A stretch of 64,000 nt of DNA, from the NCBI GenBank assembly GCA_964036045.1, contig OZ038379.1:115347604-115411603 (forward strand), in the 5' to 3' direction. The position numbers were made by a program, and so were the translations under genes. A model generated the notes under the pieces. It had not been told where the DNA came from, did not search any database, and saw nothing but the letters and a program-made list of their open reading frames with translations. Shown here piece after piece: positions 1 through 64,000 of the stretch. Position 1 is the stretch's first letter; each line of letters starts with the position of its first letter. The DNA comes from Eutreptiella sp. 'Long Island Sound 2002'. Its lineage: Eukaryota; Euglenozoa; Euglenophyceae; Eutreptiales; Eutreptiaceae.

Positions 1-148
1 TGGATTGTGCATGGTACTGCTAGGCATCTGTGTGAAGGAGTTTTGTTCTATTTTTTGTGGAAATGCAGACCCTGGTGAGGGGTCGGACCATGGGAGTGAC
101 GGGTGGAAGGGGTACAGCAGGGGCTGGTCCTGGTATGGACCTTCTTTA
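1..148 (+). repeat. 3' end of the 5' LTR
   Basis: This segment matches 10727-10874 at roughly 93 percent by eye. Both copies end in gaccttcttta, after which the flanks diverge: a primer-binding site on the left, unrelated sequence on the right. The divergence between the two LTR ends implies that insertion was not recent. Confidence 0.85.
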
Positions 149-1274
149 TGGTAGCAGAGGAGTACCTGCCCCCTACCGCCGCACCGGGGACTTGGGCCCT
201 CATGAGCCCTGCCCAAGGACGCCCCAGGTGCAGATCATCGAGTCCGTGGAGTCGACGCCGGACTGGGAAGCCCGAGAAGAGAGAAGGTGCTCAGAACAGA
301 GAGCCCTTGCAGGACATGGGCTGGACATGGAGGACCTGGCCTCCATGTGTGAGAGGCAATGCCGCAAGGCTTGCAATCTCCGCTCCGCTGCGGAGGAACT
401 GGAGGAGACTGGCAGCAACGGCAGAGCCCGGCGTTACCGGAAGCGTGGGTCCCCAAAACCCGCGGCGGCAGCCAGGGCGATGGAGATGGATCCCAGCTCG
501 GTCAGGCTGTGGTCAGCCGCGGATTCCGAGGGGCATTCCGAGGGCTATTGGACAGCTTATGAGCACCCTTTGGAGTCAGAGGAGATGGCCAGACCGCCCA
601 AAAGGGCGAACACGGCCCCAGAACCCAGCCTAGAGCATGACGCCGAGGCGTTGGAGAGACCTGCCAGATCCAGAACGGCGCCTGTGGCCCGGCACACGGA
701 ACCGACGCGGGATAGCATGGGTGACACACCCATGGCGGAGGAGTCCGAGGCGCCAGGAACCGTGGGATGCGCTGGATCTGGTGGAAAGCACGTTGCGTGC
801 CACTGCGAGCACGTATCCTTCCTCATCGGCAAGTACCCAAAGATGGGGATGGATGCCATCGTGCAGCACCTCGACCGCCTGGACAACGGGAAGGACGGTC
901 TAGAGGAGGACGTCGCGGGGATCCTGGATGACCAGTCGGCAGCGGAGAGAGACATGGCGGAGCTGCGAGCGGAACAGGATCGGTACCGGGACAATCTGGA
1001 GCTGGCCCTGCAGAAGCAGCAGCGAGTGGTGGACAGCCTCCTCCACCTGGTCGAGGACATGTCGGGACGCCCGAAAAGGCTAGAGGAGCTACAGCCCCTC
1101 GCCTCGGGTCCAGAGCTCACGGCAAAGCCGGCCGCGGCAGAGCTGGTGGAGCGGGTTCAGACCCTCAAGAGCGCCATGGAGAAACCCATGGGCGGCCCTG
1201 CAGAGGCACCGTACACGCCTCCGCGTGTTGACCCGGGTGCGCTGCCGTTTGTTTCATGTTCAGCGAATCCATAA
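57..1274 (+). CDS. Gag-like N-terminal ORF of the chromovirus
   Basis: 405-codon open frame, rich in Glu, Arg and Ala. The C-terminal third (about residues 255-375) is charged and predicted by eye to be a coiled coil. Around residues 245-258 there is a Cys/His cluster (VACHCEHVSF) of unknown meaning. The first three Met codons fall inside the LTR, so the real start is uncertain and may lie further in. The frame ends just as the next Gag frame opens at 1256, which suggests an original single Gag joined by a frameshift. No catalytic domain is seen. Position and composition point to the matrix/linker part of Gag; this is inference. Confidence 0.55.
   Translation: MEMQTLVRGRTMGVTGGRGTAGAGPGMDLLYGSRGVPAPYRRTGDLGPHEPCPRTPQVQIIESVESTPDWEAREERRCSEQRALAGHGLDMEDLASMCERQCRKACNLRSAAEELEETGSNGRARRYRKRGSPKPAAAARAMEMDPSSVRLWSAADSEGHSEGYWTAYEHPLESEEMARPPKRANTAPEPSLEHDAEALERPARSRTAPVARHTEPTRDSMGDTPMAEESEAPGTVGCAGSGGKHVACHCEHVSFLIGKYPKMGMDAIVQHLDRLDNGKDGLEEDVAGILDDQSAAERDMAELRAEQDRYRDNLELALQKQQRVVDSLLHLVEDMSGRPKRLEELQPLASGPELTAKPAAAELVERVQTLKSAMEKPMGGPAEAPYTPPRVDPGALPFVSCSANP
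149..160 (+). promoter_or_regulatory. Primer-binding site, tRNA-iMet type
   Basis: tggtagcagagg begins directly after the LTR and agrees at 10 of 12 positions with TGGTATCAGAGC, the usual site complementary to the 3' end of initiator tRNA-Met in plant and algal LTR elements. It would prime minus-strand DNA synthesis. Confidence 0.7.
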
Positions 1275-3013
1275 TGCTCGGGGAGCAAACGGCACCGGCT
1301 GGGTCCATGCAGGAAGGGCGCGCAACCACGGACCTGAGGAGCCTGACGGTACAGATGTCCCATGCCGCCCAGGATTCACCGACCACCACAACTGGCCATG
1401 CAGTTTATGCGGAAGAGGAGATCCAGAGCCAGACCATGCAGGGGCGAACCATGGGAAGCGCCGACGAACATGGTCGAGGCCACCCAGGCGGAAATCTGTG
1501 GGTGAAGAACCCCTCTACGGGGATATGGACAGCCGGTGGAGCAAGTCCTTCCCGCATTCCAAACCCCATGGGTTCAGGCCCAACTGGACCGCACTCCATG
1601 GAGGACAGGGATGTACGGGGAGTGTACTCACACCCCCCGGCCACAGGTGGTATCCGTCTCGGTGGAGTGATGGCTGCGGATGTCGGAGACGCTATCAGGA
1701 TTGACGACCTCAGGGGAATCTAAATCCCCTACTACGATGGCAACCCCTCCAACCTGGATGACTTCATCCTGGATTGGGAGGACTTTGCCGAGGAGGTCGT
1801 TGGCGAGATGAGGGGAGCGCCAAGGGACAAGTGGGTATGCCGGGCATTCCCACACAGGCTGGCGGAGGACCTGAAGGAGGAGTTCAGGGATCAGATCCGC
1901 GAGGGAGTGATCCAGACGGAGCAGGCCTGCCTCCAGTGGCTGGAGGACGAAGAGCGAGTGGAAGCCCCCAACCAGAAGTTGGAGGATTTGTGGTCCATTC
2001 CGCTGCCGCTGGAGCGCGAGGAACTGAGGGTCCGAGAATGGAATCGGTACATCCGCAAGTACCGAAGAAGCCTCAAGCTGGTGGAGGACTGGAATGAGGC
2101 AAGCGAGATCCGCCACCTGCTGAAGGACGTCCTCCCGGGCCACTGGAAGAGGCGAGTGGAGGACGAGGAGAAGAAGAGAGCAAAGAAGTGCGTGGCCGTA
2201 CGGATCATGGCATGGGAGGACACCCACGCCGGAATAATGGAGTTCTTCTGGCGAAACCTCGGCGAGCCCAGCCGAATGTTGGGGTTGAAGAACGCCGTCT
2301 ACGTGGAGGTATTCGGCGACACCATGGAGCAAAGGCTGATTCGCCTCAACAACGTGGAGTGGAGGCGCGGAGAGCCGCTGAGGATGCAGGTCATCTTCGC
2401 CCGCATGAGCCTGGACGAGATCGTGAAGTACATCACGGTGGAGCTGAAGCTCAACGCCAAGAACGAGGCCCACGTGCAGAATCCACAAGGCCCAGGACAT
2501 CGAGGTCATCAAGAAGATCGCCACCAGCGAGAGGTCAAGGGGGACACAGTCGGCACCGCGGAAGAAGGGATTAGAAGCGGTCAAGATCTCTGGACCCCGA
2601 CCACCCCAGAGGATCATGAAGAAGCCCACCTCTTCGCGTTAGTAGCGCATAACATGAAGGAGAATGGGCAGGACACGTCCAGGTGGAACCGCCTGGATCC
2701 CAGGAACAAGAACCGCAAACAAGAACCGCGGAGGATCGGGAACCCGCCGCTCTCGTTCCGCGAGTACAGATCGCAGCACACGGGTTGCTGGGTCTGCTAC
2801 GGCAAGGGGAACAACCATGCACATGACCACCGGCATTGCAAGGTATATGAGGAGGACAAGAAGACCTACTTCGCCGCCCATCCCGACAGGAAGCCCAAGG
2901 AGCAACAAATTGCCGATTGGAAGGCAAAGGGCGGAGACGGTGGTAAAGGCCAAGGAAAGGGCCAAGGGAAAGGCGGAGGAAAAGGCTATGGTGGAGGACC
3001 CGGTCCAGACTGA
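1256..3013 (+). pseudogene. gag: Gag capsid-nucleocapsid, one in-frame stop
   Basis: Structural protein that would package element RNA. The frame is coherent from 1256 to 3013 apart from a TAA at 1721-1723. Directly after it, YYDGNPSNLDDFILDWEDF matches the start of the retrotransposon Gag capsid domain. A long helical region with many Arg/Glu follows to about 2470. Around 2480-2635 a neighbouring frame reads more naturally, which suggests two compensating indels. Near the C terminus CWVCYGKGNNHAHDHRHC is a CCHC-like zinc knuckle for nucleic-acid binding, followed by a Gly/Lys-rich tail of GKGQ repeats. The protease frame begins 210 bases downstream. Confidence 0.8.
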
Positions 3014-3223
3014 CGCGTGAGGTCGATCGAGGAGGTTGCTGAGGACATGTTGAGGACGTTGGGGGAACTCAAAGCCCAGCAACGTGGTGGACAAAGTCTG
3101 AGCGGATCGCATTAGGAGGGAGCTGCGGCAGGCCATGTCTAGAGGAGCCCCCACGGGGGTGGGACTTCGGAGGTCTCTCCTCCGTAAATTAGTGGAAATT
3201 CAGAGAAGACGAAGGCATATCTG

Positions 3224-3889
3224 GTGCCGAAGAAGGCTCCAGAACCACTGAGTTTCCCCACTCCGAACCCCTGGAGCGCCCTGCCAAGGGAAATTTATTT
3301 GGGCAAGGGACGTGGCAAGAAAGAAGGAGCGACCACGGAGAGCCCCGTGGACGGGCAAGACCAGCCCAAGATCTACACCATCCGTTACCATACCTTCGAA
3401 GTCCTGATGCAACCGGATCTGCTAGAGTTGCATGCCGTGAGAGTCGTCCATACACCGCTTGGTGACAAGCGGCAGTTGCACTTGAAGGTGCGTGTACGGT
3501 GCGGACAAGAGGAGTTGGTGGTAGATGTGTTGGTCGATACGGGTGCCAAGGTGAGCCTGGTCCGGAGAGAGTTCTTCAAGGAGGAATCCCTGCAGCCCAG
3601 CCGTAGACCGGTACGCCTGGAGGTGGCCAATGGAGAGATTATGGGTGGTGGCACCCATGAGGCCACTATCAGTATGGAATTCTGCGAGCATGAGCGCTTG
3701 AACCGCCCTGATTTGGCGAAAAGAAGCACTATATCCGGGAACTTCTATGTGGCCGACATTACTGATTGGGATATGATCATGGGGTATGACTTCGTGGTGG
3801 GACGTCCCCATCGTGCAACGCTGGTCCGGGGGGATGATGAATGCCTCACATGGCTGTCCACGGACTATGCATGCGGATCATCCCAATAA
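3224..3889 (+). CDS. Retropepsin-like aspartic protease
   Basis: 221-codon frame. VDVLVDTGAKVSLVRREFF (Asp-Thr-Gly at residues 105-107) is the active-site loop of a retropepsin, which works as a homodimer to cut the polyprotein. DMIMGYDFV near residues 186-194 corresponds to the conserved flap-distal motif ahead of the C terminus. The N-terminal 90 residues are Pro/Lys-rich and link to Gag. The frame is intact and in the same register as the downstream domain at 3923. Good agreement with Ty3-type proteases, so function is confident; activity in this copy is moot because the polyprotein is broken elsewhere. Confidence 0.88.
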   Translation: MPKKAPEPLSFPTPNPWSALPREIYLGKGRGKKEGATTESPVDGQDQPKIYTIRYHTFEVLMQPDLLELHAVRVVHTPLGDKRQLHLKVRVRCGQEELVVDVLVDTGAKVSLVRREFFKEESLQPSRRPVRLEVANGEIMGGGTHEATISMEFCEHERLNRPDLAKRSTISGNFYVADITDWDMIMGYDFVVGRPHRATLVRGDDECLTWLSTDYACGSSQ

Positions 3890-3922
3890 AATGCTGAGGA
3901 AGAGGATCGGATCGTCCGAGCG

Positions 3923-4633
3923 GTGCAAGCTGTGGGTACCAAGTCCAGAGGAGACCGCAGAGTTCAGCTCACGGAGTATGGGATGGCACCGCAAGTGTAT
4001 GACAGAATGATCCAGACGCTGGGAGCCGAAGCGCCCGAGACGGACGTCTTCGCTTCCCGGGGTGCCCTAATTTTGCGGAAGTGTAGGAGGCATTGGCAAC
4101 GAGGAGACTCAGCCTGGCACAGGCATTGGGGTTTGAAGGAGTGGGGGCCCATGTATTGGCATGGCTCCCTGCAAAATACCAGGCGTACGGTGGAGAAGAT
4201 CGTCGTGGATAGGGCGAAGGGGATCCTGGTCATAACCGGCATAGGGTCCAGCCCATGTCCGCTGGAGGGTCTCAAGTCGACGCTGGACTCCATCACTCTC
4301 AACGAGATGTCATTCGGGCCGAAGGAGGAGTTGTTCATCGACGCCAAGGGTGTATCAATGCCATCCCCGGGTCAAGCGTGGGGTACCAAGGCTTCCCTGG
4401 TGGATGGGGCACAAGCCCAGCCCACAGGTGATGAAGCATTCATTCGTAAGGTTGAGGCGGTGCCCATGCGGGTCATGTTTGAGCACAAGGAGGGGACGGC
4501 CCTGCCAATCGATGGCATTGACGTCCTGTCCCACGCCGAGATCGACGACGTCGTCACCTACATGCGGATGAAGATGCACGACCGTGTGGCAGCCAAGAAG
4601 AGGCGGGCCATGGGCACATCTCCGCATTGGTGA
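3923..4633 (+). CDS. Extra domain between protease and RT
   Basis: 236-codon open frame filling the space where most Ty3 elements run directly from protease to RT. It contains a Tyr/Gly/Trp-rich block: ETDVFASRGALILRKCRRHW, then DSAWHRHWGLKEWGPMYWHG, then ILVITGIG. The D-x-F-A-S...D-A-W...W pattern resembles the segment that follows RNase H in DIRS-type elements; the similarity is by eye and not a database match. The second half has no motif I recognise. It is in frame 2 like the protease and RT. It may be a structural or recruited domain specific to this family. Confidence 0.6.
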   Translation: MQAVGTKSRGDRRVQLTEYGMAPQVYDRMIQTLGAEAPETDVFASRGALILRKCRRHWQRGDSAWHRHWGLKEWGPMYWHGSLQNTRRTVEKIVVDRAKGILVITGIGSSPCPLEGLKSTLDSITLNEMSFGPKEELFIDAKGVSMPSPGQAWGTKASLVDGAQAQPTGDEAFIRKVEAVPMRVMFEHKEGTALPIDGIDVLSHAEIDDVVTYMRMKMHDRVAAKKRRAMGTSPHW

Positions 4634-4816
4634 GATGACAAGATGTTGGTCACCGCCAAGTACGAGAAGGATGAGTTCGTGGCGAGGGTCATGGATCTCA
4701 TCGCGGACCAATACGATGGTCCGGTTAAGTCGGACCCGCCGACATCGGATTTTCCAAGAATGGGTGCCGATAACGACAAGAACCAGGCCGATGCCACAAA
4801 TTTATAAAGATTATCG

Positions 4817-5665
4817 GTGGGAGGAGCTCCCCACGACGATGAAGAGGGCATATCGGACGAGGAGAAGCCGGACTCGGATCCAGAAGAGGCCTGTACCGCA
4901 GTGCGGTCCGTTGTATCGATACCGAAGCAAGCGGCAGAAGAGGCCCAGGAGAATCCGAAGGTCGCCGAGCTGAAGGAGAGGCTGATAAATGTCTATCCGC
5001 GGCTATTCAGCTGCGTCGCCAACAAGAAGCCTCCAGATCGTGGGAGGTTTGGTACAGCGAAGATCAAGCTGAAGCCGAACCCCAAGATCTATCGTCATCG
5101 GGAGTACCAACTTCAGGGCGATCGGGCCGAGGCCATGAAGAAGTTGTTGGCTGAGTTTATTGAGCGGGGCTGGATCGAACCCTCTGACAGTGAGTGGGCC
5201 AGCCCAGCCTTAATGGTGCCCAAGAAAGAGAAGGGCGAGTGGAGGTTGGTGGTGCATTACAGGGGTTTGAACGAGCAAACCGAGCACGACTCGTACTCGC
5301 TTCCTCTGATCAACACCATCCTCCAGAAACAACAGAAAAAGCGGATCTTCACGGTGTTAGACCTGAAACAAGGCTATCACCAGATGCCGCTACATCCGGA
5401 CTCCAGGCCATGCACAGCGATGTCGACGCCGCTGGGGCCCATGCAGTGGAAAGTGGTGCCTATGGGCGCCAAGAATGGCAACGCCGCTTTCCAGCGCATG
5501 ATGGAGGACCTACTCGGTCCTGTCCCGGACTGTGCCGACCCCTTTATGGATGACGTGATCATCGGGTCCGGCACGGAGGACATGAGAAGGATCTGCACCG
5601 AGTGCTCAGTGAGCTGGACAAGCACAACATGGTGTGCAAGCCCAATAAAGCCTCACTCTTCGTGA
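4817..5665 (+). CDS. Reverse transcriptase, fingers and palm
   Basis: Copies element RNA into DNA. RT blocks appear in order: EFIERGWIEPSDSEWASPAL and KKEKGEWRLVVHYRGLN (fingers), TVLDLKQGYHQMPL with the first catalytic Asp near 5360, a strand-loop at VPMGAKNGNAAFQRMM, and FMDD at 5543-5554, the form of the YxDD box here. The N-terminal 60 residues are acidic and probably linker. The true RT frame leaves this ORF near 5590 and continues in the frame of the next entry, so the last 25 or so residues are out of frame. Strong family match. Confidence 0.92.
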   Translation: MGGAPHDDEEGISDEEKPDSDPEEACTAVRSVVSIPKQAAEEAQENPKVAELKERLINVYPRLFSCVANKKPPDRGRFGTAKIKLKPNPKIYRHREYQLQGDRAEAMKKLLAEFIERGWIEPSDSEWASPALMVPKKEKGEWRLVVHYRGLNEQTEHDSYSLPLINTILQKQQKKRIFTVLDLKQGYHQMPLHPDSRPCTAMSTPLGPMQWKVVPMGAKNGNAAFQRMMEDLLGPVPDCADPFMDDVIIGSGTEDMRRICTECSVSWTSTTWCASPIKPHSS

Positions 5666-6384
5666 AGGAAGTGGAGTTCGCGGGTCACGTGGTTGGTCAC
5701 GGGCAACGCCGTCCCGTGCCTGGGAAGCTGGCTTCCCTGCACCACTGGGAGAAGCCCCAGAACATCAGCGAACTCCGATCCTTCATGGGGTTCTGCAACT
5801 ACTATTCGGGCTATGTCCGGATGTATGCAGAACTATCGGGGCCGCTGCACAAGATGCTGCAGGTGGGCAAGTTCGATGGCCGGAAGGGGAGCAAGAAGAA
5901 GCGTGCCTGGACCTTTGAAGCCGAAGATGCGTTCAGCCGCCTGAAGGAGCGACTCCCGGGGCAGCTGGGGCTATTCCTGGTCGACCCTGACAAGGGATTC
6001 GTGCTACGGACGGACGCCTCGGACTATGCTGCAGGCGCAGTCCTCGAGCAGATCCGGGACGACGGGTCACACGTACCCGTGGCGCTTTGGAGCCAGATCC
6101 TAGCCGAGGGCCAACGCCGAACCTGGACCGCGAGGGAGAAGGAGACATATGCCATTGTTTGTGCGCTCAGGAAGTGGTCTGGCCACATCGGATTGCAACC
6201 GGAAGTGGTTTGTACGGACCATCAGACCTTGCAGAGCTGGCACAAAGAGCACGTCGACACCCCCTCGGGACCGGCGGCAAGGAGGGCCCGATGGCATGAG
6301 ACGTTCGCCAAGTTCGACCTCAGCGTCCTGTATGTCCCGGGGAAGGACAACACTGTGGCAGATTGCCTCAGTCGATGGGCCTAA
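5602..6384 (+). CDS. RT thumb/connection and RNase H
   Basis: Continues the reverse transcriptase after a one-base shift near 5590. The thumb and connection carry the typical block HWEKPQNISELRSFMGFCNY. RNase H follows: RTDASDYAAGAVLEQ (first Asp), TWTAREKETYAIVCAL (Glu), VVCTDHQTLQSW (Asp) and YVPGKDNTVADCLSRW (last Asp). These are the four acidic positions of Ty3 RNase H, which degrades the RNA strand of the hybrid. The frame ends 19 bases before the integrase ORF, in the same register, so a single stop separates them. Confidence 0.92.
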   Translation: MLSELDKHNMVCKPNKASLFVKEVEFAGHVVGHGQRRPVPGKLASLHHWEKPQNISELRSFMGFCNYYSGYVRMYAELSGPLHKMLQVGKFDGRKGSKKKRAWTFEAEDAFSRLKERLPGQLGLFLVDPDKGFVLRTDASDYAAGAVLEQIRDDGSHVPVALWSQILAEGQRRTWTAREKETYAIVCALRKWSGHIGLQPEVVCTDHQTLQSWHKEHVDTPSGPAARRARWHETFAKFDLSVLYVPGKDNTVADCLSRWA

Positions 6385-6402
6385 CCCGCGGGCAAGGCTT
6401 GG

Positions 6403-8154
6403 ATGGACATATCCAGCCATGGGGACGCCGAGGAAATCAAGGAGGCCAAGCGCATCATAAAGATGGAGAAGGCCATGGAGCAAGAGGGGGTCAAGTGCTT
6501 TGTGGTGATGGCAAACCGTACGGACCTGGCCAAGTTCCGGGGCGCCCGAGTCCAAGCTATTCGAGGGGAAACCCTCGAGCAGTGGATGGTGGCCCCTGTA
6601 GAGCTAGTCAGGTCGGTGCTCACAGAGGACTGGTCGGATGACTATGCAGCATCCGATCACTGGAGTAAGTACTGGAATGCCGTGAGCGCCCCGTCGGACG
6701 AAGAATGGCCTGAGGGCTTGTCCGAGGATGGGGACAAACTGTTTCTCAAGGACAAGCTATTGGTCCCTGAGAACCGAATGGAGGAGCTCATTGACCACTC
6801 GCATAACGCGCAGCTCATGCATCCTGGTCGGGACAAGATGCAGCAGGACCTGGAGTGGCGCTTCAAGTTCCCACCGGGCTACGCCCTCCTGGACAAGTAC
6901 TGCAGCGACTGCGCTGTGTGTCGGGCCACGAAGAGACCCAACCACTCCACAGCTGGCAACCCGGTGTATACGGCTATACCGGAAGCCCCTATGCGGTCCG
7001 TGGCCATGGATGTATACGCCATGCCTGAGGTCACCGTGGAAGGGGAGATCTACGACTGTGTCATCCTGGCGGTGGACAGGCACAGCGGGTATATCGTGGC
7101 AGTCTCGGGCAAGAAGTCCAAGAAGAAGGCCAAGAAGGACATGCATGGAGTCGGGCTGCAGGCCAAGACCGTCGCCGACGCCATGATCAGGCATTAGCTG
7201 ACGATTTTTGGTGTCCCAGCTGTCATCTGCAGCGATCGGGGCAGTCATTTTGTGGGGACGTGGTTCAAGACGATTTGCAAGCACATGGGGATTCGGCACG
7301 CCAACACCGTGGCGTACCACAGCCGGTCGAATGACTGGGCTGAGGTGGCCGGGCGGCGGATGTTGGAGAAGTTCTGCCAGCTGCACATTGACGAACCGGG
7401 CCGGAACTGGTATAATTTGCTGTGGAGAGTACTCCAGGCGTACCATGACCTTCCGGGCCCCACTGGACTGTCGCCCCATCGTATCCTGTTCCTGCGGGAT
7501 CGAGTGTCACGCAATCTCCCGTGGTTGAACCATGGCAAAGTGGCCCGGGATGCGAACGCTATGATGGCTGAGGTGGACGACACGGCGGCCAAGGTGTGCA
7601 AGGCACTTCAGGAGGAGCATGAGAAGAGGGCCAAGTACTTCAAGCAGGGAAAAGTCCAGAAATATGCTCTCCAAGACACCATATGGGTGGAGCGGCACCA
7701 CAAGGATGTCCTGTCCAGGCATCGGCAGGCATCTTGGTATGTGCCGGGGGTAATCGTGTGGAAGGTCGGGCAGGATGTGTATGCGGTTCGTGTGGGAGAT
7801 AACAAGATCCTGGACCGCCACCACACCCAGCTTCGTCCCCGAGCACCAGACCCCAGCAGACGTCCCGTCACCTTCGAGTTCACGGCCGGCGATGTGGACT
7901 CGGACGACGAGGGTGAGGACGACGACTTCACCGCTGAGAGGATCCTGGCGGACAAGCCGGACCCGGGGACGCCTGGGGGGAGGCTTTATAAAGTCGGTTG
8001 GAAGGGATTCGCCGCACCTAGGGATTTGTGGCAGCCTCCGAGCAGCTTTCTGCCGAGGTACACCACGGTCTGGATGGAGTATCCGAAGAAGAAGAACATT
8101 TCTTTGGATGTCAAGGACGTGTTGGTCCATTTGGTGGCTGCAGTAGCACCGTAA
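6403..8154 (+). pseudogene. Integrase with C-terminal chromodomain, one stop
   Basis: Integrates the DNA copy. A His-Cys zinc finger (HSHNAQLMH ... CSDCAVC, about 6800-6930) precedes the RNase H-fold core. The catalytic residues are visible as Asp at 7009 (AMDVYAM), Asp at 7234 (ICSDRGSHF) and Glu at 7342 (DWAEVAG), giving the D-D-35-E spacing. A TAG at 7195-7197 interrupts the frame between the first and second Asp. After a basic C-terminal domain, FTAERILADKPDP ... YKVGWKGF ... LWQPP (about 7930-8040) is a chromodomain, a reader of histone marks that directs insertion in chromoviruses. The frame ends at 8154. Confidence 0.9.
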
Positions 8155-10874
8155 TGGATTCCCCTTTGGCATTTCTGTTTGTTTTTGTGCTTGGGAGACG
8201 GGTGAGGGCGTTCATCCGGGGAATTTTGGGCCTTGATTGGCCGTATACCCCCTTCACTTGATCTCCAGATATATATTTCATTGTGGTATACTTTTTTAGG
8301 TCGACCGACGACGTTTCTCTATCTTTGATCCCCTTGGTCCATGTTGTAGATCAAGAGGAGACCGGATATGGCGTAGGGCACCGATTATGAGTGTCCTCAC
8401 CCCTCCTTTGGGGCATGGGGGACGCCTACAACGTGTGTGGGGCCTCCATGTGTCGTTGGGACATGGGGGAGGGATTTGCAGCCCATTGGGGTCCTCCCGT
8501 CCTCTCTTCGATGACTTCCGAGCGGATACAACGCTCTGAGAAGGGGGCCGAAGCCGGTTCGGACCCCCGTGGGCTTCCTGGGGTCACTTGGGTTGTGTAT
8601 CTATGTGCCGGCAAGCCGCCATTGGCTGATATCATACTCTCTCATCCACCTGACCTAGCCTGATGGGATAGTGTGATAGGTTTGGCCATTCCAGCTATGA
8701 CCGGCCCTATTCAGTACCGAGGCGCCGCCAGCTGACATTTATATATCAGAATATCAGGAATCAACAGGGTTTTTTTATCATAATGTTTCCGTGATTTTTC
8801 AGCCTTTCGTTCTGATTGTCAATGCATCGGCGACTGTCAGTTGGCTCGCGATTTTGCGGTAACCGATTGGTTAACTGTTTTTTACAGATATTTTGGCAGA
8901 AACCCCAATGAAGGGTCAGATTTCATCAGTAAAGGGTTCGTTGCTTCCGCAATTTTCGTATTATACACTCGCAAAATTAATCTGATTTTTTCAGACATTC
9001 AGAATCGGATTTTCGACTTCGACATCGCCGCACTTGATATGATGAATCTCGAGTGGTCATACATTTTTCCCCGATCACAAATCAACCTTCCTTTTGTTGT
9101 GTCCTTCATTTTGCTTGGAGATATAGTCGAAACAAAAGTGATTCGTGAGGCCACTTTGAAGAATCATTTCTCCGGCTCATATCAATTGTGAGAATTGGGT
9201 TGGAACTACCTTGGTCTCAACTTAATTTGGGAAGCATCAAACGCCTTTGGTGTGTACAGATGACGGGTGTAGCAAGAAATAATGGCCAAGAGGGTAGAAA
9301 GTGGTTTACCACTCTTGGGCCATGCAACCGAATATTTTATTGCGACTTTCGAGTGTACTGCATGAGTGTTGGGGTTGCATAGAAACTTTTCTTGGCTTCC
9401 TACGTATTTTTAACGTGACGTTATGTCCATGGAGGGGCATGGCATATCATGGTGGGAGCCACGTTTTGAGGGTATGTGTTACATGCATGGTATGTGCTTC
9501 GATATGCTCACGCCCATGTCATATATCTCCGTTTGTAGGAAGATATATGAAGTCATACGTGGCAAGGGCTTCGCCCATGTCCCAATGGTGAACTCCATAG
9601 CGCTAGACTAAGTCTACCGCTCATATAGTGCATGTGGGAATGGTTACAGAGCGACCCACAAGCGCCACTATCAATTTTCCCATTTTCATGGTGCGTGTTG
9701 GGAGGACGTTCGAAGGTGTCCCTATGCGTCCATGTGGGGATCCAAGTGGGAAGACTGTTTGCAAATGGTCCCAAGCGATTGTGTTTTGAATCATATGTTG
9801 ATACCATGGGTGAGCGAAGTTATATACTATTGTAATTATCTTGAATTTGGCATTATTTGCTTGTTTTTGACCTCATTTTATGCTCATTTTTGTATTTTAT
9901 GTGCTCAACTGGTCGGCTAACAGTATAGTGCCTAGAAATCTGTGAACTATGATATGTTGCTTGAATGTTGGCGGATGCTTCGGTGTTGCACCTCACAATA
10001 TGCCGGATCACATGGTCACTTTGGCGTGGCACGCAAGGCCTCACAAAAACGGGTCTCAAATTCATGGGTTGACTTGTGAAGCATGTCATGTACATAACTT
10101 GAGGGGTTTCGGAGCCAATGATGGGATATTCTTGGGCATGGATCTTTGGTCTATGTCCACCTCTGTATACTACTTTTCTGGTTTGACACATGCATGGAGC
10201 ATTTGAATATTTGCCGTATGCATTTTTGAGTATATAAATGAATTTTGGGCACTATGGTGTGATTTGCCTGCTTTTGCTAGGTTATGAGGTCATGAGGTCA
10301 TCTTCATGGGGCAGTTCTCCAAGCCCATTCGACCCCAAGTCCAACCGAGGTTATGACAGGGTGGGGCATGGTCCTGAGTGCTCTTCTAGGCCATGACACG
10401 CCACCTCCCGTTTTGGGCTAGGATTTGGAGGCTTTGGAGTGAACACATTTTTGGGGTTTATGTAGTGACCTTTGACACATGGTATTTAGCCATCTTTTTT
10501 GACTGGGTTCAGGGCATCATGTTGGTGAGTCAAGGGAAGGTCTTGAGTCCAGGGAATGAGGGGTCTATGGCTGTGATTCTGTACGTTTCCATCTTTCCCC
10601 AACTTTGCTTTATTTGTGTTCATATGCCAATTTCAGGGCTTTCCTCTTTGGTGCACTTCTTGTACATGCCCGCCACCATGAGACAACTGGTGTGCTGAAT
10701 GAAAGCCCGCAGTGTGGATTTGGATTTGGATTGTGCATGGTACTGCTAGAGATCTGTGTGAAGGAGTTTTTTTCTATTTCTTGTGGAAATGCAGACCCTG
10801 GTGAGGAGCAGGACCATGGGAGTGACAGGTGGAAGGGGTACAGCAGGGGCCGGTCCTGGTAGAGACCTTCTTTA
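8155..10874 (+). repeat. 3' untranslated region and 3' LTR
   Basis: The right end of the LTR is fixed at 10874 by its match to the window start. The left edge cannot be placed because the matching 5' LTR lies outside the window; a purine run at 8465-8474 (gggggaggga) is one possible polypurine tract. The stretch is AT-richer than the coding part and has no ORF with a recognisable domain. It should carry the promoter and polyadenylation signals of the element. Confidence 0.6.
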
Positions 10875-11004
10875 CTGGGTACTACACACAACGCACAGTT
10901 CCAGATCGTTACTGCGGCGGGCAGCCTTCAAGAAATTCTGTTTGCAGATGCCTGGCCACGACCTAGGGCTGGACTAGTACCCTGTTCCACCGTGCCCGAC
11001 AACA

Positions 11005-11873
11005 ATGATAGCGGTGCAATACCACAAGGCATGGGAATCGGAACTCCTTGGCTGGCTGAAAACTGAGATTCGTAACGAGGTGGTTGTCCCAGGCCCGGAC
11101 ATCGAGCACACCAGGGTGCTGTTCGGGGAATTGGACAAGTCAGCGGCGGCAGAATTAGTGGAGCAATTCGGCCGTGCCCCGAGATTTGCAGTATTGGGTG
11201 TTCCCTGGTACAATGGGACAGTGTGCCAAGACAAACAATGGCGCCAGTCGTCGTTCATCAAAAAGGACCAAAAGATCCAGCATGCTCCGTTTCTTTTCTC
11301 GTACATCCTCCGGCCTTCTGGGATATAGGGGAGATCTTGGGGGTGAGTACGGATGTTGCGCTGCAGGCGTCAGTGTACAATCAAGTTCGAGCAGGTTTGA
11401 CCGCGTCCGCAATGGAGCACTTCCGCCCGGCAATGCTGAAGCTCAATGAGTCAGTTGGGTTGGTGGTGGTTGATGAGGGATCAGAGGAGTGGCTGACTGA
11501 TAGAGACAACGACTGCACCTCAGCGGCCAATACTGTTCCTGATGACTGGGGAGCAATGAGGAGTGTATATGCGACCAACGTACCTCCATGGTACAAGCAG
11601 TCTGCAGTGACTGCCATGATTGGTGCGACCGGAGACACGAAGGTTGTAGCGGACTGGATGCGATTCTCTGTCGGAGAGTTGAGGTCATGCACATGGAAGA
11701 TCACTGGCCCGCAAGTGGAGCAGCTTGTGGGACATTCGTTACGTTCCACGGAGGGAGGCTCCTCGTATATATTGTCAGTGCCAGTGAATACAAGGGGAAG
11801 CTCGACCAGAAACGCCATCGACCAGCAAGGATCCCCGAGCCAACTAGGGCCAAGCCGCCGGAAGTGGCGATGA
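11005..11873 (+). pseudogene. LINE ORF1-like region, two frames
   Basis: Two overlapping open frames (11005-11328 and 11223-11873) read as one protein split by a frameshift near 11250. The first part has amphipathic helices (ELLGWLKTEIRNEVVV ... LFGELDKSAAAELVEQF). The second has FRPAMLKLNESVGLVVVDEG and ADWMRFSVGELRSCTW and ends Arg/Ser-rich. I see no zinc knuckle or RRM. Its place ahead of the endonuclease suggests the RNA-binding ORF1 protein. A run of 12 G at 11910-11921 sits just past its end and may have altered the downstream frame. Confidence 0.45.
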
Positions 11874-12056
11874 TGGACCTCGATAGCGCGAAGTTCATGA
11901 AACGCAAGCGGGGGGGGGGGGTGCGGAAGTGAAGAAATGATGTCTCAAGGATAGAACATCTCCCAGCGCATGGGCGTAGCCACGGCTAACGTCTGTGGAT
12001 GGATGGAAAAATCAGAAGATGGTTCGGATCGTCGGCTTTGAAGATCTAAGCTTCTC

Positions 12057-12898
12057 TGAAAGCTACAGCAACATGAAATGCAGCTCGCTTCAGTCCACGA
12101 GACACACTTCAGCTCAATTGAAGTCATAGCGAGTCAACAGTTCTGGGTTCGGCGTCAGGGGTGGGACATGCGGGCCACTGTGACAGTGGGGTTCGGTTCC
12201 GTGGCAGTCCTGTGGGCGCTCTCTCAGTGGACGGAACTTAGCACGACAATAATCTCAGCCCGGCTGATGATTGTTGAACTGCGTCACACCACAGGTCAGA
12301 CTGTACGGCTGGTGGGAGGGCACATGCATGATGACCCGGGGCTCCGAAAGGACCAATGGAGGGACCTGGGTAGGAAATTGCGGTCCCTGAGCAGCATGGC
12401 TACATTCTTAATGATGGACCATAATAGTCTGATGGTTCCTGCCAAGGATTTGCTGAAGGGGCACCAGGGGGGTCGCCAGGTGAGGGAAGCGCGATATCAG
12501 GAAATGGAAGTGTTAGCGGATTTTGACATGCATGACGTGTGGGGCTTGGCTCACAGCGGGTCCGAACACCCACCTCTAGCGAAGACGTATGCTTGGCACA
12601 CAAGGGACATCGTGCCAACCCACGGCGCTTGCATCGAATACACGAGAATGCTGCCTTAACAGAATGGGTATCTGGGTCGTACACTGTCTTGACAGGGGCT
12701 GATCACAAGGCGGTAGTGCTGCAAATTACTCCGCCAGCCACGGTTCAGGGGAAGCCTCGCCCACGTTTCCCGGAGGGGATGCTGAGCGATGAACAGGCCG
12801 TGCTGGAGTTGCAGGAGCAAGTGGCGTCCATTTTGATTGACGATCCGGAGGACTGGTGGGCAGAAGCATTATCCGTTGTGTCTGCGGCGGGGCGTTAA
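12057..12898 (+). pseudogene. LINE endonuclease domain, frameshifted
   Basis: Nicks target DNA to prime reverse transcription. Starting in the frame of 12078-12659, QLASVHETHF is the conserved Glu motif of exonuclease-endonuclease-phosphatase enzymes. Further on, TFLMMDHNSLM stands where GDFN is usual, so the catalytic Gly-Asp has decayed. The frame then shifts to that of 12539-12898, where GSYTVLTGADHKAVVLQI carries the terminal Asp-His pair (normally S-D-H). The endonuclease is therefore recognisable but altered at more than one active-site position. Confidence 0.75.
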
Positions 12899-12970
12899 TG
12901 GGCTAGAATGAACAGCTCACGAGGGTTTTTGCAGGAGGAGGCACTGGTGCGCAACAGCTGACCAACACGT

Positions 12971-13238
12971 GTGATACCTGCGGGAGGGAAGTATCTGGAT
13001 GAATTGGGGGTGCAACCGAAGATCCATCAAGAGGCCTACCAATGCCTGGCTTCTGTCCCAGCAGACGAGCAACGAGAGCGTCAGATGCAGCAGTCCGTCA
13101 CTCGACTATTGCGCGAGATACTTAGCAACGAGGAGCAGCGGGAGGATTCCGCAGTCAAAAGATAACGAGTAGAACGCCTCATTAAGGAAATGCAACGGAG
13201 ACGCATCGTGCAGAGAATACGGCACTCAACGGGGAACT
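12971..13238 (+). pseudogene. Helical linker between endonuclease and RT
   Basis: A charged helical stretch (LREILSNEEQREDSAVKR, then RLIKEMQRRRIVQRIR after a TAA at 13163-13165) in the position of the LINE linker that leads into the RT fingers. It has no motif of its own. Confidence 0.45.
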
Positions 13239-15129
13239 ATGTCACCAACAAGAGAGACATGGCGCGACTGCTTGAGAAAATATTGGTCTCCGATTATGAG
13301 TCTGACGGGAGTGTCTGAGGAAGAATGCGACCGCTACTTGCGCAGTCTCCGAATACCTCCCAGGGTACAGGCGGCTTCGCCGCTGTTGTGGCGTCCACTC
13401 ACGGAGGACGTGGTTCGGGAAGCACTACATGAACTGCGCCCGTGTTCTTCGCCGGGCAATGACACAGTACCGGCGGCGGTATATCAGCGTATGGAACCCC
13501 TCTTTGTACCTCGTACGCATGCCATCATTAAGAGCTCTTTGGTTCAAGGGGCGGCGCCGGAAGGTTGGTCTACCACCATATTGGAGTGCATACCCAAATC
13601 AATAACGTCGGAAACGGCAGCAGAGCAGAGGGCACTGGCCCTGCTAAATTCCAGCATTAAGTGGCTTAAGACAGTCTTTCTCCTGCAGCTGACGGACGCC
13701 ATTTCAGCAAGTGACACCTGCAGCCTAGAAGGGATTTTTGCCGGGGAGACAGATGGTTGAGCACACCATAGCAGCAGTGGAGTTTTGGAACCGATCGAGT
13801 GATTGCATTCTTGTGGCAGTGGACTTTGCCAAAGCGTACGATTCTGTCCAGCACACCTTTGCCAGTGCTGTCCTGAGGTACCTGGGCGTTCCTGGTCAGT
13901 ACGTGGTGCTCTTGATTGCTCCTTTGTGCTCCCCTTTGGTAATCGAGGTATGCGGCGAGGTGCAGCCAGACGTGGTGGTGCGGCCGGGGTCGGGGGTTCG
14001 ACAGGGGGACCCATTATCACCAGCCCTTTTCTCGGTGCTGACATTGGCCCTCTTCTATGCCATCAAGAGACTGCACTGCCAGGTTGAGGTTTTGCTGTAT
14101 GCAGATGATATCCTTCCCATGGTCAGAGGCAGCGGAAGCAGGGCACGGGCGGACGTCAGGGCGGTAATGTACGAGTTGTCTGTGTACGGCTAATTTTGAG
14201 GGCTGCAGATAGATCATCAAAACATGTATGCTCTGGTCAAAGACTCAGCGGGACGGGCATCGAAGACAGTTGCCGGAATAGAGGTCAAGAAGTCCTTGAG
14301 ATATCTGGGAGTGCAGCTGGGACACTTGACTGTGGAACAGGCCTATGGCACGGTAATAGCCATTATGCTTTTACGAGGCCGGTACATCTCGACCCTTCCC
14401 CTAACGCTAGGAGGGAAGGCTTCTGTCCTGAAAATTTGGGCTGCGCCATGCGTTTACCTCACTGCGAAGGTCTAACATCCTTCATCCTCAGTGGTCCAGC
14501 AACTCTATCCCGAACAGTCCGTTGCTCTTGGACTGAACAGTTGGGGTCTTACAGGGGGCATCCTGGCAGAACCGGCGGCCATGGGAGTTATAGCGCTGGC
14601 CCCCCTGGGCTCTTATGCTTTGTGGATGCACTCACAGGGTTTTGTGCAACATGTGTGCGGTACCATCCCGGGAGGGGTTCGCTCCGTGGTCCAGTTTGAG
14701 GACTGGGCGCGTTTGGTGAGGATGGTGCTTACGCCCGACATGCTTCCGTATATTCCACTGGCTCCAAGGACACGTCAGCCCCCGGGTCATCTGGGCACCT
14801 CGTGTATGGCGTACTCTCGGTTGCTTCGGCGGTTCGCCGCGCCGCCACCTCGACTAAGCGGACGGGAGGCTCAATTAGGAGTATGGCATTCCTCTATATT
14901 CACGGACTCCGAAGGACGATCGGCAGCCCCGAAATTGGTGCGTTATGGATTTGCCTCTTGGCGTGAGGTTTTCAGCGACGGGTATCTGCGGCTTGATGTG
15001 TCACGACAGCTGAAGCCACACTGGCGAATGGTTCTGGCCTCTGCGGGATCTGCAGTACACTCGCTCCAGTCGGGCCTTGCGGAGTGGAGGCAGCGGGTTT
15101 CATTGTCACATGGGGTCTTGGCCAGTTAA
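13239..15129 (+). pseudogene. LINE reverse transcriptase, several stops
   Basis: Target-primed RT. The first frame (13239-13760) holds LRPCSSPGNDTVPAAVYQRM and APEGWSTTILECIPKS, the fingers blocks. The frame shifts near 13738, after which the palm is clear: VAVDFAKAYDSV (first catalytic Asp), VRPGSGVRQGDPLSPALFSV and LLYADDI at 14095-14112 (the YADD box). Thumb and extension continue in the same frame through stops at 14191 and 14473 to 15129. Ordinary LINE RT length when joined. The catalytic residues survive, yet the frame is interrupted at least four times. Confidence 0.88.
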
Positions 15130-15448
15130 GTGGAAGTCTGAGAACGTCCTAGTTGTAATTTCGCGGGGGGCGGCGCCACCAGTCAGTGGCATGGGTTCTC
15201 GGGCGTGGGGGCTGTTTCGCAGACTGCGCATCCCAGGATGGGATTACGATTTCGTTCGCCGCGCTCTCTGGCAAAAATTGGCAGTGGCTATGACACGCTG
15301 TTCTAAATGTGTGTTTGACGGCAAGGGCGAGACTCACGCTCACGTGTTTGGGAAATGCCGTTTCGGACGGTTCGTTCACGAAGCTGTCAGACACACCTTT
15401 GGTCCCCCCCAAGGACCCAAAAGGCACTTGTATCGATTTAAGCTGTGA
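15077..15448 (+). CDS. LINE zinc-knuckle region
   Basis: CSKCVFDGKGETHAHVFGKC is the C-x2-C...H...C zinc knuckle that follows the RT in many plant and protist LINEs (zf-RVT type) and probably contacts template RNA or DNA. It lies in a different frame from the RT upstream but in the same frame as the RNase H downstream, so one shift near 15100 separates RT from the rest. Confidence 0.75.
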   Translation: MRSGGSGFHCHMGSWPVKWKSENVLVVISRGAAPPVSGMGSRAWGLFRRLRIPGWDYDFVRRALWQKLAVAMTRCSKCVFDGKGETHAHVFGKCRFGRFVHEAVRHTFGPPQGPKRHLYRFKL

Positions 15449-15508
15449 TTTCATGCAGAAGCAAGACGTGGCACTTACAATTGCGCAGGGAATTCCTACC
15501 TGGTCTGG

Positions 15509-15769
15509 ATGTCTGTTGCTTGGTCTCAGCGATGTCATGCCGTTTTGGGGAAACAAACAGTCTCTTTGCACACCATGGTCCCTCATTGGATGTCTAAGCT
15601 GGAGTTTTGGCGCCAGTTGACCAACCTGTCAGTGCATCGATCATCCACATCCCCTTTGTTGTCTAACCTTCGTCCATGGATTGACACTCGGTCCTTGGGT
15701 GCCTACCGGCACGTCCCGAAGGGGCCACGCTATCTGCTTTCCCTGACTGATGCTCAGCGCGCTAGTTAG
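15509..15769 (+). CDS. LINE linker between zinc knuckle and RNase H
   Basis: 86-codon frame in the same register as the knuckle and RNase H. It contains WMSKLEFWRQLTNLSVHRSS and ends in a basic segment. No recognised fold; it is kept as coding because the register is shared with both neighbours. Confidence 0.4.
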   Translation: MSVAWSQRCHAVLGKQTVSLHTMVPHWMSKLEFWRQLTNLSVHRSSTSPLLSNLRPWIDTRSLGAYRHVPKGPRYLLSLTDAQRAS

Positions 15770-15931
15770 AAGAGCAAAAAGTTCTCTGATCACATCTCTA
15801 AGGTCTTGAAGGAAGTGTACGAGCTACAGAGCTCTTCCAAGCAGGTGGGGGGCTGTGACCAGGACTGATACGGCTGCTTTTATGGCGACCACAACCCCCG
15901 AAACGTCAGTGCCCACGTTCCGGAGGGAGAA

Positions 15932-16336
15932 ACGCAGTCCAATGACAGGGGGGAGATCAGGGCAGTCCTCTGCCCCCTGAAGGCTAAGTCGGACTCTGAA
16001 AAGATGGCAATAGTGGTACATTTAGAGTACGTTTATGATGCGTTGACCAAACACATTCTCAAGTGGGAAAGGGCGGGTTGGCGATCCTCTTCGGGGGCAG
16101 TCTCGCACAGCGATCTCTGGATCCCTGTTTTAGCCCACATGCGGCGTCACCAACAGACCGCACATTTCACCTGGGTTCCCGCACACGTAGGGATAGTGGG
16201 AAATGAGGGCGCTGATCAGTTAGCTGAGCAAGGCCGCCTGTCCCAGCCGTACAATTTGACTCTGTTTGCTAAGAGGCCTGCCTTTGATGATGGTTTGGCT
16301 CGCCAGGAGACGGACGTGCCTTCTCATTGTTCCTGA
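15932..16336 (+). CDS. LINE C-terminal RNase H domain
   Basis: Degrades the RNA strand during second-strand synthesis. The sequence follows cellular-type RNase HI closely: NDRGEIRAVLCPLKAK (conserved Glu), VVHLEYVYDALTKHILKW (the catalytic Asp of the usual TDS-x-Y has become His), WRSSSGAVSHSDLW and HFTWVPAHVGIVGNEGADQL (conserved His and last Asp). The first Asp (DGS/DGA-type) should lie before 15932, where the frame is not recognisable. No Met start is expected, since this is the end of the LINE polyprotein. Confidence 0.85.
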   Translation, partial: TQSNDRGEIRAVLCPLKAKSDSEKMAIVVHLEYVYDALTKHILKWERAGWRSSSGAVSHSDLWIPVLAHMRRHQQTAHFTWVPAHVGIVGNEGADQLAEQGRLSQPYNLTLFAKRPAFDDGLARQETDVPSHCS

Positions 16337-16594
16337 GTTTCAAGTGAGCCGGGGGAAGACGTGGCAGGGGGGGGGGAGACCGAGTATACGAGCAGTGACA
16401 AGAGTCTCACTAGCACAGAGAATGACAGTGCACGGGAGGCGGAAGTGTCGACTGATGGTGGGACCGGAGACTCTACGGACAGTGGGAGTGAGGACTACAC
16501 GAGTGGCGGAGAATGGGGCGACGAGTATGAGCGATTGTTGGCCCAGTTTCTGGGTCCATACGGGTCGTCGCCGCAGAAACGCAGAAAGCCTTAA
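16337..16594 (+). CDS. Acidic Ser/Thr-rich C-terminal tail of the LINE ORF
   Basis: Directly after the stop that ends the RNase H frame, the same register stays open and encodes a low-complexity acidic tail with repeated TSGG, STDGG and DSTDSGSEDY, ending in basic SSPQKRRKP. It may be the natural C terminus, separated by a nonsense mutation, or spurious. A run of 10 G at 16367-16376 does not change the frame. Confidence 0.4.
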   Translation, partial: VSSEPGEDVAGGGETEYTSSDKSLTSTENDSAREAEVSTDGGTGDSTDSGSEDYTSGGEWGDEYERLLAQFLGPYGSSPQKRRKP

Positions 16595-16636
16595 CACAGA
16601 AAGCCGTAACACACAGAGGGCACCTCCAGCGACCTT

Positions 16637-16695
16637 CCAACTCTTCCCGCGCTTCGCTTGTGCGCATGCTAAAGGAGATCAAGTGTGCTCTTCAA
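16637..16695 (+). repeat. 59-bp direct repeat, left copy
   Basis: Matches 17225-17283 with three mismatches. It lies just past the LINE coding end. The pair encloses two tRNA-like sequences, so the enclosed 529 bp may be an insertion or one unit of a duplication. Confidence 0.85.
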
Positions 16696-16765
16696 TGTTC
16701 CGGTTTGTTATGTTTTCATGGGTGTCTGCTTGTCGTTGTGCCATAGTACTCGTCTTAATGGTATG

Positions 16766-16850
16766 GGAGGCAGTGTGGCATAGTGGTTACCATCGTCAAC
16801 TGTCATCGCATAGATTGCCGGTTCGACCCGGCCTGTAGCAGTGCTCCCCC
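16766..16850 (+). repeat. tRNA-derived (SINE-like) sequence
   Basis: Contains a perfect RNA polymerase III A box (tggcatagtgg, 16776-16786) and a B box (ggttcgaccc, 16820-16829) at tRNA spacing. A T-arm-like stem (gccgg/ccggc) is present and gggag pairs with ctccc at the ends. I could not draw an anticodon arm, so this is a tRNA-derived repeat head or a decayed tRNA, not a confident tRNA gene. Confidence 0.5.
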
Positions 16851-17083
16851 CAACCGGCCTCGCCTGATCGGGGACTGGGGCCCCTCCCGCTTTTGCAACT
16901 ATTTTATTACTCTGCCCTCATCAATTTTCACCTACCAGGCAGCATCCGATATCATGTGCACACGTCCATACAGGAAAAAATGTGCCCAGCCACCTGCAGC
17001 AGTGCGCCCCACCACCGCCCGCGCACGATCTGAGGCTGCCAGCCCACCCTCTTCTTTGCCCGAGCCGCCGCTCCACTTGAGCG

Positions 17084-17168
17084 GAGCCCGGGCAGTGGGG
17101 TTCGAACTTGGGACCAGCGGCGCTGGAGTCCAGGGTGCTTCCACCAAAGCACATGTCACTGCACCCTT
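17084..17168 (-). repeat. tRNA-like sequence, opposite orientation
   Basis: On the minus strand agttcgaaccc (B-box-like) follows a D-arm-like hairpin (gtgctttggtggaagcac). The outer segments gcagtg and cactgc can pair as an acceptor stem. ctggactccag occupies the anticodon region but does not fold with a 7-base loop. Probably a second tRNA-derived repeat, inverted relative to the one at 16766. Confidence 0.4.
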
Positions 17169-17224
17169 TCCAGGACACAGCAATCATACAGTCCGCACGA
17201 CAAAATATTCCAGCGCCTAACCTA

Positions 17225-17283
17225 CCAACCCTTCCCGCGCTTCGCTTGGGCGCATGCTAGAGGAGATCAAGTGTGCTCTTCAA
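17225..17283 (+). repeat. 59-bp direct repeat, right copy
   Basis: Right partner of 16637-16695. The flanking sequences on both sides differ, which sets the repeat length at 59 bp. Confidence 0.85.
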
Positions 17284-17360
17284 CCCTCCTGTCTCATCCG
17301 TTACCATACATCTCAGGTTTGAACTGCAGAGCTGTCAGTGACAGTCTGATTTGAACTGAT

Positions 17361-18597
17361 TTGTGCGGAGACGGATCCTGTGAGCCGGGGTACCCGGTTA
17401 GCCAAGTATCCGACTCTATGCCAGCAAGGGGGGGGGCGGGAGTCCCTATCGGGGGATTCATATCCGCCCAACTGGCGGAGTTGTGGGCCCTGTGGTGGGA
17501 AAATGTCAAACTGCGGGGGGAGGACACAGCGCGGCAGGGTTTTGAGAGTGATTGGAACCGGGCATTGCACAGTGAGCCCCCGCTGTTTGAAGGCGTTCAG
17601 CCTCCTGCCCTGCAACCGAGGCCCAGCGTGCAGGGATGTGTATGAGGGCAGATTGATTTTTCCATCTCCCCTAACACCAGTGACACAATGCAGGTGTGCA
17701 GTAGCTTGATGCGATCCTCCGCCCCGCATCTGGTGTCCTGGCTGGCCCTGTCTGAGGCTGGTTTCCAGGGGTGATGGGCACCTGTAGAATCCCTAATTGA
17801 TGTGCTTCACGTGGGTGACTGCCCTGTGATGTTTTTATGTTCAGCGCCCTGGGACGGGGCGTCTGAAGGGCGCCTCAGCGTGATTCTACAGAACACCCTG
17901 ACCAGAGACAAACACAAGGTGGGAGTGCATCTAACCGGGTACAATGTATTCTATAGCGTCTTGGGGAAGTGCATCAGCCCCGTGCATCGAAGCAAGCCCC
18001 AGATGCAGACCCCTGGCATTTGTCCTGTTTGGCAGGTATAGGGACAATGTGTACGTCTTGCTCTCTGGAATCCCAACAGTGCACTGGGGTTGGGTGGAAT
18101 ATGGTGTGGCGCTTTTTCTGCGCACGCCGTATCGAATCCCACTGAAGTGAGAGATACACCCTGATGATGGTGCTAACTGGGGAGAGGCGTGGGTGAGTGT
18201 GCAGACCCACAGGGTGTCCATATCACGCAAGAAGGTATGTCGCTCGTTGGCTGAGCTGTGTGACCCCTCTTTGTCGGTTAAATAGACCAGGTCGGTCCAA
18301 CCATGCTCCCCCAACTCTAAACTCGTTTGGCAGTCCTTCCTGCCGGCAGCCGTGGCAAAGTGTGTGTGGTTTGCCTCGGACAGGGAGGACGTTCGGGTTA
18401 ATTTTCGCTCTTTGGTCTGGGGTCTAACTGTGTGCCAGATCCCAGGGGTGTGGTGGAAGGCGCCGCTCAGGAGGTTCTGGGATTTCTGGTTGCTGGGCCG
18501 CTTCTTTATGCTTGATGAGGTGTTCGCCCGACAGGCCCAGGCGGGGACAGTCAGAGTAGCTCCGAAGAAGCTCCGTGAACGGTTTGAGGTTTGAGGT
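17361..18597 (+). pseudogene. Divergent RT-like gene, copy 1
   Basis: GVPIGGFISAQLAELWALWWE (about 17430-17500) resembles the RT block before the catalytic strand (the G-x-P-x-G...S motif of LINE, Penelope and DIRS enzymes). The frame then shifts. At 18034-18048 RYRDN occurs where a YxDD box is expected, followed by VYVLLSGIP. Downstream coding-like text continues in one frame through stops at 18148 and 18283 to 18594 (NFRSLVWGLTVCQIPGVWW, RFWDFWLLGRFFMLDEVFAR). If this is an RT, the second catalytic Asp is Asn. The family is not recognised, and the similarity rests on motif shape alone. Confidence 0.5.
18100..18584 (+). repeat. Long direct repeat, copy 1
   Basis: Matches 19450-19947 base for base over most of its length, at an offset of 1350 that grows by about 13 near the right end because copy 2 carries an insertion. 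It covers the C-terminal part of the RT-like gene. Confidence 0.92.
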
Positions 18598-19449
18598 TTG
18601 ATTTTGCGGGTACTAGACGCCTTTCACCCCCGGGGGGCCACCTGGTCGGGCCAGGTGATATTCTGCCCACCGGGTCCCAGTGGGGAACCCTCCGAGACGC
18701 ACCTCCTGCCTGGTGGCGGAGTCCGCCGGGTTCACAGGGCTCGGAGCCCCGTCCTTCCCAATGTTCCCCGTTTCGCCAGTTCCCGGTCAGTGCATCAATT
18801 CGCAGCCGTGGCTGCGGGCGCTTACCCACTGCGTCGCCCCCCTAATGCGTGGTCGCCAACGGCGCTGGCGCCGCCGGGCCCGTGCTACTGGCTTGTCGCC
18901 AGTGGGACCCCCTTAAGCTGGCGCGCAGGCTGCCTAGCCTAGGGGTTGGGGCGTGGCGCAGCGCGCCACTACTGCCTTGGCGGGTGCAGTGCCCCGTCCG
19001 TGTGTGCGCGGCGCTTGCGGCCGGTTCGGGTTGTTCGGGCCGGTACCTGGTGTTGTGTCTCTCCCGTTTCCCCCTTCCCGCCCCGTGTGTCCCGCGCTGC
19101 GTGTGGCGAGCCGTCCCGTCCGGGTGTCCCTTACCCTCGCTCGCTGGTACGCCATTCCACGCGGTCTGTGCGTTCCGCGTGCTCGGTCCAGTTGCCCTTC
19201 TGGTAGTCCCCGCGTGCCCTTTGCGTGTGTGTGCGCTCGCGCTCTCGCGGCGTCCGCCCCCCCCCCCCTGGATGGTGTGGCGTGTGCACCTCGTGCGGTC
19301 CCTGCACTGGGCGCTGGTAGGGCCGTTCCACGTGGACCGTGCCCCTCCGCGTGTCCTGCCCCGGTCCCTTGCTCCGTCTGGCGTGCTTGGGGGGCGGAGG
19401 TCCGGTCCCGGTTCCCCTCTACTTGGCTTGGGGCTGTGGGGGTGGTGGA
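18585..19449 (+). other. GC-rich spacer between the RT-like duplicates
   Basis: The first 350 bases may still be coding for copy 1: a basic stretch LMRGRQRRWRRRARATGLS is open at about 18840-18900. From about 18940 to 19440 the plus strand is very poor in A and made mostly of G, C and T with repeated cgtgtg/cgcg and tcccg words. The long open frames there on both strands reflect this bias and look like composition artefacts. No domain seen. Confidence 0.5.
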
Positions 19450-19947
19450 TATGGTGTGGCGCTTTTTCTGCGCACGCTGTATGGAATCCCACTGAAGTGG
19501 GAGATACACCCTGATGACGGTGTTAACTGGGGAGAGGCGTGGGTGAGTGTGCAGACCCACAGGGTGTCCATATTACGCAAGGGGGTCTGTCGCTCGTTGG
19601 CTGAGCTGTGTGACCCTTCTTTGTCGGTTGAATAGACCAGGTGGGTTCAACCATGCTCCTCCAACTCTAAACTCATTTGGCAGTCCTTCCTGCCGGCAGC
19701 CATGGCAAAGTGTGTGTGGTTTGCCTGGGACAGGGAGGACGTTCGGGTTAATTTTCGCTCTTTGGTCTGGGGTCTAACTGTGTGCCAGATCCCAGGGGTG
19801 TGGTGGAAGGCGCGGCTCGGGAGGTTCTGGGATTTCTGGTCGCTGGGCCGCTTCTTTATGCTTGATGAGGTGTTCGCCCGGCATGCCCGGGCGAGGACAG
19901 TCGGAAACGAGTCATGCAGTAGCTCCGAAGAAGCTCTGTGAACGGTT
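19339..19947 (+). pseudogene. Divergent RT-like gene, copy 2 (C-terminal part only)
   Basis: Second copy of the C-terminal half of the RT-like gene. Here ALFLRTLYGIPLKWEIHPDD is uninterrupted where copy 1 has a stop, and a TAG at 19633-19635 is shared in position with the TAG at 18283 in copy 1. The N-terminal part with the RYRDN motif is missing. The homologous part begins near 19450; the open frame upstream of that is in the A-poor block. Shared stop plus private stops suggest the gene was already damaged before it was duplicated. Confidence 0.55.
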
Positions 19948-21401
19948 GTCTACGTCGGCGAAGATGTGCGATGGGGTGGGTGGGGCAGGGGACATTTTTT
20001 TCGACCTGACCTGTGTTGTCTGTGACTTGCCTTGCCTGATGGTGTACCACAGGTGCCAGCATGTTGCCAGGTGATACCTACACTGCACAGCATAAATGAT
20101 GATATGAGGTAGTGTGTGTCAGGACAGTCGAGCCGCAAACCAGCAAGTGTGCCGGTACGAACCTGACGTGGTGTACATGAATGTTTTAAAGCGTGACAGA
20201 CACAAAAGGTGAGGGCCGAGAGAGAGTGGTGTGCAGGGGCGGCCAGAAAATGAGTTGGCCATATGGGCTTACTGACTTATGCCTGCACCCTTTCCTGTCT
20301 CAGCCTATGGTCCAGTGAGCAATGGTTGCCTTTGTCTCGCTTTTTGCTTGCTTGCTCACGTCAGAAGTGTGCAAGGGGGAGATGAAAGATGCAGGGATAT
20401 TCAAGCACAGCGCTGTACCATCCCATTTTGGAAGCATAATTTTCCAAGGTCAATTGCAGCAGGACCAACCAGACAACCTGATGGAACAGGTGTTCCGTGT
20501 TTGTCTTCCTTGCCCGGATCTTAATGCTTTCAGAATATTTGGTTATTGTGCTTTTGCTGGGGGCAACAGTGAGTGCAGCGGCAAAGAAAACTGTTTTAGA
20601 TGTGGGGCCTTTTGCTGATGTGCGGTCTTTGGAAGTGACTGCAGCAACTGCGACAGTTCCATCTGTTGAGTCCGAGACGATTACGGTACCAGTGAGTTAT
20701 GGCAACAGCGGACAACTGGCCGACACACAATCCAGTGCTCTCAGTATGTGCATTTCCTTCACAGGTCCTGCAGCTCGCTGATCTCGGGTATAATCCTTTT
20801 ATGACAGCCATGGCCCAAGCACTAAAATGCGAATTTTTCGCAAAAAACACTAAAATGGACACAGACCTATGTTTGTGTTTGGTGCTGAAAACACGGCACG
20901 GGTGGGTTCTGGAGTTGTTCTGGGGTTTGTGAGTGCAAGGGCCTTGATGTGAGGCTACGAGAAGATGTGCTGTGGCCCATTGGAATGCCAGCGTGTGGGT
21001 CGACTGGTGGTATTCTCTCCGGTGCTGCTCAGTGTAGGTCCGGACCCCTTTTTCCCTCCACACCCCCCAACCTAGGCCAAATGGGGAACAGCGGTTTTTC
21101 AACTCACAGTGCATTTCGAAATTCATCCCCACTTCTGAGTGGTAAAAATCAGACCTTTGCTTAAGGGTAGTCCCACCCCACGGGGGAGGGGGCTGGATAG
21201 GTGGGTCTGTGGCCCGTGGGTGGGTGGGTCCGTTTGGTTTGGGGCAATTTGGCCCAAGGTGCCTACCCCCCCCCTGGGGGGGGGGTCTGGGGTGGGTGGG
21301 TGGGTGGGTCGAAGAATGGACCGACAGCCTTTGTTTGTCCATGAGAACACAATTTTCACTGAGAGAATGGTGGTCAAAAGTGGCAAAAATTTCTGATCTA
21401 C
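19948..21401 (+). other. Region without a recognised gene
   Basis: Mostly non-coding. One exon-like stretch is open at about 20780-20932 (LQLADLGYNPFMTAMAQALK ..., ending in TGA), preceded by an acceptor-like catttccttcacag; nothing in it is recognised. Around 21230-21310 there are G-rich runs and repeats of gggt. Confidence 0.4.
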
Positions 21402-21466
21402 AGGCAGCGGGGATTGAACCAACGCTTTGAGCATTTATCAATGCCCTGATCTACCGCTGGGGTAAC
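21402..21466 (-). repeat. tRNA-Ile(GAU)-like sequence
   Basis: On the minus strand, ccagcggtagatc (A-box/D-arm) and ggttcaatccc (perfect B box) flank an anticodon-arm-like hairpin gggcat/atgctc with the loop containing GAT. Acceptor-like ends pair at six of seven positions. The T arm does not pair well, so this is a decayed tRNA or the head of a tRNA-derived SINE. Confidence 0.45.
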
Positions 21467-21649
21467 TGTCATTTGTGCCATACTGCTGTTCACAGAACGC
21501 ATAGTGACTAAAGGACAAATTTTTTTTGGGGGGAAACACACAGGGCTTTTGTGTTACCAGCTGATTGTCATAGCACAGAGCCCCCCGCCCCCCCTATGGG
21601 GGGGGGGTAGGGGGGGGGCTCGGTGGGTGAGTGGGCTGCCTGGTCCTGA

Positions 21650-21916
21650 GGCAGCCCCAGAGGGACCCCCCTGCCCTTCGTTGCTAAGCAAAGGTCTGCT
21701 TGGAGAGTCCCAAGGACTGAGGACACGTTCGCCACTGAAATTGGAAAAGAGCTAACTATTCACACTGATTCTCCTCTGATTCATCTCTCCCAATTGAGGG
21801 ACAAGTTGTCTCGCCACATCCTTATGTCTACCCCACCGGCGCAAGAAGTAGATGAGAAGGATGAGGAAGCAGCAGGTGACACGAGGAGAGAGCGTGCTGC
21901 GGAGGCAGCAAGTTGA
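21650..21916 (+). CDS. Unrecognised coding exon ending in a stop
   Basis: Open frame of 88 codons without Met, ending at TGA 21914-21916. Its text looks protein-like: FATEIGKELTIHTDSPLIHL, SQLRDKLSRHILMSTPP and an acidic end DEKDEEAAGDTRRERAAEAAS. A 3'-terminal exon or the tail of a decayed gene is the likeliest reading. No family recognised; overlapping frames in the same place look like shadows. Confidence 0.35.
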   Translation, partial: GSPRGTPLPFVAKQRSAWRVPRTEDTFATEIGKELTIHTDSPLIHLSQLRDKLSRHILMSTPPAQEVDEKDEEAAGDTRRERAAEAAS

Positions 21917-23614
21917 CGTTTCCGTTCCGTTTCATGCCTGTGCAGTATTTGGAAATGTTGTGTCTCTGCATTGCACTACAATGACGATGGTTTCGCCCGT
22001 TGATCACATGGATCACAGCACGTTTCCTCTGAGACCCGATGTCCTCCTCTACAAAGTACTGTCCGGATTTTTCTTCGCTTGCGTGGCAAAAGAAACTTGT
22101 GGGGGGAAGGAAAAATCCGGTCAATGAAGCACGGGTAATGCACTTTCAGAGATTTTAGCCGCGCTTGAATAATTGCTATGGCGACAAGATCACAGATTTC
22201 TTAAAGATCAAGGTCGGCCCAAATAGGAGATTCTGCAACACATTCCCGAGGTGGGAGCTCCTCCTTGTGTAACCACACCCACTTTGGAGGAAGCAATACT
22301 TTGAGATAGGCAGCTTTCAAAGCATGCGTGGCCCGATGCAAACTGGTGGAAGTTCCAGAGAGCAGACAATTACAACTTACAGGCGGTGTGTCGTCACATC
22401 ATACATTCGAATATTCGTTTTGTACCTAGTGTGTGTCGGCGCGAAATTTTGCAACGACACACTGCATGCTAATTCGACATTCTGCCGGGGCACGCTACCT
22501 GTGTCATTGCGAACTTTTGCAATGACATGCTTTGTGTCGTTGCAAGCCTGTGCAAGACTATGCCACCTGTCGGTATGTAGATACACAAGAATCCACATGT
22601 GTCGCTAGAAAAGTGACAAAACAGCATGATGATGTAACACACAAAAAGAGGTGGTTGCGTTAACAATGGGTAGCGATAGGCTAAGTATTGGTAAAAACAT
22701 ACTGCGAGACGCATGCACCATGTAATTCTCCGGATGATCGCCCTGAAGTGTAATGAATTGTGAACCATCACCTTCTTGTTGCACATCGAGATGGTACACA
22801 CCTTCAAACGTTTCTTGTAGGACATCAACAGAGCAGTGGACAAATTTGACACCATTCATATTGTCGCAGAAACAACGGGGTGCCTCATGCAGGTGGCTGG
22901 GATGCATGGGGGACTGTCCGTGCAGTGCAAACGGTGGGGGGGAAGGATAAACGTAATGCTTGCCGGACATAAATTTTATGCTTGCCCATTCGAAATGCCA
23001 AAAAAAATCCCCCCCCCCCCTCCAAAAGCGACCCCCCTCCGCTGGGTGCTCTTGCCACTCAGTCATCCGACTTTTGTTTCCAATGCCAAAATAAAGAGTG
23101 ATTGCACACAGTCAATTTCGCTGGAGATATGGTCCGATGTCCTGAGCTTCCGATGTCCTCACATTTATTACGCACCAGTAGAAATGGGCAGCACGCATCA
23201 AGGGGCAATCCATCATGACCCTGGGATGCCAGATGGGAACCTGATTTTGGCACCAAACAAGCGCCAAAACGTTTGATCTTCTCATAAAGGGTCAGCCAGA
23301 TGTTCAAAACCTAGGGGACATTCAAACATCACTGAAGCTGTGCAAAGCACAATCGATCCATCCAGGCGCAGGCCAAACATTTGCGTGACCTATGGCCACG
23401 TCGGTGCCACGGGGGGGGGCGACTCTGCGGGTTGTAGGATGCCAACTACCCCCCCCCCCCCCCTGCAAGGGCCTCAGGCCAACAGTTAGTTGCTAAAGGT
23501 GCCGCCCTCAGTAGTCCATGGGCGCCAAAGGCACCCAACTCTGCATGGGCACCAAACCCGCCCAAAAGAAAATTTCGTCCACTTTGGACCCAGCACTATC
23601 CTTAAACCCAAACT
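21917..23614 (+). other. Region without a recognised gene
   Basis: Scattered short ORFs with no domain. C runs occur at about 23010-23022 and 23448-23463. Confidence 0.4.
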
Positions 23615-23726
23615 TACCCCTACCCCTACCCCTACCCCTACCCCTACCCACACCCCTAGCCCCAAGCCTAGCCCCAGCCCTAACGTGAACCCTAACCCTA
23701 ACCCTAACCCTAGTCCTAGCCCTAAT
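23615..23726 (+). repeat. Interstitial telomere-like repeat
   Basis: Six or so cccta-c units (CCCCTA) run from 23616, drift through variants such as ccctag and cccaag, and end in four exact ccctaa units near 23687-23712. The complement is TAGGGG/TTAGGG. The order from variant to exact units resembles the proximal side of a telomere array, here inside the window and therefore interstitial. Confidence 0.85.
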
Positions 23727-24834
23727 CAAGACTGAATATTGGGACCCAGCTGGTGGGGGAGGGAACATCAGCTATGACTGGTGAGGGACATCAAGAATGA
23801 TTCACGCATTGATGGCTCTTGACAAAGTGAAATTACCTTGCATTTGAGCCCCATCACCACGAGGCCCACTTTCAGGGCTCTTTGGACTTCTGAGGGGCCG
23901 AAATGCCCCCAAATGGGCTCAAAATAAGCTCATTTCACCCGTTTGTGCACCCCAAACGGTCTAGGATGAGGTTTGGAAAAACACGTTTTTGACCTATTTT
24001 TGACCCATTTTTGGTCCAAAAACAGCCCATTTTCCAGTTATTTTGGGGTTTTCAGAGGACCAAAACGGGCCACCACAAGCTCAAAACGGTCCATAAACAC
24101 TTGCCTTAGCATCACACATGGTCTAGGATCATTTTTGAGAAAAGTCATCTTTTTGCCCCTACTGGACCCTGTTGACCCATTTGGGCACCCACCTGTTTGG
24201 GCTTCAGCTTGCAGCTTGCCGCAGCCTAGTGGGCCTAGGTATTGGGTCTAGGCGTCCATTTTGGCAATTCTGAGGGGTGGAAACCACAAAGAGTGGGGGG
24301 TTGCGGGTGGAGTAGGTGCCCTAGGAATCACATTTTGAGCCACGTAGCCAAAGACATGGCCTATTCTTGGTTTGTGGCTGTCGGTCTGGGGGCCTTTTTG
24401 GGCCGTTTCTGGGACATATCATGGAGTTAGAGGGCGGCAAAGAGCTTGTTGACACGGGAAGTCATGCGGCACGCGGAGTGTGCCAATTGTACCCCTTCGT
24501 TTGGCCGCTTTCAATGTGTTCCAGGGCTTTTGTGGCCGGAGAATGGCTATTTTTGGCCCTAAACTGCAGTTTTTGAAACTGAGGTCCGCCCTCTGCGAAT
24601 CCCATTCCTGGCTGCCACCGTTGATTTTCCTGCTAACACTTTGTGTGATTGTACTTCACACCCGAAGGTATGAGGCATCAAAATTTCAACTAAGTCCGTA
24701 CCACCACGACGGAAGTCTGATTACCCCTCATTTCGCGCGTGCTGCTTGCTTGCTGCTGCTGCTGCTAAACCTGGTAGGTCCACCCTAGACACTAGAAAGG
24801 GTTATAAAACCAAGACTGGTTCCACCAGCTTGGT
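23727..24834 (+). other. Degenerate A/C-rich repeat region
   Basis: Between 23870 and 24260 a loose repeat recurs: ggtctaggat appears at about 23958 and 24120 and ggtctaggcg at 24244, amid words such as caaaaacagcccatttt. It reads as an eroded satellite with a period near 160 bp. The ORF at 23973-24251 is composed of this repeat. No gene seen to 24834. Confidence 0.45.
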
Positions 24835-24867
24835 GACCCTAACCCTAGCTCTAACCCTAGGCTAGGG
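24835..24867 (+). repeat. Short telomere-like tract
   Basis: ccctaaccctagctctaaccctagg: four degenerate CCCTAA units, the second such tract in the window. Confidence 0.7.
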
Positions 24868-26848
24868 TCAAATGACTTTTTGAGGTCCGAAATGGAGAGC
24901 AATGATGTGGCAAAAGTAGCCATGAATGAACTTTGGGGGATCTTGTTCAGCCCAATTAACATGGCTGGCATGGCTGAATCAGTTCGCTGCAAAGGTTGCG
25001 GTGATGGTATGGTTTGAGGGAGGGCAAGGGGAGGTTCCCGGGCCTGTGATCGACCAACGCTTGGCGTTGGGGGCATGTACCCCCCAAATCGCCCGTCCTG
25101 CCCCCCTCCCCAGAAACCCACCCTCCCGGACCCCCCCCCCCGGGGCAAAAGCCCCTTAGACCCCCCCCCAATTGCCCCTCCCAGAACCCCCCCTCCCAAA
25201 CCCCCTGCCCCCCCTTGGAGCCTACGGCCAACAGTTAGCTGGGGGGTAGTTTGCGTCCAGAACTGAGGAGTTGCCCCCCCCTGTGGTTGGTGCCCCTTCA
25301 GGGTGCCTGTATCAAACATCTTCGGGGGCTGGAGGATTGTGGTCGTCCAATCAACATGCAGTCCCTTAAACCAGCAACACACGGCTGAAGAGAGAGCCAT
25401 TGCCGGAAGCCCCAACGGGTGTAACGGGACCATAGGCTGGAAAACCCTATGCGTTCAGCCGGTGTGGATCCAGCTGGTTTTTCTATAGAACATTCAGAGG
25501 GGGATAGAGCTGTGGGTGGCACATTGCAACCCCTCTGTACTGCACAATATGGTTGATGCCGTGGCTGGCGAGTCTGGGGCATCATTCATGTCCACGAAGT
25601 TTCAGGAGTCAAGCAGTCGCACAGGTGCTTGTGGAGACACCGGTATCCTCCCCAACCCCACCCAGATCCACTCCTGTCACTCCATTTCTGATTCTGGATC
25701 CTCCTCTCCTGGGATATTGGACACTTCCTTGAACACAAGTGGTAACCACAGGCATCCTGGGTCCGCCACGTGGTGCGCCCGTTCATTTTCCTACAATGCC
25801 AACGCAAGATGGTATGTGCATCCATTTCATCTCCTTCCCTTGTCTGTGTGAGCGAGGATTTTCTCCTACTCCGCTGACCACCCACAGGAAGTCCTCTGTG
25901 CAGGTGTTTGTCAAAGCTTCAGGCAGCTGGATGAAGCTGTTTGTTGCATGCCTTGCTGTGTGTGCAGCTGTGGCTTGGACAGCCCGCCGTTGTGTGGTGG
26001 ACTGAATGCAATCAGCAGCCGCACACACAGCCTTGAGATGACCCTCAACCACTATGCACGCCTAATCTGCCAGCAGTCTGCCAGAGTCCACAGTACCTGA
26101 ACTGCTGACCTCCAGAAAGCAAGGGTGAGGACAGAAAGCAAGGGTGAGGAACAGACGGGCAGTGCCAGGGCAGTGGAACAAGGTGAGAACATGAGAACAC
26201 ACGGCACACCGGTGGTGATGGACCAAGGTAGCATCAAGGAACTGAGTTGGACAGTGGGCAATGACAACCGTGGTGTGGCAGGCCTGGCCAGAGCCGAAAG
26301 CAGACACTGCAACCTGACCCTTTTGCAGCCCGAAAATATTTGAGCCAGCCAACAAATGCATGCGATACATTTGGCATCCCCATGTCTCTGCTACTAGAAC
26401 ATGTGACAATGGACGGAACGATTCGGTGGCTTTGTATTTCACGCCCAAGGGCGAAGAGTGTTCAGAAAGACTCATTGAAAGTCCAGAATGCGACCCTACA
26501 GCATGAGGTGCCCTGCCCCACCAAACTCCCCAGGTCCAAGACCCCCAGCAGTCCACCCCGCAGGCTTTATCCTAAAGCGGAGGATTTCACGGAGGGAACA
26601 CAAAACTCTTTTGGTTCACTGCTTGTGCATGGAGCCGAAACTGCCTCTCCTATGGACACCCCCCTTCAGATGCAGATGCCATGGTACATTCTGGTTGAAC
26701 TTAAGCGGTTCAAGGAACGGATCATGGCTATGCTCTGCGGATCCCAGCTTTCACATTTCTGTTGGGATTCCCCCCCGGCCACGCTAGTCCACGGGATGTA
26801 ACGTTTCTTCTGATTGCGACATTAGCTGCTGGTGTCTTGCTTCTGTAG
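24868..26848 (+). other. Region with C-rich runs and weak exon-like ORFs
   Basis: 25080-25280 has many C runs. A 111-codon frame at 25516-25851 and a Cys-rich stretch near 25890-26090 (preceded by accacccacag) look mildly coding but show no domain; they could be upstream exons of the MAM-domain pseudogene. A 19-base unit containing gaaagcaagggtgagg is duplicated in tandem near 26115-26152. Confidence 0.35.
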
Positions 26849-27331
26849 GCTTGTCTGGCTTCTGCGACTTCTCTTCGGGGACCACTGTCTTCTGCAAAGG
26901 CTTTTGGAGCACTTCTGGTGGAGATTTCACTTTGACACGTACCACTGGACCCACCCAAACCGCACGCACGGGGCCTAGCGCTGGGCCTGATGGTGCATCA
27001 TACGTGTACACCGAAGCCACGGTCCCCAATCATCCATACAAAACCGCGTACTTGACCGCTGCACCAGGGCAGTACTCCCGGGTCCATTTCAAGTACCACA
27101 TCTTTGGAGCTGGGACAGGCAGTGTGGAGGTTCAAGTGGGGAGGCAGGGCCTCTGGACTCCGGTTTGAAGACAGACTGGGCAGCAGCAGTGGTATTCCAC
27201 GCAGCAGTGGTATGCTGCTGCCCTGGCCTTTGCTGGCCAGGTTGAGCGGGTGCACTTTGTTGGAAAGACCGGGGCCAACTACTTCAGCGATCGAGCAATT
27301 ACAGATGTGGAGCTGATCAAAAAAACTGCAG
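26849..27331 (+). pseudogene. MAM-domain exon with one in-frame TGA
   Basis: MAM domains are extracellular adhesion modules of about 160 residues. The frame shows their pattern: GFCDFSSGTTVFCKGFW, then TGPSAGPDGASYVYTEA, then VHFKYHIFGAGTGSVEVQV and, near the end, YFSDRAITDVEL (equivalent to the G-D-I-A-I-D-D-V strand). A TGA at 27166-27168 falls where MAM domains have a Trp (after LWTPV), so one TGG-to-TGA change explains it. The exon is preceded by an acceptor-like ttgcttctgtag and ends at a possible donor gttgga. Identity is from domain shape only. Confidence 0.65.
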
Positions 27332-27583
27332 GTTGGACCCATGTGACAGCATCATATGGCCGGCCTGCGTCGGAAGCGTGCAGACACCCAAAAAGCACAG
27401 GGCCAAAAAGACACAGCGGGTGCAATGAAGTCCAGTGAGGTGCACAAGGGTGCACACTGGGGCAGATGGTGCATTGGGGTGAAATGGCCGAAAACAGGCA
27501 CACTGAAATAACAACGTCTGCAGCGGCGGCAGGGGAGAAGGGGGTAGTAAAGGGCTGCTGCCTGTTGGTTTTGTTTGTTGCAG

Positions 27584-27906
27584 ACCACGCTGGGAATATG
27601 ATGTGTGTGTCCCAGCCCTGGAGCTTCAGGCTTCCAAGGCCACCCCAATGGTCAGAAAATTTTGTTTTTGTAACCCGGCGCTGGTCTGCATGTGGACTGA
27701 TGTTTCCATGGCCTTCAAAGCTGTACAATCCTCCCAAAAGCGGGTTACTGGTGGACCAAGCATCCATTCGACCCTCATGCTTGATGCATTCGTCAAGGGT
27801 GGTTTGCAGATGTGGAGCAGTCCATGCACGTCAACCAGGAGCTGATCAAGGGGTTGCAAATGTTGATTCATGCTCCATCCCAGGACCCAGCCCCTCTTAC
27901 CAATGA
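27584..27906 (+). CDS. Possible next exon of the MAM gene
   Basis: A strong splice acceptor (ggttttgtttgttgcag) ends at 27583. Splicing the donor at 27332 to it keeps frame in phase 1 and gives an open frame to 27906. The encoded text is not recognised. Other frames here are also open for part of the way, so both the exon and its frame are uncertain. Confidence 0.3.
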
Positions 27907-28505
27907 TGTAGCACCTCATATACCAGACTTGCTCGAGACAACTACAGATGCATGACGCCCTCAACCCCTCATCGCTCCGAGGAGGTATATTGTTGGGTTT
28001 TGGCATGTTACATGGAAGGTGAGATGAAATGTGGACTGGCACAGTTTTAACGTTGTGGTCTGCCATTTCGATTGACTTCCAGCATTATTGCCCCAGGGAG
28101 GGGCGGGCAAGTACATAGAGTCATAATGGCCACATGAACGTCAGAGGATTTTTTGCATGTTCTATTTAGTGCTACCCCACTACACACTGCCTCTCCTCCA
28201 TGCTGGGTCCGGGTCCACAGTCCGGGTGACCCTTGTCTCCGGGTTAAGGACTATTTGCCTGCTATTGGACACGTACTTGGCGGTGTAGGGGGCGGCAAGC
28301 TCCTTGCCAACCACTTGATGGAGGTCTTGTAGAGGCCTCTGTTGAGAGCGGTTCTAAAGCGCTGTGTGGTGAATCCGGTCATTGCACCTCTCTAAGACAG
28401 AAGCCCGGTACCTCTTTTGGCACATGGCGTACGGCATGCTGTGGGACCAGTTGTACGGCATGCTTAGGAAGCTCGCCTCATCGAATTCCTGGGCCTTCAT
28501 CGCGT
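27907..28505 (+). other. Region without a recognised gene
   Basis: No ORF or motif of note. The last bases form the left flank of the hAT insertion. Confidence 0.5.
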
Positions 28506-28512
28506 ATAATGG
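28506..28512 (+). repeat. Target-site duplication, left
   Basis: ataatgg, repeated at 30652-30658. Confidence 0.75.
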
Positions 28513-28622
28513 CAGGGGGGGGGGAATGCAAATGCATTTTTCTTTCTTTTTTTGCATAACCAGGAGCCAATGGTGTTTTGCATATTTTGCATTTTTTTTG
28601 CATTTTTTTGCATATGTTTTGC
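28513..28622 (+). repeat. hAT left terminal and subterminal repeats
   Basis: Terminal CAGGGGGGGGGG followed by several copies of tgcatttt/tttgca. In hAT elements such short subterminal repeats bind the transposase. Confidence 0.7.
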
Positions 28623-28638
28623 CTTCAGTTTCCTTTTA

Positions 28639-28911
28639 ATGTCACAATCCATGGACAAATTTGTGTCACGGGGTGTTGCAAATGATCGTGCTGCTGATGT
28701 TGACGATACCCCTGAGCTGACCGATGGTGAGGGCGACAGTGAACCTGATTTTGAAAAACCTAAAGAACCTGAAAGGAAAAAGGTGAAACTGAATTATGGG
28801 GCCAGAACCACGCCAGCATCGAGAGCACGGCAGTATCTTTCTGGTACGTTTGAAGTTCGAGGTGACTGCATGTGGTGCTGTGCATGTCAGAAGCCAGACT
28901 GTGATAAATAG
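28639..28911 (+). CDS. hAT transposase N-terminal finger region
   Basis: Starts at MSQSMDKFVSRG, chosen over an upstream Met at 28552 because the stretch before it is the subterminal repeat. An acidic segment (DDTPELTDGEGDSEPDFE) and a basic patch precede FEVRGDCMWCCACQ. After a TAG at 28909-28911 the same frame gives GDQHLARPSHKKKKK, so C-x2-C...H-x5-H forms a BED-like DNA-binding finger split by one nonsense codon. The catalytic ORF follows in another frame. Confidence 0.6.
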   Translation: MSQSMDKFVSRGVANDRAADVDDTPELTDGEGDSEPDFEKPKEPERKKVKLNYGARTTPASRARQYLSGTFEVRGDCMWCCACQKPDCDK

Positions 28912-29071
28912 AAGAGCACCGGTGACCAGCATCTCGCCCGACCGTCTCACAAAAAGAAGAAGAAAGCCATGCAAAAGGTGAAGAAACCAGAGTCTGGTAC
29001 AGCACCCACAGCAACCCCAGCAACCCTATCCACAAAAGCCATTTAGGGCGCAGTCGCTCCGAAGGTTCAGG

Positions 29072-30478
29072 GTGATGTTTCAGGCTGGCAATCCCCATAT
29101 TTCCGAGTGCCATTTTGCAGCCATCAAGGGGTACGTGAAAGAGGAGGATACTTCCGTGTCATTCGATGAATACACTGATTCCCTGGGTCAGGCGGTGTTG
29201 AACATTGTGGTCAGCACGGGGCCCAAAGTATTCCTGATTGATACCATCTACTTGCAGTGCCAGGGTCCGAACGATGGGGTTGAGCACAAGGAGGTTGCAT
29301 CCAAAGTGAACGAGTCGTTGAGTGAAGCAGGCATTGTCCCTAAGCACGTTAAATTCTTCGTTTGCGATGAGGGCAGTGTTATGGTGGCTGCCTTCAACAA
29401 CCGCTTGCAAGAGCTCTTCCCTGCAGCTCAGTTGCATGTTTGTGTGGCTCAAAAATTGCATGGGACAGGCGGGGCAATTACTGAGGCCGGCTTTGACGAT
29501 TTGGATTTGATGTTTAGTAGCCATGCTGTTGTGCATGCGAAGAAACAGAGTGCACGCCGCCGTCGGTGGTTTGCTTTTTTGGCTTCTGTGGACCAACCTC
29601 ATTGTGTCCCTCCCAAGCTTGGGGACACTCGATGGTGTTCTTGGCTTGACTGTGCCGATTGGTGGCGGCCCTGCTTGTTGCATAGGAAAGCATTTCTGAT
29701 TTTGCAGACAAAGCGGAACCCCTTGAAGCCCAAACAGGCAGGGGACACCCCTCCCCTGATTTTTCGCATCCTCGAAGCATTAGAGACACGCCTGCGGGGA
29801 CTCAAACTGAAGTTGGCTTTCATCTGTGACCACACCCAGAAGTTGAGTGAAGCACTGAACAGTCTTCGGGGTACGGGGGATGCAAACACACCTTTTGTGT
29901 ATGACCGTATCATGAATGTACGTGCCATTTTCACAGAGCTGCCAGGTGCAGATGCTGTGTTTTCTCCTGCTGTAGAGGAACTGCTAAAGGCATACAAGGA
30001 TGCGACTGCAGCACGGTCTTTTTTGTCAAATGTTGCCAAAAGGGCTGTTGTACATATTAATAATGTTATGGCGAAGCGGCGTGATCAATGGAAATTCTAC
30101 AAGCAGGTCCGCATGCTGAATCCAGTGAATCTGGGTGACATGCAACCTGACCTTCCGAGTTTCACTCACCTGCAGGTTCCCACCAGCAACGAGTCCTTTC
30201 GGACTGAGTGGCATCAATATTGTATGGTGGAGAACAATGCCATTAACACCCCGACGGCTTTGGCTGCTTTTTGGGCCAACCTTGGAGGTGAGTTGGCAAA
30301 GCTTGCCCGCTTCTTGATTTATGTTCCTGTAATTTCTGCAGGAGTCGAACGCAGCTTCAGTTTGGCAGGTACCATGGATACGAAATACCGCCATGGCTTG
30401 CCAAATGCGATGCAGCGCATTGCAAATATGCTCATGTTTAATGGAGATATTGAGGGCAGGTTCAATCCAGTGTTATAG
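29072..30478 (+). CDS. hAT transposase catalytic domain
   Basis: 468 codons, the longest intact ORF in the window. It has the hAT DDE plan: first Asp at residue 99 (FFVCDEGSVMVAAF), LHVCVAQKLHGTGG after it, second Asp at residue 185 (KLGDTRWCSW) and Glu at residue 426 in GVERSFSLAG within the C-terminal dimerisation region. The insertion between second Asp and Glu is helical, as in hAT enzymes. It would cut and paste the element using the ends described. The N-terminal finger lies in another frame, with a stop between, so the full protein is probably not made. Confidence 0.9.
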   Translation: MMFQAGNPHISECHFAAIKGYVKEEDTSVSFDEYTDSLGQAVLNIVVSTGPKVFLIDTIYLQCQGPNDGVEHKEVASKVNESLSEAGIVPKHVKFFVCDEGSVMVAAFNNRLQELFPAAQLHVCVAQKLHGTGGAITEAGFDDLDLMFSSHAVVHAKKQSARRRRWFAFLASVDQPHCVPPKLGDTRWCSWLDCADWWRPCLLHRKAFLILQTKRNPLKPKQAGDTPPLIFRILEALETRLRGLKLKLAFICDHTQKLSEALNSLRGTGDANTPFVYDRIMNVRAIFTELPGADAVFSPAVEELLKAYKDATAARSFLSNVAKRAVVHINNVMAKRRDQWKFYKQVRMLNPVNLGDMQPDLPSFTHLQVPTSNESFRTEWHQYCMVENNAINTPTALAAFWANLGGELAKLARFLIYVPVISAGVERSFSLAGTMDTKYRHGLPNAMQRIANMLMFNGDIEGRFNPVL

Positions 30479-30553
30479 TGACTTGGAAGGACCTTCGACA
30501 TCCATTGTTGTGAAAAAGCGGTTGTGGAATTGCTCCGTATGTGCATCGGTTGT

Positions 30554-30651
30554 GGGGTTGCATTTTTTTGTATTTTTTTCATTTATTTGCATTTATTTGC
30601 ACTTTTTTGCATTGCATTTTTTGCAATCCCAATTTGCACACACCCCCCCTG
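30554..30651 (+). repeat. hAT right subterminal and terminal repeats
   Basis: Multiple tttgca/tgcattt words run up to the terminal CCCCCCCTG, mirroring the left end. Confidence 0.7.
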
Positions 30652-30658
30652 ATAATGG
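30652..30658 (+). repeat. Target-site duplication, right
   Basis: ataatgg, partner of 28506-28512. Confidence 0.75.
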
Positions 30659-31986
30659 TGCAGACAGGGCCATCCATGGAGTTGCCTCGTACCCGCCACT
30701 GCAGCTGGAGCATCTATGGAATGCCGACCCCCCCCCGCCCCGCTATCGGACGTCATGCAGCCCGGTAGCCGGCACCTACATTATGTACCCATTGATGTGG
30801 ATGGCATGTTGAGTCATGACGCCTCTTGCGTCCACTGCACACTCGGTGGGACCGCAAGCCCCAATCAACGGTGTAGCTGGTGGCTGCTAGGGGCAAGGGA
30901 GCGATGGGAGACCATATACGCGTACAACAACGTCCCGTGTCCCCTTGATACCGCAAGTTCCGATGGAGGCCATAATCGGGCACTCGTTTTTCCCCCCTAA
31001 AGTTCGTCGGCGGTATATAGTTCCTATGCCCAAAGCGGACGGGCACATACCATGTATTGCACTTGCAGTACCAAAGGCGGTCAGGCGATGGGCACGGATT
31101 TGCATGCAGGGCCACCACACTGTTGCTTTGGGGGCATTTGCCTTCCAATTTTGGCAGCCCCCCATCAGCACTTGTGCTTTACCGTTTGCACACAAAAAGA
31201 ACACCTACTTCCTATCATTCGCCCGCCTGTCCTTGAAACTTGCGTTTGTGGCCCTCTGCAACTTATCATCAAAGTTTTTTTCCCGGAGCTCACAGACAAG
31301 GGCGGCAGGGGATCATTACCTCACTTGGGGGGGGGTCTTGGTGGTTTTGGGGGGGGGGCATCACAGGGCTTATTGCGCGGCTCACCCCCGCCCCCCCCCT
31401 CGGCCGCTGATGGGGCATCATGGGGCTGGTTGGGGGCTCGTTCACCACGAGCTCCATCCAAGCGCTCCCACACGGCGCTTGGCTGAAGCGCTTGTGGGCG
31501 GGACTGCGGATGTCCGGCAACCACATGTGGAAGGGGACCTACAAGACAGGGCAAAAGAACACTGGAGGAATGTATGACAAGGTAGACTCCACGAGGCATG
31601 ACATATTGCCACTTTACAGAAATACGTACCGAATTCGTAAAGAATTTGCTCGAAGTTCGAACAAACTTCGTATGAACTGTTTAGTCTACCAACTTTATAA
31701 TAGTATTCACACCTATGAACTTTGTATGATCTTCGTACGACCTTCGAACAAATTTGGTACGAATTCAAGTCAAATTGTACAATGTGGTGTGCCCCAAGCA
31801 TGAAGCGCGGATAAAGCTTACGGAGCAGTCACACCCATACGTTGGTGTCCAGCCACCCGTCCTCGCCTCCTTGGGCTTCTTGTAGAATGGTGCCAAATTG
31901 ATGCGGTGTAGATCGAAGTGAGCACCGTTGGCGCCACCGCAGAGATGTTGAACTAGTCGCGGTGGGCTCCTCCACGCTCCCATCTT
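30659..31986 (+). other. Region without a recognised gene
   Basis: Open frames exist on both strands (for example 30945-31577 plus and 30753-31148 minus), but none shows a domain and they overlap one another. G and C runs occur at 31326-31400. Around 31600-31790 there is an AT-rich patch with repeated cgaa/ttcg words. Confidence 0.35.
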
Positions 31987-32337
31987 TCAGACAGACACCC
32001 CCGATAAAGAAGACGGCGGAGTACTGCGGCCTCCAGCACGGATAGGTCCTCCGGGGCTGCGGAGCGCGACATGCGCATGCAAAGGGCATATCCGCGCAGA
32101 AGGGTGGGCCTCGGTGTTGGCGAAGGGGACCTGAGCTGCATCCCCCGACCACAACCCCACCCTCGCCATTGCCCCTTTCTGAACCGACAGCACATGGTCC
32201 ACGGTCGGCAGGGCTCCTGCGATATCCAGGGTGGCCACCAGGGGAATGAGCCCCAAATGGGTGGTGCGTGGACGAGGACCGCTGACTGTGCGGCCGTTGG
32301 CTAGCCGGGCCTGCAATGGGGCACTTAGTGACCTCAA
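31987..32337 (-). CDS. Unrecognised minus-strand ORF
   Basis: 116 codons from Met. The first half reads protein-like (ARLANGRTVSG, IPLVATLDIAGALPTVDHVL) and faintly recalls the flap region of a retroviral-type protease, but no D-T-G motif is visible. The second half is Arg/Pro/Ser-rich. It may be a fragment of an old retroelement; weak. Confidence 0.3.
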   Translation of the reverse strand: MRSLSAPLQARLANGRTVSGPRPRTTHLGLIPLVATLDIAGALPTVDHVLSVQKGAMARVGLWSGDAAQVPFANTEAHPSARICPLHAHVALRSPGGPIRAGGRSTPPSSLSGVSV

Positions 32338-33181
32338 CTATGTAAATATCGTGACGCGACATTTTAGAAACCGCAAGCGGTGGGAATAGGATATGCGGAC
32401 ACCACTATGGTTTTTGTGGCACTTGATACTTGCTCTGCAGCACGCAACGGTGAACATGTGCCCACATATGCAAAATATTCGCGTGAAAATCACGCAAAAT
32501 GGGGCGAATACTGCACATATGCGCCTCTGCAATGTCCCCGCAGACACAGGTGAATTGTGCAGTGTGAATAGGCCAATTCGTAGGCCAACGTGGCAATCTA
32601 GCGTGTCAGAATAGGGCTGTTTCTTTTCGCAAGCATCCGTAGCTAGTTGTTCTAAAATTTCTAAAAAGTATTGCTACCAACCTAGCCCCATGAAAAACAT
32701 CTTTTCGGAGCAAAACACTTACTTCGAGCACCCATATTCGCACCATCTTTGCTCTTTATTCAAGAATTCCCTTACAGGTCGTTCACAAAGGGTAAATGCT
32801 TGACTGGTACCAATTGTGTTTATCGGTCTGGGGTCCAAAGGATGAAGAGGGTGCTCTGAAGACCGTCCTTTGCCCCCTCAGATGCAGGCATACAATGGTG
32901 CCTGCAGATGGACACCATGAGAAGCAAGTCCCCCATCCGCAATTCAGTGGTGTCCCACCGGATCTTCCCCGACACCCGAATTGTGGTCTGTGCCAATACT
33001 GGCACCTAGTACACCTCTAATAGACAAAGGAAACTACGGAAGTGGCATCCTCACATGGCCCTATTACAGGGGGGGGGGGCACCTCCCTAGGCACATGCTA
33101 GAACACTGAATTTCGTTCTATGCTACAACGACATCGTCTCGGCGTTCTAACTGAGACTACAACAATACTAGAGCAAGAGAA
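32338..33181 (+). other. Region without a recognised gene
   Basis: No domain. The last 80 bases (ctagaacactg ... gttctaac) are similar to 36505-36570 ahead of the second copy of the unknown tandem gene and mark its upstream flank. Confidence 0.4.
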
Positions 33182-34990
33182 ATGGAACACAGGGATGCAA
33201 TTTTGTTCATGACCCGCCGCGCATGCTTGCTATTGCCTATGGTGTATTGTTGCATGTCCCTTAAATCACACTTGGATTTTTCGTATTTCAACCTCATTAA
33301 ACGTCCCGCCTCTACCCTTCTTGCACCATTATCAACGGGGGAGGACCCTCCTATGGTCCAAGACACTACGGCACTTGAGTTCTGCTACTAGCCTCAAGGC
33401 TGAGCAGGCGTGCCATTACTTGGCCAAGTTGGCGGTATCGTACCCCCTAGCATGATGGCATTTCAACAATGCCGTCCAGCACTTAAGGAGCGTGTAATTG
33501 ATCTCACCAAACCCGGCCCGGCGCGGATGTACTTGACCCATGAGGCAAAGGCCCATGAGATACCCGTGGCCTTGGGCAACACTACGGTGACGGGGTCAAT
33601 CAATTCCACAGGCTGATCGATTCCATCCGTCAGGCTTGAAAGTGCCGCTCGGTGCAAAGGGCTTGGGCGTAGGGGCCACCGGGGCAACACTGCCACTTTC
33701 GCCCACACTACGGGTCCCGCCCACCACCATGTGCAAGCTAGAGCTCAACTTGCGTGCCCCGAAGTCTTCGCGAAGGTCCCTCTTGGAGTACAAGCTGCGC
33801 CCGTTATAGTGTCATTCCCATTGACGTTCATCATCCACAGGATTGCCTATCCCATGGCCAGGGCCAATTGTACCCAACCTACCATCTCCTTGGCCATTGT
33901 TGACCGCTTCGCATGCTCCCCCGCGGGCCTCAGGGTGTTGAGCATATTGAACTGTGATAACAAGGCGATGGAGACCCATGGAACCTTTTGGAGGGACAAG
34001 TGGAAGGTCTTCCGTTTACCTAGTGCCCATCGCCCATTCTAGTTTCATTGTAGTTAGCGCCGGCGAACGTTCGCTCGGGCACAAGTGGCCCAAGAGTAGG
34101 ACATCAAGACAACACCCATGTCTCATGTTTAGGTGACTCAAGAAATCATCGACAGCAGCCTCAGCCAATGTGAGGCCGCTGAGGAGGCAGCCAAGGTGAT
34201 CCTCACGGGGACCAACCGTGGGCAGGAGGGTGATTGGGCTGTCCACATGCCCTCACGTGCGCACCATAATCAAATTAACGGATATGAAACCCCCGAAGAG
34301 GGTTTGGGATGGAGGGGATATCCCGCGGACCAATTAGCGTGATGAGGCTCATTACAGAGCCGTCCTCCCTGCAACCACCTCCTTGCAAACGCCCAGTTGT
34401 AGTATGCCACCCATCTAGCTCATGCCCCTTGCCTCCGTTGTCTTGTGCAATTTGCACGTACCCACGGCCATGGGCTGCTTGCTTGGGGGAATTATTGACC
34501 GGGAGTTTTAGAATTTTTTTGGTTGGTCCATCCAGACTTGCATGTCCTCTTTTCCTAGAGAAGGGCGGGAAGGAGCGTTTACGGGGTGTCTTCCCGGGAT
34601 GGGGAAGAAATGGGCATTTTTTATGAGGCAAGGCCGCATAATGCTAGGTGCCCTGGCATTAGGCCTGGCTCGGCCAAGTACAACACCGTTGCAAACGTAG
34701 TGGACGCCTGCAGGCCCTGTTGTCCATCTAAGGGCGTCAACGGTGCTAGGGTCCTACGTTTTTTGTGTTGATCGCCTCTTGTGCACACGTGCAATAGCAC
34801 AAGCTTCCTCCGGGGGGGGGGTGCCATGCTTAGGGAGAGACGCTACGGAGGTAAGGAGGGGCATGAAGCACACGTGGTATTCCCTTGGTGCACAATACTT
34901 TACAAAATGTGTGCATCAACGCGGATTCGTTGAACCACGTGCTAGGGCAGGTATTTTGGGGTGCGCTCTAGCGTTGCCCTAATCAGGGGT
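33182..34990 (+). pseudogene. Unknown tandem gene, copy 1 (rearranged)
   Basis: Diverged relative of the gene at 36674-39334, offset about 3.43 kb. Matching blocks include LRAPKSSRRSLLEYKLR (33740-33800), PLTFIIHRIAYPMARANC and LSILNCDNKAMET (33820-33990), the second-exon start VTQEIIDSSLSQCEAAEEAA (34134-34200) and IRPGSAKYNTVANV near 34660-34700. The intron boundary is also conserved (donor after aagtggaag near 34002; acceptor catgtttag at 34132). A block of about 190 bp (33487-33680) is inverted and moved relative to copy 2. Several frameshifts; function unknown. Confidence 0.6.
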
Positions 34991-36137
34991 GCTACAGTTG
35001 ATCTGGCCAACAAGATGGGTTGCCAGAGATTGACTGGAATGTCACTAGAACCGCTGACCAGAACGCTGCTAGAATGCCTCACCTGGTTTGTTGAAGCATT
35101 TTTAGGCCATGCAAACGTTGCAGCAGTTGGTTCCGCTCCGCCACGGCAACCGTGGCTTCCACAACCGCAGGGTGCCCCGTCCGTGGCGTTCTCAACGCAA
35201 GCACCGTCTGTTTCCCCTCCGTTGCTTCCCTTTCGCCCCTGCGAACCCGTCTCCCATAAAAACGACCCACACCTTAATGGTGGGGGATGGGGTGTGTGTT
35301 AGAAAAGGGTTACTAGGAGCAAGGATGCGCCCCGGCAAGCCCCCCCAACAACGCATGAAGGGACACATGTGTGTCGCGGGTCGCAAAAGAAGGTGTGGCA
35401 TGCTAAGGTGCTAATTGGGCTAGTCGGGCCCATCAGGCTAACCCACCACCAAGTGACTGGGCCCGGCCCGCCAAGTGACCCTCCAAGTCACCTTGGGGGG
35501 GGGAGGGGGCGCGGGGGGGGGGCTAACTAGCCTAACCGGGGGGTGGGGGGGGGGGTCAAGTTTCAGGACTCTTTGATCACGGCTAGCTCCTCGTTAACGA
35601 GTGGCGGAGCATTCATTCGGACTGTTCTAGCGACACATTTAGCAACGTTTTAGCGAGCGCTAGCGGCGCTCGCTGGACCGTCGCGAAAACTTCTTAAAAA
35701 AACTTTGCTATTCAATTTGAGGGCAAAAAGCTGTTGTTCTAGAAAAAAATGAAAAAAAGAATAGAAATGGTTTGGACCCCCGGGTAGGGTACTGGGAGGC
35801 CCAAGTTCTAGCCTTCATACCACAGCCCCTCCAGGTCCAGGGTCGGGATAACACTGCCTTTCTGGGTCTAGCTGTTGTAGTCGTTCCTAGGCCAGAACAA
35901 GATAGGGTATTCTAGCATATACCAAGGGGTCCAGTCGGTGTCAGTGTCCTTCAATTCAAGATACTAGCGACACTAATGGGCCCAGGTTTCCTTGAGCGCA
36001 AGTCAGCAGCAGGCGGCAAAGACTTGACCAATTTGGCCGTCACCTTCTTGAACAAGGGTCCGACACCCACGTGACACGGGCACCTCTTGCTTTGCCAACC
36101 TTGAGGGCTGGGGGTTGATTCTTTGCCTAACTACACG
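34991..36137 (+). other. Spacer with CTAGAAC words and G-rich block
   Basis: 34991-35080 and 35600-35660 contain repeated ctagaa/ttctag and ctagcg words shared with 38690-38815 and 36500-36570. 35495-35556 is a G-rich block with four or more long G runs, able in principle to form a quadruplex. No gene recognised. Confidence 0.45.
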
Positions 36138-36468
36138 AGCTACGCTGAATCCTTTGAGGGTATAGACCCCTCGAAGACTCACTGCCTGAGGTCTACACTA
36201 GTCTACAGACACATCGGCGAATCCTTGAAGGGTCTACACTACTTCACCGGAGCTGCAGTGAATCCTCAAAGGGTGTAGACCCTTCAACGTTTCACCGCAT
36301 GATGTCTGTACCCATCTATAGGGGCTGCGGTGAATTACTGAATGGTGCAGACCCTTTAAGGATTCACCACATGGGGTCTATAGTAGTCTACCAAGGATGC
36401 GGTGAATCCTTGAAGGGTGTAGACCCCTGAAGAATTCACCGCATGAGGTCTAAACTAATCCACATGGG
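36138..36468 (+). repeat. 72-bp hairpin satellite, array 1
   Basis: Four full units and one truncated unit. A consensus unit starts gcggtgaatccttgaagggt, has the loop gtag, then acccttcaaggattcaccgc, so its first 44 bases fold into a nearly perfect 20-bp hairpin; atgaggtctacactagtctacaggggct completes the period (consensus given in parts). Lies 200 bp ahead of the unknown gene copy 2. Confidence 0.85.
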
Positions 36469-36673
36469 CTACCCTAGGTACACACTAGGAGACTCAATCT
36501 TGATCTAGCCTAGAACACTATAGCCTGGATGTTCTAGCCTAGATTAGATCAATACTAGAACGATATAATGTCTACCCAGATGTGCTCGTTTCTTCATTGT
36601 TCCCCCATGCATGCTTGCTATTGTCCATAGTTCATTGTTTCTCTGGCGCTTAGACATTACACATTCTTTTGCA

Positions 36674-39334
36674 ATGAAACGCCCTGCCAATTTCCCCCTT
36701 GCTCCCTTCTCAACCAGGAAGGATACTTCCCTCTTGGCTAAGGCACTACGGGACTTGATTGGGGCTTCAAATCTCAATGATGAGCGGATGGGCCATTACT
36801 TGGCCACATGGACGCTATCATGCCCCCTAGCACTGCGGCAATTCAACAACGCCGTCCAATATGTGAACACCGCCACTTCTGCCCATACCACGGGTGAGGC
36901 GTGCAAGGCTGCCGTTGAGGCATACACCGCCTCCCTTCTCCCTACCATCACCATGTGTGAACTAGTGCTCATCATGAGGGCCCCTAAGTCCTCGTGGGGG
37001 ACCCTCTCCGGGCTCAACACGCTGCGTAAGTTGGAGTATCACCGCACCGTCCCCAGTGGCCCCTACTCCCATCCAATTTGTACCGAGCGGGATTTCCAAG
37101 CCCGTTGGACGGAGCCGGTTACCCCCGTGCAATTGGATGAGCCCGTTGCCATGGTGTTGCCCAAGGCCACCGAGATCTCATGGCCCTTCGCGTCATGCGT
37201 CACATACATCGTCTGCTGGCCGGGCTTGGTGCGGTCAATCAACCGCAACTTCCCATTGATGTTCATCATCCGGGGGGGTGCCTACCCCATGGCCGGGGGC
37301 AATTGGACCAAACCTACCATCTCCTTGGCCAACTTCGACCGCTTGGCCCGCTCTCCCACAGGCCTTTGCGTGTTGAGCACGGCCAATTGCGATGACAAGG
37401 CCATGGACACCCTTCGGACGTTGCGGAAGAGCAATTGGGAGGTAGGCCTCTCACCTAGTGCCTTTCGCTCGTTGTAATTTTGATCTAGTTAGCCTCGAAC
37501 ATCGCTCGCTAGAAGCTAGATTACACTAGACTAAAACGAAATTAACCACCCCCCATGTCTCGTGTTCAGGTGATTCAAGCAATAATCGACGCGGGGCTTG
37601 TCCAATGGGGGGCCTCCAAGGAGGAGGCAAAGGTGATCCTCGGGGGGGATCAACCGTGGACACCAAGGGTGATCGGGGTGTCCACATGCCCCCAAGTGGG
37701 CTCCATGTTCAACGAGGGGATATGGAATGCCCAATAGAACACTTGGGAGGGTAGTGATATCCGCCCGACCATGGTGGGTGATGCAGCCAACTACACGTCC
37801 TTCCTACTTGAGACGCCTTTCTTGCAAACCGCTGGCTGCGGTACGCAACAGATTTTGGAATTGCCAAGTACCTGGGTCGTCTTGTGCATTTTGCACTTGA
37901 CAATGGCCATGGGCTGCTTGTTGGGGGAGCTTGTGGACCGGGAGGCTAGGTCGGTCACCCTGCGCTCTGTCAAGACCTACAAGTTCTCCTGTCGGAGAGG
38001 CGTGCAGGTTCAAGCGTTTATGGGTCAGCTTCCCCGGCCGGGGAAGAGACGGCCAATTTTTTGGATGCATGGCCGGATGTTGCTAGGTGCCTCAGCATTA
38101 GGCCGAGCACGGCCAGGTACAAGGCCGCCGCGAACATGTGGGACCTGCTGCAGGCCCTCTATTGTACATATCAGGGCCCTAACTAATTGAACTGTGCTGC
38201 CGTGGCCCGTGATTTCCGGCGACACTGTACTTTCCGAACAACATCATGGTATCTAGCGAGCCTTGAGCATGAAGTACATATCATGTTGCAGAACATTAAG
38301 CCATTTGGGTCGGCTATGTTCTCGGGTGACATTTCTGAAAGCATCAACCGCTTTCTGAAACATGGTTGCAACGAACACAGCAACCGGGGGGAGGGGGGGG
38401 GGCTGTCGGGTGGAGGGGGTGGACGAGGTGTCGGCTCGTCACTGGTCGGCCATCCACAGGGAGGCCAATGTGCAAGCACAGTGCATGACATGGCTGCTTG
38501 CATACTTTGATGTGTTGTGGGTTGTGCACAGGGGGCCGCGGTCGCAAGTGCCATGCTCGGGAAGGGATGCCATGGGGGTAAGGAGGGGCCAGGGCCACAT
38601 GCTGGCCTCCCTCAACCAGAATATTGACCAACAGCATGGCATCGAAGGAGTTGATTGACGAGCTGATCAGCCGGGTATCTTGTCTTGTTGTGCGTTCTAG
38701 CGCTGATCTAGGGAAGCCTTCTAGCGTTGATCTAGGCAGCACGATCGGTCGCTAGAACATCCCTAGAACACCGCTAGAACGCTTGCCTAGAACGCCGCTG
38801 GAATGCTGCTGTGTTTCCGATAGAATGAGGCGACCCAGGTGCTGATTGCGCAGGTGATGGCGGCACAGGCGCAAGAGCAGGCCGAGCAGGCTGAGGCCAA
38901 GCTCAAGGCCACGGCCAAGCCCCAGCCCCAACCCCAAGCCCCACATCCACCATCGCCACCTCCTCACCCGTTGACCGCCAGGAAGTCGGCCAAGGCGGCC
39001 CCGGAGTTCACGGAGGTGGAGGAAATGCGGGGGGGAGCTGCGAGGGGTCTTGCCTTCCCTCGCAGCTCAGAAGGCGGGAAAGGCTAGGCTGGAGAGCAAG
39101 GTCTCCCAATGGGAGACCAAGCTGGCGGAGGTGCGGAGGTGTTCAGGAGGATTGGGGATGAGGAGATGATCCGCACGGAGGAGGACACTGCCGCAAGGCG
39201 AAGGCCAAGCTGGTGGAGATAGAGAAGGGGATCTACACGCTTAATCGCAGTGTGCGGAGGATGGAGGTGGTGTTGGCGGCGGTGGTGGATACGGTGAAGG
39301 AGGAGGTGGAGGAGGTGGCGGGGGTGGACATGTA
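36674..39334 (+). pseudogene. Unknown intron-containing gene, copy 2
   Basis: Exon 1 (36674-37441, from MKRPANFPLAPFSTRKDTSL) is 256 codons and intact, with the block FIIRGGAYPMAGGNW and VLSTANCDDKAMDTL. A 128-bp intron (37442-37569, gtaggc...gttcag) leads in phase 0 to VIQAIIDAGLVQWGASKEEA. Later text runs through a TAG at 37735, a frameshift near 37825 (then LRYATDFGIAKYLGRLVHFA), SGDISESINRFLKHGCNEHS near 38320-38380, and a second intron (38675-38823) that joins SKELIDELISR to NEATQVLIAQVMAAQAQEQA, a continuous coiled coil. Frames change at G runs 38393-38402 and 39029-39035. No family recognised; E-S-x-N-x3-K may be the last acidic motif of a transposase, which is speculation. Confidence 0.65.
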
Positions 39335-39384
39335 GCCGGAGGGGATGGGGGAAGAGACGTTGAAGGAGGAGGTGGAGGCAAAGG

Positions 39385-39849
39385 TTGCGATGAATCCTTG
39401 CGGGGTATAGACGCCTCAAGCATTCACCGTATGAGGTGTGCAGTAGTGTATTGGGGCTATAGTGAAACCTTGCGGGGTGTAGACCCTGCGACGATTACCG
39501 CATGAGGTCTGCATCAGTCTACCGGGGCTGCGGTGAATCCTTGAAGGGTATAGACCCTACAGAAATTCACCGCATGAGGTCTACACTAGTCTACAGGGGC
39601 TGCGGTGAATCCTTGAAGGATGTAGACCGTTGAATGATTCACCGCATGAGGTCTACATCCCTCTACACGGATGCGGTGAATCTTTGAAGGGTGTAGAACC
39701 TTCAGCAATCCACTGCAAAAGGTCTACACTAGTCCTCAGGGGCTGTGGTGAATCCTTCAAAGATGTAGCCCCCTCAAGGATTTACCGCATGAGGTCTACA
39801 CCCATCTGTAGCGATGCGGTGAATCCTTGAAGGGTGTAGACCCTTCAAC
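39385..39849 (+). repeat. 72-bp hairpin satellite, array 2
   Basis: About six and a half units of the same 72-bp repeat as array 1, same orientation. Units differ by substitutions, and some change both arms of the stem together (for example gaagggt/acccttc against gcggggt/accctgc). Confidence 0.88.
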
Positions 39850-42800
39850 AGTCCTTTCCAACATTGTAGCTTTACAGTCCATTTTCCGAAATGTCCTTCG
39901 CGTTGGTCGGGACCGTCGTGGGTGCATACATCACTCACCTCGGTTTGGGACACCACAAATACCCCAACGTGGGCAACCATGGTAACTTGGTGACTACCAG
40001 ATAGGGGCTGATGGTTGACTGACCCCATGTGTGACAATTTGCAGGTCGTTGAAACCCGACACCAGGTGGTAAAAAGATCGCGGAGGGAATTGCTCGCGGG
40101 CACAATAGCCCGCATGGAAGAATGGGCGATTGCATATGCCATGGATCGAGGCTCTATGCAAGGAATGGCATGTGTTCCTGTGGACATGGAACTCGCGAGG
40201 CGCTGACTATCTTTCACTCGTGACACGTCTTCAACGACAGCTGACAATACCAAAAAGGGGGTGCCCAAAGGTGCAAAGGACGCGTGGCCCAGGCACATGA
40301 TGTAAGACACGCGCATACCTGCATGGCCGGGACACATGGACACGGACTGTTTGCGCGAAGTCTGTTGCTCTACCTATAGCACTCGTGCGCATGTTGACAC
40401 ATGACCACCAACCCTCACCTAATAGGAACCGTTGTGTACTTTCGAATACGACTTGACTGATTCAACACCTCATGTTTGTGGCAGACGGGGTGTGTACTGA
40501 CATGGCAATCGACACATGAGGTCACTTGTCCCCACAGATGCCCACTTATGGACATGCATGAGCTGCATGGAGTTAATGCCTTTGATTACAGGGGTTTACT
40601 TGCGCTTGCAGGCACTGTCACGGAGCTCAAAGCCCTAGTGGGCAGCTCCTTGCTGTCCTGGGCCACCACGCCCGTCCCTGCTTTCATGCAAAATAACGGC
40701 ACCCCCATGGGACACTTATCCAATTAGATCCGTGTCTTCACGCCATGGTCAGCATTTCCAGCATTGTTCAAGCCCAACATTCGTCTCTTGACGCCAACTC
40801 CCACGCATTTCTTCTCATTGTGCTCATCCATGGAGATCGAATTAGATGCCGCCCCAACCCTTATTGCCGGACGACCACTTCTCGGCCTTGCATATACCCT
40901 TCGAGACGTGACTTGCGCACGAGAGGTCTGATCACGGCCTCCCACGTCCTCAACGGCCCCTGTCGACGCGTAAGATTGGTTGAGCTTCATAATCTAGCAG
41001 ATGGATACCGCCGTAGTGAAGCGGTCCGCCTTCTGCGCCTCCTCTTGGAGGGTACGAGGGTGCAACTTTTTTGGCTTGTTCTTCGCCGTGCATTGTATCC
41101 ACTAGGGGGGACAGAATGGCTGCTTTACCGGGGGTCTAGACTCTTTTTTCTGTAACAAAGCACCCTGGACGGTGGATCCCCTCGAGGTGTGGTAGGGGGC
41201 ATGCAATGAGGGATACTCCCACTGAGCACACAAGAACTCCCAAGGGCGTTCCAATGCCGGGCAATGTGTAGCAAACATACAAAGCATGAAAGGATGGCAA
41301 CTATTTGCCGCCTCATACTCTCTATCGGTTATGTGCTGAGCCACCGAATCAGCAAGCCTTGGCCCTAGCGGAGGGGGCTACAGCAAGCAGCTGCGGCGAG
41401 GGAGGTTGGCTAGGCGAGGCAAAAGGGGCAAAGGCATCGTCCAATTGCACAATGAAGTCCTTGCAAAAGAATTCTTTAGGTGCTTCCAAACTACCTAAAT
41501 GGGTGCATGATAGTGGTCTTTGCCAACAACAGTAGCATACATGGAAGAAACGGATCCTGAGGTACGGGGAGCGAGCCAAAGTGATTGGGAGGAACTAGAG
41601 CAAGGAGGGTGCAATACACTTTAGCGTCATTGAACTCCTTTCGGTGGACGACATCCAAGAACACGCCTCATGTCAAACATGGCAGGGATCACAACCAGTC
41701 GGTGCAATCAGGATGGGTCTTTTTGTGCGTCATGTACTAATGTCTCGAAACATGCAAATTTGATGGAAGAGTGTGGAGTGCTTCGTCGTGTTTGTCATAC
41801 TTGGATTAATAGGCGGCGGCGACCTACGCGCGTTGGTTTGTTGTCCATGCGGTGCGGAACGGGGTCGTTGAAAGTATGGCTTTTGAACGCCCCAAAGGTT
41901 AGTTTCTAATTGGCATGTGTTAGTGGTAGAATAATTCTTATTGGCCCGGGCCCTGTGTACTGAACCCAGGAGAGTAGAAGTTGATGAGTTATTAATTGAG
42001 CCTTGGAACGAAATTTCAATCATTGTTGTGATGCACTGCGTTGTAGCACTGTTTGTCTGTCTGGTTGTCTCCTTGTGTGTGTATTTACCTGTACTTGTTG
42101 TTTGGGTGCACAAAATTTCCCTTTAAATTTGAAAAGAGCGCGCTGCAGCGCCCGTTTGTCTCAAAACGGGTTTGAACAGTCTCCAGAACCGTTGGTCAAA
42201 CACTCAACCGGAAAATTTGAAAGAAAGTGCGCCGCATTGCAGTTGCTCTACAAAAAGTGGCAACCTCCCCCCCCCAGTGAGTTGTATAGTGCTGCAGGGG
42301 ACAATGTTGGACTCTCAGGCTTTACCAGGTAGACAAAGTGCATCCCCTTGGAGATTGTCATGCCAACGGGTTGCATCCAACTCCACTGACTGCATGTAGC
42401 AGTAAACAGATCACGTTGTGTACACCTTGTTTGTCTATGTACTATCGTGGGCAATATATCCTATGCCATTTCGTCAATTTGTGATCGAGTCGGAGTTCAC
42501 ATTTGGTGATGATCTGGCAGATGGCGCATTGCCAAGCACTCCTTCTCGGCATTTTGTTACTTGGTCACTGCACTTGCGTAGGCACAAGCACTCTAGATAT
42601 GAATTGGATGATTTTTTTTGCAGCAAAGGAAACATGTTGAACTGCGATTCACACCACCTTTTTGGTACAAAACAAGCCTGAAGGAACCTTTTAGTCTTTG
42701 GAGGCACATGGATGCACGTTGCCTCCCACATTCAAAGCATGCATTGGAGATAGTGAGTGGCATTGGTTGCCCCAGAGATGTTGCCCCAGCAAACCATGGA

Positions 42801-43190
42801 TTTGTGCTGCCAGAGTTGTGTCTCCTGGGCGACAGGCATGTGCTCTAGCTGCAGCGCGTTGGGAACAATTGAGTGGTTCACAGCATGTGCTTTGGCTTGA
42901 CCATTTTTCGCGCTAGCGATTTTGTGCTCTTCTTGTGTGCGATCAATTGTCCTTGAATTGCTCGTTGTCTACGGTTCTAGCTATGCCTCGGCCTCCTGAT
43001 ATGTACACTGGGTTCTTGTCACTTTTTTCACTGTTGACCAATGTGAAGGATGTAGCAGCTGTATGGCGGCACAATTACTGCTCATTTATAGTGCTTTTCA
43101 GACTATTGCCAACAGACCGGTACCACAAAAGGACATGTGATGTCTTTTGGCTGCGAGCTGGACACATGTCCGCAGCCACCCATGGAGAGC
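39850..43190 (+). other. Region without a recognised gene
   Basis: ORFs of 80-190 codons occur (40476-40727 and 40745-41155 plus, 39774-40343 minus) without domains. A strong acceptor-like tract (gattttttttgcag, ending at 42624) precedes a 76-codon frame to 42848, which hints at a decayed spliced gene interrupted at 43191 by the DIRS-like element. Confidence 0.35.
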
Positions 43191-43310
43191 TCTTAGATCA
43201 CGTTCTAATCTATGGTTTAGCTTTGTTTGTGGTGTGCGTGTTCGCGTGTGTGTGGTTTGCATGATGTGTGTTTTGTCGCAGTGCATTATTTGCATTGGAG
43301 CCTACAAGCC
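43191..43310 (+). repeat. Split direct repeat A1
   Basis: Starts tcttagat and ends gcattggagcctacaagcc; matches A2 at 48577-48683 with substitutions and one indel of about a dozen bases. It marks the left end of the element. Confidence 0.8.
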
Positions 43311-43377
43311 AGACGAGGGTCACACGTAGGGTCAAACTTCGTGATCATACGCATAGACACGGCCAGCAGTCATTTGG

Positions 43378-43578
43378 ATGTCAGATTTTGCGGCATTTGC
43401 CAGGGGCAGTATTTACTCCACTTTTATCGATTCGGTGCCCCTCATCGGAATTGCGAGGGCCACGTCGACAGTTGAAGTGGCACTGTCGGTGTTGTTGGAC
43501 GAGAGGAAGGAGTGGGAGGACACATTTATCAAGAAGTTTGGGGTGCCGGTGGATAGAGAGGTAGGATTGCCAAAATGA
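43378..43578 (+). CDS. Start of the DIRS Gag-like protein
   Basis: 67-codon frame (VALSVLLDERKEWEDTFIKK) whose stop overlaps the start of the next ORF in the sequence ATGA at 43575-43578. Either a short upstream ORF with coupled re-initiation or the N terminus of the next protein separated by a frameshift. Confidence 0.45.
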   Translation: MSDFAAFARGSIYSTFIDSVPLIGIARATSTVEVALSVLLDERKEWEDTFIKKFGVPVDREVGLPK

Positions 43579-44393
43579 TAGGAGCTTTCTGTGTGATGGC
43601 GCAGTGCAGTCTTGATGTGGAAGGGGTGGGTTTCGTGAAGTTGGTACCACCCCCGGCCCCAGCACCTGACCTGCAGGAGTTGAAGGAGATGGTGGAGGAC
43701 CAGCGTATGGCCATGGAGGGGCTGCGCAGAGAGTTCGGGGAGGTCGGCGCAAAATCCCGCGCCGCGGCGAAGAGGAAGATGGCGGGGGTACCACTTTTGA
43801 ACAAGGCAGAGCTGCCGAAGGTCCAGGAGCTAGACGCCAAGCCCCGATGGGTATATGCAAGCCTGCCAGCTTTGTCCACGCTGCTATGGCGCAGCAAAGT
43901 GCCGGCCCACGAGTGCGTGTCGCGCTTATGGGATAAGGAAAAATTCACAGATGTCACTCTGGATGATCTGGCCCCAGTGATGGACTCTGATGCCGCTGAC
44001 ACCGAGGTTTGGTGTCTGGAGTCCATAAATGATGACGAGATCGACAGGCTGAAGGCCTTCGTCCTGGTGGTTTGGACGTTTACGGTAACGTCCCCGTCCG
44101 CGTACCGAGTTAAAAAGGGTCTTGACCCCAAAGGGGCGGTTGACCAACGAGAGGCGGAAGACGACAAACCCAGTCTGCCGGCGAGATTGCAAGGTTGTAC
44201 AGGGGCCGCGGAAGAAGAGGTGGTGGCACACACACTGGCGGCCTTGAAGGCAAAGTTCAAGGTCCAGGGAGACCGCAGGCTGTACACGACAAAGCTTTGG
44301 GCGGAGGCCATGGCTGTGACATGCGCGCTAGTGACGGCGTGTCGGGCTTGCAAGAAAGATGGGAGAGGCGTGAAACACCACTGGTTTCACTGA
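43575..44393 (+). CDS. DIRS Gag-like ORF
   Basis: 272 intact codons in the position of ORF1 of DIRS elements. A Pro-rich segment (VPPPAPAPDLQELKEM) leads into a coiled coil (residues 35-75). The rest is a helical, moderately acidic protein (WVYASLPALSTLLWRSKVP, LTDVT-like SLWD, then ALVTACRACKKDGRG at the end). No zinc knuckle. Known DIRS Gag proteins diverge quickly, so position and composition are the only evidence for calling it Gag; nucleic-acid packaging is inferred. Confidence 0.55.
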   Translation: MIGAFCVMAQCSLDVEGVGFVKLVPPPAPAPDLQELKEMVEDQRMAMEGLRREFGEVGAKSRAAAKRKMAGVPLLNKAELPKVQELDAKPRWVYASLPALSTLLWRSKVPAHECVSRLWDKEKFTDVTLDDLAPVMDSDAADTEVWCLESINDDEIDRLKAFVLVVWTFTVTSPSAYRVKKGLDPKGAVDQREAEDDKPSLPARLQGCTGAAEEEVVAHTLAALKAKFKVQGDRRLYTTKLWAEAMAVTCALVTACRACKKDGRGVKHHWFH

Positions 44394-44717
44394 TGGGGGT
44401 GCTGCCCTGTTGGGTGCTAGGATGTCGGATCCCGACAAGATGTGGTGGTCTTGCAGCCAACCGACTTCCGGGATGGGGAAGATGTGGTCTGGCTTCTGGT
44501 ATGGGCAGCGTGGGAACTACTGTGGAAGGAGGATGAGGTCACCTCAGTGGACGCCCTGCAAGCGTCCTCCTGGGTGAAGAGCACCATGGGTACGTAGTGT
44601 ACCTACTACAGCAAGTTGGCCCTTTGCGTTGGATACACACCAATCGATGGGCCTAGGGTATTTGAGGAATTTCCTCAGGGGGGCGGTACCAACGATGCGC
44701 GCATTGGATGAAACGGG

Positions 44718-45398
44718 ATGGCTACTGGAATTCGTTACAGGCGGGTTTGGAGGTTCGCAAAGTGGGCCACATCTCAGGCAGTGGCACGCCCCTACGCAGG
44801 TCTGGAGGAGATCAGGAGTTTTGCGAGAGCATGTGATGGCTGGGCACAGTGGATGGTATATGGAATTGCGGTCCTATGGTTCACGTGCCTTCCGTGGGTG
44901 GGCGAGGCCGCCCTTATCATGCGTGGAGGGTCCCTCGGAAGGGGCCCGGGGTTTCACACCATCAAGTCTGACCCAGACCTCGTCTGAAGAAAGCCGGGGA
45001 GCTACGGCAGTGCATGGCTGCGATGGTTGGACCGTGAGGGATCCACATCAGCGGTCCCGGTGGGGCATTTCTGCCCAGAAGGGTCGGCCTGCCTCCAGCT
45101 GGTCATGGCAGCCGCCCTCAGCGGATGTAAAAGCGCCTAGGCGCGGTGGCATGCGTTGAGGAGAGGTGGGTCGGCAGCCTTACGCTCGTTGAATTTGCCG
45201 GTTCCATGGCTCGCCTGGTGGGGTCGTTGGATGTCAGAATCAGTGGTGGCCCACTATGGTGTCGGCCTAGACGATTTCATTGTGGCAGACAACGTGGAGT
45301 TGCCGTGGCCCAGTGCGCGAGGGAACATCCAGTGGGAGTGGAGGGTTATATCTCTCAAAGACACGTTCCCGGGGGAGCTTCTGGTCCTTTGTGTGTGA
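44718..45398 (+). pseudogene. Tyrosine recombinase of the DIRS element
   Basis: Would insert the DNA circle by site-specific recombination. Box I is YGIAVLWFTCLPWVGEAAL (about 44850-44910), where active enzymes have Arg (TCL-R-V-G-E-A); here Pro-Trp replaces it. After a stop at 44985 and shifted sequence, the same frame resumes at 45141 with RWHALRRGGSAAL, the H-x-x-R motif (His at 45150, Arg at 45159), then GRWMSESVVAHYGV with the nucleophilic Tyr at 45255-45257. So box II and the Tyr are kept, but the first Arg is lost. It lies ahead of RT. Confidence 0.8.
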
Positions 45399-45441
45399 GA
45401 AAAGGATATGGGTCCAGAAGAAGACATCGGGGGGCTGAGGG

Positions 45442-47160
45442 ATGCGGAGGCTGCCGCCAAGTCTTGGGCAGACCGCGGTCCACGAGACGCAGAGGGGGAC
45501 CAAGAAAATGGCCAGCCTGCCGGGGGGGGGGGTGGCACTAAGAGAGTCAGAGAGAGTCCCAACAGAAGCGTGGACGCGAGGGTCCCGGATGTCCCTTTGG
45601 CTTTCGCGGCCGTGCAAGGGCGACGGGGATCCGAGCGTGCTGGCGGACGGGGGGAGAGAGAGGAGGTCACCGACGTTGATGCTCACCCGCCCTCCCTCCC
45701 CGCCCCATTGGCAGTCACCTCTCCTATCCGTTGGCTCCGAGTCGCGGCAGACCGGACGGGTGCGTTCGCGTCGGTCTTGGGAAAAAAGAAAGCGGCAGGA
45801 CCGGCCAGGCGTGTGGGTGCGGCTGCCCGAGAGGCGGCTTTCCGCCGAGTCCGAACTGGGTGGGTGGGCTCCGGAGCGCCTGCACTGCGGTGAGTGGGAT
45901 GCGTGGCTGCGTGACCTGCGTGCATGCCTGCCTAGGGCGCCGCCCGGCTTGTTGGAACGGCGCTTGATCCGATTTCTGGATGGGGGGATGGAGGCAGCTA
46001 GGGACCTCTGGCAGCCAGATTTCCTGCCCTTGATTGCAACGGCAGTGTCTTCCCTGCACTCCGGGGTTTGGGAGTCCCTGCTACACGATTCTACGTCGCC
46101 GAAGTTGCTGATGCAGCGCATCAGGGAGGAAGTGTTGAGTAGGGGTTTGGGGTCGGTGGGGCATATCCCTATCCCGGCTGATGTTTCGGAGCGTTATGTG
46201 CCGAAGTCCTTTGCGTCGGTCGTCAGCCGCCACTTCTCAGGGGTTCGGCCCCCATCAGACGAGGCGGTAGTCATGTTGCATGCTTTGCGTAGCCACAAAC
46301 CTGTTATCCCCCCCTCCCCCAGGGCCTCCGGGTCAGAACGCTGGGTTTTTTGCCATCCCAAAAACGCTTGATAAATGTAGGCTGATTTCGAACTTGGTGC
46401 CAGTGAATAGAGAGATGCTTGAGAAGCCTGAGAAATTTTCACCGCCGTCAGTGAAGGTATTTGCCCTTTGGGCGGAGGTGGCACAGCAAGCGTCCTCCTT
46501 TTTCCTCCCCCCTTCGTATAGTAGAGCCCAACGTCTCCGGCCGGTTTGGGAGGTGCTTGGGCGCCCGGAGGGGCGGATGAGGAACTGTGGATGTGCCATA
46601 TTGACCTCAGTAATTTTTTTTGTTAGCTGCGCCTCCTAGAAGGTTTCTCGGGGCCCTTCCGTATCATGGATGGTGAGGAGGTGTTTTGTCGATCAAGTGC
46701 CTCCCTTTTGGTTGGAAGTATAGCCCCATTCTGTGCCAGAAGGTATTGGAGCGTCTGGTTGAGCAGATTGGCTCGGTGGGGGTGTTGGTTTTGATTTACA
46801 TCGACTATGTGCTCACTGTGGGACGGGGTAAAGGGCGTGTTCGCGGGCAGGCTATGCGCGGAGTGCAGGCGTTGCGTGCGGTGGGTAGGGTTATAAGCCC
46901 ACACAGCACCTTGGAGGCGGTTGCGCGCCTGATGTGGTTGGAGAAAGACGTGGACTTGGGCGGGGGCAGTCTGCGGACGGCGGGGAATGCGCTGGGGGCC
47001 ATGCTGGCCCACTGGCTGAGATTGTCCGTGGGTGCTTGTAGTGTGCGGCGCTTGCAGCAGTTTCTGGGGCGTGCGCAGTGGATCTGTAGACCTCGGTTTG
47101 GGCATACTCCTCACTTATCGGGCGACTGGGCCCATGTGTTGTGCCCCCCCCCCCCCCCAT
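45442..47160 (+). pseudogene. DIRS reverse transcriptase, three frames
   Basis: The N-terminal region (45442-46371) is helical and Arg-rich and reaches the fingers at VFCHPKNA. The frame then moves to that of 46280-46639: FFAIPKTLDKCRLISNLVPV, then PPSVKVFALWAEVAQQ. It moves again to that of 46686-47171: IKCLPFGWKYSPILCQKVLE (motif before the active site), VLIYIDYVLTVG and RRLQQFLGRAQW (thumb). The YxDD box reads YIDY at 46797-46808, so the second catalytic Asp is Tyr. Frame changes fall at an 11-G run (45522-45532) and a 15-C run (47144-47158). The blocks match DIRS/Ngaro-type RTs. Confidence 0.82.
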
Positions 47161-47163
47161 CTG

Positions 47164-47877
47164 CAGTTTAGCCCGGTCAAGTTGTTGCGCTCCTTGTACG
47201 TGGTGTGTGTGTTAACTTCGGCGGCTTGGTCAGTTGTCCCCCTGCCGAGAGAGGTGCGGAGAAAGCCGGTGTTTGTGTATGTTGATGCGGCGCTCGATGG
47301 GGAGGTGTACAGGTTTGGATTTTTTTCAATGGAGCTTTGTTCGCGGTCCGCGGTGCCTCTTGAGCAGCCGCCGAACCAACAATGCGCGGAGGTGCGTGCT
47401 CTCTTGTGGGGTTTGAAATTTATTGTTAATGTAGGCGTCTGCGAGGCACATCTTTTTGTTGACAATGCGGTGGCACTGGTGCAGTTTTTGCGGTCCAAGA
47501 CAAGTGTGGGGCGTGTGTACTAGCAACGCCTGCTTAAGTGTTTCAGGTACCTCTGGGCGTCTTGCCCAGGTTTAACGGTTTACATTCGTTGGGTGCGTGG
47601 TGCATTGAATCCGGCGGACCCCATCAGCAGGCTGCATGGCCAGTTTGCAGGGGAACTGGGCTTGGCGCGTGAGGCTGCAACGCGTAGGGTAGGCAATCTG
47701 TGGGCCTTTCCAGAACGCAAGACGGTTTTTCTATGGACCCTGGGCGTCCCCATGGGGCATTTTGTGCTTCCGCATGCATGGCGATCGGGGATCCGGTCGT
47801 ATGAGGGGGGGGGTACGGAATTCCACGAGGTTTTCCTCAAGTATAGGCTCGAGGAGTTATTGGGGGCCATGACATAG
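47164..47877 (+). pseudogene. DIRS RNase H, one stop
   Basis: Continues the RT in the frame of 47032-47523 after the 15-C run. FVYVDAALDGEVYRFGF (Asp), NQQCAEVRALLWGLKF (Glu) and AHLFVDNAVALVQFL (Asp) are RNase H acidic motifs. After a TAG at 47521-47523 the frame resumes with VRGALNPADPISRLHGQF, the last Asp in the N-x-A-D-x-x-S-R form typical of DIRS elements. The remaining 90 codons to 47877 are an unassigned C-terminal extension. I see no methyltransferase domain, which some DIRS relatives carry. Confidence 0.82.
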
Positions 47878-48498
47878 CATGCGAGGTCCAGGTCAGGGGG
47901 CCCTGTGCAATTGAGCCCGCCCTGTGAATGGTGTGTGAAGTTTTTTGCATTTGCTGCGCCCCAGTGTTTCTTTGCCTGCATTATGACACGTAAAACGGGC
48001 AAACGACGCAACCCTGGGCGACGCCGGCACAGGCAATCCCAGGAAGGCGACCGCTCGGAGGCGGCTGCGGGCCGGGGAACGCCTGCGCAGGGCCCGGGCT
48101 GCCGGCCCACAGGCCGGTGCACCGGGTGCTGCTGGCGACGGCCGCGAGAATTTTCTTCCTGGTTGACGTCTCGGAGGCCCTCGTGCCGGCGGTGCTGCGG
48201 GACACCGCACTTGAGATTGCGCGGCGCCTACACGGGACGCCCGCCCAGGCGTTCCGCCCCGCACAACGTCAAGCCATCTGGCCAGCACCACATGTGCTCG
48301 CACAAGTGGGGGGTGGTGTAACAGCTAGGTGCCGTCTACTTCACGTTGAACTGGCATTGCCGGCACGAAGGCAGGCACCTGCCTTATGTAGTCGTGCAAG
48401 GCTCGCTGCGGCCGGTGGTCGGCGTGGCCCACATGTTTGATCTGTAAGAAACAAGCATGTTGGGTATGTTTTGCTGCTGTTTTTGGCATGACCCAGAC

Positions 48499-48580
48499 CC
48501 ATGGGGGGCGGCACACTGTCGAGTTGGTTTGGCGTGCTTCGGTGTCCGTGCCTGTGTGCTTTCTGTTTGTGCTAAATCTT
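48499..48580 (+). repeat. Split direct repeat B1
   Basis: 82 bases starting ccatggggggcggcacactg; about 84 percent identical to B2 at 48750-48831 with no gaps. Confidence 0.85.
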
Positions 48581-48683
48581 AGATGGCGTTCTGATATATG
48601 GTTAGCTCTGTTTGTGGTGTGTGTGTGGTGTGCATGCATTTGTGTTTTGTTGCAATCCATGTTTTGCATTTGAGCCTTTAGCC
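48577..48683 (+). repeat. Split direct repeat A2
   Basis: Abuts B1 and matches A1 at the left end, again from tcttagat. Confidence 0.8.
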
Positions 48684-48749
48684 CACCCGTCCCACCCAAT
48701 ACGCTGTCCGCGAGTTCTATTGCCCAACGTAGGGCCTTTGTGACAGGCC

Positions 48750-48831
48750 CCATGGGGGGCGGCACACTGTGGAGTTTGTTTCAGCTGCTGCGGTATCTGT
48801 GCTTGTGTGCTTTCGTTTTGGGCTAAAATTT
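48750..48831 (+). repeat. Split direct repeat B2
   Basis: Right end of the element, following a 66-base spacer after A2. Confidence 0.85.
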
Positions 48832-48958
48832 GTGTTGTCAAAATTAGTGGTTGTGCGCAAGGCAATTTGGTGCAGCTGCTGCACGTGTTGCGAGATGTTA
48901 ATCGGGACACCAATTGCATTGTGCCACTGCTTGTGGATGAGAACATTCATTACCACAT

Positions 48959-49349
48959 TTGCAAAATTCTCTGTGGGCGATCTTGCGCACACTACACCCA
49001 GGTACCGTACTTGGCCGGCAGCCACCCCTGTACGCCATCTGGCAGCCCCACAAGTATGCAGTAACAAGCTGTTACTTTGCGTTCTTTCCGCCGATGCTGC
49101 ATATTGTTCATGGCATCTTGCTCGAGGGAGATGAGATACCAAGAGCACGCGAACGTACTTTCAACGACGGACTATTTGCCGCCCCGCCTTGTGGTTGATG
49201 TTCAGGTACAACATAGGCTGAAGCTGCACTTTATGGCTATTTCGAAGCGGTGTGCACTCAATTCCCACCCAACTGCAACTATCCCAACTAACTGCGCTCA
49301 AGGTCTTGTTGTTGAGTATGTGTGTACGCTGTTTTTGGTTGGGACATAG
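48959..49349 (+). pseudogene. Unrecognised coding remnant
   Basis: One frame holds YAIWQPHKYAVTSCYFAFF and HGILLEGDEIPRARERTF (49020-49160). A shift leads to VLSTTDYLPPRLVVDVQVQH in the next frame to 49349. The text is protein-like and continuous in sense, but I know no family with it. It lies just right of the DIRS insertion and may belong to the gene that the element interrupted. Confidence 0.35.
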
Positions 49350-49957
49350 GTCAGTGACTGTTACCAGGCTGGCGGTACCGGCTGACTACGTGTGATGTTT
49401 TGGTTGGGTCCCTACATATAACAATGCACCTGGGACTGCCCCACGAGCATAAGATCGAGTATATCTATTCGATAATGTTGGCCCGGTTACTTTGGTCTCG
49501 GTGGCGTGTGAGTTAGCCTCCACAAGCCTTCAAGGAAGAAGCTTTGTGAGGCATTGTTGTGTCGGCTGGTGCATCGCCGTGCTTCCACGAGTATGTGTTG
49601 GTTGCAGCTGCTAGCATCGAGGAGCATCATTTGCTGCTGTCCGGTATCCCCGCCGGCCCTCTTCCTCATGTTGAGAGGAATGTGACGGCATTGGTACATG
49701 TAGTCAGACAAGGTGTTGTGCCATTTGCGCGCCGCAACGCGCAAAAGGCAGGGGTTGCGGTTACATGGATTTGGCCACAGGATTTTCATTGTCCGCCACC
49801 GCCGTCGCAACCCGTCCCACGGTCCCATTTTGTGACCTTGGTGTGAAGTTTTTGCCAACACAAGGTACCCCGAGTGACGTAAGTGACGAGTGGATTACTC
49901 GATTCGATGCCCAAGTCCCCCTTTTGAAAGGCATGGCAAAAAGACAATGATGTTGGC
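49350..49957 (+). other. Possible coding remnants, unassigned
   Basis: A 95-codon frame at 49559-49846 (FHEYVLVAAASIEEHHLLLS) reads protein-like and may belong to the same decayed gene as its neighbours. A 61-codon frame at 49765-49950 overlaps it. Confidence 0.3.
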
Positions 49958-50611
49958 ATGATTGCGGACATGCTTGATAGGAGGAATGCTGTTTGCCGCC
50001 ACATGTGTGTGCAACATCACAGTGCCAAGGAGAGGGGGCGGGAGATTGTTGCTCGAGCCCGTGTTTGTCAGGCGCAGCGGGGAGCACGCCGAAGGGGGGG
50101 GGGGGGGGGCAGTGGGCACAGGAGTGTGCTACGACGTGGGGTCATCACTGTTGACTGTGATGACAGTGCACCTGACCCTGTGCTATTGGCTCAAAGTTTT
50201 GACGCACACGTTTTGCTGGACCTTGATGCTCGTGGTATTGTAGAGGAAGAGTTTTGACAGGTTTCCCAGCCTCGGAACCATAATCTCCTTTTTGGGCATT
50301 GCTGACGCTCTTTTTTGACCTCAGTCCCGTTTACCACACTCTGATTTGCCTGCCTTTCAGAGTACTGTCTTGTGATGACGACTGGTGGAGCCACTAATTC
50401 GCCTGCTGCTTTGCAGCCTCGTGGCAATGAGGACCTCACAGTGAGGCAGGTTGTAGTCAAGGTTCACGGCAGAAGTCGTTCAAGGGCTGCATTGAAAAGA
50501 AAGTACAAAGGGTTATTAAAGGACGACCTCTGTGGGAAACGGGTACACACGGAGGTACAAAAAGTGCGAGTGTCCAAGGCGAGGTTTAATGATTACCTAC
50601 TTTATGGTTAG
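49958..50611 (+). pseudogene. Two exons of an unrecognised gene with a 126-bp intron
   Basis: Exon A (to 50234) ends ITVDCDDSAPDPVLLAQSFD ... LDAR. An intron 50235-50360 (gtattg ... gcctttcag) joins in phase 1 to exon B (50361-50611), giving EYCLVMTTGGATNSPAA, then basic KVHGRSRSRAALKRKYKGLL and a stop at 50609. Removing the intron keeps frame and skips the TGA at 50255-50257, which supports it. A 16-G run at 50094-50109 lies in exon A and makes its N-terminal frame uncertain. The basic patch suggests nucleic-acid binding; nothing more can be said. Confidence 0.45.
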
Positions 50612-50810
50612 ACAAGAGCCCAAGACCCCAAAGTTGTACCACCGCGACTCGACAACTTGGAGGCCAATCCCTGCACTCGTTCTACTACTATGTTGTGCCA
50701 GTTGGATGCTACTGTGGATGTTGCTTGATTGTGATGTCCTGGCTCACGCATGTTCTGCGCTGGAGTGCACTTTTGTTGTTCACTGACCGCTGTTATACAC
50801 TTTTTTTTAG

Positions 50811-50974
50811 CCGGCAACTACCGGGTGCTTGGGGCCCAGCGTGTTTCATGTGTGCTGGTTGATATGTGGCAGGACGATGTCGCAAATTGCAAAGGGGTGC
50901 CTGAGTGGCTGAGTCATGTGATGGTGGACGTTATTGTTAGCGAGTGTGGCCTGCAAACACGACAACTAATTTAG
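50811..50974 (+). CDS. Possible further exon
   Basis: A strong acceptor (acacttttttttag) ends at 50810. The following frame (NYRVLGAQRVSCVLVDMWQD ... ECGLQTRQLI) is open to a TAG at 50972-50974. Likely part of the same decayed gene; unrecognised. Confidence 0.35.
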
Positions 50975-51392
50975 CGTGATGTTAATGCTATACAGCATGC
51001 CATCGCTCTGACCCTTGGCTAAATTTGTCTTTGCTCCGAGAGTGAAATGCGGCCCACTGATCCACACAAATCTGCACTTCTTGATGCTCTTTGCAAGTGT
51101 AGCGAGCTTGGTTTCCACACCATTGCGGTGTCTCTTTGTGTCCATCGTCGATACTGTTTTTCTTCCGCTCGGTGTGACTCTGCTGTATATGCGCACGGTG
51201 ACACAGGATGACTTCTGGAAAAAACTAGGAACCCATTGTGACCTTTGAGGATTTGGACAGCAACCGTGCACGGCCACGTGTTGATTTGTTTGATGTAGAA
51301 AGCGAGGAAAGTATGATGTTTTTTTTTCACGTTTACATACGTTTACGTGCTGCTGCGCCCTTTTTCCATTATTCGCTGAATTTGCCTCCTTT

Positions 51393-52022
51393 GTGACAGA
51401 CCTTCCCCAGTGTGCAATGAGGCGTATCATTGGTCTTGGTCTTGATTCCATTGGTGAGCTTTTGGCCTGCATGAATTCGGCAGGGTGTATTGTTTGTGCA
51501 ATGTCTACCCTACTACGCACAATCAACAGGGATTGCACATGGCAAATGGCGGTTTTGCATGCGAATACCCCAATCTTGCATGTATCTAGGGGTATGTTAC
51601 AACACTGTAATGCAACATTGTTCTGTTATTGAATTGCTGGTTGTATCTGGAGGCAATGTGATGCCTTGGGTCATCATGAGGAGCTTGAGAACATAAAGCG
51701 TGTGCTCAAAGATAAGCCTTGTGCCAAAAGGGTGAAGTTGGGTAAGTGGCTGTGGTCTGAGTCCAATCAATGGCCAAGATCCGATGCAATTTCCGACGCT
51801 CCGATTCGGTCTGCTGATGAGTTGGAATCCTTTTGTCTTGTCTTGGCAAACGCTGTTATCCGACCTACAATGGTGTGTGTTGCGGGATGGGTTTCAGTGA
51901 CGGAGCGCGCAAAGCGGGATAATTGGGGAAAAGATACAAACCAAGGCGGAAGACGCGATGGGCACCCGGTATGGGGAATGGGGCTAGGGGTAGGGGAAGG
52001 GACGGTTGGATGTGGAGGGTAG
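51393..52022 (+). pseudogene. Unrecognised coding remnant
   Basis: Two frames: 51393-51632 (LGLDSIGELLACMNSAGC) and 51666-52022 (ELENIKRVLKDKPCAKRVKL, then RSADELESFCLVLANAVIRP). Both read protein-like and lie on the same strand as the remnants upstream. The last 40 codons run into G-rich sequence (gggaatggggctaggggtag) and are doubtful. Confidence 0.35.
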
Positions 52023-52988
52023 CGGGGACAATGGAGGGGCACAAGGGGCGATCGGTCTACGGTACCAGACAAACTGCTACTGTTTGAGACAAAACATTGC
52101 ACAGGAGAAAGACCATACGTCGTGTAGATGAAAGGATATGCTACACATCCCACGTAAGGGGAATGGAATGTAGTAGGGGCAAGGGGTCGATAATGTTGCG
52201 CCAGGTTGGTTGCCATGGGCTAGGCGGGCTGAGTGTGGGCCTACTGGTTGGAACTGGTAGGGGCACCATTGGGTTTCAAGTGTCTTGATGTTGTGCAAAT
52301 TAAAATTTGAACGGGGGTGTTCATGTTACGACGATACCAATGGTAAAAGCCGATGTGTACCCGCCATTGGCGCCATCATTGCCTTGTTAAGTGTATGTGC
52401 CCGCTACATGTGCGGGGCGGTCAACACAGAAGATGATGTGAAGGACACTACGCAACTTGGGCGCATTGACGGGTTGGCTTAGGAGGCCCGTTACACACAC
52501 TCTCAAAGAACAGAAATCCTCTCCAAAAAAACCCCAGAAAATGATGGTGTTTTCCATCCCCCGCAGCGCGGAAAATTTTTGGGGGGGCGGGTTCTGACCC
52601 ATGTTTTTATCACTTTTCAAACCCCTGCGTCGTGCTCACCATTCACACAAGGACTGGACGTAATAGAAAGGAAGGCATCATGCTTTACCCGGGGACCACA
52701 GGGACTTTCCAAGAGTGACCCCTTCCAATGATGTCAAATGCGAGTTTGCAAAGCAGCCCTACAATAAATGTTGCTCAAAAGCACATCCAAATTCAAACAA
52801 ACTGGTTCCATGCACATGGCCCTTCCATGGGCATCAAACGAGATGAAATGGCCATGAACTGCGCTACAGCGCTTTCATATTCAAAATTGGCATAAATGGG
52901 ATGTAAATATCGCTTCTAGTGACAGAGCACACTGCAGGGCACTTTTTGTTAAGAGCAGCCATTCAGAGCATTCACAGGAGTACATACG
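52023..52988 (+). other. Region without a recognised gene
   Basis: No ORF with a domain; the right edge is the stop codon of the minus-strand gene. Confidence 0.45.
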
Positions 52989-54075
52989 TGTCAAACAAAC
53001 AGATCGTGCTTCCGCTTCCCCTTGGTGGCATTGACCTTGGCCTGTTGAGCATGCTGGGGGAAGGGTCCAAGGCTCTTACGCGGGGTCTTCCCATCAAAGT
53101 GAGCAGTCATGGGCTCCGGTGCAGGAGCCTTCACAACAGCCAATTGCACGCCTTTTGAGGGTGCGGCTGCCGGCCCATCGGCCTGCTCAACTTTATCCTC
53201 GGAAGACTAATCCTCGGCCTCACCGCCATCTTGTCGTGCACTGCCAACAACAAATGTTTGAAACATTTGTACCTCACCACGCAAAACACCTTTCCAGACA
53301 CCATCCCGGTCAATCCCACAGGTTGCATCGAACTCTTGTAGACATTTACCGACAGTGAGGCAATATTCATCGGGAAGACCTCCTGCGGAATGCAAAAGCA
53401 ACATTCACTTTGCCTTACATACCATGCTGCAGTTCACAGCGTCTATTTTGTCTGCCACAGGCTTACCAGCAACAACAAAGGCAATGAAAACGTGCTGCTC
53501 GGCCCCCTCTCCCAATGTTAGAGTCCTCGGGTTGTCATGAGCAGATGAGACCACACTGAAGCGATACTAGAGGACCAAGGGCATCGTCTAGTGCATTGCT
53601 CTCTTGCATCTCTTTTGGAAGAAGGTTGAAGGGCCTTACACCAGGCCCCTAGCTAGACTTGCGGGTTCCATGTTGATAGGTAGGACACCTCCCAGGATTT
53701 TAAAAACCTGCCAGAGTGCCTTCATCATTTTCTCTTCGAGATGTGTGCGCGCTCTTTGTCTTTACCTGTTGCGGACCCGTATCTGCGCCTCAACGTGTCG
53801 TAAATGGCGGCCGCATGACACTCCTATTGCAACTAGAACAAGAACACCAATGCAAGGCTCCTCTTGGCGGTTTAGCCCCCCCCCCCCCCCGTGTTCCCTA
53901 TGTTGTCAGGAGAACTCCCATCTGTCTTCCCACACGATTCTCCATCAAGTTTCATGTGATGAAGTCGATGCCCACGCTGGACTTGTATACCATCGAGTTG
54001 CACTAGACTACCACATGGTTGCATGGAAAGTGGCTCTAGTCTAGGATCTACTCGTGCGCAACCCTTCCCCCTCAT
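52989..54075 (-). pseudogene. Unrecognised minus-strand gene with an 84-bp intron
   Basis: Reading leftwards, an N-terminal remnant near 54075-53880 (MQPCGSLVQLDGIQVQRGH) runs into a 15-C run at 53876-53890. PFNLLPKEMQESNALDDALG follows near 53640-53570, then, after a shift, SSAHDNPRTLTLGEGAEQHV and IAFVVAG at 53467. An intron 53466-53383 (gtaagc ... ttccgcag) joins in phase 1 to GLPDEYCLTVGKCLQEFDAT, GVWKGVLRGEVQMFQTFVVG, a TAG at about 53209, then TPRKSLGPFPQHAQQAKVNA and the basic end KGKRKHDLFV with its stop at 52989-52991. The splice removes an in-frame conflict exactly, so the intron is convincing. Family unknown. Confidence 0.55.
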
Positions 54076-54598
54076 GTGTGCACCTTATGATGCTTAACGT
54101 GCAGCCATTGATGTGCTGGAAGCTAAACGACTATCTTCTCTCCTCTAATGCTGCTGCTACATTGATGCGGTTTCCGTGCCGAAAAGTGGTTTGTTCCCTG
54201 AGTTCTTTATCGATCATTCGTGCGTGGAGGGTTTAATATTGTGGTGTCCCGGAAATGTTTAGGTGTTCTTGTTGTGATTTCCCATGTTGATACCTATATT
54301 TTTTTTCTGGTCGTACACTTTGCTTGGGGTCGAGGTGCCGTGTAATTATGGCTGGGTCCTTCCCCTTGCTGGTCATCACCTTCCCGTGTTTGGCGACCCC
54401 AACCAGGACCTAGGTTGGGCGATGCACTTCACACTCTCTGTTGGCGAAATTGGGTAGTTCCAAAGCCTTCCCGGTTGAGGCTCTCTTCGTTACAATAACT
54501 CCTAAAGGTGAAACCCCTAAATGGGCCTCGTCACATGGCTATTTGAATGATTGGGATCTCATCTTGGTCCTTAGGTGCTTTGTGTTGTAGAATAGTGA
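54076..54598 (+). other. Region without a recognised gene
   Basis: Short ORFs only; nothing recognised. Confidence 0.45.
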
Positions 54599-55167
54599 GG
54601 TATTTCCGGATGGTCTGTTTGGTTAGGCAGGAATTGGGCATGCAACTCAAATCTCCAGACACTGTCAGATTGGTTTGCTTATAAACACCTTGCTGATACT
54701 GAAGATCACAGTCATTTCCTCATCCTCAGCTATTTCCTTCACTCAGATGTCCTTTTGCCTCCCGAGATCTCACATTCTTCACTCCTTACTTTATGTGGCC
54801 GTGCCCTCAAGAATGGCAAACGCATGATGTGCATGTATGCTGGATGGTGCATGTCTGGGTATCCATCCACTGTAGCGGCTTTTGATGCATTTTGGCCCTA
54901 ATAGCTCCTGCCCAGGCCTAGGGATCTCCTTCCCTTTTTGGGCGCCGTGCGCCTGCTGACCCCTAACTATTTGGATCAGACACGAGCACTAGGTCAGTTG
55001 GCATACATCCATGACGCCTTTCGGTGTTAAGGGCAGTGATATTCAATAGGTGTCTTTGCTATGCCCGAAGTTGCCATTAAAACGTGTCTAGTGGTACTCC
55101 AATCTATTGCAACAACTCATACCAAGCGATGGTGTGCAATCTTTTGGTGGTATTGCACTGACGGGTG
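54599..55167 (+). pseudogene. Unrecognised gene remnant in a single frame
   Basis: One reading frame stays protein-like for about 190 codons apart from stops at 54899 (TAA-TAG in tandem), 55028, 55037 and the terminal 55165. Blocks: SDWFAYKHLADTEDHSHFLI, AGWCMSGYPSTVAAFDAFWP, LLPFLGAVRLLTPNYLDQTR and FAMPEVAIKTCLVVLQSIAT. There is no Met-initiated ORF over 60 codons, so a simple ORF search would miss it. Confidence 0.4.
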
Positions 55168-57252
55168 GAGGTAGTGTCAGTGTATAAAAGAGATACTTGG
55201 ACCTTCTTGGACTCGAAGTCCTTCATGACAAACTTGGAAGGCTAAAGCGATAACGAATGTGCTTTCGTCTTTGCCTTGTCACGCACTGCTGCGACCATGG
55301 TGTGTTAATATGAGAGATAGCACCATTGTAATCAAAGTTGCAAGCCTCTTTCCCTTATGACAACCTGGAAGAGGCTAATGAGCTTGCCGAACACACAGGC
55401 GGGGTTCGATTCAAGGCCTGCGGGGCCCATCCGTCGGCTTTGTGTACATTGCCTCCCAAGCTCAATCTCACTAGCACAAGCCAATCGCATACCTCTGCAG
55501 TTCTTTTTGCACTTATACCTCACAAGGTTTGTTTGTCTTGGATGGTTCCCTTTTCTCCGCATGTACCGTATGCGATTTTTGGGCTACGCGGCACGCAAGA
55601 CTGACTGCCCGTACAGTACTAGTAGGGCCCAAGCCGAAGTCTTGGATTGCAACGAGATTGTGCCGAGGGGCTCCCATGGGAGGATGCGAGGGGGTGAACG
55701 TGCATCCTGTGTTGCCTTGAGACCCCACATGTCAATTCTTGATGCCCATCCTATACCCTCCCCGGGCCCATCATCTTTCGCTTCATTTGTTGGAGAGGCA
55801 TGCCCTCAGAGCACTCACGCCAGCACCCCCCTCCCCCCCACCCGCAACCCCGCCCCCCCGGCAAAACCCGACCAATCGCATGGGGTGCACCGCTGGTGGC
55901 ACTTTGCTGGAGGGGGGGTGGGTAAACGGACCCCCCCTACTAGCGGGGGGTGGATTGTGTGCTTTTCGGCCAATATTTACGTTAAAGTGTCCCCATTTGT
56001 AGCTGCTATCTTTGTTGGCCCATGAGGGGACCATATGGTGGAGCCTGGCTAGGGTGTGTGTTTTGGGGTTATGGGGGCTACAAGTGATAGGCAAAAGCGG
56101 CCAAAGATTTATTCAAACATTGTTCCTAGACGACTCACGGTACTGATACAAGTGGTATCAAGCTATTTTGAGCCATGTACCCTTCACATTCGCCCATACA
56201 AGAATGGCGAATTTCATGATGGATGGTGTGGGGTGCGCCGCTGTAAGCGCTCTGCTGGAACCCATCCCCCGTTTGCCTCCCCCAATTCTAGCGGGGCTCT
56301 TTTCTGTACTTTAGGGCCAATGTGCACCTAGTAGCCTTCATCCTACATGTCTCTACATGTGCTATTTGTGTAGGTACCGGATGTTCTGTTATTCAAATTA
56401 AATCTTTGAATATGCGTGCGCCAGAAGGGTTCCAACATCCGTTGGAACCCCCTTCCAGTACCCGCAGGAACCCCTTCCAGCGGCTGCCAGAAGGGGGTTC
56501 TACCGGGGGTTCCGGCGCAGGAACCCCCCCTTCAACGGTCGATCCATAAGGTTTGTACTAGCATTCAGTCACCAGCATAGGCCAAAGGCCCACCCATGAT
56601 GACTCTTGGATGCCCAACACCTCTTGCTACTACAACATTCACTACATCACCCCCATTGGGAGTGCTTAGTCATCACACTTGAATTTTGGCTCTCCGCCCT
56701 CAAGTTCTGTTGTTACCAAATCGACGCCCAAAGCAATCCATGGCTGTCAAACACGGCACATGAAGGTGTGAATTGTAGAGGTTTGCAAAACGTCTGCTTT
56801 TTGGGCTATTTTTTGTGCCCGAAAGAGGACTTTGAGGCCACTAGGTAGGTAAAAAAACCACTAGATAATGTTCAAAGGTGTTTATCCATCATCTTGGTTG
56901 GTTGTAATGCAAATGGCCACCTCCACAGACATGCTAAGAGGGGCTACCTCACCTGGTTTGCCAGGCGCGTGTGCAGCGTGGATAGTTAGCCGTCCTTCCC
57001 GCCCAAGCACTTTTTGATTAACACCTCGCTAAGGTACAGGAGCTATAATTTCCTCCACTGTTTACACCTAGACCCCAAACTAGGGGAGTGGTTGCTCAGA
57101 AGGAGCAAGTTTTGTGTTTTCCCCGCTGACGCTGGATAGGGCAAAGTGAACGGGTTTTTCCACAGAGATTGTATGTGGGGTTTTGCTCTCCCTAAGGAGC
57201 ATTTTGCGAGAATGGTAAAGGCCAACGCAATCCGTCTAAATTCGCCATCTGA
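55168..57252 (+). other. Region without a recognised gene
   Basis: ORFs at 55357-56025 and 56056-56331 show no domain. 55825-55960 has C and G runs. 56425-56535 is a cluster of short inverted repeats built on ggaacccc/ggggttcc. Confidence 0.4.
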
Positions 57253-57319
57253 GCGTCGCGTGCACAAAAGGTTACACAAACCTTTACACATACTTTTACA
57301 CAAAAGGTGCACGCGACGC
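57253..57319. repeat. Perfect 13-bp inverted repeat
   Basis: gcgtcgcgtgcac (57253-57265) and gtgcacgcgacgc (57307-57319) are exact complements around a 41-base AT-rich spacer with repeated ttacaca words. Confidence 0.85.
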
Positions 57320-58318
57320 AAATACTCCAACTTATTCAGCCAAGATCCCCCAAAAAGGGCATTTTAGCCATTTTTGCCAGATTTTGAAAGGTAGGTTTGC
57401 CACTTGCAATACTTGTTCCAAGGAAGGGGGGCAAAGAACCCCGCGGTTTCCCTATTTTTTTCGTCCCCGCCCCCGTTGTTAGGGGGGGGAGATTACCTAA
57501 AAAATACCCGTCCCCCAATTGTGTAAAAAAGAGTGCCACACCGCAATTCCCCCCCCCCCGAGCAACAACTTATTATTGTGCATTTTGGAGTAGGCTATGC
57601 ACATTGTATAGGCTAATTCTGGTCGCCAAGCACTTCTGCTGCAAGTTCCCATACCACCTAGTGCTTCTTGCGCCTCTTGTACGACAAGGCTTGTGACCAT
57701 TGGTTTTGCTCGTGCGGCAAACACTTCTCCAGATTGGTGCGACAAAGCGTTAGTACATTTTTATCCCAAATGGCAACACTTTCGGAGAAGGTGGAGGTGT
57801 AAGTGGGCAAAACTACAGGCGAAATGCATCCATCGGCATGCTACGCATGGTAGGCGCATATTGCGGGTTGGGAATACAACTTGACGTTGTTGCCCGAAAG
57901 AAGGTCAACGTTGAGCATTCAGGTGGATGAGGGGGTCAATTCTCTTGCATGAAGCACAAATGTTGCTTGATAGTTTTGTACTGTTGCTCAACCATCCAAC
58001 AATGCAGCAAACCACTTTCCCTCATACCACCACATGGGGAACAAGGCATAATGCAACCCATTGAATCATCTGTTCCTTTGCCTCTATCGATTCGAAGACC
58101 AAGCCATCAACTAGACGCCATGCGACTTTGTCTTATGCTTGCCGTAGTAGTGGACATGCACACCGTAAATGCTTCTCATCCTGAGGCTACACAGCCCGAC
58201 AAAGGTGCACATCATTGAAATCATGCTTTGAGGCATGGTGTCTCCGGGCCGACACTCATCGCCATCAAAAAAGGACCGCTCATGAAAATTGGCTCGTACG
58301 GTTCATTGATGCCAAGAC
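57320..58318 (+). other. Region without a recognised gene
   Basis: Short ORFs only, no domain. Confidence 0.45.
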
Positions 58319-58636
58319 TTGATGAACCGTTGTGTAGAATCAGAAAAGTTGATACTCGCAGTTGCTGACGATGATTGCTCCTTACTACAAAGGCGCGTGG
58401 CTTTGCTCATTGGTGCAAGATTCTCTCTGGCCGCTGTTATGGTTGACATGTCCCAAGCTAGTGCGAGTGTTAGGGTTAGGGTTAGGGTATTGAAAATCAG
58501 AGCTTACACTGAGAAAGAGAAGGCTACCCCTAGACTAGCTGCTCATCGCATGGGTGGGGGCGGTCTTTTGAAAGTTGCCACCCATGGTGGCATCCTGGCA
58601 GCGTGTGGCACAACAACATGGGACATGAAGTTTTGA
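58319..58636 (+). CDS. Unrecognised ORF carrying a telomere-like tract
   Basis: 105 codons. The first part (EKLILAVADDDCSLLQRRVA) reads protein-like; the centre is the repeat tract, translated as VRVRVRV. It may be the upstream part of the remnant at 59044. Confidence 0.3.
   Translation: MMNRCVESEKLILAVADDDCSLLQRRVALLIGARFSLAAVMVDMSQASASVRVRVRVLKIRAYTEKEKATPRLAAHRMGGGGLLKVATHGGILAACGTTTWDMKF
58469..58488 (+). repeat. Short TTAGGG tract
   Basis: Three exact TTAGGG units. This is the opposite orientation to the CCCTAA tracts at 23.6 and 24.8 kb. Confidence 0.75.
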
Positions 58637-59043
58637 AGAACCGTCCAGGGATAGTGCCTACAAAGACATGTATCATTTAGCGTCTGCGCAGCCATTCTGA
58701 TACGCTGTCATGGGATTGCCTTGTGGACCCGATCCCTTTGCAACCCCAAGTCTGGATCGTGAGTTTTCCCCATGGGACCAGTACATGTAGAACGTGCACT
58801 ACAAGGGAGCATCAGTTGGTCGATCAAAAAACTGTGGATGAACTAGCTGATTGGCTTGAGGTCACAAATTCCAATATTCACTTGCACAGCAGGCCACAAT
58901 GTTGTCAATTGCTACCCATCAGGCCTCATTTACCACTCCATCCGGCTTTGGGTAGTTCCTCGTTGCAACCACTGCCCATCTTGTGACACGGCTGAACAAC
59001 GTAGGCAATTTGTGACCACCTTTGGAGAAGTATTGGTACGGCC
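58637..59043 (+). other. Weakly coding stretch
   Basis: A frame at 58723-58986 (TVDELADWLEVTNSNIHLHS) is open but unrecognised; it may join the remnant downstream. Confidence 0.3.
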
Positions 59044-59745
59044 TTGGCAACGACTGACGGCGATAGTCACCGCAGCCGCGCATTGGATGACATCTTGTAC
59101 ACGGAGGTTCGGTTGCCTCACACATCAAAAGAACATTCTACACATTGTTGGTCAATGATCGTACGATGGCGGCAAATTTCGATCCCATTCACCATCTTCG
59201 GTGATCGTGCCATCCCTTCTTGGGCAACAGCATACAGACGTAGCTTTCACCTTAGCGCGGAGGAACTGCTATCCATCACTCATCATGTGGCCATTACGTT
59301 TGGGTACCATTTCCAAGCCCCCGTTGACAAGTAGAAGTTCAAAACCATCAAAGACTTCTGAGTCACTTTGAAGACCGCTGCAGATGCAACTGTCGCACAT
59401 GATGCCCTACGTGAGCATTTAAAGTTGCTTTCATGCGAGTTGTATGCTCCGGGTACCCTGGATTACATGTGTCTCCGTGCCATCTTCGTTGGAGCATTCG
59501 ATGTTGTGGATGAGTCGAGCAACAATCAGCCATTGCCAAATGCTCTGTTGGAGGTTCCACCTTCTGCAAATGCTAACATTACTTGTAGTAGCGAGGCCTT
59601 CTTGAATGGTTGGTGCATCGTGTACACTGGCAAGGAGAGGCGCATCGTGTTGCTTGTGCATGCATAGCTCAACAAGAATGTTGTGCTGAGCGCTGTTGAC
59701 CGTCTTCTGGCCAAACACCTACTGCATGCACTACAATTGAGAAGG
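59044..59745 (+). pseudogene. Unrecognised gene remnant, single frame with stops
   Basis: The same frame is protein-like for some 230 codons with stops at 59332, 59359 and 59665. Blocks: RALDDILYTEVRLPHTSKEH, SAEELLSITHHVAITFGYHF, VAHDALREHLKLLSCELYAP and IVLLVHA-stop-LNKNVVLSAVD. The continuity across stops is what argues for an old gene. No family recognised. Confidence 0.4.
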
Positions 59746-59954
59746 TGATTCTCTGGCGTGATATTGTGTGGGTCAGGCCCACTTGAGTGCCGTGGTGAAC
59801 TACAATTTTGTGGGATTTCTCAGAGACGCAACGTCGAAATTTGATGTTGAGTTGACCCGCCCGTTGTTACTCAAACACCTCCAGTGGTGTTGTTATTGGC
59901 ACCACATGACACATGAATCACGCAAAAGAACTATCGCGGTTCATGGACTACGGA

Positions 59955-60566
59955 ACTGGTGAAGCCACATTTGCCTACAAAGATGTAAAATGCGTGGATC
60001 ATGATTTTGAAGACGATGGATCATGGTCCTTTGATGTCAACAATTTTTGAGGGATGATGGACTTAGTGCACAAGAACAGCATTCGGGCATTGTGTGTACC
60101 TGTGTATTGCATCAAACAATATGGTGATTCATTGGTCCGGGAGCCGGTGGTAGCAAACAAGTAGGGGCAACGTGCTTGCACCGTGTTTCTACCGAGGGCA
60201 TATCACATTGGGTCAGGCGCCACCATGTGTTTTCTATGGGTGTTACAACCTTGTAATGAGCGGGGTGAAGACTGCGAAAGCACAATTCTAGCCAACTGCT
60301 GCATCTTTCGCCCATGGATGCTTCGTGAAGCACAATACGGCATCATTGTGTAAACACAATTTGTTGTAAACAACGAAGCAATCAAGTGCCCCGTTGCAGG
60401 ATGTTCCGATTGGGTGTACCGATACAACACAGAACAGCACATGAAGATGGATGAAGACCACTGTACCTTTGATGCGTCTTCTCGGGAGCAAGAATTGTGG
60501 CACCGTTCCCCAGCCAAGCAGCGTGCTTTGGAGGTAAGCGAAGCAAGCAACAATCCAACCCAATAG
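59955..60566 (+). pseudogene. C2H2-like zinc-finger remnant, four stops
   Basis: One frame stays coherent for 200 codons through a TGA (60048), a TAG (60162) and a TAA (60351), to a TAG at 60564. Blocks: GEATFAYKDVKCVDHDFEDD, SIRALCVPVYCIKQYGDSLV, STILANCCIFRPWMLREAQY. Near the end KCPVAGCSDWVYRYNTEQHM...DEDHC gives C-x4-C-x12-H-x6-H, a C2H2-like finger. There is no Met-started ORF of note here. Use of all three stops argues against code reassignment. It probably continues the gene of 59044-59745. Confidence 0.5.
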
Positions 60567-60573
60567 GTAGCAC

Positions 60574-60813
60574 ATGCTGCCAAAAGGGACAAGGACAAGA
60601 AAACAAGTAAAAACCTGCGGTGGGTCACCATTGCAATTGCAAGCACTTGGCAAAGCTGATGAGGCCCGAGAAGATGCATGGTTTCAAAATGCTCGGCGCA
60701 CGAGCAACGGAAACAATGGAAACACAACAGGTAGCTCAAGCAAAAGAATGCCAACGAGTGCCAATGGCATGATTATGCCAGGGGAACAACATGAGTATGT
60801 GTATTATGTGTGA
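60574..60813 (+). CDS. Possible C-terminal piece of the zinc-finger gene
   Basis: 79 codons. Asn/Ser/Gly-rich with GKADEAREDAWFQNARRTS and a clean end EQHEYVYYV. An alternative frame at 60567-60620 gives a Lys-rich HAAKRDKDKKTSKN directly after the preceding stop. Unrecognised. Confidence 0.35.
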   Translation: MLPKGTRTRKQVKTCGGSPLQLQALGKADEAREDAWFQNARRTSNGNNGNTTGSSSKRMPTSANGMIMPGEQHEYVYYV

Positions 60814-61068
60814 CATGGGAGGGAAAGGTTTAATCTGTAGGACCAACTGTTTTTCGTACCTCCCCCCCTCCTAGGGGCGTCCCCTCAAAACGAAAACTCC
60901 CCCATCACATGTTGCAAATCGCTTTGCTTCATATGTCCAACTCCCTACCCATTTCCCACACGATTTAGCGAAAATACCCGGGAATACGCGCCAGGATTCG
61001 GAACCATCACTGCCAAAATGCTTAGGATGAATCCCGACCCAAAAAAGAACGCTCGGGATATATTCTGT
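60814..61068 (+). other. Spacer
   Basis: No feature seen. Confidence 0.5.
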
Positions 61069-61238
61069 GGCCGCTCAGGATATCGCTTGGGATTTATCTG
61101 GGGGCCGCTGGGGATATCGCTTGGGATTTATCCGGTGGCCGCTTGGGAAATCGCTTGGTATTTTTCCGGTATCTACTCAGGATATCGCTTAGGGTTTATC
61201 CAGGGCCTGCTCGAGATCCTCCTCAGGGATTTTTGCCC
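61069..61238 (+). repeat. 34-bp minisatellite
   Basis: Five units; ggccgct starts recur at 61069, 61103, 61137 and, degraded, 61171 and 61205, each with ggatatcgcttgggatttat or a variant. Confidence 0.8.
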
Positions 61239-61787
61239 ACTTGCCTTACCCAATTCGTAGGCCTTTTCAGAAAAGTCAAGTCAGACCAAACCCCTTCAAC
61301 AGCCCACCAGATACATTTCCCAATGTGCCCAACCCACCATCATTCCTTTGTTTCACAGATCTTTTGCTACATAACCCCCACCCTTAACATCCCACCTCCC
61401 TCCACATGCCCTGCCCAATGTGCACCGTGCATCACCAATGTTGTTCTTCACAGATATTTTCTTGACCGGAGAGCCCCTCAAGTGCCGGCCGCGTCCGGTG
61501 AAGGTGCCCATTTGTACGGCACTGGAGGGATGGGGGACCATGGACATATGTGGACACGTTGATCAGCATTTGGTATAGTAACCATGGCCCCCTTTCCTTC
61601 TTGCCTTTCACACCCATGCCGTCACAATTTGCTGCAGTGATTGCCCCCTTTTCACTCCAATGTTTACAACCCATGCCTAACAAGTCTTTTTGTGGGGGCG
61701 AATGCAACCGTGCCAATCACCGAACTGGGCGACGCTCTCCAACGTGCTGATGTTGCAATGTACCCACGTTGCCCAACCGATGTCAAA
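61239..61787 (+). other. Region without a recognised gene
   Basis: Short ORFs only. No domain. Confidence 0.45.
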
Positions 61788-61813
61788 AGGTAAGGTAAGG
61801 TAAGGTGAGTAAG
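61788..61813 (+). repeat. GTAAG microsatellite
   Basis: Four to five aaggt/gtaag pentamers. Confidence 0.8.
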
Positions 61814-61836
61814 CCCCTGAGGGGGCACCCCCTGGT

Positions 61837-61944
61837 ACAGTCAAACAATGACTGTTGTGGAGGTGACCACGGTTGTGGTCCAAGCTTGTTGTGAATGCGC
61901 ACGGTTGTGCGCTGATTCGTCCCTGATTGTGCACGGTTGTGCAC
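61837..61944. other. Cluster of evenly spaced short hairpins
   Basis: acagtca/tgactgt (61837-61855) is followed by three 16-base palindromes with 6-bp stems and a ggtt loop at 61865, 61897 and 61929, exactly 32 bases apart. The inner stem and loop (cac-ggtt-gtg) are constant, while the outer three pairs change on both sides together. Either an eroded minisatellite or a structured transcript. Confidence 0.7.
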
Positions 61945-62318
61945 TGATGATGGTACCTGTGCATGCACATGACGCATTAAAGGGTGGGCCACACGTGGTG
62001 TGCTCGGTAAACCCTTGTTTGGGTTAACCAGGGGCTCTGCCCTACGTTCTATAACAGAACGGGCGGAGTTCCTTAAGATTGCTTTCTTAGAGGGACCTGT
62101 TTTCGGGCAGTGTATTCTTTTCCACTCGAGGACCTGTATAATACGGCGAGAGTGGTTAGGTTCCAATACCCGAAACAGTGCCCCCATGTGTATCTTTCAG
62201 GTGGTGTAGGTCAAATTGATTGGTGCACTTCGCTGTCTTCGACGGCGCAATTTTTCGCCCAGCAAAAAGGGCGCTGATCACACCAAACATTGGGAAGAGA
62301 AGATGCAAAACGAATGAT
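61945..62318 (+). other. Region without a recognised gene
   Basis: Further short inverted repeats (aaccc/gggtt near 62011-62027). No gene recognised. Confidence 0.4.
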
Positions 62319-62727
62319 GTTGCATTAGTGTTAATTTGCGTTTGAAAGTACGGATTTCCCTTGACCAAAAGCACTCAAATACCATAGTAGAATGGCCCAA
62401 GAGTCATGGGATGTTGCATTGGTGTGAACCTGCGATTGAAAGTACGAATTTCCCTTGACCAAAAGCACTCATATACCATAGTAGAATGGCCCAAGAGACA
62501 TGAGATGTTGCATTAGTGTGAATTTGCGATTGAAAGTACGGCCTTCCCCTGCCCAACAGCACTCAAATACCTGAGTGGAATGGCACAGGGGATGTTGCAT
62601 TAGTGTGAATTTGCTTCCTGAAAATATGGATCTGACCTGCACCAAAAAGTCAAATACTATAGTGAAATGGCTCAAGAGACGTGCGATGTTGCGTTAGCGT
62701 GAATTTGCGAACAAAAGTACAGATCTA
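62319..62727 (+). repeat. 94-bp tandem repeat
   Basis: Units start at gttgcatt/gttgcgtt at 62319, 62413, 62507, 62594 and 62688: periods of 94, 94, 87 and 94 bases, the last unit partial. Confidence 0.9.
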
Positions 62728-63472
62728 GATGGCCAAGGATGTGTACAAGGTTGAATCGTTGGGGACTCCCATGTTCATTCCCGTTTATTTGGCCTCAACA
62801 AATGTCCTTCCACCAATTTGTGGTGAACGGTTGGCTGCACTCCGTTCGTGGACCTCCCTCCCTTGACTGAGGACTCGCCTTCTTTTATGCTATACCAGAA
62901 CAAGCACAAGGCTGGGACGAGCCATACACCAGGGAGTTCCTGGAAGCCAAAGCAATGTCATTGAACGAGATCAAACAGAGAGGGATTCCAAGGACGGGGG
63001 GTGTCACACTTTACAAGTGTCGACTCCGTGGCCAAGAAATCCAAAGCAACCACTCCACGTCCAAACCGCCTCAACCATCGCCGAGTGATTTGCTTTGTCT
63101 GCGGCATTAGCTCTGGCCTCAAAGAGGGTACTGAAGACTCTAAACCGGATACAGCTTGGCTGGTCAATTGAACGGTTGAGGAGGTTGGAGAATATAATAT
63201 TGCCACAATTTAATTATGACATCGAGAATCACATACCTCTGGTATCTGTGGTTGCACACCTTCTCAAATAATTTGGGCCTCTAATAGGCAAGGGCCGCAC
63301 CTCTACACCACCAGGCCAGTGCACTCTGTCCCTTGCACCTCTTTGTGATGGAATCACCCCCAGGGGCCGTCCAAATGTCAACATCAAAGCTGCCCTGGTA
63401 GACCTGGGTGGGACACCGTTCCCTTTTGTTGAAAACATTCCTGAAACAACCGTTTTTTTCACCTGGCGTTAA
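62728..63472 (+). other. Region without a recognised gene
   Basis: Short ORFs on both strands without domains. Confidence 0.45.
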
Positions 63473-63715
63473 ATGTCCAAGGTTGATTATAGTGGTTGGG
63501 TGGCGGAACATAGACCTAGGGAGTTGAATACTTTAGCCGCCCAGCCTTTTGTTGTACCTATGCATTTTGCGGGGTGTGTCCACCGTGTGCAAGTCACAGT
63601 TGCCTTTCAGTTTGTAATTGCTGACCACCATCAGCTATGGTGGGAGCTGGGGGGGGGGGTGCTTGTGTTGTGTGCCCTTGGGCAAGAGCACACGGTGTTT
63701 TGGACATGTTCGTAG
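63473..63715 (+). CDS. Unrecognised ORF
   Basis: 80 codons, protein-like in the first half (VAEHRPRELNTLAAQPFVVP, VQVTVAFQFVIADHHQLWW), then a G-run. A neighbouring frame (63637-63954) continues with VDEPLPIHEHPCTKFPGTTG, so a frameshift at the 9-G run 63650-63658 may split one coding region that runs toward the window end. Confidence 0.3.
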   Translation: MSKVDYSGWVAEHRPRELNTLAAQPFVVPMHFAGCVHRVQVTVAFQFVIADHHQLWWELGGGVLVLCALGQEHTVFWTCS

Positions 63716-64000
63716 ATGAACCGCTGCCCATTCACGAACACCCCTGCACAAAATTTCCGGGCACCACTGGCCTGCAGAATGTTTTTCCAATGCAACCTGC
63801 GTTGCATAATATCAAAGGGGCCATTAGTCGTGCATGCAGCGTTGTTGGGCGCATCCTGCGGATGCAAGCCTACTGTTCCAGTATCTGGTTACCGTGGCAA
63901 AGCGCTACGTTGTCACAAAACTGCCTGTTGACTCCCGTCAGCATTGCTCGTTAGTGCGACGCCGCTTCCGGACCGGTGTTTTGCTCACGGGCCGGGAGGC

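What the first reader, a model, noticed from the sequence alone, without database searches (positions are those of the whole stretch)
36674..39334. Unknown gene with two introns and a C-terminal coiled coil
Seen: exon 1 of 256 intact codons, an intron 37442-37569 whose removal restores frame, and a second intron 38675-38823 whose removal makes one uninterrupted coiled coil from two pieces. Exon 1, the second-exon start and the first intron boundary are conserved in a second copy 3.43 kb upstream; the second intron is not shown there. I recognise no family. SGDISESINRFLKHG near 38340 could be the end of a transposase core. This is the best candidate here for an undescribed mobile or host gene family.
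Basis: partly seen in the sequence, partly recalled or inferred. Interest (0 to 1): 0.75.

Follow-up and report, generated by a model that had tools for sequence, protein, structure and literature searches.

The report
Decayed RAG-like transposon copy in Euglena
The supposed unknown gene is a dead, shortened copy of a jumping DNA element of a seemingly undescribed type, most likely from the alga Euglena, whose cutting enzyme is predicted to resemble the one that rearranges our antibody genes.

Summary
36674-39334 is not a host gene. It is part of the left 2.9 kb (36472-39385) of a decayed cut-and-paste DNA transposon. Full-length relatives in the same 2.28-Gb genome (most likely Euglena gracilis) are about 5.4 kb, with 45-bp inverted ends (CCCTTGGTACACG...) and an exactly 2-bp target duplication in 13 of 13 two-ended copies. 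A 29-nt end pattern occurs about 2,000 times.

Exon 1, intron 1 and exon 2 form gene 1, a probable DDE transposase (D202-80-D283-229-E513 in copy L012) under purifying selection. Two more families conserve the second D and the E. Low-confidence models of exon 2 from two families both match RAG1/Transib best, yet the zinc motifs and CA..TG ends typical of that clade are missing, and no Pfam family or PDB sequence matches.

Intron 2 and the coiled coil probably belong to a second, overlapping gene. Introns 2 and 3 share a palindromic module built on the end motif CTAGAAC.

The window copy is dead: the first catalytic D is G, exon 2 has stops and frameshifts, and the right end is gone. I read it as a new lineage of RAG-like transposons; splicing and activity are unproved.

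The parts
36470..36471 (.). TA, left half of the expected 2-bp target duplication (right half lost)
36472..36516 (+). left terminal inverted repeat, CCCTAGGTACACACTAGGAGACTC...
   Evidence: scan of the window, score 66; only three end-like sites at score 36 or more in 64 kb, both strands
36674..37441 (+). gene 1 exon 1, 256 codons, open
37277..37279 (+). codon 202, Gly here; Asp (putative first catalytic residue) in 19 of 21 copies
37442..37569 (+). intron 1 of gene 1, 128 bp, GT-AG
37570..38650 (+). gene 1 exon 2, broken by stops and frameshifts; approximate right edge
37735..37737 (+). in-frame stop in exon 2
38337..38339 (+). codon of the putative catalytic Glu in SGDISESINRFLK
38636..38674 (+). 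gene 2 first exon, MASKELIDELISR, in another frame than gene 1
38675..38823 (+). intron 2 (gene 2), GT-AG, strong hairpin built of CTAGAAC-like repeats
38824..39330 (+). gene 2 second exon, decayed coiled-coil and charged region
39378..39385 (.). right edge of similarity to other copies; the right half of the element is missing
33085..35928 (+). older relative of the same element with both terminal repeats, internally deleted

Best explanation
The feature is a dead, right-truncated copy of a two-gene cut-and-paste DNA transposon. Shown: inverted ends, 2-bp target duplications, many copies, coding constraint on gene 1. Inferred: gene 1 (exons 1 and 2) makes a DDE transposase with a helical insertion between the second Asp and the Glu, arranged as in RAG1 and Transib; it recognises the ends, cuts them and joins them to target DNA with a 2-bp stagger. 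Gene 2 makes a coiled-coil, Pro-rich, charged partner, expressed on its own or by alternative splicing. The CTAGAAC/GTTCTAG motif at both ends and in the introns is the likely binding site of one of the two proteins. The group is a new lineage, near but not inside the known RAG/Transib/CACTA clade.
For: 2-bp duplication 13 of 13, swapped-partner control 24 of 156, 3-bp match 0 of 13. End pattern 1,029 + 974 sites, reversed control 0. Frame constraint in exon 1, exon 2 and its tail. Second D in 47 of 50 and E in 63 of 67 members of A4, spacing 80 and 229. Foldseek: nine best of 38 rows RAG1 or HzTransib for model 1; RAG1 at ranks 1 and 3, probability 0.85 and 0.72, others shown at most 0.08, for model 2. 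VIA rows 1-26 RAG1, BbRAGL or HzTransib for model 1 and RAG1 or HzTransib for model 2.
Confidence: 0.75

Rival explanations
1. It is a very divergent member of a known superfamily (CACTA/EnSpm, Mirage or Plavaka-like) that my libraries do not show.
For: These lineages make 2-5 bp duplications and share the RAG-like arrangement (PMC12730594). Repbase was not at hand.
Against: No Pfam-A match among 68 members; C(2)C in 3, H(3-4)H in 2, both in 0 of 50 members; CCC..GGG ends.
Confidence: 0.2
2. The RAG/Transib resemblance is only a shared helical arrangement; the transposase belongs to another DDE group with a helical insertion, such as P element or hAT.
Against: RAG1/Transib rank first in both models by both programs. 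hAT and P make 8-bp duplications (recalled), here 2 bp.
Confidence: 0.2
3. One gene: exon 2 is spliced through intron 2 to the coiled coil.
For: Intron 2 borders are conserved, and in L012 the gene 1 frame runs on into the intron to codon 650.
Against: At the conserved borders the exon 2 frame does not continue into the coil frame; the coil continues instead from the ATG at 38636.
Confidence: 0.15

Closest known systems
Transib transposase and RAG1 (HzTransib, BbRAGL, mouse and zebrafish RAG1)
   Same: Best structural matches of exon 2 models from two families; D, D, E order with a long helical insertion before E
   Different: 2-bp instead of 5-bp duplication (5 bp recalled); no C(2)C/H(3-4)H; no detectable sequence similarity
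CACTA/EnSpm, Mirage, Plavaka and related CMCT transposons
   Same: 2-bp duplications occur there; CACTA elements also carry a second gene and subterminal repeats (recalled)
   Different: Ends CCC..GGG, zinc motifs absent, no Pfam match
KDZ transposons (Kyakuja, Zisupton)
   Same: DDE transposons of eukaryotes with large transposases
   Different: 7- and 8-bp duplications reported (PMC12730594), here 2 bp
Structured (nonconventional) introns of Euglena
   Same: Introns 2 and 3 carry inverted repeats that pair across the intron; a transposon origin has been proposed for structured introns
   Different: Conventional GT-AG borders, seen here only inside the transposon; duplications at intron borders not tested

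Membership tests
TIR cut-and-paste DNA transposon | terminal inverted repeats | tested here: met
   left end found in 20 of 21 copies, both ends in 13 of 20 fetched copies
TIR cut-and-paste DNA transposon | fixed-length target duplication | tested here: met
   2 bp in 13 of 13
TIR cut-and-paste DNA transposon | DDE transposase under selection | tested here: met
   constraint; acidic triad conserved; catalysis itself not tested
CMCT clade (CACTA, Mirage, Chapaev, Transib, Plavaka, RAG1) | C(2)C and H(3-4)H motifs between D2 and E | tested here: not met
   3 and 2 of 50 members, both in 0
CMCT clade (CACTA, Mirage, Chapaev, Transib, Plavaka, RAG1) | CA..TG ends (most cases) | tested here: not met
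   CCC..GGG in most of the 13 copies, CC or CT variants in the rest
CMCT clade (CACTA, Mirage, Chapaev, Transib, Plavaka, RAG1) | 2-5 bp target duplication | tested here: met
   2 bp
CMCT clade (CACTA, Mirage, Chapaev, Transib, Plavaka, RAG1) | RAG/Transib-like catalytic fold | tested here: inconclusive
   best match of two low-confidence partial models
Transib/RAG | 5-bp target duplication (recalled) | tested here: not met
   2 bp
Tc1/mariner | TA target only (recalled) | tested here: not met
   TA in 5 of 13
KDZ | 7-8 bp target duplication | tested here: not met
Introner-like element | introns flanked by target duplications at many host genes | not tested
   only similarity of introns 2 and 3 inside the element was seen

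The most novel reading that the evidence does not exclude
A deep, unnamed lineage of RAG-like transposons without the zinc ligands, whose introns are internalised copies of its own end arrays: the palindromic CTAGAAC module that marks the ends was copied into its genes and became spliced. If the module also sits in host genes, this group is a source of structured introns in Euglena.
Probability: 0.12. Interest if true: 0.9.

Novelty: new variant of a known kind. Interest (0 to 1): 0.62.

Why it matters
About a third (32.7%) of the E. gracilis genome is reported as unclassified repeats (PMC11252322, passages). This gives part of that fraction a gene, ends and a target duplication, and shows at least three related families. 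A RAG1/Transib-like enzyme without the zinc ligands, in a lineage far from animals and fungi, would widen the group from which V(D)J recombination arose and would test how needed those ligands are. The module shared by introns and ends is a concrete candidate for testing the proposed transposon origin of structured euglenid introns.

Tried and rejected
Host gene with two introns: rejected because of the inverted ends, duplications and copy number. The 72-bp tandem repeats as part of the element: rejected; they lie outside the left end and were not found in the 20 other loci. Pfam-A: no family reached its cut-off for exon 1, exon 2, gene 2 pieces or the 68 members of A4; weak hits such as DUF4762 (E 0.019) and DUF1403 (E 0.0019, coiled coil) lie below the curated cut-offs. 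PDB by sequence: nothing for the protein, one unrelated chain at E about 2 for each profile. Viral contigs and prokaryote genome contigs: 139 and 106 stretches matched a pattern, none confirmed. Viral structure library: 73 rows at E up to 10, best 1.9. A giant-virus origin was considered because E. gracilis carries such insertions (PMC12455990, passages); nothing here supports it. CACTA and KDZ do not appear among the structural rows; that absence says nothing. Papers: ten searches listed none whose title or abstract start describes this element; most listed papers were not opened. Not finished: ends and duplications of families 2 and 3; whether the intron module occurs in host genes.\n\n

Noticed in passing
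36131-36470 and 39383-39854: 72-bp tandem repeats with palindromic core (TGCGGTGAATCCTTGAAGGGTGTAGACCC) on both sides of the window copy; not found in 20 other loci.
   Followed up: partly
33485-33684: About 190 bp of exon 1 lie inverted inside the older upstream copy.
   Followed up: no
28982-30478: 498-codon open frame, weak match to hAT transposase Hermes (E 0.067 in the PDB sequence search).
   Followed up: partly
1724-8154: Long frames that look by eye like a Ty3-type LTR retrotransposon (reverse transcriptase, integrase); not searched.
   Followed up: no
intron 2 donor (window 38675; GTATA in most relatives): GTATA equals the Euglena SL-RNA splice-site sequence, reported in only 39 of 11,527 GT-AG introns (PMC11170887, passage).
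   Followed up: no
G000 C23 near 19070551 and C9 near 43683542: Chlorophyll-binding genes in open frames of 6,122 and 4,424 codons.
   Followed up: partly
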